Virus record (IMG/VR): IMGVR_UViG_3300032163_000073
Span: 1 to 30,524 of that record
Strand: one strand, 5' to 3'
From: a virus
DNA length: 30,524 nt
Shown here: piece by piece, positions 1 to 30,524 of the stretch
How positions within the stretch are numbered: the stretch's first letter is position 1
Layout: each line of letters opens with the position of its first letter
Program-made: the position numbers and the translations under genes
Notes under the pieces: generated by a model
Told to the model about the DNA's origin: nothing
Databases searched by the model: none
Seen by the model: the letters and a program-made list of their open reading frames with translations, nothing else

Positions 1-53
1 TATCTAAAAGCACAGTTTGCAAAGGATGGATTGGAAGGATTGCTTTAATACAC

Positions 54-77
54 AACCCACTTCGGTGGGTTTTTTTA
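54..77 (+). terminator. Rho-independent terminator
   Basis: Stem AACCCAC (54-60) and GTGGGTT (65-71) closes a TTCG loop and is followed by a T-run. It ends transcription from a gene left of the window and isolates the promoter at 98-126. Confidence 0.85.
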
Positions 78-97
78 TTGTCTGTTGCAAATCAATC

Positions 98-126
98 TTG
101 CATAATTTTATACACTCAGTTATACT
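98..126 (+). promoter_or_regulatory. Sigma70 promoter with operator-like spacer
   Basis: -35 TTGCAT (98-103), 17-nt spacer, -10 TATACT (121-126). The spacer starts with an AT-rich half-palindrome ending in TTATAC. The promoter and leader (97-148) match 8580-8529 on the other strand at 48 of 52 positions, so this is one copy of a repeated regulatory module. Confidence 0.8.
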
Positions 127-163
127 CACTTCATCAAATCAAACAACGAACCGGAGAAATAAA

Positions 164-361
164 ATGAATAAAAATCTAAAAGGTCTAGTAGCAAAGCTTT
201 CAGGCAACGAAGTAATTGCTCTGGTTAACAAATACGGCGCAGGAGCTACAAAAAACGGCCAAGAAGTAAGCTTGACTGATCTTTTACTAGCCGCTTCAAA
301 GATGGAAGGTGCGTCCGCAGAAGCCATATCATTTCCAGCAGCTTCAGCGATCACTACGTGA
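164..361 (+). CDS. Small phage protein, 65 aa, unknown function
   Basis: The ATG at 164 follows a CGGAGA ribosome site and is the first start after the promoter at 98-126. An in-frame ATG further upstream (near 20) would read through the terminator and promoter, so it is rejected. The protein starts MNKNLKGLVAKLSG, has a Leu/Val/Ala-rich helical middle with a short Gly-Ala patch, and ends in an Ala/Ser/Thr tail. No membrane segment or known motif is seen. It is the first gene of a + strand accessory cassette. Confidence 0.65.
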   Translation: MNKNLKGLVAKLSGNEVIALVNKYGAGATKNGQEVSLTDLLLAASKMEGASAEAISFPAASAITT

Positions 362-418
362 TCACACTTAAGACTACTGGCGATGATTTTTTCATCGTTA
401 TGGAGTGAGAAGCTAATT

Positions 419-547
419 ATGTCGCTCATCAAAGATAAAGCCCGCAAACTAGGCTTAACAATCTACCCCGTACATGGTGGCTACAAGGTATCGAATCTGG
501 ATGGGGTTTTTATTTTTGAACAATTGAAGGATGTGTTTTGTGTTTAA
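419..547 (+). CDS. Small hypothetical protein, 42 aa
   Basis: Begins MSLIKDKARKLGLTIYPVHG and ends with a hydrophobic stretch. It overlaps the next gene, whose GTG at 540 lies inside its last codons, which suggests translational coupling. A GGAG lies rather far upstream, and a possible 16-codon GTG ORF (358-408) sits in between. The predicted beta-rich pattern (TIYPVHGGYKVSNLDGVFIF) looks like a real small domain, but I do not recognise the family. Confidence 0.5.
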   Translation: MSLIKDKARKLGLTIYPVHGGYKVSNLDGVFIFEQLKDVFCV

Positions 548-938
548 AGATATCAAGGTTGGGGATAAGGTGCTTAGGCAGGTTCATGTTGTTGATGGTT
601 TTGTAGAATCAACTAGGTTTTTTATTCCTGCGATAGTAGAGAAAACTACAGCGACTCGTTTAGAGGTTGATGGAAGAATATATACAAAAAAAGATGGTCG
701 TGAGTATGGCGAATTAGGGTATTCATCATATTTACTTTTGCAATATTCAAAAGATCGTGATCAATCAGACGATTATCGTGAATTTTCCTCTTTAGTTAAA
801 GCGCGATTGTCATCAAAAGATAAGCTTTCATCTTTAATGAAAAAGATAAACAAGCAGCAAACAAGCATTGAAGATCTAAACGAAATTATTAATTTTTGTG
901 AGTCTATGTCGTCTCGTATTAATGGAGGTGATAAATGA
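540..938 (+). CDS. Hypothetical phage protein, about 132 aa
   Basis: The GTG at 540 has GAAGG about nine bases upstream and gives the start MFKDIKVGDKVLR. The ATG at 531 abuts the same GAAGG and is too close to it to be well placed. The N-terminal third reads like a small beta-barrel (VGDKVLRQVHVVDGF). A central part is charged, and residues 85-130 are helical and Lys/Ser-rich. No catalytic motif is seen. It overlaps the next gene by 4 nt (ATGA), so the two are co-translated. Confidence 0.65.
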   Translation: MFKDIKVGDKVLRQVHVVDGFVESTRFFIPAIVEKTTATRLEVDGRIYTKKDGREYGELGYSSYLLLQYSKDRDQSDDYREFSSLVKARLSSKDKLSSLMKKINKQQTSIEDLNEIINFCESMSSRINGGDK

Positions 939-1225
939 ACCTATTCATGCAAAAACTAGCAGAGCTAGAAAACCAATACAATATTGATAAGCAGGCATTG
1001 CGGGAGGCAAGGCAAGAGATAATAAAGGCTGAATCGTTTGCAGCTAAACATCAAGCAAGTGCGGTGGTGTGTGTACACAATGGTACGGCAAAGGTTTGGG
1101 TGTCGGTTGGGCGTGATTTCTTTGTAATGGTGGGTAGAAAAAGGCGTGAGTTGCCAGGGGAGAGTATTGCTGGCAAGGATGTTTTTATTGTTGATGGTGT
1201 AAAGGTTATTCTAAATGATTACTAA
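935..1225 (+). CDS. Hypothetical phage protein, 96 aa
   Basis: Starts in an ATGA overlap with the preceding gene. Residues 1-40 form a charged helix (QKLAELENQYNIDKQALREA). Residues 45-96 are beta-rich with a basic turn (GRKRRELPG). The Ala/Glu/Lys-rich helix suggests an oligomerising segment. Function unknown; it is a middle member of a tightly packed small-gene cassette. Confidence 0.65.
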   Translation: MNLFMQKLAELENQYNIDKQALREARQEIIKAESFAAKHQASAVVCVHNGTAKVWVSVGRDFFVMVGRKRRELPGESIAGKDVFIVDGVKVILNDY

Positions 1226-1295
1226 AAACTGGCACGCCATCCTATGCGGGTTTGTGATTGGTGTTTGCTGGGTTTTGGAGGTGTTGACAAGATGA
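1215..1295 (+). CDS. Tiny membrane peptide, 26 aa
   Basis: Starts MITKNWHAILCGFVIGVCWV and holds one predicted membrane helix over most of its length. It overlaps the gene before it by 11 nt and the gene after it by ATGA, so coupling is likely. Too short for a family call. Support is the coupled overlaps and the clean hydrophobic pattern. Confidence 0.5.
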   Translation: MITKNWHAILCGFVIGVCWVLEVLTR

Positions 1296-1498
1296 GTGAT
1301 ACCCAACCATGCCACATAACCCTAGCCATCCGCCAATGCAAAGAATTCATCCGAGCAGTTGAGGAGATGGAAGCGCTTAATAGCAAGCCTAAACGCCCAT
1401 CCTTAGCGTGGGAAAAGTTAATAGCTAAAGGGCGTGTACGGCGCTATGCAGGTGCTTTGATCAATCGTTTATCATTAGTTAGGAGTGATAATGGATAG
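1292..1498 (+). CDS. Hypothetical phage protein, 68 aa
   Basis: The ATG at 1292 sits in an ATGA overlap with the membrane peptide and has GGAGG upstream. A start at 1244 would add an unlikely N-terminus. The protein begins MSDTQPCHITLAIRQCKEFI and is mostly helical with a basic C-terminal half (RVRRYAGALINRL). No known domain is recognised. It overlaps the broken gene that follows. Confidence 0.6.
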   Translation: MSDTQPCHITLAIRQCKEFIRAVEEMEALNSKPKRPSLAWEKLIAKGRVRRYAGALINRLSLVRSDNG

Positions 1499-1621
1499 GC
1501 AACAGAGTTATTAAAACGCATTCAGCCACACATTAATGATTGGGATTTCCCAGTTGGTTTAACCGATGATGTTGATGCGTTCTTTTGGGTGGCGATTACT
1601 CGATTCTTGAAAGGAGTATAA
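1491..1621 (+). pseudogene. Frameshifted small phage gene
   Basis: The ATG at 1491 (overlapping the previous gene) opens a frame that stops after seven codons. The +1 frame then reads ATELLKRIQPHINDWDFPVG onward through FFWVAITRFLKGV to a stop at 1621, a convincing protein sequence. Restoring one A near 1497 would give MDKATELLKR in one frame. I therefore read one gene of about 43 aa with a one-base deletion in an A-run, either real or a sequencing error. Confidence 0.6.
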
Positions 1622-1670
1622 AAATCTCCCTACTGGTGGTAAATATTGTGTTTATACTAAGATATAGTGC

Positions 1671-1699
1671 TTGCACATTTTTATAAAATGTATTAATAT
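1671..1699 (+). promoter_or_regulatory. Sigma70 promoter of the non-coding region
   Basis: -35 TTGCAC (1671-1676), 17-nt spacer rich in A/T with TTTTTATAAAA, -10 TAATAT (1694-1699). Same layout as the other cassette promoters. Transcription would start near 1706, at the left edge of the structured RNA region, with no credible ORF for 900 nt. Confidence 0.7.
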
Positions 1700-2114
1700 T
1701 TACTTATTGAAGCAGACGACACAGTCCTATTTTTCTCCTGCGAATTTCAAAATCCACAATAATTTTCATAAGTAGGTACAGCTAGGTGGTTGTGTTGAGT
1801 AGTATGATCTAGCTGTGACTCATAGTGTATGGTCGTGTGGCGGCGATACTCATTGTGGAATGCCGGATTTGCTGGCCTAAGCAGCATTTAGTCATAAGCA
1901 TGTGTAGATGTGTTTATGACTAACTAGCTGGTTGGTGAAAGTGAAATAATTCAATGATATTTAAACGAATCCTTGTTTGGCTGCTTACAAGGTAAGTTTT
2001 GAAGATTAGCAATCTTCTCCTTATACAAAGTCTTGACAAGACGATAAGCCAAAAAGTCAGGGTGCTGGTTGTTGGGATCCAGCACCAACATAAATGATTA
2101 TTATTCATAGTGGT

Positions 2115-2167
2115 TATTTATGTTGGTTTATATATCATATTTATTCTAGGGAATATATGCAGGTTAA
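2115..2167 (+). repeat. 53-bp direct repeat, copy 1
   Basis: Matches 2565-2617 at 52 of 53 positions (difference at 2156/2606), exactly 450 bp apart. It includes a duplicate of the XRE gene's ribosome site and first codons (ATGCAGGTTAA), which here open a 13-codon dead-end frame. The left end forms an 11-bp inverted repeat with 2085-2095. Confidence 0.9.
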
Positions 2168-2411
2168 GCCCGTTGACGGTAGCCATACCGAGAGTTAGCG
2201 CACGATTACCACAAGCGGACACGTAAGGACGGTAAGTCGTGCAGTGGGAGGGTTGTTTAACCCTATACAGCTCGGAAAGACGAGCACCAACAATTTGAAT
2301 GATGACTGCGGGTTGAAATAATATCGCACAAATAGGGTTTGAATCTGAAGGTGACGGAAGCGGTTAGTCGTCTGTGTTGGTGTATATTATCTATGCAGTG
2401 CATAGATCAAC

Positions 2412-2487
2412 ACACAGGTAGCTTATATAGGTAAAGCGTGGGGACGTATAATCCTTGGTAAAGCTGGTTCGAGTCCGGCCCTGTGTG
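2412..2487 (+). tRNA. tRNA-like gene, atypical anticodon arm
   Basis: Cloverleaf elements: acceptor ACACAGG (2412-2418) with CCTGTGT (2480-2486), discriminator G2487; TA at 8-9; D stem GCTT/AAGC (2421-2424/2434-2437) with GG in the loop; T stem GCTGG/CCGGC (2463-2467/2475-2479) with loop TTCGAGT. The anticodon arm (2439-2457) is 19 nt instead of 17. It folds as six pairs with loop CGTATAA, giving TAT at the anticodon place but G where U33 should be. No CCA is encoded. It may be a degenerate or unusual tRNA (Ile-UAU by position), or a tRNA mimic within the large RNA. Confidence 0.6.
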
Positions 2488-2564
2488 GTTTTAGTTAGAA
2501 TAAATATTGAATCGGCAGCACGGAATGACGTGCAGTCTAAGCATATCCGCCAATACGGATTCAA

Positions 2565-2617
2565 TATTTATGTTGGTTTATATATCATATTTATTCTAGG
2601 GAATACATGCAGGTTAA
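2565..2617 (+). repeat. 53-bp direct repeat, copy 2
   Basis: Second copy of 2115-2167. It spans the leader, ribosome site and first codons of the XRE gene at 2607. Its left part is the 3' arm of the 14-bp inverted repeat 2500-2513/2558-2571. Confidence 0.9.
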
Positions 2618-2840
2618 AGAAGAGTGGACTAAGCGCAAGTTTATCGAGATGAATCGGGTTTACCTTGGCTTGTCTCAGAAAAAACTTGCAGAATTAGCTG
2701 GAACGAGTCAGATATCGATTAGTCATCAAGAGCGTGGGCATCGTCCGCCTCGTGATGCGACGATTGATGCGTTAAGGAATGCTGGTGATACGTTAGAACC
2801 ATTGGCATTTTTGGAAGAATATGGTAGTATAATGCTTTAA
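2607..2840 (+). CDS. XRE/Cro-family helix-turn-helix regulator, 77 aa
   Basis: Residues about 14-60 match an HTH_3 fold: YLGLSQKKLAELAGTSQISI is helix 2, turn and recognition helix, followed by SHQERGHRPP. Such small single-domain proteins bind operators as Cro or as antirepressor-type regulators. The ATG at 2607 has CTAGGG five bases upstream. Its leader and first codons are duplicated at 2115-2167. It lies directly downstream of the structured RNA region and may be transcribed with it. It is a candidate to bind the palindromes in the cassette promoters, which is inference only. Confidence 0.8.
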   Translation: MQVKEEWTKRKFIEMNRVYLGLSQKKLAELAGTSQISISHQERGHRPPRDATIDALRNAGDTLEPLAFLEEYGSIML

Positions 2841-2855
2841 ATGGAGTTTTAAATT

Positions 2856-2936
2856 ATGGCAGGTGGCAACGGTCGTGAACGTCCAGTAGAACAAAAACGC
2901 TCTACACAACCAACTAAAGTACCTACTAAAAAATAG
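2856..2936 (+). CDS. Small basic peptide, 26 aa
   Basis: MAGGNGRERPVEQKRSTQPT followed by a Lys-rich end. Preceded by GGAG at 2843-2846, and lies between the XRE gene and a membrane protein gene with short gaps. It has no hydrophobic core, so it is disordered or nucleic-acid binding. Support is the ribosome site and packing only. Confidence 0.5.
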   Translation: MAGGNGRERPVEQKRSTQPTKVPTKK

Positions 2937-2943
2937 GTGATTC

Positions 2944-3375
2944 ATGTTAAGCGTTGCTTTTTTATTGTTTGCAATTTTCTTGAAAAATGACAGGAGAAAA
3001 GCAGCGCTTATTCTAGGTTTTGGTAATATTTTATTTTATGTATTATCTTTTTACGTAAAAAGCGACACTTTATATTATTTTGTTGCATCATTTTTAGATG
3101 CTTTTTTTGCGTTTATAGTGAGTGAATACCGTACAAAAACCGCCATTCATTTGGCCGTTGTGTCGCTATGCAGTTGTGTAATAAATGGTATAGGTTACAT
3201 ATGGTACTTGGCTTATATGCCTGCAATGCCATACAATATCACCATTACTTTTATTTTGGTGATTCAAATGGCAATTTTGCTAAGGGATGGCATATATGAT
3301 ACAGGATGCGCTTTCTGCAGTTTATATGATAGTTTGGATATGCGTCATCGTGTACGGGGTTCTTTTAAAGGTTAA
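2944..3375 (+). CDS. Multi-pass membrane protein, 143 aa
   Basis: Begins MLSVAFLLFAIFLKN, with about five hydrophobic segments (roughly residues 1-15, 21-40, 44-64, 70-97 and 98-118). The C-terminus (about 25 residues) is polar and Arg-rich. The ATG at 2944 has AGGTGA just upstream. No enzymatic motif is visible. The place just before a holin-like protein and the terminase suggests an inner-membrane accessory protein (antiholin or exclusion type), but this is a guess. Confidence 0.6.
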   Translation: MLSVAFLLFAIFLKNDRRKAALILGFGNILFYVLSFYVKSDTLYYFVASFLDAFFAFIVSEYRTKTAIHLAVVSLCSCVINGIGYIWYLAYMPAMPYNITITFILVIQMAILLRDGIYDTGCAFCSLYDSLDMRHRVRGSFKG

Positions 3376-3386
3376 ACGGTGCAATC

Positions 3387-3644
3387 ATGAACGAACACGG
3401 AAACAACGCATCAGAAGTATTAGCACTAGCCGCAAATCAACCGAAGATTACCGGGACAATTAGCGCATTAGTTACATCGATTGGATTGAGTAATATCAAT
3501 GTAGTTTTAGGCATGGTAAGCACTTTTATAGGTTTGCTAATCGGTATTTATACGATCTATCGCATGTGGCAGTCTTCTAAGATTGCCGAAAAAGATATGC
3601 GAATCAAAGACATAGAGATTGCAAAGCTGGAAAAAGAACAATGA
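3387..3644 (+). CDS. Small membrane protein, holin-like, 85 aa
   Basis: One clear transmembrane helix at about residues 36-58 (VVLGMVSTFIGLLIGIYTIY) is followed by a charged, coiled-coil-like tail (KDMRIKDIEIAKLEKEQ). The N-terminal part is polar. This size and layout fit some phage holins that lie just upstream of terminase genes. A second holin candidate lies at 6572-6826, so this one may be an antiholin or an unrelated membrane protein. A terminator starts at its stop codon. Confidence 0.55.
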   Translation: MNEHGNNASEVLALAANQPKITGTISALVTSIGLSNINVVLGMVSTFIGLLIGIYTIYRMWQSSKIAEKDMRIKDIEIAKLEKEQ

Positions 3645-3667
3645 ACCGGCATGGTCCGGTTTTTTTT
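3644..3667 (+). terminator. Hairpin terminator or attenuator before terS
   Basis: AACCGG (3644-3649) pairs with CCGGTT (3656-3661), followed by T-run 3660-3667. It touches the preceding stop and lies immediately before the terS ribosome site AGGAAG, so it may partly limit packaging gene expression. Confidence 0.7.
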
Positions 3668-3677
3668 AGGAAGATAA

Positions 3678-4067
3678 ATGGCTGAGCCAAATAAGCGTCC
3701 TGTTGGTAGACCTCGTGCTATCGATTCTCCAGAAACATTTGATTCTCTGGTTGATGGATATTTTGATCTGTGCCGACAAAACAACCATCCGATTCTACTT
3801 ACTGGAATGATCCTATCTCTAGGACTGGTAAGCAAAGAAGCGTTCTATAATTACGAAACATATCCAGAATTTTCTGACTCTGTAAAACGTGCTCGCATGT
3901 TGGTAGAGATGGAATATGAAAAAAGATTGAACACCGCCTCTGCTGTTGCCGCTCCAATCTTCGCCCTAAAGAACTTTGGATGGAAGGATAAACAAGAGGT
4001 TGCATTGACAACTACCGACAACTTCCAAGAGTACATGCTAAGCCGTGGACAACAAGAGACTGATTGA
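3678..4067 (+). CDS. terS: Terminase small subunit
   Basis: 129 aa, the usual size for a small terminase of the gp3/DNA-packaging type. The small subunit recognises phage DNA and loads the large subunit to start packaging. The basic N-terminus NKRPVGRPRAIDSP is a typical AT-hook-like start. The middle holds helix-turn-helix-like helices (LSLGLVSKEAFYNYETYP). The C-terminal APIFALKNFGWKDKQEV is the hallmark seen in this family, and TerL follows directly. The stop lies inside the TerL frame. Family call by motif and position. Confidence 0.85.
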   Translation: MAEPNKRPVGRPRAIDSPETFDSLVDGYFDLCRQNNHPILLTGMILSLGLVSKEAFYNYETYPEFSDSVKRARMLVEMEYEKRLNTASAVAAPIFALKNFGWKDKQEVALTTTDNFQEYMLSRGQQETD

Positions 4068-5619
4068 AGAAGCTGATATCCTTCTGGAAGCTATTAGGCT
4101 AAACCCGAATGATATTGCAGCATGGCGAGCCGGAATTACTAACAAGTGGTTCCGGCTCAATACTTTGTACAACATCAAAGATAAGTCAGGTAATGAGGTG
4201 CAGTTTAGGCCAAACTTTGCCCAACGAGCATTTTTTGCAGATAGACATAATAACGATATTGTGCTAAAGGCTAGACAACTTGGTTTTACTACCTTCGCCA
4301 TGCTTGATGGGCTTGATGATTGCCTTTTTATCCCTAATTTCTCTTCTGGCTGTATTGCCCATTCCTTTGATTCTGCAAAAGATATCTACCGAAGCAAAAT
4401 AAAGTTTGCTTATCAAAAAATAAATCATGCATTTGTCAAGTTTGTAACAGGCGGGCGTTTTGTGCTTCCTGTTCCGGTAAATGATAAAAACACTGGGTTT
4501 GTATTTAGCAATGGGTCAAGCATACGCGTAGGTACTGGATATCGAGGCGATACGCTTCAATCACTGCACATATCAGAATTTGGCAAGATATGCAAGAAGT
4601 ATCCAGAAAAGGCAAAGGAGATTGTAACTGGCGCTCTTGAGTCGGTAGGCATTGGCAATCGAATTACCATTGAAAGCACCGCAGAAGGTCGGGAAGGTTA
4701 TTTCTACGAGTATGCAGAGGCAGCAAGGATCTTAAAAGAGAAGAGCAAAAAGCCTAACTCAATGCAATATCAATTCCATTTTTATTCATGGTGGCAAGAT
4801 CCTGCTTATACGATGGATGAAGAGCAGGATATACCTGAACGTCTATCTGCTTACTTTGCAAAGCTTGAATCAAAGCATGGCATTGCATTAACTGCCGGAC
4901 AGAAGAAGTGGTACGCAAGCAAGGAGGCAAAGCTAGGCAGTGAGATGACTAGAGAGTACCCAAGCACACCAGAAGAGGCGTTCTTGCAGGCCATTGAAGG
5001 GGCTTATTACTCGCAGCAATTCAGTAAGATCTATAAAGATGGCCGTATCTGTGTATTGCCTGATAATGATCACCTTGCCGTGCATACATGCTGGGATATC
5101 GGTATCGGGGATAGTACGGCGATCTGGTTCTATCGCATGGTAGGCGATGCGCCCCATATTCTTGATTACTATGAAAACTCAGGCGAGTCTATGGGCCATT
5201 ACATCAAGATAATTGAGGATAAGGGCATTGCTAATGGCTGGAAGTTTGGCAATCATACTGCCCCGCATGATATCAATAATCGTGAGTTTGGTAGCAAAGG
5301 TAAGACGCGCAAGGATCTAGCGGCGGAAGGCGTGGAATACATGGGTAAAACGTATGCAATCAAGTTTCAGGTAGCGCCTAAGCTTTCTATCATGGACGGA
5401 ATAGAGGCGGCTAGGTTGTTGCTTGCTAAGTGCGTTTTCGATGAAGAGAAGACGACAGAGGGGGTGAAGGTTCTAGAGCATTACAGAAAGGAATGGAACG
5501 ATAAGCTAGGATGCTGGCGAGATAACCCGCTACATGACTGGTCGTCACACGGTGCTGATGCGTTCCGTTATCTGGCAGTAGTAGAGAATAAGCGTAAGTC
5601 AGGTGGATTGTTCACCTAA
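4045..5619 (+). CDS. terL: Terminase large subunit
   Basis: 524 aa ATPase and nuclease motor that pumps DNA into the prohead and cuts it. It starts at GTG 4045, overlapping terS by 23 nt. Residues 74-83 (LKARQLGFTT) are the deviant Walker A of TerL proteins. LQSLHISEFG (171-180) is Walker B with the catalytic Glu, and ITIESTAEG (about 207-215) is the coupling motif. The C-terminal nuclease shows acidic residues in DIGIGDST (351-358), PHDINNREFG (around 409) and HDWSSHGADAFRY near the end. Length is normal and the frame is intact. A strong bidirectional terminator follows. Confidence 0.95.
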   Translation: MDNKRLIEEADILLEAIRLNPNDIAAWRAGITNKWFRLNTLYNIKDKSGNEVQFRPNFAQRAFFADRHNNDIVLKARQLGFTTFAMLDGLDDCLFIPNFSSGCIAHSFDSAKDIYRSKIKFAYQKINHAFVKFVTGGRFVLPVPVNDKNTGFVFSNGSSIRVGTGYRGDTLQSLHISEFGKICKKYPEKAKEIVTGALESVGIGNRITIESTAEGREGYFYEYAEAARILKEKSKKPNSMQYQFHFYSWWQDPAYTMDEEQDIPERLSAYFAKLESKHGIALTAGQKKWYASKEAKLGSEMTREYPSTPEEAFLQAIEGAYYSQQFSKIYKDGRICVLPDNDHLAVHTCWDIGIGDSTAIWFYRMVGDAPHILDYYENSGESMGHYIKIIEDKGIANGWKFGNHTAPHDINNREFGSKGKTRKDLAAEGVEYMGKTYAIKFQVAPKLSIMDGIEAARLLLAKCVFDEEKTTEGVKVLEHYRKEWNDKLGCWRDNPLHDWSSHGADAFRYLAVVENKRKSGGLFT

Positions 5620-5622
5620 TAA

Positions 5623-5652
5623 AAAACCCGCCTTAATTGGCGGGTTTTGTTT
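5623..5652. terminator. Bidirectional terminator
   Basis: AAAACCCGCC (5623-5632) pairs with GGCGGGTTTT (5639-5648) around TTAATT. It serves terL on + and the long lysis operon on -, which ends at 5651. Confidence 0.9.
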
Positions 5653-5856
5653 ACCAAGGATCACGCCCATCTAATGCAGTATCCCATCCGTAAAACCATT
5701 GCGCCCGATCACAATATTCTGGCAGTGGGTGCGCTCGTTCAGGATTAGAATTGCGAGGCTTTCCCGCCTTCATTGCGTCATACCACGTCGTCTAGTCATC
5801 TTCTCAGACTCATACTGAAGCATGTAGGCTCGTTCACCATCAAATTCTTGACACAT
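5651..5856 (-). pseudogene. Ribosome modulation factor (RMF)-like gene, frameshifted
   Basis: The ATG at 5856 has GGGAG upstream, three bases after Rz1. The frame reads MCQEFDGERAYMLQYESEKM then stops early. Another frame joins near 5781-5788 and reads KAGKPRNSNPERAHPLPEYC then WFYGWDTALDGRDPW. The pattern G-x2-A-G, then N-P, then W-F-x-G-W-x2-A is that of RMF/CrpP-like small proteins, which in bacteria bind and silence ribosomes. A single base is missing between RRG and YDAM. The ATG inside YDAM could still yield a 40-aa product. Function in the phage is inferred. Confidence 0.6.
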
Positions 5857-5859
5857 TAT

Positions 5860-6081
5860 TTATTCTCCCTTGTTTGCAAAAGCAGCAGCCCTACACTTTC
5901 TATAAATCCCTACGACTTCCACTAGTTTAAGCGTGGTTGCCTCAAACGAATTGTCATAAGGCGGCACCAACACAGGACAACTAATTACCGATAGATCATT
6001 CGAAGGCGGCATTGATACTGCGCATGCTGTCAGCGTCATGCACACAAGAAGCAGAACGATAGATTGGATTGCTCTTAACAT
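5860..6081 (-). CDS. Rz1: o-spanin, Rz1-like lipoprotein
   Basis: 73 aa. A signal peptide of 19 residues ends in LTAC with Cys20 as the lipid site, followed by a Pro-containing periplasmic part (SMPPS, VLVPPY). Its first part lies inside the Rz gene in another frame, the classical nested or overlapping spanin layout. The outer-membrane lipoprotein joins the inner-membrane Rz and fuses the two membranes in the last step of lysis. The product is somewhat longer than lambda Rz1. Confidence 0.8.
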   Translation of the reverse strand: MLRAIQSIVLLLVCMTLTACAVSMPPSNDLSVISCPVLVPPYDNSFEATTLKLVEVVGIYRKCRAAAFANKGE

Positions 6082-6298
6082 TCTGTTGCACCTTCTGGTA
6101 GATAGTAGTATTGCGTACGGTGATAGCAGATATGGCCGATGCTGTGGCTGTGGTGGCTGCTTTAGTGGCGCGTTCTTCTATGTTTGTGGCAATGGCGTGC
6201 TTTCCTTCGTTGTACTGATAGCCAGCGTATGAGCCAAAAACAGCCCCCATAATGAGGGCTGCTAGGATTGATGATAATAAAAGGCTATTCATAGTCAT
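5996..6298 (-). CDS. Rz: i-spanin, Rz-like
   Basis: About 100 aa. An N-terminal membrane anchor (LLLSSILAALIMGAVFGSYA) is followed by an Ala/Thr-rich helical periplasmic part. The end CVHDADSMRSINAAFE resembles the conserved C-terminus of Rz proteins. The start is taken as the ATG at 6298 (MTMNSLLLSS), which overlaps the stop of the 29-aa gene before it. A TTG at 6331 is less likely. Rz1 is embedded in its 3' part in a different frame. Confidence 0.8.
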   Translation of the reverse strand: MTMNSLLLSSILAALIMGAVFGSYAGYQYNEGKHAIATNIEERATKAATTATASAISAITVRNTTIYQKVQQNVKSNPIYRSASCVHDADSMRSINAAFE

Positions 6299-6374
6299 GC
6301 ATAGCATCCAGAATTTCATTTTGTTGATCAAACAATTCTTCGGATAGTGGTTGTAGTGGGGTGTAATTGGTCAT
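6285..6374 (-). CDS. Small acidic peptide, 29 aa
   Basis: MTNYTPLQPLSEELFDQQNE and an acidic end. It has an AGGA site at good distance and overlaps the Rz start by 14 nt, so it probably couples Rz translation. No membrane segment. No known family. Confidence 0.5.
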   Translation of the reverse strand: MTNYTPLQPLSEELFDQQNEILDAMHDYE

Positions 6375-6378
6375 TGTA

Positions 6379-6600
6379 TTAATTCCTAAAGTAGTGAGTA
6401 GCAACGATTTCAGCCAAAAACCTACATCCTGTTTCGCTCATTCCATCAGCAAAAGCAATAGCTAGTTTTTTCCTGTCTTTTGAATCGTTATCAAAACGTA
6501 TTGAGCATTCATTAAGAAGATATACAAGCTCTTCATGGTTCATCGTTTTTGCTAAATCAGCAACATTAACTTCAAACTCTTTGTTTATTGACACTTGCAT
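6379..6600 (-). CDS. Hypothetical phage protein, 73 aa
   Basis: Starts MQVSINKEFEVNVADLAKTM and looks like a small alpha/beta protein with a helical C-terminus ending in HYFRN. It overlaps the holin-like gene by 29 nt and lies 4 nt before the 29-aa peptide gene, so it belongs to the same coupled operon. The N-terminus (VSINKEFEVNVADLA) resembles phage proteins that start with a strand and then an amphipathic helix. Function unknown. Confidence 0.65.
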   Translation of the reverse strand: MQVSINKEFEVNVADLAKTMNHEELVYLLNECSIRFDNDSKDRKKLAIAFADGMSETGCRFLAEIVATHYFRN

Positions 6601-6826
6601 TTAACTTATCATCCTTAAAAGAAACAATCCTCAGAAATATAACGACCCAAGGAATCCATTTACCAAGTCCAGCCTCTGCTGGCATGTGCTGAGCAATTAT
6701 TGGTAATTCATGATAAGCGAATGATAGCACATCAGTATAGTATTGTGCAAGTACGCCCATGAATGCGCAGAAGATAACCGTGGCTTTTTTGTGGGAGGTG
6801 CGCCAGTCATCTATCAAACGGATCAT
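6572..6826 (-). CDS. Holin-like membrane protein (DUF7940-like)
   Basis: 84 aa. The start MIRLIDDWRTSHKKATVIFC matches the (R/K)L(I/V)DDWR motif of the phage holin family often labelled DUF7940. Two hydrophobic segments follow: about residues 16-36 and 60-72 (WIPWVVIFLRIV). A holin opens the inner membrane to trigger lysis. It lies in an operon with Rz/Rz1 on the minus strand, while the endolysin is at 22806 on the plus strand. The start overlaps the stop of the gene before it (ATGA). Confidence 0.7.
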   Translation of the reverse strand: MIRLIDDWRTSHKKATVIFCAFMGVLAQYYTDVLSFAYHELPIIAQHMPAEAGLGKWIPWVVIFLRIVSFKDDKLNASVNKQRV

Positions 6827-7014
6827 TTCTTAACCTCCTTCTTGCACGCCCAATAATCATTAACATCACTGCTTGGAAGTCCGATGCATTGTGATTTGTC
6901 GATAGATCTTGATTTATATTCGTTTAATTCATTAATTGTATGATAAACACCCAGTGCATAACCGGAGATTGGCAGCACAATAACAAAGATAAACCACATA
7001 ATATATGCTTTCAT
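6823..7014 (-). CDS. Membrane-anchored small protein, 63 aa
   Basis: The ATG at 7014 (MKAYIMWFIFVIVLPISGYA) has GGGG upstream. One N-terminal membrane helix or uncleaved signal is followed by a polar tail with two Cys (about residues 40 and 57) that could form a disulphide in the periplasm. It overlaps its neighbours by ATGA at both ends. The place next to the holin suggests a role in lysis control such as an antiholin, which is inference. Confidence 0.6.
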   Translation of the reverse strand: MKAYIMWFIFVIVLPISGYALGVYHTINELNEYKSRSIDKSQCIGLPSSDVNDYWACKKEVKK

Positions 7015-7109
7015 ATTAACCCCACAAAATACCAAATTAAAGAATAAACAACCCCAGCGGATACCATTAATAGGAAGTATTTAAGGTATTTTGGCACAAT
7101 GCGCCTCAT
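7011..7109 (-). CDS. Tiny membrane peptide, 32 aa
   Basis: MRRIVPKYLKYFLLMVSAGV plus a second hydrophobic stretch, so a basic N-terminus and one membrane helix. It overlaps the end of the 91-aa gene and stops in an ATGA overlap with the next gene. Both overlaps and the positive-inside pattern support a real gene. Confidence 0.55.
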   Translation of the reverse strand: MRRIVPKYLKYFLLMVSAGVVYSLIWYFVGLI

Positions 7110-7356
7110 AATCAGCAATGAATTGTTCGCGGGATAGTGGGGTTTGCCAGTCAGATGACAGTGCAAGTCTTAAGGGGATTTTTGAATTGGCACACAAAAA
7201 ATGTGTATCCCACCCTCCATCGAATAGCTTGTATAGAACAGGCGTTTTCTCATATGACGCTAACAATCCGTCGTTATCCTGTGCAATAAACTGACAATCA
7301 TCAGACAAATCACCCGGCGTTACTCCTGCTTCAATTAGGATTTGGGATAGGTTCAT
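7081..7356 (-). CDS. Conserved-looking phage protein, 91 aa
   Basis: Starts MNLSQILIEAGVTPGDLSDD and continues with alternating short strands and turns. The C-terminus SREQFIADYEAHCAKIP is typical of small phage proteins that end in a REQF-type helix. The ribosome site (GGGAAT) lies in the end of the gene before it, with an ATGA overlap. No catalytic motif. Function unknown. Confidence 0.65.
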   Translation of the reverse strand: MNLSQILIEAGVTPGDLSDDCQFIAQDNDGLLASYEKTPVLYKLFDGGWDTHFLCANSKIPLRLALSSDWQTPLSREQFIADYEAHCAKIP

Positions 7357-7502
7357 TTTTTATTCCCTATTTTTTTAAATAAATTAATTACATCAAAAAA
7401 TATGTTATACGAAATGTAAAAAACAACCCATAACACGCCAATTGCTGCAAGGGCTCCAAAAAAATACATGGCGACCACATCTTGTATTGTGTATACAAAC
7501 AT
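7353..7502 (-). CDS. Single-pass membrane protein, 49 aa
   Basis: MFVYTIQDVVAMYFFGALAA and a long hydrophobic core through residue 40, then KKIGNKK. It starts in a TAATG overlap and ends in an ATGA overlap with its neighbours. Likely an inner-membrane peptide with the basic tail in the cytoplasm. Confidence 0.55.
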   Translation of the reverse strand: MFVYTIQDVVAMYFFGALAAIGVLWVVFYISYNIFFDVINLFKKIGNKK

Positions 7503-7771
7503 TATTTATTCTCCTTTGCCATTTCAGCGGCGATTGCGGCGCGTGGTGTTGATTCATATTGTCCGACTGATTCATTAGAAACAAAATAAACACAATAACG
7601 ATCTCTAGTTAGCAGCTTGAATACGGTATATTCATTCTTTATTAGCCAATCCAGCATCTCGCTATCGGTTGGCGTGTGTCGCTCATTGTGATTAATCTCC
7701 AAATGTTTTTTGATAAAGCCATCGATATAACCATGCGTCCTTATTTGCCCGCTCAGTGTATCGATAGTCAA
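7502..7771 (-). CDS. Hypothetical phage protein, up to 89 aa
   Basis: The frame opens with TTG at 7771 (MTIDTLSGQIRTHGYIDGFI), because a stop lies just upstream and no ATG comes earlier than about residue 39. The TTG lies at the foot of the 7770-7793 hairpin with no clear ribosome site, so translation may be controlled by the fold or the gene may be 5'-truncated. Residues 25-45 are helical (TDSEMLDWLIKNEYTVF). The end is Ala/Glu/Lys-rich. Function unknown. Confidence 0.55.
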   Translation of the reverse strand: MTIDTLSGQIRTHGYIDGFIKKHLEINHNERHTPTDSEMLDWLIKNEYTVFKLLTRDRYCVYFVSNESVGQYESTPRAAIAAEMAKENK

Positions 7772-7793
7772 GCAAGGGTTTTATATCCTTGCT
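7770..7793. other. Intergenic hairpin
   Basis: AGCAAGG (7770-7776) pairs perfectly with CCTTGCT (7787-7793). There is no good T-run, so this is more likely an attenuator or mRNA processing site than a terminator. It covers the start region of the gene at 7502-7771. Confidence 0.55.
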
Positions 7794-7845
7794 TATCCTA
7801 GAGTATTGGTAAAGGCGCTTCCATCGCGCCTTGTATGACAACATA

Positions 7846-8508
7846 TCAACGCCCCAAGAAACTTTTGATAATTTCGGCTTGCTTTGCCTTTGCTGCGTCC
7901 CGTGCTGCGGTCCATGCTGCGTTCCGTGCTGCGGTCCATGCTACGTCCCGTGCTTCGGTCCATGCTGCGTCCCGTGCTGCGTCCCGTGCTGCGTCCCGTG
8001 CTACGTCCCGTGCTACGGTCCATGCTGCGTTCCGTGCTACGTCCCGTGCTTCGGTCCATGCTGCGTCCCGTGCTGCGTCCCGTGCTGCGTCCCGTGCTAC
8101 GGCAAGCTCTTCCTCTGTCGCCTCACCATTCGCAAAGCGCTCTGCAACATCAAGTGCATTTAAACTGCTCGGGTCAGTTATTAAATACTGAACTTCACGC
8201 ACAAATTTAACCGCCATTAAACGAGCTACTTTGTCACATTTTTGTGTCGTTGCACATAGCGCCCACAAGCAGTCATCTACTCCGTTTGATTCAAGAATAT
8301 CAAGAATATTGATTTCTTCTTTGTGAGCAAATCGGATATAGCTACAACTATCGTTGTATTTTTCTGTAAATGGTAAGTTTTGCAGCGAGCGGACAACTTT
8401 GTTATATCCTTCGTAGCAAGCGCCAGCTTTGCGTAATTGTTTTAGCGTGGTGGTTAAAATAAATCGTTCTTGTTTTGCTGGGATGATTGCTTCGATTTGG
8501 CTAATCAT
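7846..8508 (-). CDS. Phage protein with Ala/Arg/Trp tetrapeptide repeats, 220 aa
   Basis: Residues 1-135 form a helical globular domain (MISQIEAIIPAKQERFIL, later NGVDDCLWALCATT). Residues about 138-205 are a run of four-residue repeats of the type A-R-D-A / A-W-T-A, a long Ala-rich charged helix. The end is KAKQAEIIKSFLGR. The repeat is encoded by 12-bp DNA units. Proteins with such AARDAA/AAWDAA repeats occur widely in phages and bacteria, without known function to me. It is the first gene of the minus operon and has a strong promoter at 8551-8579. Repeat number may vary between strains. Confidence 0.75.
   Translation of the reverse strand: MISQIEAIIPAKQERFILTTTLKQLRKAGACYEGYNKVVRSLQNLPFTEKYNDSCSYIRFAHKEEINILDILESNGVDDCLWALCATTQKCDKVARLMAVKFVREVQYLITDPSSLNALDVAERFANGEATEEELAVARDAARDAARDAAWTEARDVARNAAWTVARDVARDAARDAARDAAWTEARDVAWTAARNAAWTAARDAAKAKQAEIIKSFLGR
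7884..8105. repeat. 12-bp tandem repeat tract inside a gene
   Basis: About 18 units related to CGTGCTGCGTCC fill this stretch. A higher-order 96-bp copy is visible: 7941-8006 equals 8037-8102 nearly base for base. It encodes the Ala-rich helix of the minus-strand 220-aa protein, with the reading frame kept in every unit. Confidence 0.9.
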
Positions 8509-8550
8509 TTTGAAACTCCGTTACGTTGCGTTGTTTGATTTGATGTAGTG

Positions 8551-8579
8551 AGTATAGATAAGTGTATAAAATTATGCAA
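8551..8579 (-). promoter_or_regulatory. Promoter of the minus-strand lysis operon
   Basis: Read on -: TTGCAT (8579-8574), 17 nt, TATACT (8556-8551). The spacer begins with the same 14 bases as the promoter at 98-126, and the leader is also shared. It drives the 220-aa gene and probably the coupled genes down to 5651. Confidence 0.8.
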
Positions 8580-8599
8580 GCACTGTCTTTGCATTTAGT

Positions 8600-8608
8600 T
8601 GTTATAAT
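8600..8608 (+). promoter_or_regulatory. Extended -10 promoter of the portal gene
   Basis: TGTTATAAT is a perfect extended -10 (TGnTATAAT) with no good -35. The predicted start near 8615 gives a 20-nt leader with GAGG at 8623-8626. It is divergent from the minus operon promoter. Confidence 0.6.
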
Positions 8609-8634
8609 GATAAAAATTATCCGAGGTTGACAGA

Positions 8635-9954
8635 ATGAACTTAATGATGACGATAAATAGCGCTGTGTCAGCAGCTCGCCAAGCGTTTGCTGGCGGCATG
8701 TCACTAGACAGTAAGCGGCCTGATGCATGGTGTACATATGGCTACCCTACGGAGATCAGTTTCGAGGAGTTCAAGACAGCATATGAGCGAACGGGGGCGG
8801 GGCATGGTGCGGTAGAGCGTATCTTAGGCAAATGCTGGGAGAAAGTGCCACGCATTAAACTTGATGACGGTAAGGATGATGAATCCACATGGGAAAAACA
8901 GGTAGGTGTATTTTTCCAAGAAAAGAAAACGAATGTATGGAATAAAATTATTGAGCTGGATCGCCGTGGTCTGGTAGGTTCTTACTCGGCTATCATTTAT
9001 CAAGTAGCGGATAACAAGCGATGGGATCAACCGCTTGAAACCGCACAGCGTCTAGTAAAGCTTATCCCTTGCTGGGAAAATGAGATTAAGGCCAGCGCTT
9101 GGGATATGGATATAAGTTCAGAGCGTTACGGCGAGCCTACCATGTGGAGCTATACAGAAAATAGGCCATTCGCTCAGGATAAGCAGCCAGTAACACAGGT
9201 ACAAATCCATTGGACACGCGTTCAAGAGATGCGGACTGTTCCACTATTAAAGGCTGGCTTCAATCACATTATTGATATGTGTAAAGTTTCTGGTGGTAGT
9301 GGCGAGTCATTCTTAAAGAATTCAGCACGCACGGTTTCTGTTGAGTTTGATAAGGATGTAGATCCGACAGTAAAGGGAGTAGATGGAGCAGAGCCAGTTA
9401 GCCTAAAGGACGCTCTAAATAAGCAGATCCAAGCGCTTAATACCAATCAAGATGCGGCCATTGTTCTGCAGGGTGCAAAGGTAACGACACTACAAACGAC
9501 CATTGCAGATCCTACTGGGCCTTGGGCTGTGCCTGCTAATGAATTTGCTGCGTCTGTTCAGTTGCCATTTACCGTTCTATTCGGTCAGCAGACAGGCCGA
9601 CTAGCATCTGATCAAGATAAGACTGATACTGCAAACCGTTGTGGATCACGCCGTTTAAATGAATGCGAGCCTATGCTAACTGAGTTTATTCGTCGCATGC
9701 AGGCAGCAACCCTGCTACCGGCTGGCGAGTTCAAGATTGAATGGTCTGATTTACTTGAGCCAAGCGACAAAGATCGGCTAGAGAAGACCAAGATCATGGC
9801 CGATACAAACAAAGTGACGTTTGAATCAGGTGCAGAGCCGGTGTATACGCAAGAAGAAATGCGACTGATGGCGGATTATGATCCGATGGTGATAGAGAGG
9901 CCGGTAGTGGATGTTCCTACGGATACGCCGCCTAAAGATAAGCCAGTGATGTAA
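8635..9954 (+). CDS. Portal protein (DUF1073 type)
   Basis: 439 aa. Portals form the twelve-part ring at one vertex through which DNA enters and leaves. The run from KRPDAWCTYGYPTEISFEEF and GHGAVERILGKCWEKVPRI through RRGLVGSYSAIIYQVAD is the pattern of the DUF1073 portal family. Later segments PFTVLFGQQTGRLASDQD and the C-terminal EWSDLLEPSDKDRLEKTKIM, with EMR near the end, also fit. The ATG at 8635 has GAGG upstream. The frame is intact, and the place (terminase, portal, minor head protein) fits, though minus-strand genes are inserted between. Confidence 0.9.
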   Translation: MNLMMTINSAVSAARQAFAGGMSLDSKRPDAWCTYGYPTEISFEEFKTAYERTGAGHGAVERILGKCWEKVPRIKLDDGKDDESTWEKQVGVFFQEKKTNVWNKIIELDRRGLVGSYSAIIYQVADNKRWDQPLETAQRLVKLIPCWENEIKASAWDMDISSERYGEPTMWSYTENRPFAQDKQPVTQVQIHWTRVQEMRTVPLLKAGFNHIIDMCKVSGGSGESFLKNSARTVSVEFDKDVDPTVKGVDGAEPVSLKDALNKQIQALNTNQDAAIVLQGAKVTTLQTTIADPTGPWAVPANEFAASVQLPFTVLFGQQTGRLASDQDKTDTANRCGSRRLNECEPMLTEFIRRMQAATLLPAGEFKIEWSDLLEPSDKDRLEKTKIMADTNKVTFESGAEPVYTQEEMRLMADYDPMVIERPVVDVPTDTPPKDKPVM

Positions 9955-9982
9955 AAAAAGCCCCGTTATGGGGCTTTTTTGT
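9954..9982. terminator. Bidirectional terminator
   Basis: AAAAAAGCCCC (9954-9964) pairs with GGGGCTTTTTT (9970-9980). It ends the portal transcript on + and the minus-strand cassette that stops at 9982. Confidence 0.9.
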
Positions 9983-10204
9983 TAATCTTCTAATCGATAG
10001 CCGTATGGATTTAACCTTAGATTAAGAATTCCAAGCAATTCATTTTTTCTATTTGCTAATGCCAATCCATCTGTATTTACTGCCATAACCTTTGCCGCAC
10101 CTGCATATTGGCTGGTTTGTTCTTAAACTGCGCTTCCATAAATTCTTAGGCAATGGCTCTTTTACATTTCTATTGCTTGTTTTTGTGGTTATGTAGTACG
10201 TCAT
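9982..10204 (-). pseudogene. Small phage gene with two frameshifts
   Basis: The ATG at 10204 (TGATG overlap with the gene before) gives MTYYITTKTSNRNVKEPLPK. The best continuation then moves to the frame MEAQFKNKPA (junction near 10139-10143). It moves again (near 10109-10112) to YAGAAKVMAVNTDGLALANR and the end LGILNLRLNPYGYRLED at 9982. Each joint needs one missing base. As it stands the first frame would make a 51-aa protein with an unrelated end. One original gene of about 73 aa is the simplest reading. Function unknown. Confidence 0.55.
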
Positions 10205-10362
10205 CACTTAGCCTCAACAAGAATTAAATCAGCATGGTCATGCTTGGTAAGCTTACTTAGCATCGTGCATGCTTCATGATGATTTAATGGCGAAGATGTC
10301 ATCACGGTTACTTTTTTAGTTTTTACGTTAACGCAATGTATGTGGAATAATTTTTCATACAT
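10204..10362 (-). CDS. Small hypothetical protein, 52 aa
   Basis: MYEKLFHIHCVNVKTKKVTV then MTSSPLNHHEACTMLSKLTK and a strand ending in VEAK. The beta-beta-alpha-beta pattern looks like a compact fold. The ATG at 10362 has GGGG upstream and a promoter at 10396-10424. It overlaps the next gene (TGATG). Function unknown. Confidence 0.6.
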   Translation of the reverse strand: MYEKLFHIHCVNVKTKKVTVMTSSPLNHHEACTMLSKLTKHDHADLILVEAK

Positions 10363-10395
10363 TTCTAACCCCGTTAAGTTGTTTGGTATGTCTGC

Positions 10396-10424
10396 ATTAT
10401 TAACTAACGTATAAAACTATGCAA
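10396..10424 (-). promoter_or_regulatory. Cassette promoter, minus strand
   Basis: TTGCAT (10424-10419), 17 nt, AATAAT (10401-10396). The first spacer bases AGTTTTATAC match the other copies, and the leader (CAAACAACTTAACGG) is related to that at 8529. It drives the 52-aa gene. Confidence 0.7.
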
Positions 10425-10463
10425 GTGTTTTGTCGTATAATGTGCATATATTTTGGAGAAATC

Positions 10464-11366
10464 ATGAAAAACCCAATCATTCCACGTAGTAAGACAGATC
10501 CAGTAGGTGCGAATCGCATCTTAACCAAGGCGTTAAAAGAGATCGATGCACGTTATAAAGGTGCAGAGACAGAAATCATAGCGGCGTTTAAAGCCGTGCC
10601 GGTGTATGCCATAAACGAGGCAGAAGTGGCCTATGGCCTATCTGCGATTGATCGTATGGCGCTGTCCGAAACAACGCAGCGCATTCTTGATAAGTGGCTA
10701 GTAGATGGTAAATCACCCGATGATTTTTTCTATGCAACTTTCAATGAGCAGGCAGTACAGACGTCAACGGCTATCGCATACACGAACATAGCCACCGTTA
10801 GCGCTACATACGCTGCTGCTGAGTCGCTTTCTAGGATTGTTAATAGCCAACCGTACCAAAACGCTATTGCGACAGCGCAATTCAAGAGTTATGAGCACTG
10901 GGTTGGTCTTGCCGCTCAGACTAAAGCGGATTTGATGCAGATCATTACTCAATCGGTTGCCGATGGAAATAACCCTAAGAGCGTGGTTACTGAGATTAGC
11001 GATAGGCTTGAGGTGAGTAGAAGCAAGGCAAGGCAATACGCACAGACCGATATCACGGACACTTTGCGACAGACGACTATAAACGAGGATACGAGGGTAG
11101 GGAAGGAATACGGCATTAAGACGGCGCTATTATGGACTTCTGCATTCTTAGCCACTACCCGACCTTGGCACGCTTCTAGGAGTGGGCATGTGTATAGCGC
11201 GGAGGAGGTGAAGGCGTTTTATGCTACAAGAGGTAACAAGTATAATTGCCACTGTGGGATAACTACTGTGTTACTAGATGAAAACGGTAAACCCATGTTG
11301 ACGGATAACCTCAAGAAACGAATGGAAGAAGAGCGTAAACAGTGGGAGGATAATCATGGCGAGTAA
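10464..11366 (+). CDS. Minor head protein (phage head morphogenesis, SPP1 gp7/Mu F type)
   Basis: 300 aa from the ATG at 10464 (MKNPIIPRSKTDPVGANRIL) with TTGGAG upstream. Such proteins are carried in few copies in the prohead and interact with the portal. The C-terminal part shows the family pattern: the helix ISDRLEVSRSKARQYAQTDI, then LLWTSAFLATTRPWHASRSG and a metal-type NCHCGITTVL before the end. The frame is intact and ends in a terminator. A TATAAT at 10436-10441 gives a short leader. It is the first structural gene after the portal. Confidence 0.85.
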   Translation: MKNPIIPRSKTDPVGANRILTKALKEIDARYKGAETEIIAAFKAVPVYAINEAEVAYGLSAIDRMALSETTQRILDKWLVDGKSPDDFFYATFNEQAVQTSTAIAYTNIATVSATYAAAESLSRIVNSQPYQNAIATAQFKSYEHWVGLAAQTKADLMQIITQSVADGNNPKSVVTEISDRLEVSRSKARQYAQTDITDTLRQTTINEDTRVGKEYGIKTALLWTSAFLATTRPWHASRSGHVYSAEEVKAFYATRGNKYNCHCGITTVLLDENGKPMLTDNLKKRMEEERKQWEDNHGE

Positions 11367-11371
11367 ATAAA

Positions 11372-11397
11372 ATCCCACATGCAGTGGGCTTTTTATT
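11372..11397. terminator. Terminator between convergent genes
   Basis: CCCAC (11374-11378) and GTGGG (11384-11388) with loop ATGCA, followed by TTTTT on +. It ends the minor head gene, and the minus-strand gene stops right beside it. Confidence 0.8.
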
Positions 11398-12009
11398 AGT
11401 AGTGCGTCGTCTCTATCCCAGCCTCTAAATCGCCTTGCACTTTATCTGCAATACGATGCAATGCAGTAACTAATCTTTCGTCGGCCTCTGCATTTGCAGC
11501 GATTCTGATGATCGATATCTTTGCACATTGCCATGCTTGGTGGGCTTGGTGTGGCGAGATGCAAAGTAGCCAAGCCGTTCTGATTTGCCATTCATTCCTA
11601 CCGCAGCTATATATTTTTTCTTCCGTCTATTTAAGCAAACACCAATAGGCCATTCGCCTCTGGAAGCATTACAGGTATTTAATAGCTTATTTATTCCTTG
11701 ATGCACAAACAAGCACGTATCTGGCCCATAAACTTTATTACCACTTACCAACAAGTCCTTATCAAGCTCCTTCCCCATCCAATCTTGGGCTCCCATCCAT
11801 GCTTTGAATGTCATAAAGCTATGCCAGACGGTATCGACGGTGCAACTTGCATATGTAGGCGATCTTATGTGCTTCTTGTTGTCGTAACAGCGCTGAATCA
11901 TGTGCAGCCAGCGGGTATAAAATGGACACCATATCCATTTCCCATTAATGGTTGGATTCACATCGTAATCAGCATCATTGATACCAACACCATATAAAAG
12001 CTTTTTCAT
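11396..12009 (-). pseudogene. Phage HNH/AP2-like endonuclease-family gene, frameshifted near its 3' end
   Basis: The ATG at 12009 gives MKKLLYGVGINDADYDVNPT, then CPFYTRWLHMIQRCYDNK, FKAWMGAQDWMGKELDKDLL and VYGPDTCLFVHQGINKLL. This is a phage family often annotated as HNH or AP2-type DNA-binding/endonuclease proteins. After LGYFAS the frame runs into an unlikely Arg-rich end that stops at 11470. The alternative frame, entered near 11555-11561, reads SPHQAHQAWQCAKI and ends in LHRIADKVQGDLEAGIETTH at 11396, a much better C-terminus. One missing base explains it. The N-terminal core is intact, so the product may still work. It is insertion-like cargo between head genes. Confidence 0.65.
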
Positions 12010-12029
12010 AATGTTTAACCCATAAAAAA

Positions 12030-12103
12030 GGGTTTCACCTGACGAGTCTACCGAAGGAGTTGGCAGAATCGGAACAGCACCGACCACCCGTCATGTGAAA
12101 CCC
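12030..12103. ncRNA. 74-nt structured RNA element (C4-like candidate)
   Basis: GGGTTTCAC (12030-12038) pairs with GTGAAACCC (12095-12103). Inside, GACGAGT pairs with ACCCGTC allowing one wobble, giving a long stem with a branched top. The top holds TCGG/CCGA-type pairing and CCGAAGGAGTTGG. Both strands have a T-run after the stem, so either orientation could end there. It is the leader of the minus-strand endonuclease-like gene. The general form recalls the phage C4 antisense RNA, but I cannot confirm this from memory. Confidence 0.5.
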
Positions 12104-12626
12104 TACTGTTTTTTAGTCCCTGCCAAGGGATAAACATATGTTATTATACATGCTTAACAAAGTCAATAACTTACTAATAATTAAGCTTTATTGATGTTGA
12201 TGCTTACAAAGCAATCATAAATACTGCGATAATTACAAATACTTACACGAAAAAGCGACCACCCACACCACCTGTGTGTTACAAACATAGGTAGGTGAAA
12301 CTTAAACAATCTGTAATTATCACCATTAATCAGGCTTATCTTTCAAATATCAAGGCTATTTGTTTACGTAAAATGTAATGATTACAAAATAACATACTTA
12401 TTTGTCGTCATTCTTTCTAGTAACGTAAACAAAAATGATATTTACCGCTCATGTTCGTGTCGTGAAATGCTCTGAAAAAAGTGCTTGTGACGCTTAAGAA
12501 CGACAATATAAAAACAGTCTACCGTCCTTAAGCGTCACAAAAAAAAATCAGTGTTTTTTGAGTTAGTAAGGATTCGAGCATAAGAGGCGGCGCTCTATCG
12601 TCGTTTGTGAGCGTTGAAAATAAATG
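12104..12626. other. AT-rich intergenic region with several inverted repeats, no gene seen
   Basis: No protein gene is supported. Perfect inverted repeats are GATAATTACA (12229-12238) with TGTAATTATC (12312-12321), TTTGTTTACGT (12359-12369) with ACGTAAACAAA (12423-12433), and the 14-bp pair at 12485-12540. A TGTAAT-G-ATTACA palindrome lies near 12373-12387. A TATAAT near 12138 on the minus strand could serve the structured RNA and the gene after it. The layout suits a regulatory or replication-related site, but nothing decides which. Confidence 0.5.
12485..12540. repeat. 14-bp perfect inverted repeat
   Basis: TTGTGACGCTTAAG (12485-12498) and CTTAAGCGTCACAA (12527-12540) flank 28 nt. An A-run follows on +, and on - a T-run lies four bases beyond the stem, so it is at best a weak minus-strand terminator. 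An operator pair or a transposon-end remnant are alternatives. Confidence 0.8.
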
Positions 12627-12655
12627 TTGTATATTTTTGTACGATGATTTAAGAT
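12627..12655 (+). promoter_or_regulatory. Cassette promoter with operator-like spacer
   Basis: TTGTAT (12627-12632), 17 nt, TAAGAT (12650-12655). Both boxes equal those of 21316-21344, and the spacers are related (TTTGTAC against TTTATAC). It drives the Imm cassette 12686-13202. Confidence 0.75.
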
Positions 12656-12685
12656 GCAGTCATCAACAAACAAGGAGCTGGAAAG

Positions 12686-12877
12686 ATGGTAACGAGAGAA
12701 GCAGCACACAAAACACTACTGGCAAAGTTTGGATCTGTGGTTTCGGTAGATATGGAGAGGGGATTTACAAGAGCATGGCAGCAACAGAGCGATAATGTTA
12801 ATGAGTTGCTGGATATGTTAGATGAGCTAGTCGATGCCGTAAAAACACATTGGAATGAAAAGACTGCTGAAATATAA
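12686..12877 (+). CDS. Small helical protein, 63 aa
   Basis: The ATG at 12686 has AAGGAG upstream. It reads MVTREAAHKTLLAKFGSVVS, then a long amphipathic helix (DNVNELLDMLDELVDAVKTH) with regular Leu/Val spacing that could dimerise. First gene of the cassette with the Imm-like gene. Function unknown. Confidence 0.65.
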   Translation: MVTREAAHKTLLAKFGSVVSVDMERGFTRAWQQQSDNVNELLDMLDELVDAVKTHWNEKTAEI

Positions 12878-12921
12878 AAAAGCGCTGAAGAGATGGTGAG
12901 TGAATACCGGAGCAATGTGTG

Positions 12922-13032
12922 ATGAAATCCAAAACAGTAAACACAAACCTCAAGTCACACTATTTCATCCAAGACGGTTATGTCGTCCGGTCATGGCGTG
13001 GTCAAGTAAAATTTCTTCATAAGGAGGGTTGA
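12922..13032 (+). CDS. Small basic protein, 36 aa
   Basis: MKSKTVNTNLKSHYFIQDGY then VVRSWRGQVKFLHKEG. Basic and beta-like. It lies between the helical protein and the Imm-like gene. The AAGGAGG that serves the Imm-like gene overlaps its last codons, so their translation may be coupled. No family recognised. Confidence 0.55.
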   Translation: MKSKTVNTNLKSHYFIQDGYVVRSWRGQVKFLHKEG

Positions 13033-13034
13033 TC

Positions 13035-13202
13035 ATGAGTCTACTAATCGCACTATTCGTATTTTTTCTTTACATGTTTCCAACAATTGCAGCAGCACGA
13101 TGCGACAACAAAAACACTCAAGCCATTAGCGTGTTGAATATTTTGCTAGGATGGACGTTTATCGGATGGGTTGTTTGTTTGGTATGGGCAGTGAAGAAAT
13201 AG
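13035..13202 (+). CDS. Superinfection immunity protein (T4 Imm-like)
   Basis: 55 aa with two membrane helices: MSLLIALFVFFLYMFPTIAA and NILLGWTFIGWVVCLVWAVK. The pattern F-x-Y-x2-P-T-I-x-A and then L-N-x2-L-G-W-T-x-I-G-W-V-x-x-L-V-W-A is the mark of the Imm superinfection family, in which T4 Imm stops DNA of later phages from entering the cytoplasm. AAGGAGG lies six bases before the ATG. It is the last gene of its cassette, followed by a terminator. It should be active in a lysogen only if the operator-type promoter at 12627 is not silenced. Confidence 0.85.
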   Translation: MSLLIALFVFFLYMFPTIAAARCDNKNTQAISVLNILLGWTFIGWVVCLVWAVKK

Positions 13203-13222
13203 CCACGCAATATTTTATAGAT

Positions 13223-13253
13223 AGCGCCATGTGTAATAGCATGGCGCTTTTTT
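13223..13253 (+). terminator. Terminator of the Imm cassette
   Basis: AGCGCCATG (13223-13231) pairs with CATGGCGCT (13240-13248), then a T-run. It is followed within 12 bases by the TATAAT at 13265-13270. Confidence 0.9.
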
Positions 13254-13264
13254 CATGGATGCTC

Positions 13265-13270
13265 TATAAT
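13265..13270 (+). promoter_or_regulatory. -10 box before the DUF2213 gene
   Basis: TATAAT without a good -35. The start of transcription would be near 13277, leaving only about nine bases before the ATG at 13286 and no ribosome site. Confidence 0.45.
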
Positions 13271-13285
13271 TCCTAAAAACACTGG

Positions 13286-14548
13286 ATGCACACCATGCCA
13301 AGAATGAATATTGTTAGCCAAGTAAACAGCAAGAAGATTACCCGTAGTGGTAATCGCATTACCTTGCGCGATGTAGTGCCGATTGTTGACGACATCGTCA
13401 TGAATGGGATTCTCTATCCTGCGGCTAACGTCAAAGCCGCCACGCCTAGTCTTAATTCCGTTCCTATGCCTATGGGCCACCCGCAAGACAAGCAAGGGAA
13501 TTACATCTCTGCTTTGTCTGGTGAATCCTTGCTGAATGACTATGCAGGTGCTATCGCAACCAATGCCCGTCACGATGGAACGAAGTCGCTGATTGACGTT
13601 GTTGTTAATGTGGATCAGGCAAAAGCCCACACTGATGGTGTCGAGCTTGTGAAGAGGCTAGAAGCGGCCATGAATGGGCAATCAATTGATCCTATCCATA
13701 TCAGCACCGGCGTATTACTGACTAAAACACCGATGGAAGGCACAAGCAAAGGAAAGGCTCATAATGCCGTTGCTGGTAGCATGAGCTACGACCATGTTGC
13801 AATCTTGCTACATCAAGAAGGTGCAGGCACTCCATCCGAAGGGGTTGGAATGTACCTGAATGCAGCGGGGGAATCAGAACCAATTGAAACGGTTCAATTA
13901 ATTGTAAACGAAGAGCAGCCACGCGGTATACTTAAATGGATCTCGTCATTGTTTGGCAATTCATCAGACGTTAGTTTTGATAAAATAACCTCTGCGCTTC
14001 AACAGGCTATCGGTGGTTACGAAGGCAATAAATGGGTGCAAGAAGTTTATGATAAATATTTCATTTATCGCGATAACGATAAACTTTATAGACAAGACTA
14101 TGTAATTGATAGCGAGAATGCTGTACAATTGCTTGGAAGCGTGCTAGAAGTTAAGCGTGAAGTAGAATATAAAACCATAAACACGAAAAAGGTAGAACAC
14201 ATGAAAGCAAGCATTATTGCCGCCCTTAATGCGGCAGGTATCGAAACAGAGGGCAAAGATGAAGCTGCCTTACTGTCTGCCTATAACGCATTGGTGACTA
14301 AGCCAGTGTCAGATAAATTAACTGCTGCTAATAGCAAAATTGCTGAATTTGAGCAAGTAGCGAACGCTGCTAAAGATGCTGAATTGACAGCATTGGCTAC
14401 GCCGTTGGCTGTTAATTCTGCTTTGACAGTAGAAGAGCTAAAAGCATTGGGCGCTGATCGTTTGAAAGAATTGTCTGCTAAAGCAGCGCCAATATTTGCT
14501 AACACCGGTGCTCCACAAACAACAAATACCGCGTTTGACGCGCTGTAA
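13286..14548 (+). CDS. DUF2213 phage protein (probable prohead protease with scaffold-like C-terminus)
   Basis: 420 aa. The first half follows DUF2213: RITLRDVVPIVDDIVMNGIL, PMPMGHPQDKQGNYISALSG, STGVLLTKTPMEG and SMSYDHVAILLHQEGAG. His and Ser residues in GHP and MSYDHVAIL fit the prohead protease-like fold this family is thought to have. Residues 190-310 form a linker. The last 110 residues, from MKASIIAALNAAGIETEGKD on, are Ala/Glu/Lys helical like a scaffold (delta) domain. The start is uncertain: ATG 13286 and ATG 13295 (MPRMNIVSQ) both lack a ribosome site and the leader is very short. It lies before the decoration and capsid genes as expected. Confidence 0.8.
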   Translation: MHTMPRMNIVSQVNSKKITRSGNRITLRDVVPIVDDIVMNGILYPAANVKAATPSLNSVPMPMGHPQDKQGNYISALSGESLLNDYAGAIATNARHDGTKSLIDVVVNVDQAKAHTDGVELVKRLEAAMNGQSIDPIHISTGVLLTKTPMEGTSKGKAHNAVAGSMSYDHVAILLHQEGAGTPSEGVGMYLNAAGESEPIETVQLIVNEEQPRGILKWISSLFGNSSDVSFDKITSALQQAIGGYEGNKWVQEVYDKYFIYRDNDKLYRQDYVIDSENAVQLLGSVLEVKREVEYKTINTKKVEHMKASIIAALNAAGIETEGKDEAALLSAYNALVTKPVSDKLTAANSKIAEFEQVANAAKDAELTALATPLAVNSALTVEELKALGADRLKELSAKAAPIFANTGAPQTTNTAFDAL

Positions 14549-14562
14549 TAAGGGGATAAGAT

Positions 14563-14988
14563 ATGGCTCGTTATAATCGCATTAATCTTGACGGTGAATC
14601 AGTTACACGCACAGCCTTAACGGGTGCTGCGTTAAAAGCTGGTAATCTGGTCAAGCTAAACGCATCAGGCGCATTTGTTGTGCATTCTACTGCTGGTAAA
14701 AAGCAAGACTTCGTTTATCTAATGAATGTGGACTATCTGCAAGGTAAAAAAGCAGACGACACAATCACATCGGGTGATACCGGCGTTGGTGAAATGTTTG
14801 TCACTAACCGTGAATGTGCAGCTTTGGTTGTTGCCGCTACCGTACTAAAGCTTGATAGCCCATTAACATCAGATGGCGTTGGCCAGTTAAAGCTTGCCGT
14901 TCTTGGTACTGATGAAGTGGTTGCGTATTCATGCGAAGCCTTAACCGTAGCCGCTGGTGGTGAATTAGTCCGCGTCCGCGCAGCTTAA
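14563..14988 (+). CDS. Head decoration-like protein, 141 aa
   Basis: MARYNRINLDGESVTRTALT followed by AALKAGNLVKLNASGAFVVH is the beta-rich start of small capsid-decorating proteins. The rest is beta-rich with a regular C-terminus (GGELVRVRAA). It sits between the protease-scaffold gene and the capsid gene, a usual place for a decoration protein that stabilises capsids. The assignment rests on size, fold pattern and place. Confidence 0.65.
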   Translation: MARYNRINLDGESVTRTALTGAALKAGNLVKLNASGAFVVHSTAGKKQDFVYLMNVDYLQGKKADDTITSGDTGVGEMFVTNRECAALVVAATVLKLDSPLTSDGVGQLKLAVLGTDEVVAYSCEALTVAAGGELVRVRAA

Positions 14989-15001
14989 AAGGGAAACATA
15001 A

Positions 15002-16144
15002 ATGATTATTTTTGACGAAAAGAAATACAATCCTGAATCTGCTGATTTTGACGCTAATCACGCTAATCAGCGCAAGGCTTGGAAGTCTAAAGTTCAAGTG
15101 CATGCGATTAATGAAAGTCGCATTGTAAACATGTTCGGGAACGCCTTCAAAGACGGCGGCGAAGAAGAGCAGAATTTGCTAATGGCTGCTAATCAATTTG
15201 CTGGCCTAGCCACAAACGATGGTAAGCCCGCACTTGACTTCTGGCGTTCTACTGATCGTACTATTCGTGAAGTAATGGACAACGATCAAGGCCGTGATTT
15301 AGTTGGTGATTTGATGGGTATCTCTACCGCTCTTGATATCGGTGTAACGTCGAATGCTTATGGCATTGAAACAGATCTGAGCAAAGAAGTTATTCGTTCT
15401 ATGGACTTCCAAACACCGGTTGGTAAAGATCATAACGAAATTGGTTACGATTCTGATCCTATCCCTACCTTTACCGCTGGCTACGGTGTGTCGTTCCGTA
15501 AAGCGCGTGGTGGGCTGCGTGTAGGTATTGATCTGGCCGCTTCATCTCTTCGCCTTAAATCCAAGTGGATGATCAGTAATATCGCTGATTACTTATTGAC
15601 TGGTGATGCAACGATTAAAGTTGATGGCGCTACTGGTCAGGGCATTAAGAATCACCGCAACACCAAGAAAATCAACTTGGGCGCGTCTGGTTTTAATATT
15701 GACATTTCCGCAAACGCAACAACCAACGACAACATTTTCCAATTCTGGACTCGTGATTTTATCAAGCAGCTTGATGATAATTACTGCCAGAAAGTAGATG
15801 TGCTGTGGGTTTCTCCTGAAATTATGCGCCGTCTTAACCTCGCATATAGCGCATCAGGTGCGTTTAAAGAAGGCACGCTGAAAGACTACGTGATGAATTT
15901 TACGAACGGCCGTATTGGTGAAATTCGCCAGACGTTTAAACTGACTGGCAATGAATTCTTGTGCTACGTTCGCAGCAAAGAATATATTACCCCGTTGGTT
16001 GGTGCTCCAATGTCAACAGTTCCAGTTCCACGTGTAATGCCTTACGATAACTTTTCATTCCTTCTTTACGCCGCAGTAGGTTTACAAGTAAAAGCAGATA
16101 CGAACGGCAGAGGCGGTGTATTTTACGCGGCTAACTTAGGATAA
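15002..16144 (+). CDS. Major capsid protein
   Basis: 380 aa, directly after the decoration gene. It begins MIIFDEKKYNPESADFDANH. The N-arm is charged. The middle has the long helix-rich and loop segments of HK97-fold capsids (DFQTPVGKDHNEIGYDSD, RKARGGLRVGIDLAASSLRL). The C-terminal part VGAPMSTVPVPRVMPYDNFS then LYAAVGLQVKADTNGRG is the P-loop/A-domain end typical of phages with DUF2213 proteins. I cannot name the exact family. No frameshift. A TTCG hairpin follows. Confidence 0.85.
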   Translation: MIIFDEKKYNPESADFDANHANQRKAWKSKVQVHAINESRIVNMFGNAFKDGGEEEQNLLMAANQFAGLATNDGKPALDFWRSTDRTIREVMDNDQGRDLVGDLMGISTALDIGVTSNAYGIETDLSKEVIRSMDFQTPVGKDHNEIGYDSDPIPTFTAGYGVSFRKARGGLRVGIDLAASSLRLKSKWMISNIADYLLTGDATIKVDGATGQGIKNHRNTKKINLGASGFNIDISANATTNDNIFQFWTRDFIKQLDDNYCQKVDVLWVSPEIMRRLNLAYSASGAFKEGTLKDYVMNFTNGRIGEIRQTFKLTGNEFLCYVRSKEYITPLVGAPMSTVPVPRVMPYDNFSFLLYAAVGLQVKADTNGRGGVFYAANLG

Positions 16145-16150
16145 TAACAG

Positions 16151-16172
16151 GCGGGGCTTCGGCCCTGCTTTT
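16151..16172 (+). terminator. TTCG hairpin after the capsid gene
   Basis: GCGGGGC (16151-16157) pairs with GCCCTGC (16162-16168) around TTCG, then TTTT and GGAG of the next gene. Probably partial termination or mRNA end protection. Confidence 0.65.
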
Positions 16173-16184
16173 GGAGAATAAATA

Positions 16185-16379
16185 ATGGCCCTATACAAAA
16201 TCGTAAAATCGTGGTGCTATGATGCAGGCTATGAAGAAGGTAAGATTATCTCTTTGGACTCGCTTCATCCATCTTTAGAAGCACACGTTGTAAAAATCTC
16301 AGATACCGATGAAGTAGAAGTTGCGAATGTTGTATTGGAAGTGGCAACACCAGAAGAAACCCCCAAGCGTCGCGCTTAA
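16185..16379 (+). CDS. Small structural-region protein, 64 aa
   Basis: MALYKIVKSWCYDAGYEEGK, then an acidic Val/Glu-rich stretch (DTDEVEVANVVLEVATPEET) and a basic end KRRA. It has a GGAG ribosome site and lies right after the capsid gene. Small proteins here are often head-tail joining or capsid accessory proteins. Function unknown. Confidence 0.6.
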   Translation: MALYKIVKSWCYDAGYEEGKIISLDSLHPSLEAHVVKISDTDEVEVANVVLEVATPEETPKRRA

Positions 16380-16400
16380 ATAGCGTAAAATCAGTATAAG

Positions 16401-16428
16401 CCCGTCCATCTTTGGGCGGGTTTTTTTA
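16401..16428 (+). terminator. Rho-independent terminator
   Basis: CCCGTCC (16401-16407) pairs with GGGCGGG (16414-16420) allowing one wobble, then seven T. Confidence 0.85.
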
Positions 16429-16440
16429 TAGGGAAAAGAT

Positions 16441-16812
16441 ATGCCTATTAATACATTTGTACTCAACGCATCAGGCGGGACGATTTTACCTACTGCTGAT
16501 GCTACGTTCTATACGCCGCTAGTAGATGGTAATTACACTTCACATCAAGTCTATGTTGAATTCTTTAGTGATGCGGCTGCAACCACGCCTGTTACACCTA
16601 CGGCTGGAACTGTGACAATTGCCGCGTCCCCCACTGGTACTCACTACTTGGCCGCAACCAATCCAGTAGTTACCGCCAATACCGTGATTGTAACTGGATT
16701 GGCAACATACACCCCACCAAGTATCAGCGGTGATGTTTCCAAGATGCGCGCCATATTGGCAGGCATTACCGGCGCTCCTTATGCGCGTGTTACGCTATGG
16801 AGTAAATTCTAA
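16441..16812 (+). CDS. Structural protein, Thr/Ala/Val-rich, 123 aa
   Basis: MPINTFVLNASGGTILPTAD followed by a beta-sandwich-like sequence rich in T, A and V (TAGTVTIAASPTGTHYLA, ITGAPYARVTLWSKF). Such proteins in the head gene cluster are usually virion surface or decoration proteins with an Ig-like or jelly-roll fold. The ATG has GGGAAAAG just upstream. It overlaps the next small frame (TAATG). Not assigned to a family. Confidence 0.6.
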   Translation: MPINTFVLNASGGTILPTADATFYTPLVDGNYTSHQVYVEFFSDAAATTPVTPTAGTVTIAASPTGTHYLAATNPVVTANTVIVTGLATYTPPSISGDVSKMRAILAGITGAPYARVTLWSKF

Positions 16813-16922
16813 TGACAGACAAGTTGGACACCATCGCACAGCGCGGGTTTATTAAAAGGGAACAACATGCCTTATCCAGACAATGGGCAGCAAACATACG
16901 CACTAGACGCACAGAAACGTAG
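16812..16922 (+). CDS. Possible small basic protein, 36 aa
   Basis: The frame MTDKLDTIAQRGFIKREQHA starts in a TAATG overlap with the preceding stop and overlaps the start of the next gene by 56 nt. Coupling supports translation. It could also act only as a leader that brings ribosomes to 16867. Low certainty. Confidence 0.35.
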   Translation: MTDKLDTIAQRGFIKREQHALSRQWAANIRTRRTET

Positions 16923-17359
16923 TGCCACAGCGTTAGCCATTACAACAGTAACCACTACGTCATTTGTGTGGGATACAATCGTAAACGAGAACGGCGTACC
17001 GTCGTATAAACCAGCAACAGGCGTATTTACCTGCCCGTTTACCGGCGTTTACACTTTCGTTTTACGCTTCAATGTCACCGTAAGCATCTGGCACTAGGCA
17101 GTTATCGGCTGGCGCTGAAACGTGGAACGGCTCTGCATGGGTTAAATCAGAGTTTTCTGCTGTATTTGATGCCGTTCGTGATGGTGAAGCTAGGCAGGTT
17201 GTATTTTCGTCACCGGTAAACTTTGCGGCAGGCGTGCAGATTCGATTCCCGTTTTGGTGCGCGAGCAATGTCACCATTGCAAATGGTATTCCAGTGAATT
17301 CGACTGGGTTTACGGTACCGGCGTCTCGATTAATGATTACAGCAGTATCTTCACAATAA
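16867..17359 (+). pseudogene. C1q-like structural protein gene with one frameshift
   Basis: The ATG at 16867 gives MPYPDNGQQTYALDAQKRSA and GVFTCPFTGVYTFVLRFNV, a pattern close to C1q/TNF-like jelly rolls (G-x-F-x-C/A-P-x-x-G-x-Y-x-F). The frame stops at 17097. Dropping one A of the pair at 17082-17083 continues into ASGTRQLSAGAETWNGSAWV and on to LMITAVSSQ with a stop at 17359, which completes a 163-aa protein. The unbroken frame would end in SIWH. Likely a virion surface protein. Real mutation or base-call error cannot be told apart. Confidence 0.65.
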
Positions 17360-17372
17360 AAAGGGTAATTCA

Positions 17373-17738
17373 ATGCCATATCCAAGTGAAGGTGGCGGGA
17401 GTTCTTTGGGTGCGGTAGCAACCAAAGCCGCGTCAACACCTGCTACTGCTGCTGATGTGGCGCTAGTAGTAACTATGAGCCCTAATAGTGTAGGAACTCC
17501 CACAGCTATCACGGACGGAGTTAATGCAGCTATTAAGATTGTCATGACAGGCTTGTTTCTAACTGGGCTGGATTCGACTAAACTTCCGGCAGGTGTTGGG
17601 ATGGTTGCCGGCGCTATAAATCTTAACCCTGTCGGTTATATCGACCTATCCAATAACCCAATCTACGGGGCTGTTAATACAGCTTGTCGGATCAGAACGC
17701 TGGATGCAAGTAGCCAAGCAACAATATTTGGTTACTAG
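17373..17738 (+). CDS. Structural protein, 121 aa
   Basis: Starts MPYPSEGGGSSLGAVATKAA; the MPYP start is shared with the gene before, suggesting related or duplicated proteins. The beta-rich remainder (AAIKIVMTGLFLTGLDSTKL, VGYIDLSNNPIYGAV) fits a small virion protein. AAAAGGG lies upstream as a ribosome site. It ends in a terminator. Function unknown. Confidence 0.6.
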   Translation: MPYPSEGGGSSLGAVATKAASTPATAADVALVVTMSPNSVGTPTAITDGVNAAIKIVMTGLFLTGLDSTKLPAGVGMVAGAINLNPVGYIDLSNNPIYGAVNTACRIRTLDASSQATIFGY

Positions 17739-17774
17739 CAAATCGGTTGATTCATCATGCGCATTAAGTAATAC

Positions 17775-17802
17775 AAAGGCCAGCTATATGCGGGCCTTTT
17801 TA
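17775..17802. terminator. Bidirectional terminator
   Basis: AAAGGCC (17775-17781) pairs with GGCCTTT (17793-17799), followed by T-runs on both strands. It separates the head cluster from the minus-strand regulator cluster. Confidence 0.85.
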
Positions 17803-17979
17803 TTACCACCAATAAATTTTATCCCGCTCTTTTTGTAGCTGAATTCGCAGAGCAAAACGTTTAAGTCGTTCTTCTTCCTCCTTTATTTGTAGTATTTTTT
17901 CTTTTTGATAGTCTATATATAGATAAGCGACAACATATGCAATTAAAATCAAAGCAATTATTAGTGCAAGTATAAACAC
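17803..17979 (-). CDS. Small membrane protein with charged coiled coil, 58 aa
   Basis: The GTG at 17979 has AGGA upstream, located at the end of the antirepressor gene. The N-terminus is a strong membrane helix (VFILALIIALILIAYVVAYL). It is followed by a charged helix (KILQIKEEEERLKRFALRIQ) and an end in KIYWW. The form recalls i-spanins or small exclusion proteins. There is no ATG in this frame. It is the last gene of the minus cassette. Confidence 0.5.
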   Translation of the reverse strand: MFILALIIALILIAYVVAYLYIDYQKEKILQIKEEEERLKRFALRIQLQKERDKIYWW

Positions 17980-17992
17980 TAGGATAGTCCTG

Positions 17993-18646
17993 TTATTTTG
18001 TTGTTAATTGAGCCAGTTTGGCCAATCCCTTAGCAGTAACTAGCAATTGATCACATACGCGCTCGCCGCCGTCTGGTTTTATGATAACTACTGTCTTATG
18101 CACCAATAAACCCTGCTGAATCTTGTCTTGATATGCCAGCCAACTCTTACCACCTGCGCGCTTATAAATCCATTTTTCAGCACTAAGAAACTCAGTTAAT
18201 CGTTTTGGTTGCAGCCCTAACTCCTTAGCGGCTGTCGTGATGTTTGTTTCTCCATCAGCTTTAGACAGGCGATCTAGCGCCTCTGCTTTTGGTGTAGCGA
18301 TTAAAAGCATGGCCTGCTGTTGTTCGATCTGTTCAGCTTGATCGGCGGCTAGGCGTAGAGCTTCTGCCATTGTTTGCGGTAGCTTTGGTGCTTGTTGTGA
18401 TTCGAGCTCATGCCAGCGCTTAATCACCAACATGCGAGCCTTGGCACTATAGCCGGTAAGTAGGCAATCTGTATGTTCACGGTCGAGATTGAAAAGCGGC
18501 AATTCTTTGTTTTGCTCGCTTAAATAGGAGCGCTTAAAATTCAGCTCTCCTCCATCTCCATGCAATTCAATCAACATCTTGCGAATGTCAGCAAGAACAT
18601 TCTTATGTTCTTTACCAGTTAGTTCCGCAATTTCCAACGATGACAT
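17993..18646 (-). CDS. Phage antirepressor, Rha N-terminal and KilAC/ANT C-terminal domains
   Basis: 217 aa. The N-terminal part SSLEIAELTGKEHKNVLADI with LHGDGGELNFKRSYLSEQN and FNLDREHTDCLLTGYSAKAR is the Rha regulator domain. Residues 105-215, with TPKAEALDRLSKADGETNIT, AAKELGLQPKRLTEFLSAEK and the end LLVTAKGLAKLAQLTTK, are the KilAC/ANT DNA-binding domain. Such proteins counter repressors during induction. The ATG at 18646 has no ribosome site. A better start is the ATG at 18675 (MSNLMIAVK), which overlaps the RHH gene (TAATG) but is out of frame by one base at the T-run 18649-18652. So a one-base deletion probably cut the proper start. Confidence 0.8.
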   Translation of the reverse strand: MSSLEIAELTGKEHKNVLADIRKMLIELHGDGGELNFKRSYLSEQNKELPLFNLDREHTDCLLTGYSAKARMLVIKRWHELESQQAPKLPQTMAEALRLAADQAEQIEQQQAMLLIATPKAEALDRLSKADGETNITTAAKELGLQPKRLTEFLSAEKWIYKRAGGKSWLAYQDKIQQGLLVHKTVVIIKPDGGERVCDQLLVTAKGLAKLAQLTTK

Positions 18647-18674
18647 CGTTTTACTGCAATCATTAAGTTACTCA

Positions 18675-18809
18675 TTATTTATTCTCCAATGATGAAAAAC
18701 CAAGTTCAACAAGTCGTTTGACTGCGCCAGCAAAGGAGCGGCCTTCTTTTTCTTTAAATTCATTGATGCGATTCCATAATTCAAGTGGAAACATGATGCT
18801 ATGTAACAT
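18675..18809 (-). CDS. Ribbon-helix-helix (Arc/Mnt-like) DNA-binding protein, 44 aa
   Basis: MLHSIMFPLELWNRINEFKE then KEGRSFAGAVKRLVELGF matches an Arc-type fold: short strand (MFPLELW), helix A, turn and helix B. This is the usual size for phage RHH repressors, which bind as dimers through the strands. A GGGG lies before the ATG at 18809, and the stop overlaps the proper antirepressor start by one base (TAATG). It is thus coupled to the antirepressor, like the Mnt/Ant and Arc/Ant pairs of P22. Confidence 0.7.
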   Translation of the reverse strand: MLHSIMFPLELWNRINEFKEKEGRSFAGAVKRLVELGFSSLENK

Positions 18810-18836
18810 TTTTTACCCCTTCGATTAAGATGATTA

Positions 18837-18865
18837 ATAATGGTTAAATAAAAATGATTCGTCAA
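18837..18865 (-). promoter_or_regulatory. Promoter of the RHH-antirepressor cassette
   Basis: TTGACG (18865-18860), 17 nt, CATTAT (18842-18837). The -35 is closer to consensus than the TTGCA type, and the spacer does not hold the GTATAA element, so control may differ from the other cassettes. Confidence 0.6.
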
Positions 18866-18873
18866 TATTTATT

Positions 18874-19518
18874 TCAACCAAACAGCGGATCAAAATCCAC
18901 CATCAAATCACGTCTTGCTTCTATCCTTAGTCTAGCGTTATCAATTACGGCTGTTTTCTGACTAGCCTTTAAATTCTCGCAGTGTTTGCATTGTGGGTAT
19001 AGACCTTTTTTGTAATGCCTGAAATGAATAACCGGCTTTGACTCGTTACACTTTGAGCAGGTTTTAGTCTCCTGAAATATCTTTACCGACTCTTCTCGCT
19101 CAGTCTTGCTGGCATTTGTTTTTGTAGGTTTACTAGGTGTAGGAATACGCGGTGGATGCTTAGCGCGTGATGGCCTAACGTATGGTTGTGCCTCTCCATT
19201 CTTTGCTCTTGGCTTATGATCTGTAACCATTTCTAGTGTTTCTTTCCAGATTACAAAGTAATGTGATATCTCTCCTTTACAGTGCATGTATCTTTTTTTT
19301 CCTGAGTCACGATGAGATACGCCTTTAGCACCGCATATAGGACACGACATAGGCATTTTACGACGCTGCCCGGCAACTACTTCACCAGTCAAAACATTTG
19401 TCCTAACAGAGTCACTACAAATCACACATTTTGTGCAGCGAACGTTATTTTTGAAATAACTTATTTTCATCTCGCCGTTGCACTTGGCGCAAGGATTAAA
19501 AATCATTTTTGGGTGCAT
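18874..19518 (-). CDS. Zinc-ribbon protein, possible phage DNA-binding or HNH-like protein, 214 aa
   Basis: The N-terminal half carries Cys pairs CAKC (about 10-13), CTKCVIC (about 28-34) and CPICGAKG (about 59-62), suggesting two zinc ribbons. A Lys/Pro/Ser-rich linker follows (about 105-140). The C-terminal CSKCNESKPVIHFRHYKK with QCKHCENLKA is the zinc part that often precedes an HNH nuclease in phage proteins, but no HNH core is seen. Nucleic-acid binding is likely. It has its own promoter at 19551-19579. Confidence 0.65.
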   Translation of the reverse strand: MHPKMIFNPCAKCNGEMKISYFKNNVRCTKCVICSDSVRTNVLTGEVVAGQRRKMPMSCPICGAKGVSHRDSGKKRYMHCKGEISHYFVIWKETLEMVTDHKPRAKNGEAQPYVRPSRAKHPPRIPTPSKPTKTNASKTEREESVKIFQETKTCSKCNESKPVIHFRHYKKGLYPQCKHCENLKASQKTAVIDNARLRIEARRDLMVDFDPLFG

Positions 19519-19550
19519 GATTGATGCTCATAAGAGTGTGTATGTACAAA

Positions 19551-19579
19551 ACTATACTACAACAATAAAACTTGTGCAA
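19551..19579 (-). promoter_or_regulatory. Promoter of the zinc-ribbon gene
   Basis: TTGCAC (19579-19574), 17 nt with AAGTTTTATT, TATAGT (19556-19551). A TATAGTTTTGTAC element overlaps the -10 and is close to the operator-like element of other copies. Confidence 0.75.
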
Positions 19580-19677
19580 GTAAATATTTAGGTATATCTT
19601 TAAGTAACAGCAACTCATAAGGCGGTGATCTAATCTTTAGCCATACAATAAATGGCATAAATAATAGGCAGGCCACT

Positions 19678-19702
19678 AACCCCACTATATGTGGGGTTTT
19701 TT
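19678..19702 (+). terminator. Rho-independent terminator
   Basis: AACCCCAC (19678-19685) pairs with GTGGGGTT (19691-19698), followed by T. No + strand gene lies before it, so it looks like a leftover module boundary. Confidence 0.8.
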
Positions 19703-19706
19703 ATTG

Positions 19707-19715
19707 TGCTAGAAT
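19707..19715 (+). promoter_or_regulatory. Extended -10 promoter
   Basis: TGCTAGAAT directly after the terminator T-run, 22 bases before the start codon at 19738, with TGGAG between. Confidence 0.5.
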
Positions 19716-19737
19716 ATGTTTTTACATGGAGATTACT

Positions 19738-19950
19738 ATGGACTTTAAATTGCGTGATGAGCTGATGAATCTTGTTAATGATGACTCGGCTGCATTCGGT
19801 ATTGCTGTTGTCTTTGTGACAAGCGAAGAGAAGTTTATCGTTTTCAAGCGCCAATTCGAGAAGGCCTTGCACATGCAAGGCCCAGAACGTGCAGCTAATG
19901 CGGTGCGGATATCTCAAGAACTGTGGGCGAGTTGTTACACTGTTAGTTAA
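19738..19950 (+). CDS. Small hypothetical protein, 70 aa
   Basis: The ATG at 19738 is served by TGGAG at 19726-19730; the earlier ATG at 19726 overlaps that site. MDFKLRDELMNLVNDDSAAF then GIAVVFVTSEEKFIVFKRQF is an alpha-beta-beta-alpha pattern. It is a single gene bounded by terminators on both sides inside a minus-strand region, so it is a one-gene moron. Function unknown. Confidence 0.65.
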   Translation: MDFKLRDELMNLVNDDSAAFGIAVVFVTSEEKFIVFKRQFEKALHMQGPERAANAVRISQELWASCYTVS

Positions 19951-19952
19951 TA

Positions 19953-19986
19953 AAAAACCCCACTGCTTAGGTGGGGTTAGTTTTTT
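19953..19986. terminator. Bidirectional terminator
   Basis: AACCCCAC (19956-19963) pairs with GTGGGGTT (19971-19978) around TGCTTAG, with A-run before and T-run after. The stem arms equal those of the terminator at 19678-19698. Confidence 0.9.
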
Positions 19987-20782
19987 ACCCTAACAATTCC
20001 TTGCTTCGCTCAATAGACTGAATAGCTTCATTCATATCCTGCACCGCGTCTTTCGACCCACGCTTACCAGCCATTAGGCATTTCTTGATAGCATGCTGCA
20101 TAGCTGGGCATGTTACTTCAAAAGCTTTTAAAACATCGTAAACGTCGATTGTGATCCCTTTGCAGGGCTTGTTGTATTTATTAGAAACTGGCGGTTTAAT
20201 CCATTCGCTACCCTGTGGTAATTTACCTGCCATTTCTTCTAACTCCTCGCTTAAATTGGTTGTTGTTACGTGGTTGATGTTTGTGTCAATTACTGGCCTA
20301 AATTCCAGAGTTTCGCGCCAGTTTGGGTTTGGGGTGCATTTTAAAGATGATATCCAATACCCTTTTCCATCTTCAAATGTCCCCAAAAACCACGGCCCGT
20401 CAATATGACATGATATCCAATACCCTTTTCCAACACCAACCCAGCCGTCGTGATTTTTAGGGATATTTGCATCTTCAAATGTCCCCCAAAACCACGGCCC
20501 GTCAATATGACCTACAAGAATTTTAGCATTTGCTGGCGCATCATCCCAGCTAGGCTTGTTTGATGCTGGTTTGTCATTGACTACGCGGTATTTGATAATT
20601 TTTTGGTATTTGATAATTTTTTCGTCTCTATAAGAGCCGCCCCACGCAAGTTTACGTGCCAAAGCACTACCTCTGGTGCTGCCGTCAGCAAGCTCAACCT
20701 CAACCATCACGTCACCTGCAACGGGGCATTTTCCGCCATCGTGATTAATCCAGTCATTATAAATAGGTTCTCTATTCATCAT
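19985..20782 (-). CDS. Phage protein with internal duplications, 265 aa
   Basis: The ATG at 20782 (MMNREPIYNDWINHDGGKCP) follows AGGAAGG and overlaps the previous stop. Residues 10-65 (VAGDVMVEVELADGSTRGSA) are a module seen in many phage accessory proteins, followed by the doubled KIIKYQKIIKYRVV. The middle repeats HIDGPWFWGTFED and GVGKGYWIS as HIDGPWFLGTFEDGKGYWIS. The C-terminus ITIDVYDVLKAFEVTCPAMQ with HAIKKCLMAGKRGSKDAVQD is another common phage module. So it is a mosaic of known modules with recent DNA duplications. Function unknown. Confidence 0.7.
   Translation of the reverse strand: MMNREPIYNDWINHDGGKCPVAGDVMVEVELADGSTRGSALARKLAWGGSYRDEKIIKYQKIIKYRVVNDKPASNKPSWDDAPANAKILVGHIDGPWFWGTFEDANIPKNHDGWVGVGKGYWISCHIDGPWFLGTFEDGKGYWISSLKCTPNPNWRETLEFRPVIDTNINHVTTTNLSEELEEMAGKLPQGSEWIKPPVSNKYNKPCKGITIDVYDVLKAFEVTCPAMQHAIKKCLMAGKRGSKDAVQDMNEAIQSIERSKELLG
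20348..20511. repeat. Interleaved 22-bp and 42-bp direct repeats
   Basis: A 22-bp unit (20348-20369, 20411-20432) and a 42-bp unit (20368-20409, 20470-20511, one mismatch) alternate inside the 265-aa gene. They encode the GKGYWIS and HIDGPWFxGTFED copies. A perfect tandem 18-bp repeat also lies at 20587-20622. All units are multiples of three in effect and keep the frame. Confidence 0.85.
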
Positions 20783-21194
20783 CCCTTCCTCCAAAAACAT
20801 GCTTAATTTCTAGCCACCGATCAGTAGCTCCTTTGATAGTACCGAAGTCTAGTTGCGGCAAGATGCGCCCAAAACTTATTAATACTTTTTTTACTGCTTT
20901 GAATTCATCTGTCGATAAATCCATAAATTTCATATCACGATCATCTTTTCTTTCCATCGCTTTCATAAAAGCTTTGATACCAATGCATGACATATCATAT
21001 AAAGCACGGCTTTGCTTATCTGCTGCGATGATCTGAGTGATAACAAGATTACGTGTTATCTGGCCGCATATCGCATCATCTGCTTTGTTTTCCTTAAGAA
21101 GATCAAGCCATATAAGGTTGCGTAGTGCAATATCTGTTACTTCTTCCGGTGTTAGCTTTGTTTTTGCTGCTAGGAGCATGAATGGGTTAATCAT
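20772..21194 (-). CDS. Hypothetical phage protein, 140 aa
   Basis: The ATG at 21194 gives MINPFMLLAAKTKLTPEEVT and overlaps the stop of the 14-codon leader (ATGA); a TTG at 21212 is less likely. The protein is almost wholly helical: DIALRNLIWLDLLKENKADD, then AADKQSRALYDMSCIGIKAF and SFGRILPQLDFGTIKGATDR. It has no signal or membrane segment. The place before the 265-aa gene with an overlapping stop suggests a two-gene operon. Function unknown. Confidence 0.65.
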   Translation of the reverse strand: MINPFMLLAAKTKLTPEEVTDIALRNLIWLDLLKENKADDAICGQITRNLVITQIIAADKQSRALYDMSCIGIKAFMKAMERKDDRDMKFMDLSTDEFKAVKKVLISFGRILPQLDFGTIKGATDRWLEIKHVFGGRDDE

Positions 21195-21235
21195 GGTTGC
21201 GAGTCTAGCCAAGGTGTTTCTGTATATTTATTCAT
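21191..21235 (-). CDS. Leader peptide, 14 aa
   Basis: MNKYTETPWLDSQP has AGGAAAGAG before its ATG and ends in an ATGA overlap with the next gene. The next gene has no ribosome site of its own, so this frame probably serves to couple its translation. Confidence 0.45.
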   Translation of the reverse strand: MNKYTETPWLDSQP

Positions 21236-21270
21236 TTCTCTTTCCTAGTAGTGGTTGGTTGATGTATTAA

Positions 21271-21299
21271 ACTATACGTTATCAATTTATAGAGTGCAA
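21271..21299 (-). promoter_or_regulatory. Cassette promoter, minus strand
   Basis: TTGCAC (21299-21294), 17 nt with TCTATAAATTGATAACG, TATAGT (21276-21271). It lies back to back with the + strand promoter at 21316, and a single operator region could serve both. Confidence 0.75.
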
Positions 21300-21315
21300 G
21301 TACTAAAAATAAATC

Positions 21316-21344
21316 TTGTATAAATTTATACATCATACTAAGAT
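21316..21344 (+). promoter_or_regulatory. Cassette promoter with perfect palindromic operator candidate
   Basis: TTGTAT (21316-21321), 17 nt, TAAGAT (21339-21344). GTATAAATTTATAC (21318-21331) is a perfect 14-bp palindrome that starts in the -35 box and fills the left half of the spacer. This is the best candidate operator of the family. Confidence 0.75.
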
Positions 21345-21374
21345 GACGTATCAAAACGAAACGGAGTGGGGAAG

Positions 21375-21564
21375 ATGAGCAAAATTACTATGCACAGATT
21401 TGGAAATATCCATGAAAATGCAAATGGATTGCTAGAGTTCAGCGGTTTGCCATGTAGACGGCAACGGAACAAATAAAAGTACATCAGAAGTGTTATTACA
21501 AGCAGTAATTGAAAGAATTCAATTAGAACTTGACGAAATAACTTCATGTGGAGATAGAAAATGA
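21375..21564 (+). pseudogene. Small phage gene, frameshifted
   Basis: The ATG at 21375 (with GGAGTGGGG upstream) reads MSKITMHRFGNIHENANGLL and then stops at 21476 after a basic end. A second frame joins near 21440-21446 and reads VCHVDGNGTNKSTSEVLLQA then IERIQLELDEITSCGDRK to 21564, a far better ending that overlaps the next gene (ATGA). One gene of about 60 aa with an indel is the simplest view. Function unknown. Confidence 0.55.
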
Positions 21565-21692
21565 AAAAAATCTACATATACGATGTAAAATCAGGCAAAC
21601 TCATGGGAACTTACCAAAGTGAAACAGTAAAAGTAGTAGATATGATTAATGTTTTAACAATCGAAGGAGTTGCACGATGCGTAATCGTTTAA
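21561..21692 (+). CDS. Small hypothetical protein, 43 aa
   Basis: MKKIYIYDVKSGKLMGTYQS then a mixed alpha/beta end. It has GGAG at a suitable distance, starts in the ATGA overlap with the previous gene and overlaps the YfiM-like gene by 16 nt. Looks like a small beta-hairpin protein. Function unknown. Confidence 0.55.
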   Translation: MKKIYIYDVKSGKLMGTYQSETVKVVDMINVLTIEGVARCVIV

Positions 21693-22021
21693 TCATCTCT
21701 CTACTACTTCTATCCGGTCTTGCTCAAGCTGATGAATGGACGGGAAAAGACAAGAAACAACACTTTGCTGGTAGCGCATTAATGGGCGTGGCTGCATCGG
21801 CAGCATTCAAAGACTCAGATCATCCAGTGTTATATCCTATGGCTGCTGTGTTAGCTGTCGGCCTTGCAAAAGAGATACGCGACGAAGTAGCAACGTCAGG
21901 AAGTGGATTCAGCTATAAAGGCCTTGCCGCTGATGCTTTGGGTGCTGCATTGGGTGTATCAGTAGGTAATGCCATGATCTATGCGACACGGAATACTATT
22001 AACTTTACAGGGAAGTGGTAA
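21677..22021 (+). CDS. YfiM-like exported protein (DUF2279-like)
   Basis: 114 aa. A signal peptide (MRNRLIISLLLLSGLAQA, cut expected after AQA) is followed by DEWTGKDKKQHFAGSALMGV, the D-K-x-x-H-F-x-x-S motif of YfiM/DUF2279 proteins. Small-residue membrane-like helices follow (PMAAVLAVGLAKEIRDE). There is no lipobox Cys. The E. coli homologue YfiM is an outer-membrane lipoprotein of unclear role. Phage copies often lie near lysis or lysogenic-conversion genes. GAAGGAG lies upstream of the ATG. Confidence 0.75.
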   Translation: MRNRLIISLLLLSGLAQADEWTGKDKKQHFAGSALMGVAASAAFKDSDHPVLYPMAAVLAVGLAKEIRDEVATSGSGFSYKGLAADALGAALGVSVGNAMIYATRNTINFTGKW

Positions 22022-22158
22022 TGAAATATTCAACAATAATGACGGTATGCACCATAGGAGTAATTCGGGTGTTTTGTCTCTCTTCTCTATGTGCTTGATG
22101 TGGTGGATTTGCCAACCATAACCAGTCCCATAGTCATCGTGTTTATGTCTTAACTAAA

Positions 22159-22183
22159 CCCAGCCATAGCGCTGGGGTTTTTT
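22159..22183 (+). terminator. Rho-independent terminator
   Basis: CCCAGC (22159-22164) pairs with GCTGGG (22171-22176), followed by GTTTTTT. It ends the YfiM cassette. Between 22022 and 22158 only a 25-codon frame (22021-22098) of doubtful worth is seen. Confidence 0.8.
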
Positions 22184-22185
22184 CA

Positions 22186-22194
22186 TGCTATAAT
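22186..22194 (+). promoter_or_regulatory. Extended -10 promoter
   Basis: TGCTATAAT, a perfect extended -10 three bases after the terminator T-run. It would start the transcript of the connector and endolysin genes. Confidence 0.6.
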
Positions 22195-22216
22195 ATTTTA
22201 ATTATTGGAGTTCACT

Positions 22217-22432
22217 GTGAGATATTTCGGCGGAAAGGCTAGAACTGCAAAATATATTACTGAGTTTTTACTAAATAACATCAGTAAAGATCGTTGCTTT
22301 GTCGACATGTTCTGCGGATCTTGTAACGTTGCAAGCAAAATTGCAGATAAACATGATTTAGTTATGGCAAATGATGTGCATCGTGAGCTTATTTGCATGT
22401 GGAAAGCTTTGCTAGGTGATAAGACATGGTAA
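22217..22432 (+). pseudogene. DNA adenine methylase (D12 class) N-terminal remnant
   Basis: From the GTG at 22217 (TTGGAG upstream) the frame gives RYFGGKARTAKYITEFLLNN, then RCFVDMFCGSCNVASKIADK and MANDVHRELICMWKALL. RYFGGK and FVDMFCGS are the SAM-binding start (motifs X and I) of Dam-like D12 methylases, and NDVHRELICMW is motif II with its following helix. The frame ends after 71 codons, where about 250 are normal, and the catalytic DPPY is missing. The connector gene starts inside its last codons. Deletion of the rest is likely. The remnant now serves as a leader. Confidence 0.75.
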
Positions 22433-22806
22433 CGCTAGATCAAGTAAAACAGTTTTTAGATTCATCCTACGGGGTTTCTATCCCTGATTTTATCCTGCAA
22501 GCTGCTATTGATAGCGTTGCCAGTGTTCAGCCATGCCTTGATGGTGCTGGTTATACTGCTTCAACTATGTTATTTATCCAGCTTTACGCGGTTGCAATCA
22601 TTGCTAGTGCTGCTGATCCGCGTAAGATCAAGTCTCAAGGTGCGCCTAATGGTGCTAGCCGGTCGTTTGAGTACGGCAAGAAAGGTGTGGATTCTATGCG
22701 TGTAAAATTGCGCGAACTGGATACAAGCGGTTGCACCACGTCTATCGTGGGTAATTCAGCGACAAATAATGCGTTTATGATGGTTTTAGATGGTGGGTGC
22801 GCTTGA
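22426..22806 (+). CDS. Head-tail connector-like protein, 126 aa
   Basis: MVTLDQVKQFLDSSYGVSIP then ILQAAIDSVASVQPCLDGAG is a helical start like those of phage head-completion proteins (DUF7370-type). It goes on with FIQLYAVAIIASAADPRKIK, then SQGAPNGASRSFEYGKKGVD, where the R-S-F-x-Y motif is typical, and ends in a Gly/Asn-rich strand. These proteins bind below the portal. It starts within the methylase remnant and ends in a TGATG overlap with the endolysin. Confidence 0.7.
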   Translation: MVTLDQVKQFLDSSYGVSIPDFILQAAIDSVASVQPCLDGAGYTASTMLFIQLYAVAIIASAADPRKIKSQGAPNGASRSFEYGKKGVDSMRVKLRELDTSGCTTSIVGNSATNNAFMMVLDGGCA

Positions 22807-23219
22807 TGGATATTATTCAAGAGTTTGAAGGCTGCAAGCTTACCGCCTATTTATGCCCTGCGGGTGTATGGACTATTGGCTGGGGAAGTACGGGAGTAGG
22901 CGTTAGCAAGGGTGTTGTATGGACTCAAGAAGAAGCAGACGAACGCTATAAAAAAGATATGACAGTATTTAAGGCTGGCGTGCAAAAGCTTGTTACAGTT
23001 CCAGTCAATAAAAATCAGTTAGAAGCACTTACTAGCTTTGCATATAACCTAGGCATTGGCGCGCTAAAAGGCTCTACGCTGCTAAAGTTTCTGAATGCTG
23101 GTAATTATCAAGCAGCGGCTAATCAGTTTTTAAGATGGGACAAGGCCAATGGTAAAGTTTTGGCAGGTCTAACGCGTCGCCGTACTGCTGAGCGTAATCT
23201 ATTTTTGAAGGGGGTGTAA
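22806..23219 (+). CDS. Endolysin, GH24 lysozyme (muramidase)
   Basis: 137 aa from the ATG at 22806. FEGCKLTAYLCPAGVWTIGW holds the catalytic pattern Glu8-8aa-Cys17-5aa-Thr23 of phage lysozymes, in which Cys replaces the Asp of T4 lysozyme. NQLEALTSFAYNLGIGALKG and the end LAGLTRRRTAERNLFLKGV are typical for GH24. It cuts the glycan strands of peptidoglycan. No signal or SAR anchor is seen, so it needs a holin. It lies between connector genes, not with holin and spanins, and overlaps the gene before (TGATG). Confidence 0.9.
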   Translation: MDIIQEFEGCKLTAYLCPAGVWTIGWGSTGVGVSKGVVWTQEEADERYKKDMTVFKAGVQKLVTVPVNKNQLEALTSFAYNLGIGALKGSTLLKFLNAGNYQAAANQFLRWDKANGKVLAGLTRRRTAERNLFLKGV

Positions 23220-23220
23220 T

Positions 23221-23565
23221 ATCTCTTCAGTCGCAAATTGGGCCAATACTGGCAAAGCAACTATCTGGCGCAACCTAGGCACAGACGACTGGACGCATGA
23301 GAAAACGTTCGCGCAGCCGGTTGTTATTGCTGTGAGCTATGCCGTAAAAAACGAACGCATGACAATGGCTAATGGGCAAGAATTCGTATCATCCATGAAA
23401 TTATGGACAGAATATAGCCAAGCAAAACAGGGTGATTATGTCGCGGTTGGTGAGTTTATTTCTACCGCAAATCCTCTGCTAGTCGATGCGTCAGAAATTA
23501 AAGCAGTATTGCGAGACCAAGATGTATTTGAGAATGCTGCAGACGATTACACACTGGTGACGTGA
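23221..23565 (+). CDS. Head-tail joining-region protein with non-standard AUC start, 114 aa
   Basis: The frame SSVANWANTGKATIWRNLGT with DDWTHEKTFAQPVVIAVSY runs upstream of the first GTG (23332) to 23221, where the codon is ATC preceded by AAGGGGG at proper distance. So translation seems to start at ATC, or an ATG has mutated. The later part MANGQEFVSSMKLWTEYSQA and VLRDQDVFENAADDYTLVT is beta-rich and fits a small connector or stopper protein. It ends in a TGATG overlap with the next gene. Confidence 0.65.
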   Translation: MSSVANWANTGKATIWRNLGTDDWTHEKTFAQPVVIAVSYAVKNERMTMANGQEFVSSMKLWTEYSQAKQGDYVAVGEFISTANPLLVDASEIKAVLRDQDVFENAADDYTLVT

Positions 23566-23912
23566 TGGCAGCTAAAATCACAAACAATCTAGATAGATTC
23601 ATCAGCAAACAAGAAAAAAAAATGATAGGGACAATGCAGAAGATCCTTATTGTAGGCGGCAGTCATGCTAGTTTATTTACCCCAATAGATACCTCTACCT
23701 TGTTAAATTCTGCTTATAGAAAAGTAGATGTTACAGATAGTGTGATTAAGGGTACTTATGGATACACAGCAAGTTATGCAAAATATGTTCATGCCCCAAA
23801 CATAAGCCAAAAGTTTAGACGCGCTACTGCTAAGAAAGAATTTCTTAGACTTGGCTTTGAAGAGGCTAAGCCACTTATTGATGCGATTGTAAAGAAGGCT
23901 CTTGCGGTATGA
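23565..23912 (+). CDS. HK97 gp10-like minor structural protein, 115 aa
   Basis: The ATG at 23565 (MAAKITNNLDRFISKQEKKM) lies in a TGATG overlap. The middle PIDTSTLLNSAYRKVDVTDS and GTYGYTASYAKYVHAPNISQ is the pattern of gp10-type tail-completion proteins (a T-G-x-L-x-x-S turn and then a tyrosine-rich YAxYVH motif). The end is helical (EFLRLGFEEAKPLIDAIVKK). These proteins help join head and tail. Length is normal. Confidence 0.75.
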   Translation: MAAKITNNLDRFISKQEKKMIGTMQKILIVGGSHASLFTPIDTSTLLNSAYRKVDVTDSVIKGTYGYTASYAKYVHAPNISQKFRRATAKKEFLRLGFEEAKPLIDAIVKKALAV

Positions 23913-24283
23913 CAACATCGAATACACCATCCGAAGACCTTAAGAATTATCTTGAATCTACCGGCTTATCCACTGGTTTCCGTGTGCAATTCGGCATGTA
24001 TGAAGCTGACAAACCTACTGACAAATACCTAGTCATTCGTCCACAAAACGGTGGTAATGCAGAGGTAATTCGCTATCCGTATCACAGCATTATTCTAGTA
24101 GGTGAAGTAAATTCATCAAGATTTGCTTTACTTAGTAAAGCCAATGCTATAATAGAAGCTATGCGTTCAAACAATCATAGTTTTGGGCGTACATTTAACA
24201 TGCAGTCGAGCGAGCCAGTATTTTTCCAGACGGATGACATGCGGCCCGTATTTGAACTGTCAATTGATATGCTTTACAGCTAA
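23909..24283 (+). CDS. Tail terminator-like protein, 124 aa
   Basis: Starts in an ATGA overlap (MTTSNTPSEDLKNYLESTGL). KYLVIRPQNGGNAEVIRYPY with HSIILVGEVNSSRFALLSKA and the end MRPVFELSIDMLYS is the pattern of small tail-terminator proteins, which stop tail tube growth and bind the head. Its place between the gp10-like gene and the tube gene is as expected. Confidence 0.75.
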   Translation: MTTSNTPSEDLKNYLESTGLSTGFRVQFGMYEADKPTDKYLVIRPQNGGNAEVIRYPYHSIILVGEVNSSRFALLSKANAIIEAMRSNNHSFGRTFNMQSSEPVFFQTDDMRPVFELSIDMLYS

Positions 24284-24295
24284 AAGGAATTAAAT

Positions 24296-24751
24296 ATGAC
24301 AGCAATGGTAGGGCGCGATACGCAAATCGAATTCGCAATTGCCCCTGAAACAGCACTGGTTAATAGTTTGGTGTGGAAGTCTTTAGGAATGGCTCGTTCT
24401 AAGTCGCTATCCGACAAATGGGAAACAGTAGATACAACAGCAGATAAAAGTCCTGACTTTACAAAAACAAGTTTAGTGACTTTTAAATCTGTGTCGTTTT
24501 CTGCTGATGGGGTAACATATACAGAAGACGCATATAATCAGGATGAATTTTCTTCAAATGTTTGTACCGTTCCAGCGATTAAAGCAAACGCCGCTAAGGT
24601 TTGGCTGCGTATTTCTAATGCAAACAAAGTACGCACTGGCCCATTTATCGTTACTGAATGGTCTGAAGAAATGCCTTATGATGGCGCTTGCACATGGTCT
24701 ATCAGTGCAGAATCTAATGGTCAAGTTACCGTACAATTACTACAGGAATAA
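24296..24751 (+). CDS. Major tail tube protein
   Basis: 151 aa. MTAMVGRDTQIEFAIAPETA then SLGMARSKSLSDKWETVDTT and SLVTFKSVSFSADGVTYTED, ending WSISAESNGQVTVQLLQE. The alternating beta strands and the end with W-S-x-S-x-E-S-N-G-Q are typical of siphovirus tube proteins that form stacked hexamer rings. AAAAGGA lies upstream as ribosome site. Intact. Confidence 0.8.
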   Translation: MTAMVGRDTQIEFAIAPETALVNSLVWKSLGMARSKSLSDKWETVDTTADKSPDFTKTSLVTFKSVSFSADGVTYTEDAYNQDEFSSNVCTVPAIKANAAKVWLRISNANKVRTGPFIVTEWSEEMPYDGACTWSISAESNGQVTVQLLQE

Positions 24752-24754
24752 ATC

Positions 24755-25105
24755 ATGGCCGCTATTACAGCTATTTCAGCAAGAAACTTAACTGATTTTA
24801 TTGATGCACCAGAAACAACACTGACTGCATCGGATACAATCATTTTTAACAGCACGAAAGTGCAATTTTTGCTAGTAACCAACACAACGTCGGCCGCGTT
24901 ATCACTAAAGATTGATGGTGATGCTGGTACTACCGTTAATGTCTCTGGTATTGGCACTATCGACGTGTCAGTCGGTAAAACCATCGTAGTGCCAGCAACA
25001 ACGGGTAGCAAATTGATTACCCTATCTACTATTTCAGCATATCTACAAGGCGTAGTCACACTGACTGGAGCGGTAGGTGCTAAAGTTCGTCTGATCGAGC
25101 TGTAA
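24755..25105 (+). CDS. Small beta-rich virion protein, 116 aa
   Basis: MAAITAISARNLTDFIDAPE then TALTASDTII-type strands and VLVTN-like strands to the end GAVGAKVRLIEL. Only three bases separate it from the tube gene, so it is translated with it. The pattern resembles small Ig-like decoration proteins of virions. Exact role unknown. A terminator follows. Confidence 0.6.
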   Translation: MAAITAISARNLTDFIDAPETTLTASDTIIFNSTKVQFLLVTNTTSAALSLKIDGDAGTTVNVSGIGTIDVSVGKTIVVPATTGSKLITLSTISAYLQGVVTLTGAVGAKVRLIEL

Positions 25106-25110
25106 AAATA

Positions 25111-25138
25111 AAACCCCTCTTTTTAAAGAGGGGTTTTT
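25111..25138. terminator. Bidirectional terminator
   Basis: AAACCCCTCTTT (25111-25122) pairs with AAAGAGGGGTTT (25125-25136), followed by T on + and by A/T-rich bases on -. It separates the tube operon from the broken exonuclease gene. Confidence 0.9.
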
Positions 25139-25139
25139 G

Positions 25140-25555
25140 TTAATTAATCAAAGAATTCCAAGTCGCAGACGCGCACTTAATCTGATATTTGCAGTCATCA
25201 ATTGCATTATGTCGAATTCCTTGAAAAATTTCACCTCTAAAGTCATGGCCTGTTTTGTGCTTTGCAATATATTGCAATGTTCGATAGTCCATATCTTCAT
25301 TGTATTTAATTGGGTCATCAAGCCCGCATGCTTTATATGCGCTTAACAGCCATACGTTATCGCAACGAATTCCATTTCCCCATAAAAATACTTTGCCTCT
25401 ACAGTCGCGTCTAACTTTCTGTACATACTCGGTAAAAAGCTCAAGCGCATACCTTAGATCGTAAGTAATTTTTGATCCAAAAACAGCATGTAATAACAGG
25501 GTTAATCCTGTTTCCTAGTGTTTCAAGGTCTAGCATTATGAATGCTATCCTTCAT
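25140..25555 (-). pseudogene. DEDDh 3'-5' exonuclease gene, broken
   Basis: The ATG at 25555 has AGGAGAAAG upstream but its frame stops after ten codons. The next frame gives MLDLETLGNRINPVIT, with the Exo I motif D-x-E. After a further shift near 25490 comes AVFGSKITYDLRYALELFTE, then KVFLWGNGIRCDNVWLLSAY (Exo II, N and D) and FQGIRHNAIDDCKYQIKCAS (Exo III, H-x4-D) to 25140. Parts between motif I and AVFG seem missing compared with the family (Rv2179c-like/DUF5051). So the gene has at least two shifts and an internal deletion and is inactive. It has its own promoter. Confidence 0.75.
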
Positions 25556-25584
25556 TTTCTTTCTCCTAGTTAATAATGTACATT

Positions 25585-25613
25585 AGTATACATCATTAAC
25601 TATCTACTGCCAA
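25585..25613 (-). promoter_or_regulatory. Promoter of the broken exonuclease gene
   Basis: TTGGCA (25613-25608), 17 nt, TATACT (25590-25585). Same spacing and -10 as the cassette family, and a GTATAC lies at the -10. Confidence 0.7.
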
Positions 25614-25622
25614 TGCTATAAT
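25614..25622 (+). promoter_or_regulatory. Extended -10 promoter of the tail chaperone gene
   Basis: TGCTATAAT, a perfect extended -10. It abuts the minus-strand -35, so the two divergent promoters overlap and may exclude each other. The leader is about 18 nt and holds TAGGGGCG. Confidence 0.65.
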
Positions 25623-25646
25623 ACAAAAAATATTCTAGGGGCGAGC

Positions 25647-26231
25647 ATGGCAGCATTGACAGAGATTGGGCAAATAGGCGTAACAGATGCGGAAGGGAAT
25701 GAATTCCTGTTTAATCCATCGTTCGCCAATATCGCTAAAATTGGCAATCCAAAAGAGATTGTACAATATTTCCACTGGCTACATAGCGAGCGCATGTGTT
25801 TGTTGGCTGCTATGCGCGTTATGAGGTCTTGCTTAGAGCACGATGTTTATAATGATAAATTAATTGGTTGGATTGATGGAGACAAGAATAGTAAAAATTT
25901 TGACAAGAGGATAGATGGCTCCATACCAGATGGTGTGCTTGTCATCCTTGCCCGGTCCTTGATGACTGATGGTATTGCGGGGCGGGCTAAGCCAACTGGT
26001 AAATCATCAGAAGGTAAATTTAGCGATTCATTCGACGCTAGCGAGTTTGTAGATGCGGCAATGGTTCACTTGGGCACTAGTGCGGCGGATGCTTGGAAAT
26101 TGACTATGACGCAATTCCAGCGACAAATTGAGATGAAGTTCCCAGCGAAAAACAAAGTCGATATGACAGAAGATCAATATAAGAAAGCCAAAGCTGAGCT
26201 GATGGCGAAACGAGAAAAGGCGGGGCTATGA
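25647..26231 (+). CDS. Tail assembly chaperone (DUF6246-like)
   Basis: 194 aa, MAALTEIGQIGVTDAEGNEF then NPSFANIAKIGNPKEIVQYF and MRVMRSCLEHDVYNDKLIGW fit the DUF6246 phage family found just before tape measure genes. The middle is helical with Ser/Lys loops. The C-terminus DQYKKAKAELMAKREKAGL is a charged helix. Such proteins coat the tape measure before tube assembly. No clear slippery sequence for a longer form is seen. The stop overlaps the tape measure start (ATGA). Confidence 0.7.
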   Translation: MAALTEIGQIGVTDAEGNEFLFNPSFANIAKIGNPKEIVQYFHWLHSERMCLLAAMRVMRSCLEHDVYNDKLIGWIDGDKNSKNFDKRIDGSIPDGVLVILARSLMTDGIAGRAKPTGKSSEGKFSDSFDASEFVDAAMVHLGTSAADAWKLTMTQFQRQIEMKFPAKNKVDMTEDQYKKAKAELMAKREKAGL

Positions 26232-29200
26232 GCGAGAATGTTGGTGGGATTGAATATGATGTACGGTTCAACACTGGTGAATTAATAAATGGAAGAAGAA
26301 GCATTGATAGGGAAGTAAATGCCGCTGGAAAGTCGTTTGAAGGACTAACAAAAAAAGCCAACGTACTAGCTACGGCTATTTCTGGCATCTTTGCCGCTGG
26401 TGCATTGGTTTCTCAGCTAAAGGCTGCTAGTGATGCCGCTCGTGTATTTGAAATAGGTCTATCTAATCTTTCCGCGCTGACAGGAGCTACCGGAAAGGAT
26501 CTTGTCTTCTTTGGCGATGCGGCAAAAGAACTAGGACTGAAGTACGGGAAATCGGCCAGTGAAATTGTCGAGGCCATGAAACTTATCGGGTCTACAAAGC
26601 CGGAACTACTTGAGAATAAAGAGGCGCTAAAAGCTGTTACGGATCAGGTGCTAACGTTGGCGAAGGCCGCGACCATTGGTGCACCAGAAGCGGCGGCGGC
26701 ACTGACTAGTGCGTTAAACCAATTTGGTGCAGGGGCAGAGTCCGCTGGTGAATTTATCAACATCATGGCTGCTGGTGCTCAGCAAGGCACGGCTGAAATT
26801 GTGCAGGTAAACGAGGCACTAAAGAATGCCGGTGCTACTGCTAACTCCGTTGGAATTTCATTTTCTGATGTAAATGCAGCAATTCAAGGCTTGGCGAAGG
26901 GAGCTATTGTAGGTGCAGAGGCGGGAACGGCGCTTAAGTCCGTTCTACTTAAGATGGAAAATGATGCCAACACTAAATTGAAACCGTCTGTTAATGGATT
27001 AAGCGGCGCAATTAATAATCTTGCAAAAGAAAACCTAAGCACTTCTGAACTAACAAAAAAGTTTGGTCTTGAAAGCGTCAATGCTGCACTGACACTTATC
27101 GCGCAAAAGGATGTGGTAGACAAACTGTCTACCTCTCTAATCGGTACATCGTCGGCATATGATCAGGCCAAAACAAATAGCGATAACTTCCAAGGATCGA
27201 CGGATAAGCTAAAAGCTTCTTTTGATCAAATGCAAATCGCAATAGGTGAGAAGCTTAATCCTTCCCTTCGTGTATTTGCAGATGCTTTGACAGCAGCACT
27301 TACCGGAAAGGTTGAGGCTGGAAGCGCACTGGAAAAGGTGCTGCTAGGCATTGAATTTGCGGCTATGTCGCTTGGTGCGGTCGTGGCATCGCGCCTAATC
27401 GTGGCTATGACGGCATGGGGTGCATCAATGGTTGCTGCTGGTACATCCACTTTACTGGCTGTACCTGCGGTTAATAGTATGTCAGCGGCGCTTGGAATGC
27501 ATGCATCAGCAGCAACCGCATCAACCATTGCTACTAATGCGCTTACGGCGACAATTTTAGGGCTACGTACAGCAATGGCCTTTCTAGGTGGACCAGTAGG
27601 TATTATCGCTCTGGCAGCTGTTGCCATGTTTGAGTTTCAAAAGAACATCGACAAGAAAAAAGCTGATGAATATGCCGAATCAATCGGTCGGGTAGAAAAA
27701 GCATTCAGATCATTAAATGCTGCTGCACGGTCTGCGACACTTGCAGAAATTAATATGCAGATGGATGCTTTAATAGCTAAACAAAAGGCTCAAGATGCGA
27801 TAGTAAAAACCAAGGCGGGGAAAGTTGGCGGAGTGTTAGGAACAAGTGCTGGTGAAATAACAGCAACTGCTGAAGCTGGCAAAACTGCTGCTCAGATAGA
27901 AGCGCTTGCAGGGCAAAAGGCTAATTTATTAAAAGTTAATCAAGAGCTAATAGATCAAGAAAAAAAATCGCTAGAGCCAGCGGCATCAAAGCCAAAACGT
28001 GTCATCAATAGCGGATCGGCTGATAGTGAAGATAATGCTAAGAAACTCGCAATGCAGCAAGAAAAAGGCTACCAAGAGTTGTTACGCCTTCGATCCGCTG
28101 CTGCTACTGGATTAGCCAAGATTGATGCGAAAGAACTTGACGAACTGGATAAAATAAATAATCTGAAATTCAAGAATACTGAGCAATATGAAGAAGCAAA
28201 GTTTCTTGTTGCTCAGAAGTATGCGCAAGATCGTGTCGCATTCCTTGAGTCTGAATCAGACAAAGAAGTTGCCATTCAGGAGAAAGCGCAGCAACAAATG
28301 CTGGATGATTCAAACAAAATAGCAGAGGTGACATCAAAGTTCAGAGGGATAGATCCTCTGGATGCAGTTAAGTTGGAATATGAAGGTAAATTAGCAATTG
28401 TTGAGGAATACGAAAACAGATATGCACAAATAGGCATTGATGTTACAGAAGCAGCAGCAGCTAGAAAAGCAGAAATAGAATTACAGTATCAGCAACAAAA
28501 AGAAGATGCTGCTTATGCGGCATTTGCTTCGCAAAGTGACATGAATAATTTTTTGATTGACTCGGTAAATGCGCTTGGTGAAACGTCAAAAACAGCATTG
28601 TCAGGGTTATTGACGGGGACAATGACGGCACAACAGGCCATGAGTGATTTAGCAAATACAATTCTAAATGAGGCGGTAGGGGCGCTTGTTGATATTGGAG
28701 TAAGAACAGTAAAGAATATGATACTGGATCAGGCGGCAACGCAAGCTATGCAAGCAACAAAACTGGCAGCAATTGCCACAACTACTACCGCGCAAGTTAC
28801 CGCAACCGGCACGATGGCAGCAGCATCAACGGCTGCGGCAGGCACGGTAACGGCGGCGGCTGCCCCTGCTGCTGGGTTAATGTCTATTGCTACACTTGGT
28901 AAGGCTGCGTTGATTGGCGGATCGGCATTGATCGGTACAATGGCACTAGCAAAATCATTTGGAGGCGGTCGTAGGTACGGCGGCGCGGTTAATTCAGATA
29001 GTATGTATAGAGTAAACGAGTCTGGTGCTCCTGAGATGTTTACTGCAAACAATGGCGCTCAGTACATGATGCCTACGTCAAACGGTAACGTAACACCCGC
29101 CAATCAGGTCGGTGGCGGTGGTGGCGTTACAATCAACATTAGCAACTATACCGGCGCAGATATCCAGACAACAACCTCACCAGATGGTAAAATGATTGAA

Positions 29201-29308
29201 ATAGCGGTACGTCAAGCAGTTCAGGCCGTTGGTGATGGGCTTAGGTCAAATACTGGCCCAGCATGGGATGGCTTAAAAGCCGGTTCAAACGCACAGAGTA
29301 AACTATGA
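26228..29308 (+). CDS. Tail tape measure protein
   Basis: 1026 aa. Sets tail length and later helps DNA pass the inner membrane. Residues about 70-270 match the TP901-type tape measure core: FEIGLSNLSALTGATGKDLV, SASEIVEAMKLIGSTKPELL, AAALTSALNQFGAGAESAGE, SFSDVNAAIQGLAKGAIVGA. Hydrophobic stretches at about 375-390 and 450-468 (GIIALAAVAMFEF) are membrane-active candidates. Residues 600-800 are charged coiled coil. The end RRYGGAVNSDSMYRVNESGA with PEMFTANNGAQYMMP is the usual C-terminal processing/tip region. Intact across 3 kb. At about 1.5 angstrom per residue the tail would be about 150 nm. Confidence 0.95.
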   Translation: MSENVGGIEYDVRFNTGELINGRRSIDREVNAAGKSFEGLTKKANVLATAISGIFAAGALVSQLKAASDAARVFEIGLSNLSALTGATGKDLVFFGDAAKELGLKYGKSASEIVEAMKLIGSTKPELLENKEALKAVTDQVLTLAKAATIGAPEAAAALTSALNQFGAGAESAGEFINIMAAGAQQGTAEIVQVNEALKNAGATANSVGISFSDVNAAIQGLAKGAIVGAEAGTALKSVLLKMENDANTKLKPSVNGLSGAINNLAKENLSTSELTKKFGLESVNAALTLIAQKDVVDKLSTSLIGTSSAYDQAKTNSDNFQGSTDKLKASFDQMQIAIGEKLNPSLRVFADALTAALTGKVEAGSALEKVLLGIEFAAMSLGAVVASRLIVAMTAWGASMVAAGTSTLLAVPAVNSMSAALGMHASAATASTIATNALTATILGLRTAMAFLGGPVGIIALAAVAMFEFQKNIDKKKADEYAESIGRVEKAFRSLNAAARSATLAEINMQMDALIAKQKAQDAIVKTKAGKVGGVLGTSAGEITATAEAGKTAAQIEALAGQKANLLKVNQELIDQEKKSLEPAASKPKRVINSGSADSEDNAKKLAMQQEKGYQELLRLRSAAATGLAKIDAKELDELDKINNLKFKNTEQYEEAKFLVAQKYAQDRVAFLESESDKEVAIQEKAQQQMLDDSNKIAEVTSKFRGIDPLDAVKLEYEGKLAIVEEYENRYAQIGIDVTEAAAARKAEIELQYQQQKEDAAYAAFASQSDMNNFLIDSVNALGETSKTALSGLLTGTMTAQQAMSDLANTILNEAVGALVDIGVRTVKNMILDQAATQAMQATKLAAIATTTTAQVTATGTMAAASTAAAGTVTAAAAPAAGLMSIATLGKAALIGGSALIGTMALAKSFGGGRRYGGAVNSDSMYRVNESGAPEMFTANNGAQYMMPTSNGNVTPANQVGGGGGVTINISNYTGADIQTTTSPDGKMIEIAVRQAVQAVGDGLRSNTGPAWDGLKAGSNAQSKL

Positions 29309-30524
29309 CAATTATTGCTTATCCAGTTGGTTTGCCGACGTTCTTATTTGCTGGTAAATCACGTACCCAGCCCGCGCAATTTACAGAATCAAACCCTAGA
29401 CGCGGGCCTTCATACACTCAAAAAATAGGCTCAGATATGCCTGTTTTTTGGGATGTTACCTTTCGATTTAATGAGGATGATGCGCAGCGTTTTAAGTTAT
29501 GGGTGCAGCTATCACAATATCTTGATGATGGCCTAAATGAATTCATTCTACCCATCAAGACAGAATTTGGCCTTGTAGATCACACATGCCGATTTTTATC
29601 TACTGGCTTCTTGGATGCAAAGCAAGATAGCCAAACATCATTCACATATAACGCTAGTATCATGGCGCGTAAATTGGTTGTACCACAAGAATATCTAGAT
29701 AACGGCGATTACATTGTGACATTGCCAGATTGGAAAACGTATGCAAGCCTACTTGATGTAACAGTCAATCAAGAATGGCCGACTGTTGAATATGTGGATA
29801 TTGTTAAAGATGGTGTGCTGCATGAAAAAGCCGTCTTTACTCGTGCAAGCGGTGGTACTACTGAAATTACACAAGGGGTATTTACACAAGCCGGTGTTAA
29901 TGAGCCGCGCTATAGATGGTCGTATGGATATAAAGAGCTACTGATTGAAGAGCCCAGAACCAACCTTGTATTCCCTTCTGCTGTTGGTGTTACGCAGACT
30001 AGGACGGTAACAGCTACCGCGCATACATTGTCATTCTATGGTACGGGTACAGTCTCATTATCTGGATCAAGTGTAGGATCTTTAGTTGGCACTGGCGAAA
30101 ATAACATTGTGTCGCTAACATTCACGCCTAGCGCTGGCAGTTTGACATTAACAGTCACAGGGTCGGTTACTGAATGGAATTTAGAAGCTGGGGCGTTTTA
30201 TACATCTAGGATTGTAACTACATTGGCAGCGGTTACTAGGAGTGCGGATATTGCGAAAATAAAACATTCAGATTTCTTATTAAACGTAGACAATGGATCA
30301 TTTTATTGTGTTTTTTCTGTAGTAGATACTCCTAGTCCAAAGACTATTTTAGGAGCTGGAGGATCACTAAGCATGTGGTATTTATTTGGAAGTGAAAAAG
30401 CAAGATACACTGATGATTTTGGAGCTACCAAAACAATAGAGACATCAAACAGCGCATTTTTAGACAAAAAAAATAGTTCATGCATATCATATGATATAAA
30501 TGGTATTTTGATGGGTCTAAATGG
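29305..30524 (+). CDS. Tail tip/receptor-binding region protein, 5' part (runs off the window)
   Basis: ATGA overlap with the tape measure stop. The frame is open for at least 406 codons to the end of the window. Residues 1-130 (MTIIAYPVGLPTFLFAGKSR, TFRFNEDDAQRFKLWVQLSQ, TSFTYNASIMARKLVVP) look like a distal minor tail protein domain that docks on the tube. From about residue 170 (YVDIVKDGVLHEKAVFTRAS) on, a Gly/Thr/Ser-rich beta part (SLSGSSVGSLVGTGENNIVS) resembles carbohydrate-binding or LamG-like domains of receptor-binding proteins. So it may be a fused tip and fibre protein. The 3' end is not visible. Confidence 0.7.
   Translation, partial: MTIIAYPVGLPTFLFAGKSRTQPAQFTESNPRRGPSYTQKIGSDMPVFWDVTFRFNEDDAQRFKLWVQLSQYLDDGLNEFILPIKTEFGLVDHTCRFLSTGFLDAKQDSQTSFTYNASIMARKLVVPQEYLDNGDYIVTLPDWKTYASLLDVTVNQEWPTVEYVDIVKDGVLHEKAVFTRASGGTTEITQGVFTQAGVNEPRYRWSYGYKELLIEEPRTNLVFPSAVGVTQTRTVTATAHTLSFYGTGTVSLSGSSVGSLVGTGENNIVSLTFTPSAGSLTLTVTGSVTEWNLEAGAFYTSRIVTTLAAVTRSADIAKIKHSDFLLNVDNGSFYCVFSVVDTPSPKTILGAGGSLSMWYLFGSEKARYTDDFGATKTIETSNSAFLDKKNSSCISYDINGILMGLN

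What the first reader, a model, noticed from the sequence alone, without database searches (positions are those of the whole stretch)
1671..2571. Nearly 900-nt structured non-coding RNA with an embedded tRNA and its own phage promoter
No credible protein gene lies between 1622 and 2606. A promoter of the phage's own cassette type starts at 1671. More than ten perfect stems follow, two of them enclosing further stems (2285-2292/2375-2382 and 2500-2513/2558-2571), and a tRNA-like fold lies at 2412-2487. Large ornate RNAs (GOLLD, ROOL) are known from phages, next to or around tRNA genes, with unknown roles late in infection. I could not match conserved motifs of these families, so this may be a new class or a divergent member.
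Basis: partly seen in the sequence, partly recalled or inferred. Interest (0 to 1): 0.9.

Follow-up and report, generated by a model that had tools for sequence, protein, structure and literature searches.

The report
Structured phage RNA with widespread hairpin
A 900-base stretch of this phage genome makes no protein but looks like a large folded RNA, and at its heart sits a small hairpin that turns up, with its shape kept by matched mutations, in hundreds of unrelated phages, often right next to tRNAs or tRNA look-alikes, and that appears to have no name yet.

Summary
Window 1622-2606 has no credible gene. It has a cassette-type promoter at 1671, a weak tRNA call at 2411-2488, and strong stems. 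Relatives (IMG/VR contigs, Iodobacter phage PhiPLPE) keep 1655-1922 and/or 2159-2506 without an open frame; 1923-2158 is a swapped module found nowhere else. No Rfam family but tRNA matches; GOLLD and ROOL do not. PhiPLPE ends its copy with an intrinsic terminator.

The core hairpin at 2270-2285 (GCUCG-GAAAGA-CGAGC) belongs to a very widespread phage element, UGACAG-stem-GGAAAGAC-stem'-CA. At least 119 viral contigs carry the exact 18-mer, against 1 and 0 for two controls. In 115 of 117 distinct copies with other stems, all free positions pair. Copies sit 3-7 nt before tRNAs or tRNA-like units (43/267, control 12/2670), before gene starts, or inside larger unannotated RNAs, some with a permuted-tmRNA-like tag frame. 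A second module type lies in phage lambda between tR' and S.

So: a real structured region, not a detectable GOLLD or ROOL member, in a large and apparently unnamed set of phage RNAs with tRNA/tmRNA features. Function is inferred only; no transcript data exist. Whether the 900 nt is one RNA is unproven.

The parts
1671..1699 (+). promoter of the phage's cassette type: TTGCAC 1671-1676, spacer 17, TAATAT 1694-1699
   Evidence: kept in six related contigs; similar cassettes at 97-126 and 8551-8580; not ranked by the generic scan
1706..1922 (+). 5' structured domain with hairpins, including the 13-bp hairpin 1888-1900/1911-1923
   Evidence: 88-91% identity to relatives, frame-breaking indels, two compensatory pairs and several broken ones among three sequences
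1923..2158 (+). lineage-specific module: three-way-junction-like fold 1971-2062 and hairpin 2084-2127
   Evidence: replaced by other sequence in all relatives; no other viral contig holds its 18-mer probe; folds at z -3.8 on either strand
2115..2167 (+). first copy of a 53-nt direct repeat (second at 2565-2617), likely a recombination scar around GCAGGTTAA
2159..2269 (+). conserved core GCAGGTTAAGCCCGTNGACGGTAGCC...GTGCAGTGGGAGGGTTNTTTAANCCTATACA
   Evidence: about 90% to PhiPLPE and more to contigs; too invariant for covariation
2270..2285 (+). GAAAGA-loop hairpin GCUCG-GAAAGA-CGAGC, the widespread phage element
2286..2381 (+). domain closed by ACCAACA 2286-2292 / TGTTGGT 2375-2381, directly 3' of the hairpin; PhiPLPE has a 16-bp version
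2411..2488 (+). tRNA-like fold, Ile(TAT) by ARAGORN, with G instead of U at position 33
   Evidence: Arg(TCT) with G33 in L005
2500..2571 (+). 3' hairpin domain, 14-bp stem 2500-2513/2558-2571 with inner stem
   Evidence: z -4.2; present in L003/L004/L009/L010, absent in L005
2565..2617 (+). second copy of the 53-nt repeat, leader and start of the HTH gene at 2607

Best explanation
Shown: 1671-2571 is a conserved, structured, non-coding region, and its hairpin at 2270-2285 belongs to a very widespread, covarying phage RNA element (UGACAG-stem-GGAAAGAC-stem'-CA). Inferred: the promoter at 1671 drives a transcript that runs into the HTH-holin-terminase operon. tRNA-processing enzymes (RNase P and others) cut it at the tRNA-like fold and so free a stable folded RNA (5' domain, core, hairpin and ACCAACA domain). 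The GAAAGA hairpin is a binding handle for a factor present in all bacteria, most likely of the RNA-processing or translation machinery: it lies 3-7 nt before tRNA-like units and most often 20-40 nt before start codons, and phages of unrelated type and host phylum use it. The RNA would act on or through translation during infection, as tRNA or tmRNA mimics do. Partner and action are not shown. Confidence in the identity part is about 0.9 and in the mechanism about 0.35; the figure below is for the whole.
For: Conserved without a frame. Hairpin at least 119 to 1 and 0 against controls; 115/117 copies paired; covariation 0.588 against 0.126 in shuffles; same strand as reading frames 157:43. 43/267 hairpins precede acceptor plus T-arm units, control 12/2670. 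Related unannotated phage RNAs carry tmRNA-like tag frames, and one matches permuted and beta tmRNA models below the curated score. An actinobacterial tmRNA holds tandem copies. PhiPLPE has a terminator after its copy.
Against: No transcript data. The window's own hairpin stem does not vary among its relatives, and the core is too invariant to test. Many hairpins precede ordinary genes, not tRNA-like units, so one role may not fit all. The window hairpin is preceded by AUACA, not the usual UGACA, and is followed by a long-stem domain, with the tRNA-like fold 126 nt away. No tmRNA model matches the window.
Confidence: 0.45

Rival explanations
1. A long regulatory leader: the nascent RNA, with the GAAAGA hairpin, acts in cis on RNA polymerase, RNA stability or translation (for example as a put-like antitermination or processing signal) to control the HTH-holin-terminase operon.
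For: No terminator at 2571 and the operon follows. In many phages the hairpin lies 20-40 nt before a start codon on the same strand. In phiEt88 it comes after the Q antiterminator gene and before the holin.
Against: PhiPLPE ends its copy with a terminator. Genes after the hairpin are of no common kind. HK022, with known put sites, has no copy of the pattern. It does not explain the tRNA-like units.
Confidence: 0.25
2. An RNA scaffold of the GOLLD/ROOL way of working: many copies assemble into a cage or oligomer late in infection, perhaps with the tRNA inside.
For: Size, modular build with a conserved and a variable part, embedded tRNA-like fold, phage origin, as described for GOLLD and ROOL (PMC12286853).
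Against: No sequence or model match. The widespread part is a 22-nt hairpin found also without any large RNA.
Confidence: 0.15
3. A decaying tRNA island: an old tRNA, remnant genes and recombination scars without function.
For: 53-nt repeat, swapped middle, gene remnant at 1622-1665, low-scoring tRNA with G33.
Against: 2159-2500 is as conserved as the neighbouring genes, and the core is kept in PhiPLPE, whose genome is otherwise little alike. The hairpin is kept across phages.
Confidence: 0.1
4. A DNA site, not an RNA: the hairpin forms in single-stranded DNA for replication, recombination or integration.
For: It occurs at non-homologous places in many genomes, often near tRNA genes, which are common integration sites.
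Against: Strand bias with genes 157:43; G-U pairs kept in stems; near-fixed spacing to tRNA 5' ends; tandem copies inside an actinobacterial tmRNA.
Confidence: 0.05

Closest known systems
GOLLD RNA (Rfam RF02032)
   Same: large phage RNA with a conserved and a variable part, tRNA in or near it, late gene surroundings
   Different: no match of the GOLLD model in the window region, PhiPLPE or related records
ROOL RNA
   Same: large phage RNA near tRNAs, function unknown
   Different: no Rfam match at E up to 10
tmRNA, permuted and beta type (RF04321, RF01850)
   Same: relatives of the hairpin-bearing RNAs in ESP2949-1, HC6 and UPM 2146 have a tag frame with a tmRNA-like start and end; Rfam E 0.0023 and 0.0003 for ESP2949-1
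   Different: the window RNA has no such frame found and no tmRNA match; scores lie below the curated cut-offs
phage tRNA-Ile(TAT) / tRNA-Arg(TCT)
   Same: cloverleaf call at 2411-2488 with anticodons for codons that are rare in many bacteria
   Different: weak score, G33 instead of U33, embedded in a conserved structured region
lambda late leader between tR' and S (44786-44870)
   Same: a long-stem domain at a similar place, between promoter and holin; the same element follows the GAAAGA hairpin in L248 and L095
   Different: lambda lacks the GAAAGA hairpin; homology with the window domain is conjecture

Membership tests
GOLLD | match to the Rfam covariance model RF02032 | tested here: not met
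   no match at E up to 10 in window 1500-2750, in PhiPLPE or in four records
GOLLD | forms a homo-oligomeric RNA cage | not testable with these tools
   needs cryo-EM or native gels
ROOL | match to its Rfam model | tested here: not met
   all Rfam 15 models scanned at E up to 10; ROOL not listed
tmRNA | tRNA-like domain plus resume codon and tag frame | tested here: not met
   for the window: no Rfam tmRNA match, no ARAGORN tmRNA, no tag-like frame near the RNA
functional tRNA | cloverleaf with 7-bp acceptor, D, anticodon and T arms | tested here: met
   ARAGORN and Rfam
functional tRNA | U33 before the anticodon | tested here: not met
   G33 in the window and in L005 (sequences)
GAAAGA-hairpin element (named here) | loop GGAAAGAC on a stem of at least 5 pairs, A after it | tested here: met
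   window 2270-2286
GAAAGA-hairpin element (named here) | UGACA or UGGCA before the stem | tested here: inconclusive
   the window has AUACA; so do three other of 267 copies, all but L011 from its own relatives; ACA is kept
GAAAGA-hairpin element (named here) | compensatory changes in the stem across phages | tested here: met
   115 of 117 copies fully paired. Shown for the element; in the window's own lineage the stem is invariant

The most novel reading that the evidence does not exclude
The GAAAGA hairpin is an undescribed RNA element used by phages of several bacterial phyla. It marks a hidden class of phage RNAs that mimic tRNA and tmRNA (tRNA-like units without a working anticodon arm, extended-stem domains as in lambda, permuted-tmRNA modules with tags), recruited by a factor common to all bacteria. 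The window RNA is one member.
Probability: 0.5. Interest if true: 0.92.

Novelty: new variant of a known kind. Interest (0 to 1): 0.77.

Why it matters
A short RNA hairpin kept by compensatory mutations in phages of Proteobacteria, Bacteroidetes, Clostridia and others probably binds something these hosts share. Finding that partner would help explain hundreds of unannotated phage RNAs at once, and may bear on a stretch of phage lambda between tR' and S with no role that I know of. It also gives the open question of what large phage RNAs do near tRNA genes a small, mutable handle that can be tested in laboratory phages.

Tried and rejected
Rfam for the whole window, the region, PhiPLPE and 15 related loci: tRNAs only above the cut-offs. 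GOLLD model on related records: none. A core covariance model found in other phages little beyond the hairpin, so the 2159-2269 core seems lineage-specific. Core covariation: too little variation. A first pattern with one N too many gave zero everywhere and was redone. Helices of 12 or more pairs after the hairpin are no more frequent than in controls (48/267 against 134/801); only the long uninterrupted ones stand out. One protein family downstream of the hairpin: none. Pseudomonas copies followed by GCACCTATTCAGGG also read as an open frame (GRQLGKTSAPIQGL) and were left out of the flank count. CGGAAAGAC also occurs in 23S rRNA 2054-2068 (PMC12887398); a lead only. Ten paper searches found no description of the hairpin; most subscription journals and preprints were not searchable.

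Full report
Observation. The stretch 1622-2606 holds no credible gene. TTGCAC-17-TAATAT starts at 1671. The generic scan does not rank it, but six related contigs keep it, and a close cassette, CTTGCATAATTTTATA..TATACT, lies at 97-126 (+) and 8551-8580 (-) with none expected. ARAGORN and Rfam find a tRNA at 2411-2488, with a low score. The 930 nt fold at z -6.9 against 20 shuffles. Sub-regions give z -1.4 to -3.8 on the + strand, and one coding control gives -4.0, so energy alone is weak evidence.

Relatives. Blastn finds Iodobacter phage PhiPLPE, in an unannotated gap. Pattern scans find IMG/VR contigs L003-L005 and L007-L010. Segments 1610-1922 (88-91%) and 2159-2506 (94% or more) are shared with contigs, and downstream genes are 96-98% identical. 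Indels of one and two bases break any frame in the 5' domain. Among three sequences, two stem pairs of the 5' domain show compensatory changes and several are broken: mild support. In the window, 1923-2158 replaces what the relatives carry there, and its probe is found in no other viral contig. A 53-nt direct repeat at 2115-2167 and 2565-2617 suggests recombination at GCAGGTTAA, which both the RNA core and the start of the HTH gene contain. The tRNA-like fold is Ile(TAT) in some relatives and Arg(TCT) in others. Both have G, not U, at position 33 (read from the sequences), which argues against ordinary decoding. PhiPLPE has a terminator after its copy; the window has none at 2571, and HTH, holin and terminase genes follow.

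The hairpin. The core includes CAGCTCGGAAAGACGAGC. A loop-scrambled control gave 1 and a reversed control 0. Among all six-base-loop hairpins in the fetched loci, GAAAGA stands far out; this is largely by selection, but about ten other stems appeared without being asked for. A scan with three free stem positions on each side, excluding the commonest stem, returned 117 distinct copies; 115 are fully paired, where about 6% is expected. On 20 distinct sequences 97% of cells pair, against at most 32% when the partner is slid, with 21 two-sided changes against 5.0 in shuffles. In copies found with the bare 18-mer, UGA precedes and A follows in most. Reading frames lie mostly on the same strand (157 to 43, 67 undecided). 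The pattern occurs in 10 of 21 named phage records and its reversed form in none; most of these records were picked because they hit related queries, so this is no estimate of frequency.

Contexts. In 43 of 267 hairpins a unit with a 7-pair acceptor and a T-arm starts within 15 nt, nearly always after 3-7 nt; random places give 12 of 2670. Several units are real tRNAs (L014, L025, L049); many have no normal anticodon arm (58-60 nt, or 95-229 nt with a large insert). Other copies lie before start codons of varied genes, most often by 20-40 nt, or in long gene-free stretches: Medea1, P7641, Alexa, BUCT708, Pokken, ESP2949-1 (the ESP2949-1 record is sparsely annotated, and its gap holds some open frames). 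In ESP2949-1 the hairpin is followed by a frame GCAAACGATGATCTGATGTTGATGGCGGCGTAA (ANDDLMLMAA); HC6 and UPM 2146 have ANDDVVLMAA and ANDNTFLAVA after nearly the same upstream letters. Rfam matches the ESP2949-1 module to permuted tmRNA (E 0.0023) and beta tmRNA (E 0.0003), below the curated scores. An actinobacterial tmRNA (L041) contains tandem copies of the hairpin after its tag. [quoted passage not shown]

A second module. In PhiPLPE, L061, L101, L133, L159 and L209 a helix of 16-22 uninterrupted pairs starts directly after the hairpin; the window has a 7-bp version at 2286-2292/2375-2381. In enteric phages the matching element is CACAACAGG...GTTGTGGTGAATGCGCAGGCTGATGCGC...GCCGGAGATCAGCACCGGCCACCA. 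Lambda itself has the first part at 44786-44870, between tR' and S, without the GAAAGA hairpin. That the window domain and the lambda element are homologous is a conjecture from position and closing sequence; I did not test it.

Interpretation. Shown: conserved structured non-coding region; hairpin element real, covarying and widespread; association with tRNA-like and tmRNA-like RNAs. Inferred: transcription as one RNA, maturation by tRNA enzymes, a shared host factor that binds the hairpin, and a role in translation. Not a GOLLD or ROOL member by the tests available. Novelty: no Rfam family and no paper found describes the hairpin, but the paper library lacks most subscription journals, so prior description cannot be excluded; I therefore rate the locus a new variant of large phage RNAs and put the stronger claim into the novel case.

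Noticed in passing
L294 (Cronobacter phage ESP2949-1) 1201-1460; L285 (Escherichia phage HC6) about 1770-1930; L286 (Klebsiella phage UPM 2146) about 1790-1930; L282: Unannotated tmRNA-like modules with tag frames ANDDLMLMAA, ANDDVVLMAA and ANDNTFLAVA, missed by ARAGORN; Rfam permuted/beta tmRNA below cut-off.
   Followed up: partly
phage lambda NC_001416 44786-44870 (in L296): A long-stem element (CACAACAGGTAAGAGC...TGCTCTTTCCGTTGTG) just after tR' and before S, shared with 108 phage records including lytic Klebsiella and Escherichia phages.
   Followed up: partly
L286 906-4107 (Klebsiella phage UPM 2146, Taipeivirus): More than 3 kb without an annotated gene, with tRNA-like pieces and long stems.
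   Followed up: no
L041 6429-6823 (Actinomycetota MAG): A bacterial tmRNA with tandem GAAAGA-type hairpins after a tag that may end in AKGDFALAA.
   Followed up: no
L189 1-430 (- strand): A 229-nt tRNA-like unit with encoded CCA and a large insert in place of the anticodon arm, 5 nt after a GAAAGA hairpin.
   Followed up: no
window 1610-1665: Relatives carry about 480 nt more here, with a small gene; the window keeps only its last codons (LPTGGKYCVYTKI).
   Followed up: partly
window 2115-2167 and 2565-2617: 53-nt direct repeat, 98% identical, flanking the RNA core and tRNA-like fold; ACCAACATAAAT at 2084-2095 can pair with either copy.
   Followed up: partly
L001 1196-1410 (PhiPLPE): Long run of GGC-GAC/TAC/TCC triplets (reads as glycine with aspartate, tyrosine or serine) near the RNA.
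   Followed up: no

What the first reader, a model, noticed from the sequence alone, without database searches (positions are those of the whole stretch)
2412..2487. tRNA-like gene with a 19-nt anticodon arm lacking U33
Acceptor, D and T arms are near perfect, but the anticodon arm is two bases too long. It forms six pairs and a CGTATAA loop with G at the place of U33. This can be a decayed tRNA, a suppressor-like or frameshift tRNA, or a tRNA mimic that serves as a processing or aminoacylation handle for the large RNA.
Basis: seen in the sequence. Interest (0 to 1): 0.7.

Follow-up and report, generated by a model that had tools for sequence, protein, structure and literature searches.

The report
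Phage tRNA mimic with unusable anticodon
A phage carries a long structured RNA that ends in a piece shaped like a transfer RNA, and relatives keep the shape but not a normal anticodon loop, so it probably serves as a folding or processing module and not as a decoder of codons.

Summary
In detail: 2411-2488 is called tRNA-Ile(UAU) by ARAGORN and matches Rfam tRNA at 37.4 bits. The 19-nt arm with six pairs is there, but the sixth pair (T2439-G2457) is a window-only accident: relatives have G-G or no base there, and three have a normal 17-nt arm. G in place of U33 is not an accident: it is in 8 of 8 records (4 sequence variants), while the anticodon differs (TAT or TCT). Apart from that sixth pair, every stem change keeps pairing, including a double change at an eighth acceptor pair. 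It is the last module of a roughly 900-nt structured phage RNA (fold z -7.7). That RNA carries a hairpin (2267-2285, loop GAAAGA) shared by unrelated phages. Elsewhere this hairpin often lies a few bases before tRNA-like structures, mostly with a replaced anticodon domain: 13 of 108 contexts against 1 of 1646 control windows. Best reading: a non-decoding tRNA-like module for folding, processing or protection. Function is inferred. GOLLD and ROOL models did not match, without a positive control.

The parts
1620..2158 (+). 5' half of the large noncoding RNA; 1611-1922 conserved in relatives, 1923-2158 not
   Evidence: only one short minus-strand ORF of 62 aa at 1920-2108; 88.6% identity to L004-L006 over 1611-1922; fold z -7.7 for 1650-2570
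2159..2406 (+). conserved core of the large RNA
   Evidence: 94% identical to L004-L006 over 2159-2506; 2189-2292 is 90% identical to Iodobacter phage PhiPLPE, unannotated there
2267..2285 (+). hairpin ACAGCTCGGAAAGACGAGC: stem GCTCG/CGAGC, loop GAAAGA
   Evidence: exact 19-mer in at least 119 viral stretches; 128 contexts in 53 DNA-unrelated clusters; loop kept with other complementary stems
2286..2381 (+). domain closed by the helix ACCAACA (2286-2292) / TGTTGGT (2375-2381), directly after the hairpin
   Evidence: same position, with different but complementary sequences in PhiPLPE (L003), L067, L219 and Vibrio phages L011-L014, by eye; 8-nt exact helix after the hairpin in 19 of 53 cluster representatives against 94 of 1706 control positions
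2389..2407 (+). small hairpin ATCTATGC-AGT-GCATAGAT, three bases before the tRNA-like acceptor
   Evidence: sequence; identical in L005, L008 and L010
2411..2487 (+). tRNA-like domain: 8-bp acceptor, D arm, 5-bp anticodon stem with 7-nt loop and G33, T arm; no encoded CCA
   Evidence: ARAGORN, Rfam tRNA, four variants with pairing kept
2446..2446 (+). G at position 33
   Evidence: G in 8 of 8 records, 4 of 4 variants; a pattern with A, C or T here found 0 viral stretches
2115..2167 (+). upstream copy of a 53-nt direct repeat, other copy 2565-2617 over the start of the regulator gene; window-specific rearrangement
   Evidence: 98% identity; L004-L009 match the repeat only at the downstream place, apart from the last 9 bases that belong to the RNA core

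Best explanation
The element is a tRNA-derived, tRNA-folded module in the 3' part of a roughly 900-nt structured phage RNA. It no longer seems to need to decode: the U-turn base U33 is replaced by G and the anticodon drifts, while acceptor, D, anticodon and T stems are kept. Most likely it acts through its shape. Host tRNA-fold enzymes (RNase P first, possibly 3' processing enzymes) would recognise it and trim or cap the large RNA, and the compact fold would protect or organise that RNA. Shown here: fold, conservation of G33, change of anticodon, pairing-preserving changes, position within a larger structured region. Inferred: transcription as one RNA, recognition by RNase P, protection.
For: Eight records in four variants keep G33 although the anticodon is TAT in three variants and TCT in one. 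Window against L005: 7 substitutions and 4 inserted bases; the 5 substitutions in stems all keep pairing, among them C-G to A-U at the eighth acceptor pair; the other 2 are in the anticodon loop, one of them in the anticodon. Structure as drawn: 97.8% of cells paired, at most 48.9% when slid. The module sits in a highly structured conserved region. Elsewhere the shared hairpin leads tRNA-like structures, most of which lack a normal anticodon arm: 41 of 55 lack a strict one, against 27 of 116 ordinary tRNAs of the same loci.
Against: Only four variants; the shuffle control on pair changes is not significant (118 of 500). PhiPLPE has the core but ARAGORN finds no tRNA there, so the module is dispensable. 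G33 is tolerated in at least one working tRNA, that of Candida (PMC1991585, passages). No transcript data; promoter-like sites no more than chance (4 found, 4.4 expected). In the window the hairpin is 126 nt away from the module, not adjacent as in the other phages.
Confidence: 0.58

Rival explanations
1. A working tRNA with G33 that reads AUA (window) or AGA (relatives), helping phage translation.
For: All arms, G18G19 and T loop intact; AUA is used, 60 of 5176 codons in 23 chosen ORFs, AGA 31; Candida tRNA-Ser(CAG) has G33 and works (PMC1991585, passages).
Against: The anticodon changes between amino acids in near-identical RNAs; position 73 is paired and differs (G or T); CCA not encoded; a G33 tRNA was rated of medium and a U33 one of high decoding efficiency in the Candida work.
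Confidence: 0.17
2. A decaying tRNA gene carried as a passenger.
For: Four extra bases against L004-L006 and absence of U33; module absent from PhiPLPE.
Against: All stem changes among four variants keep pairing except the non-conserved sixth pair; the same G33 persists in all.
Confidence: 0.16
3. A decoy for host enzymes or tRNA-cutting defence nucleases.
For: tRNA fold with a cuttable but probably useless anticodon loop; phage tRNAs that evade such nucleases are known (recalled, not searched for here).
Against: No defence target identified; nothing tested.
Confidence: 0.07
4. A frameshift or suppressor tRNA made by the longer anticodon arm.
For: Arm is 19 nt in the window.
Against: Loop is 7 nt in all variants, sixth pair not conserved, relatives have 17 nt; the anticodon does not match a stop codon.
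Confidence: 0.02

Closest known systems
GOLLD RNA (with tRNAs in its linker) and ROOL RNA of phages
   Same: Large structured phage RNA of unknown function close to, or containing, tRNAs (PMC12286853, passages).
   Different: No match to RF02032 or RF03087 in 20 of 20 records (no control genome rang, so sensitivity is unproven). Here the tRNA-like part lacks U33.
Phage T4 stable RNAs rnaC (species 1) and rnaD (species 2)
   Same: Stable phage RNAs beside tRNAs (annotation); the 3' end of rnaC holds a perfect T arm (by eye).
   Different: 119-139 nt, no evident sequence relation; compared by eye only.
Candida tRNA-Ser(CAG) with G33
   Same: G at position 33 (PMC1991585, passages).
   Different: A working nuclear tRNA; here the anticodon drifts and the tRNA fold is part of a larger RNA.
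Proteo-phage-1 RNA (RF03044)
   Same: Lies about 100-180 nt upstream of the same hairpin in one group of contigs (L017, L028, L036).
   Different: No match in the window.

Membership tests
decoding tRNA | cloverleaf with G18G19, T loop and 5-bp T stem | tested here: met
decoding tRNA | U33 in a 7-nt anticodon loop | tested here: not met
   G33 in 8 of 8 records
decoding tRNA | conserved anticodon among close relatives | tested here: not met
   TAT in window and L007-L010; TCT in L004-L006
decoding tRNA | aminoacylation and ribosome binding | not testable with these tools
   needs experiment
GOLLD RNA | match to RF02032 | tested here: inconclusive
   0 of 20 records, but 0 of 14 controls rang
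ROOL RNA | match to RF03087 | tested here: inconclusive
   0 of 20 records, but 0 of 14 controls rang
tmRNA | match to ARAGORN's tmRNA model with tag peptide | tested here: not met
   ARAGORN, which also seeks tmRNA, reports only the tRNA
hairpin-led tRNA-like RNAs of phages (grouping made here) | hairpin with GAAAGA loop in the same region and strand | tested here: met
   2267-2285
hairpin-led tRNA-like RNAs of phages (grouping made here) | tRNA-like acceptor starting within 12 nt of that hairpin | tested here: not met
   126 nt apart in the window

The most novel reading that the evidence does not exclude
Tailed phages of several bacterial groups share an apparently undescribed kind of RNA: a hairpin with a fixed GAAAGA loop and a variable stem, then a tRNA-like structure with acceptor, D and T arms whose anticodon domain is replaced by other sequence of up to about 150 nt. 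These would be natural tRNA scaffolds, possibly chargeable by synthetases that ignore the anticodon (leucine type; base A73 in 42 of 55). The window's large RNA is a modular variant in which the tRNA-like end lost only U33.
Probability: 0.4. Interest if true: 0.8.

Novelty: new variant of a known kind. Interest (0 to 1): 0.58.

Why it matters
Large phage RNAs next to tRNAs have had no known function. A conserved tRNA-shaped end that probably cannot decode normally separates the structural role of the tRNA fold from its role in translation and makes it testable. The shared hairpin gives a handle for finding many more such RNAs, including in cultured phages (Vibrio phages, Bacteroides phage BS-TP2, Iodobacter phage PhiPLPE).

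Tried and rejected
Sequencing error: rejected, since the L004-L006 and L007-L009 variants each occur identically in three differently named assemblies. Known RNA family: Rfam gave only tRNA as a credible match for the window region and only tRNA and Proteo-phage-1 above cut-off in relatives. Plasmid search: only chance-level hits in traI. Codon usage: does not decide. A promoter for the large RNA: nothing above chance. A T arm inside the 2286-2381 domain: looked for by eye, not convincing in the window. Papers: searches for such phage tRNA-like RNAs and for the hairpin sequence (0 papers) listed nothing that describes this class by title or abstract; subscription papers are mostly not held, so this is weak. 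Three papers on GOLLD and large RNAs were not held.

Biases to know: searches used patterns that demand a leucine-like D arm or G33. The G33 count rests on the window and records already found by core patterns. The 55 structures mix loci (selected for the D arm) with others; the unselected test is. The strict arm test also fails 27 of 116 ordinary tRNAs; with one mismatch allowed 26 of 55 against 107 of 116 pass. Identical contexts were dropped before counting. The set of 128 contexts includes the window and loci. Of the 128, 45 form one group near Proteo-phage-1 without tRNA-like structure after the hairpin.

Full report
What is there. The window is a virus record of 30,524 bases with terminase, portal and tape-measure genes of a tailed phage. 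ARAGORN finds one gene, tRNA-Ile(tat), at 2411-2488; Rfam tRNA scores 37.4 bits over 2412-2487. Read from the sequence, all arms are present. The loop is CGTATAA with G2446 at position 33.

Relatives. Patterns from the core upstream of the element found seven other records: L004-L006 and L007-L010. L004-L006 are identical to each other over 1063 bases. ARAGORN calls tRNA-Arg(tct), 74 nt, in L004-L006 and tRNA-Ile(tat), 78 nt, in L007-L010. With the window there are four variants of the element. All 8 of 8 records have G at position 33. A pattern allowing A, C or T there found no viral contig, although that pattern still fixes the surrounding bases.

What is conserved. On the alignment of the four variants, 97.8% of 90 cells of the drawn structure are standard pairs, at most 48.9% when slid. 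The two failing cells are both the sixth anticodon pair (G-G in L008 and L010; a gap in L005). The other changes keep pairing: G-U to G-C in the anticodon stem, two pairs in the T stem, and a double change C-G to A-U at an eighth acceptor pair (C2411-G2487 in the window). Four variants are few, and the shuffle control does not separate (118 of 500 shuffles). Between window and L005 two changes fall in the 7-nt loop, one of them in the anticodon. The fold is thus kept while a normal U-turn and a constant anticodon are not. That is what one expects of a module used for its shape, not of a decoder, but the evidence is from few sequences.

Surroundings. The element ends a noncoding region of about 900 nt that folds far better than shuffles (z -7.7, 20 shuffles). 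Region 2159-2506 is 94% and 1611-1922 is 88.6% identical to L004-L006. Iodobacter phage PhiPLPE holds 2189-2292 at 90%, unannotated, and has no ARAGORN tRNA there. The region is therefore modular. A 53-nt direct repeat, whose upstream copy L004-L009 lack apart from the last 9 bases, shows a recent rearrangement in the window.

A shared hairpin. The core holds ACAGCTCGGAAAGACGAGC at 2267-2285. This 19-mer occurs in at least 119 stretches of viral contigs (stopped at its limit) and 32 stretches of genome contigs, many of Pseudomonas. The 128 contexts gathered fall into 53 groups without clear DNA similarity outside the hairpin. Elsewhere in the fetched loci, GGAAAGAC with other stems has four complementary flanking bases in 9 of 92 sites (0.4 expected; 0 in each of six scrambled control words), and 5 of these 9 are followed by a tRNA-like structure. 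It is thus an RNA hairpin with a fixed loop.

What follows the hairpin. In 13 of 108 non-redundant contexts a strict tRNA-like structure (7 of 7 acceptor pairs, 5 of 5 T-stem pairs) starts within 12 nt, against 1 of 1646 control windows. Pooling with a leucine-biased search gave 55 distinct structures, 44 of them at 5-6 nt, lengths 70-318, A73 in 42, CCA encoded in 4. A strict normal anticodon arm is found in 14 of 55, against 89 of 116 ARAGORN tRNAs of the same loci (26 of 55 against 107 of 116 with one mismatch; 3.2 expected in shuffled middles). Some are ordinary tRNAs, for example L020. Most have a replaced or enlarged middle, for example L102 and L046. In others, such as PhiPLPE, L067, L219 and the Vibrio phages, the hairpin is followed by a long closing helix around another domain, as in the window (8-nt helix in 19 of 53 representatives against 94 of 1706 control positions). 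The window differs from the adjacent type: its tRNA-like element is 126 nt further on, but it is itself preceded at three bases by a small hairpin (2389-2407).

Reading. I take the element to be a tRNA-derived module of a large phage RNA, kept for its fold. Processing by RNase P and protection of the RNA are inferences from the known behaviour of tRNA folds. A working tRNA with G33 remains possible: Candida tRNA-Ser(CAG) is a precedent, and there a G33 tRNA was rated of medium and a U33 tRNA of high decoding efficiency (PMC1991585, passages).

Known systems. Large phage RNAs near or containing tRNAs are known (GOLLD, ROOL; PMC12286853, passages; ICP1 discussion in PMC7567579, passages). Their Rfam models did not match in 20 of 20 records, but no control rang. 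T4 rnaC and rnaD are annotated stable RNAs beside tRNAs; rnaC ends in a T arm. I found no paper on the hairpin-led class in searches (listings read by title and abstract start); the library lacks most subscription papers.

Noticed in passing
viral contigs, e.g. L018, L046, L051, L102, L084, L137: Leucine-type tRNA-like structures directly after a GAAAGA-loop hairpin, with the anticodon domain replaced by other sequence; some phages carry more than one (L051, L102, L128).
   Followed up: partly
window 2115-2167 and 2565-2617: 53-nt direct repeat, 98% identical; both copies end in GCAGGTTAA, a word that is also native to the RNA core in relatives, suggesting recombination at a 9-nt shared word.
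   Followed up: partly
window 97-153 and 8524-8580: 57-nt inverted repeat, 89% complementary, 8.4 kb apart.
   Followed up: no
window 7867-8161: Array of 12-base tandem repeats (17 overlapping registers of a 103-nt reference).
   Followed up: no
L017, L028, L036: Rfam Proteo-phage-1 RNA about 100-180 nt upstream of the same hairpin; part of a group of 45 contexts.
   Followed up: no
L067, about 320 bases before to 420 bases after the hairpin: One RNA with several long helices capped by T arms, as if built of stretched tRNA-like units.
   Followed up: no
L131 (Bacteroides phage BS-TP2) 2500-2653: Hairpin plus tRNA-like structure in a 150-nt gap between a DUF2303 gene and ninG, unannotated.
   Followed up: no
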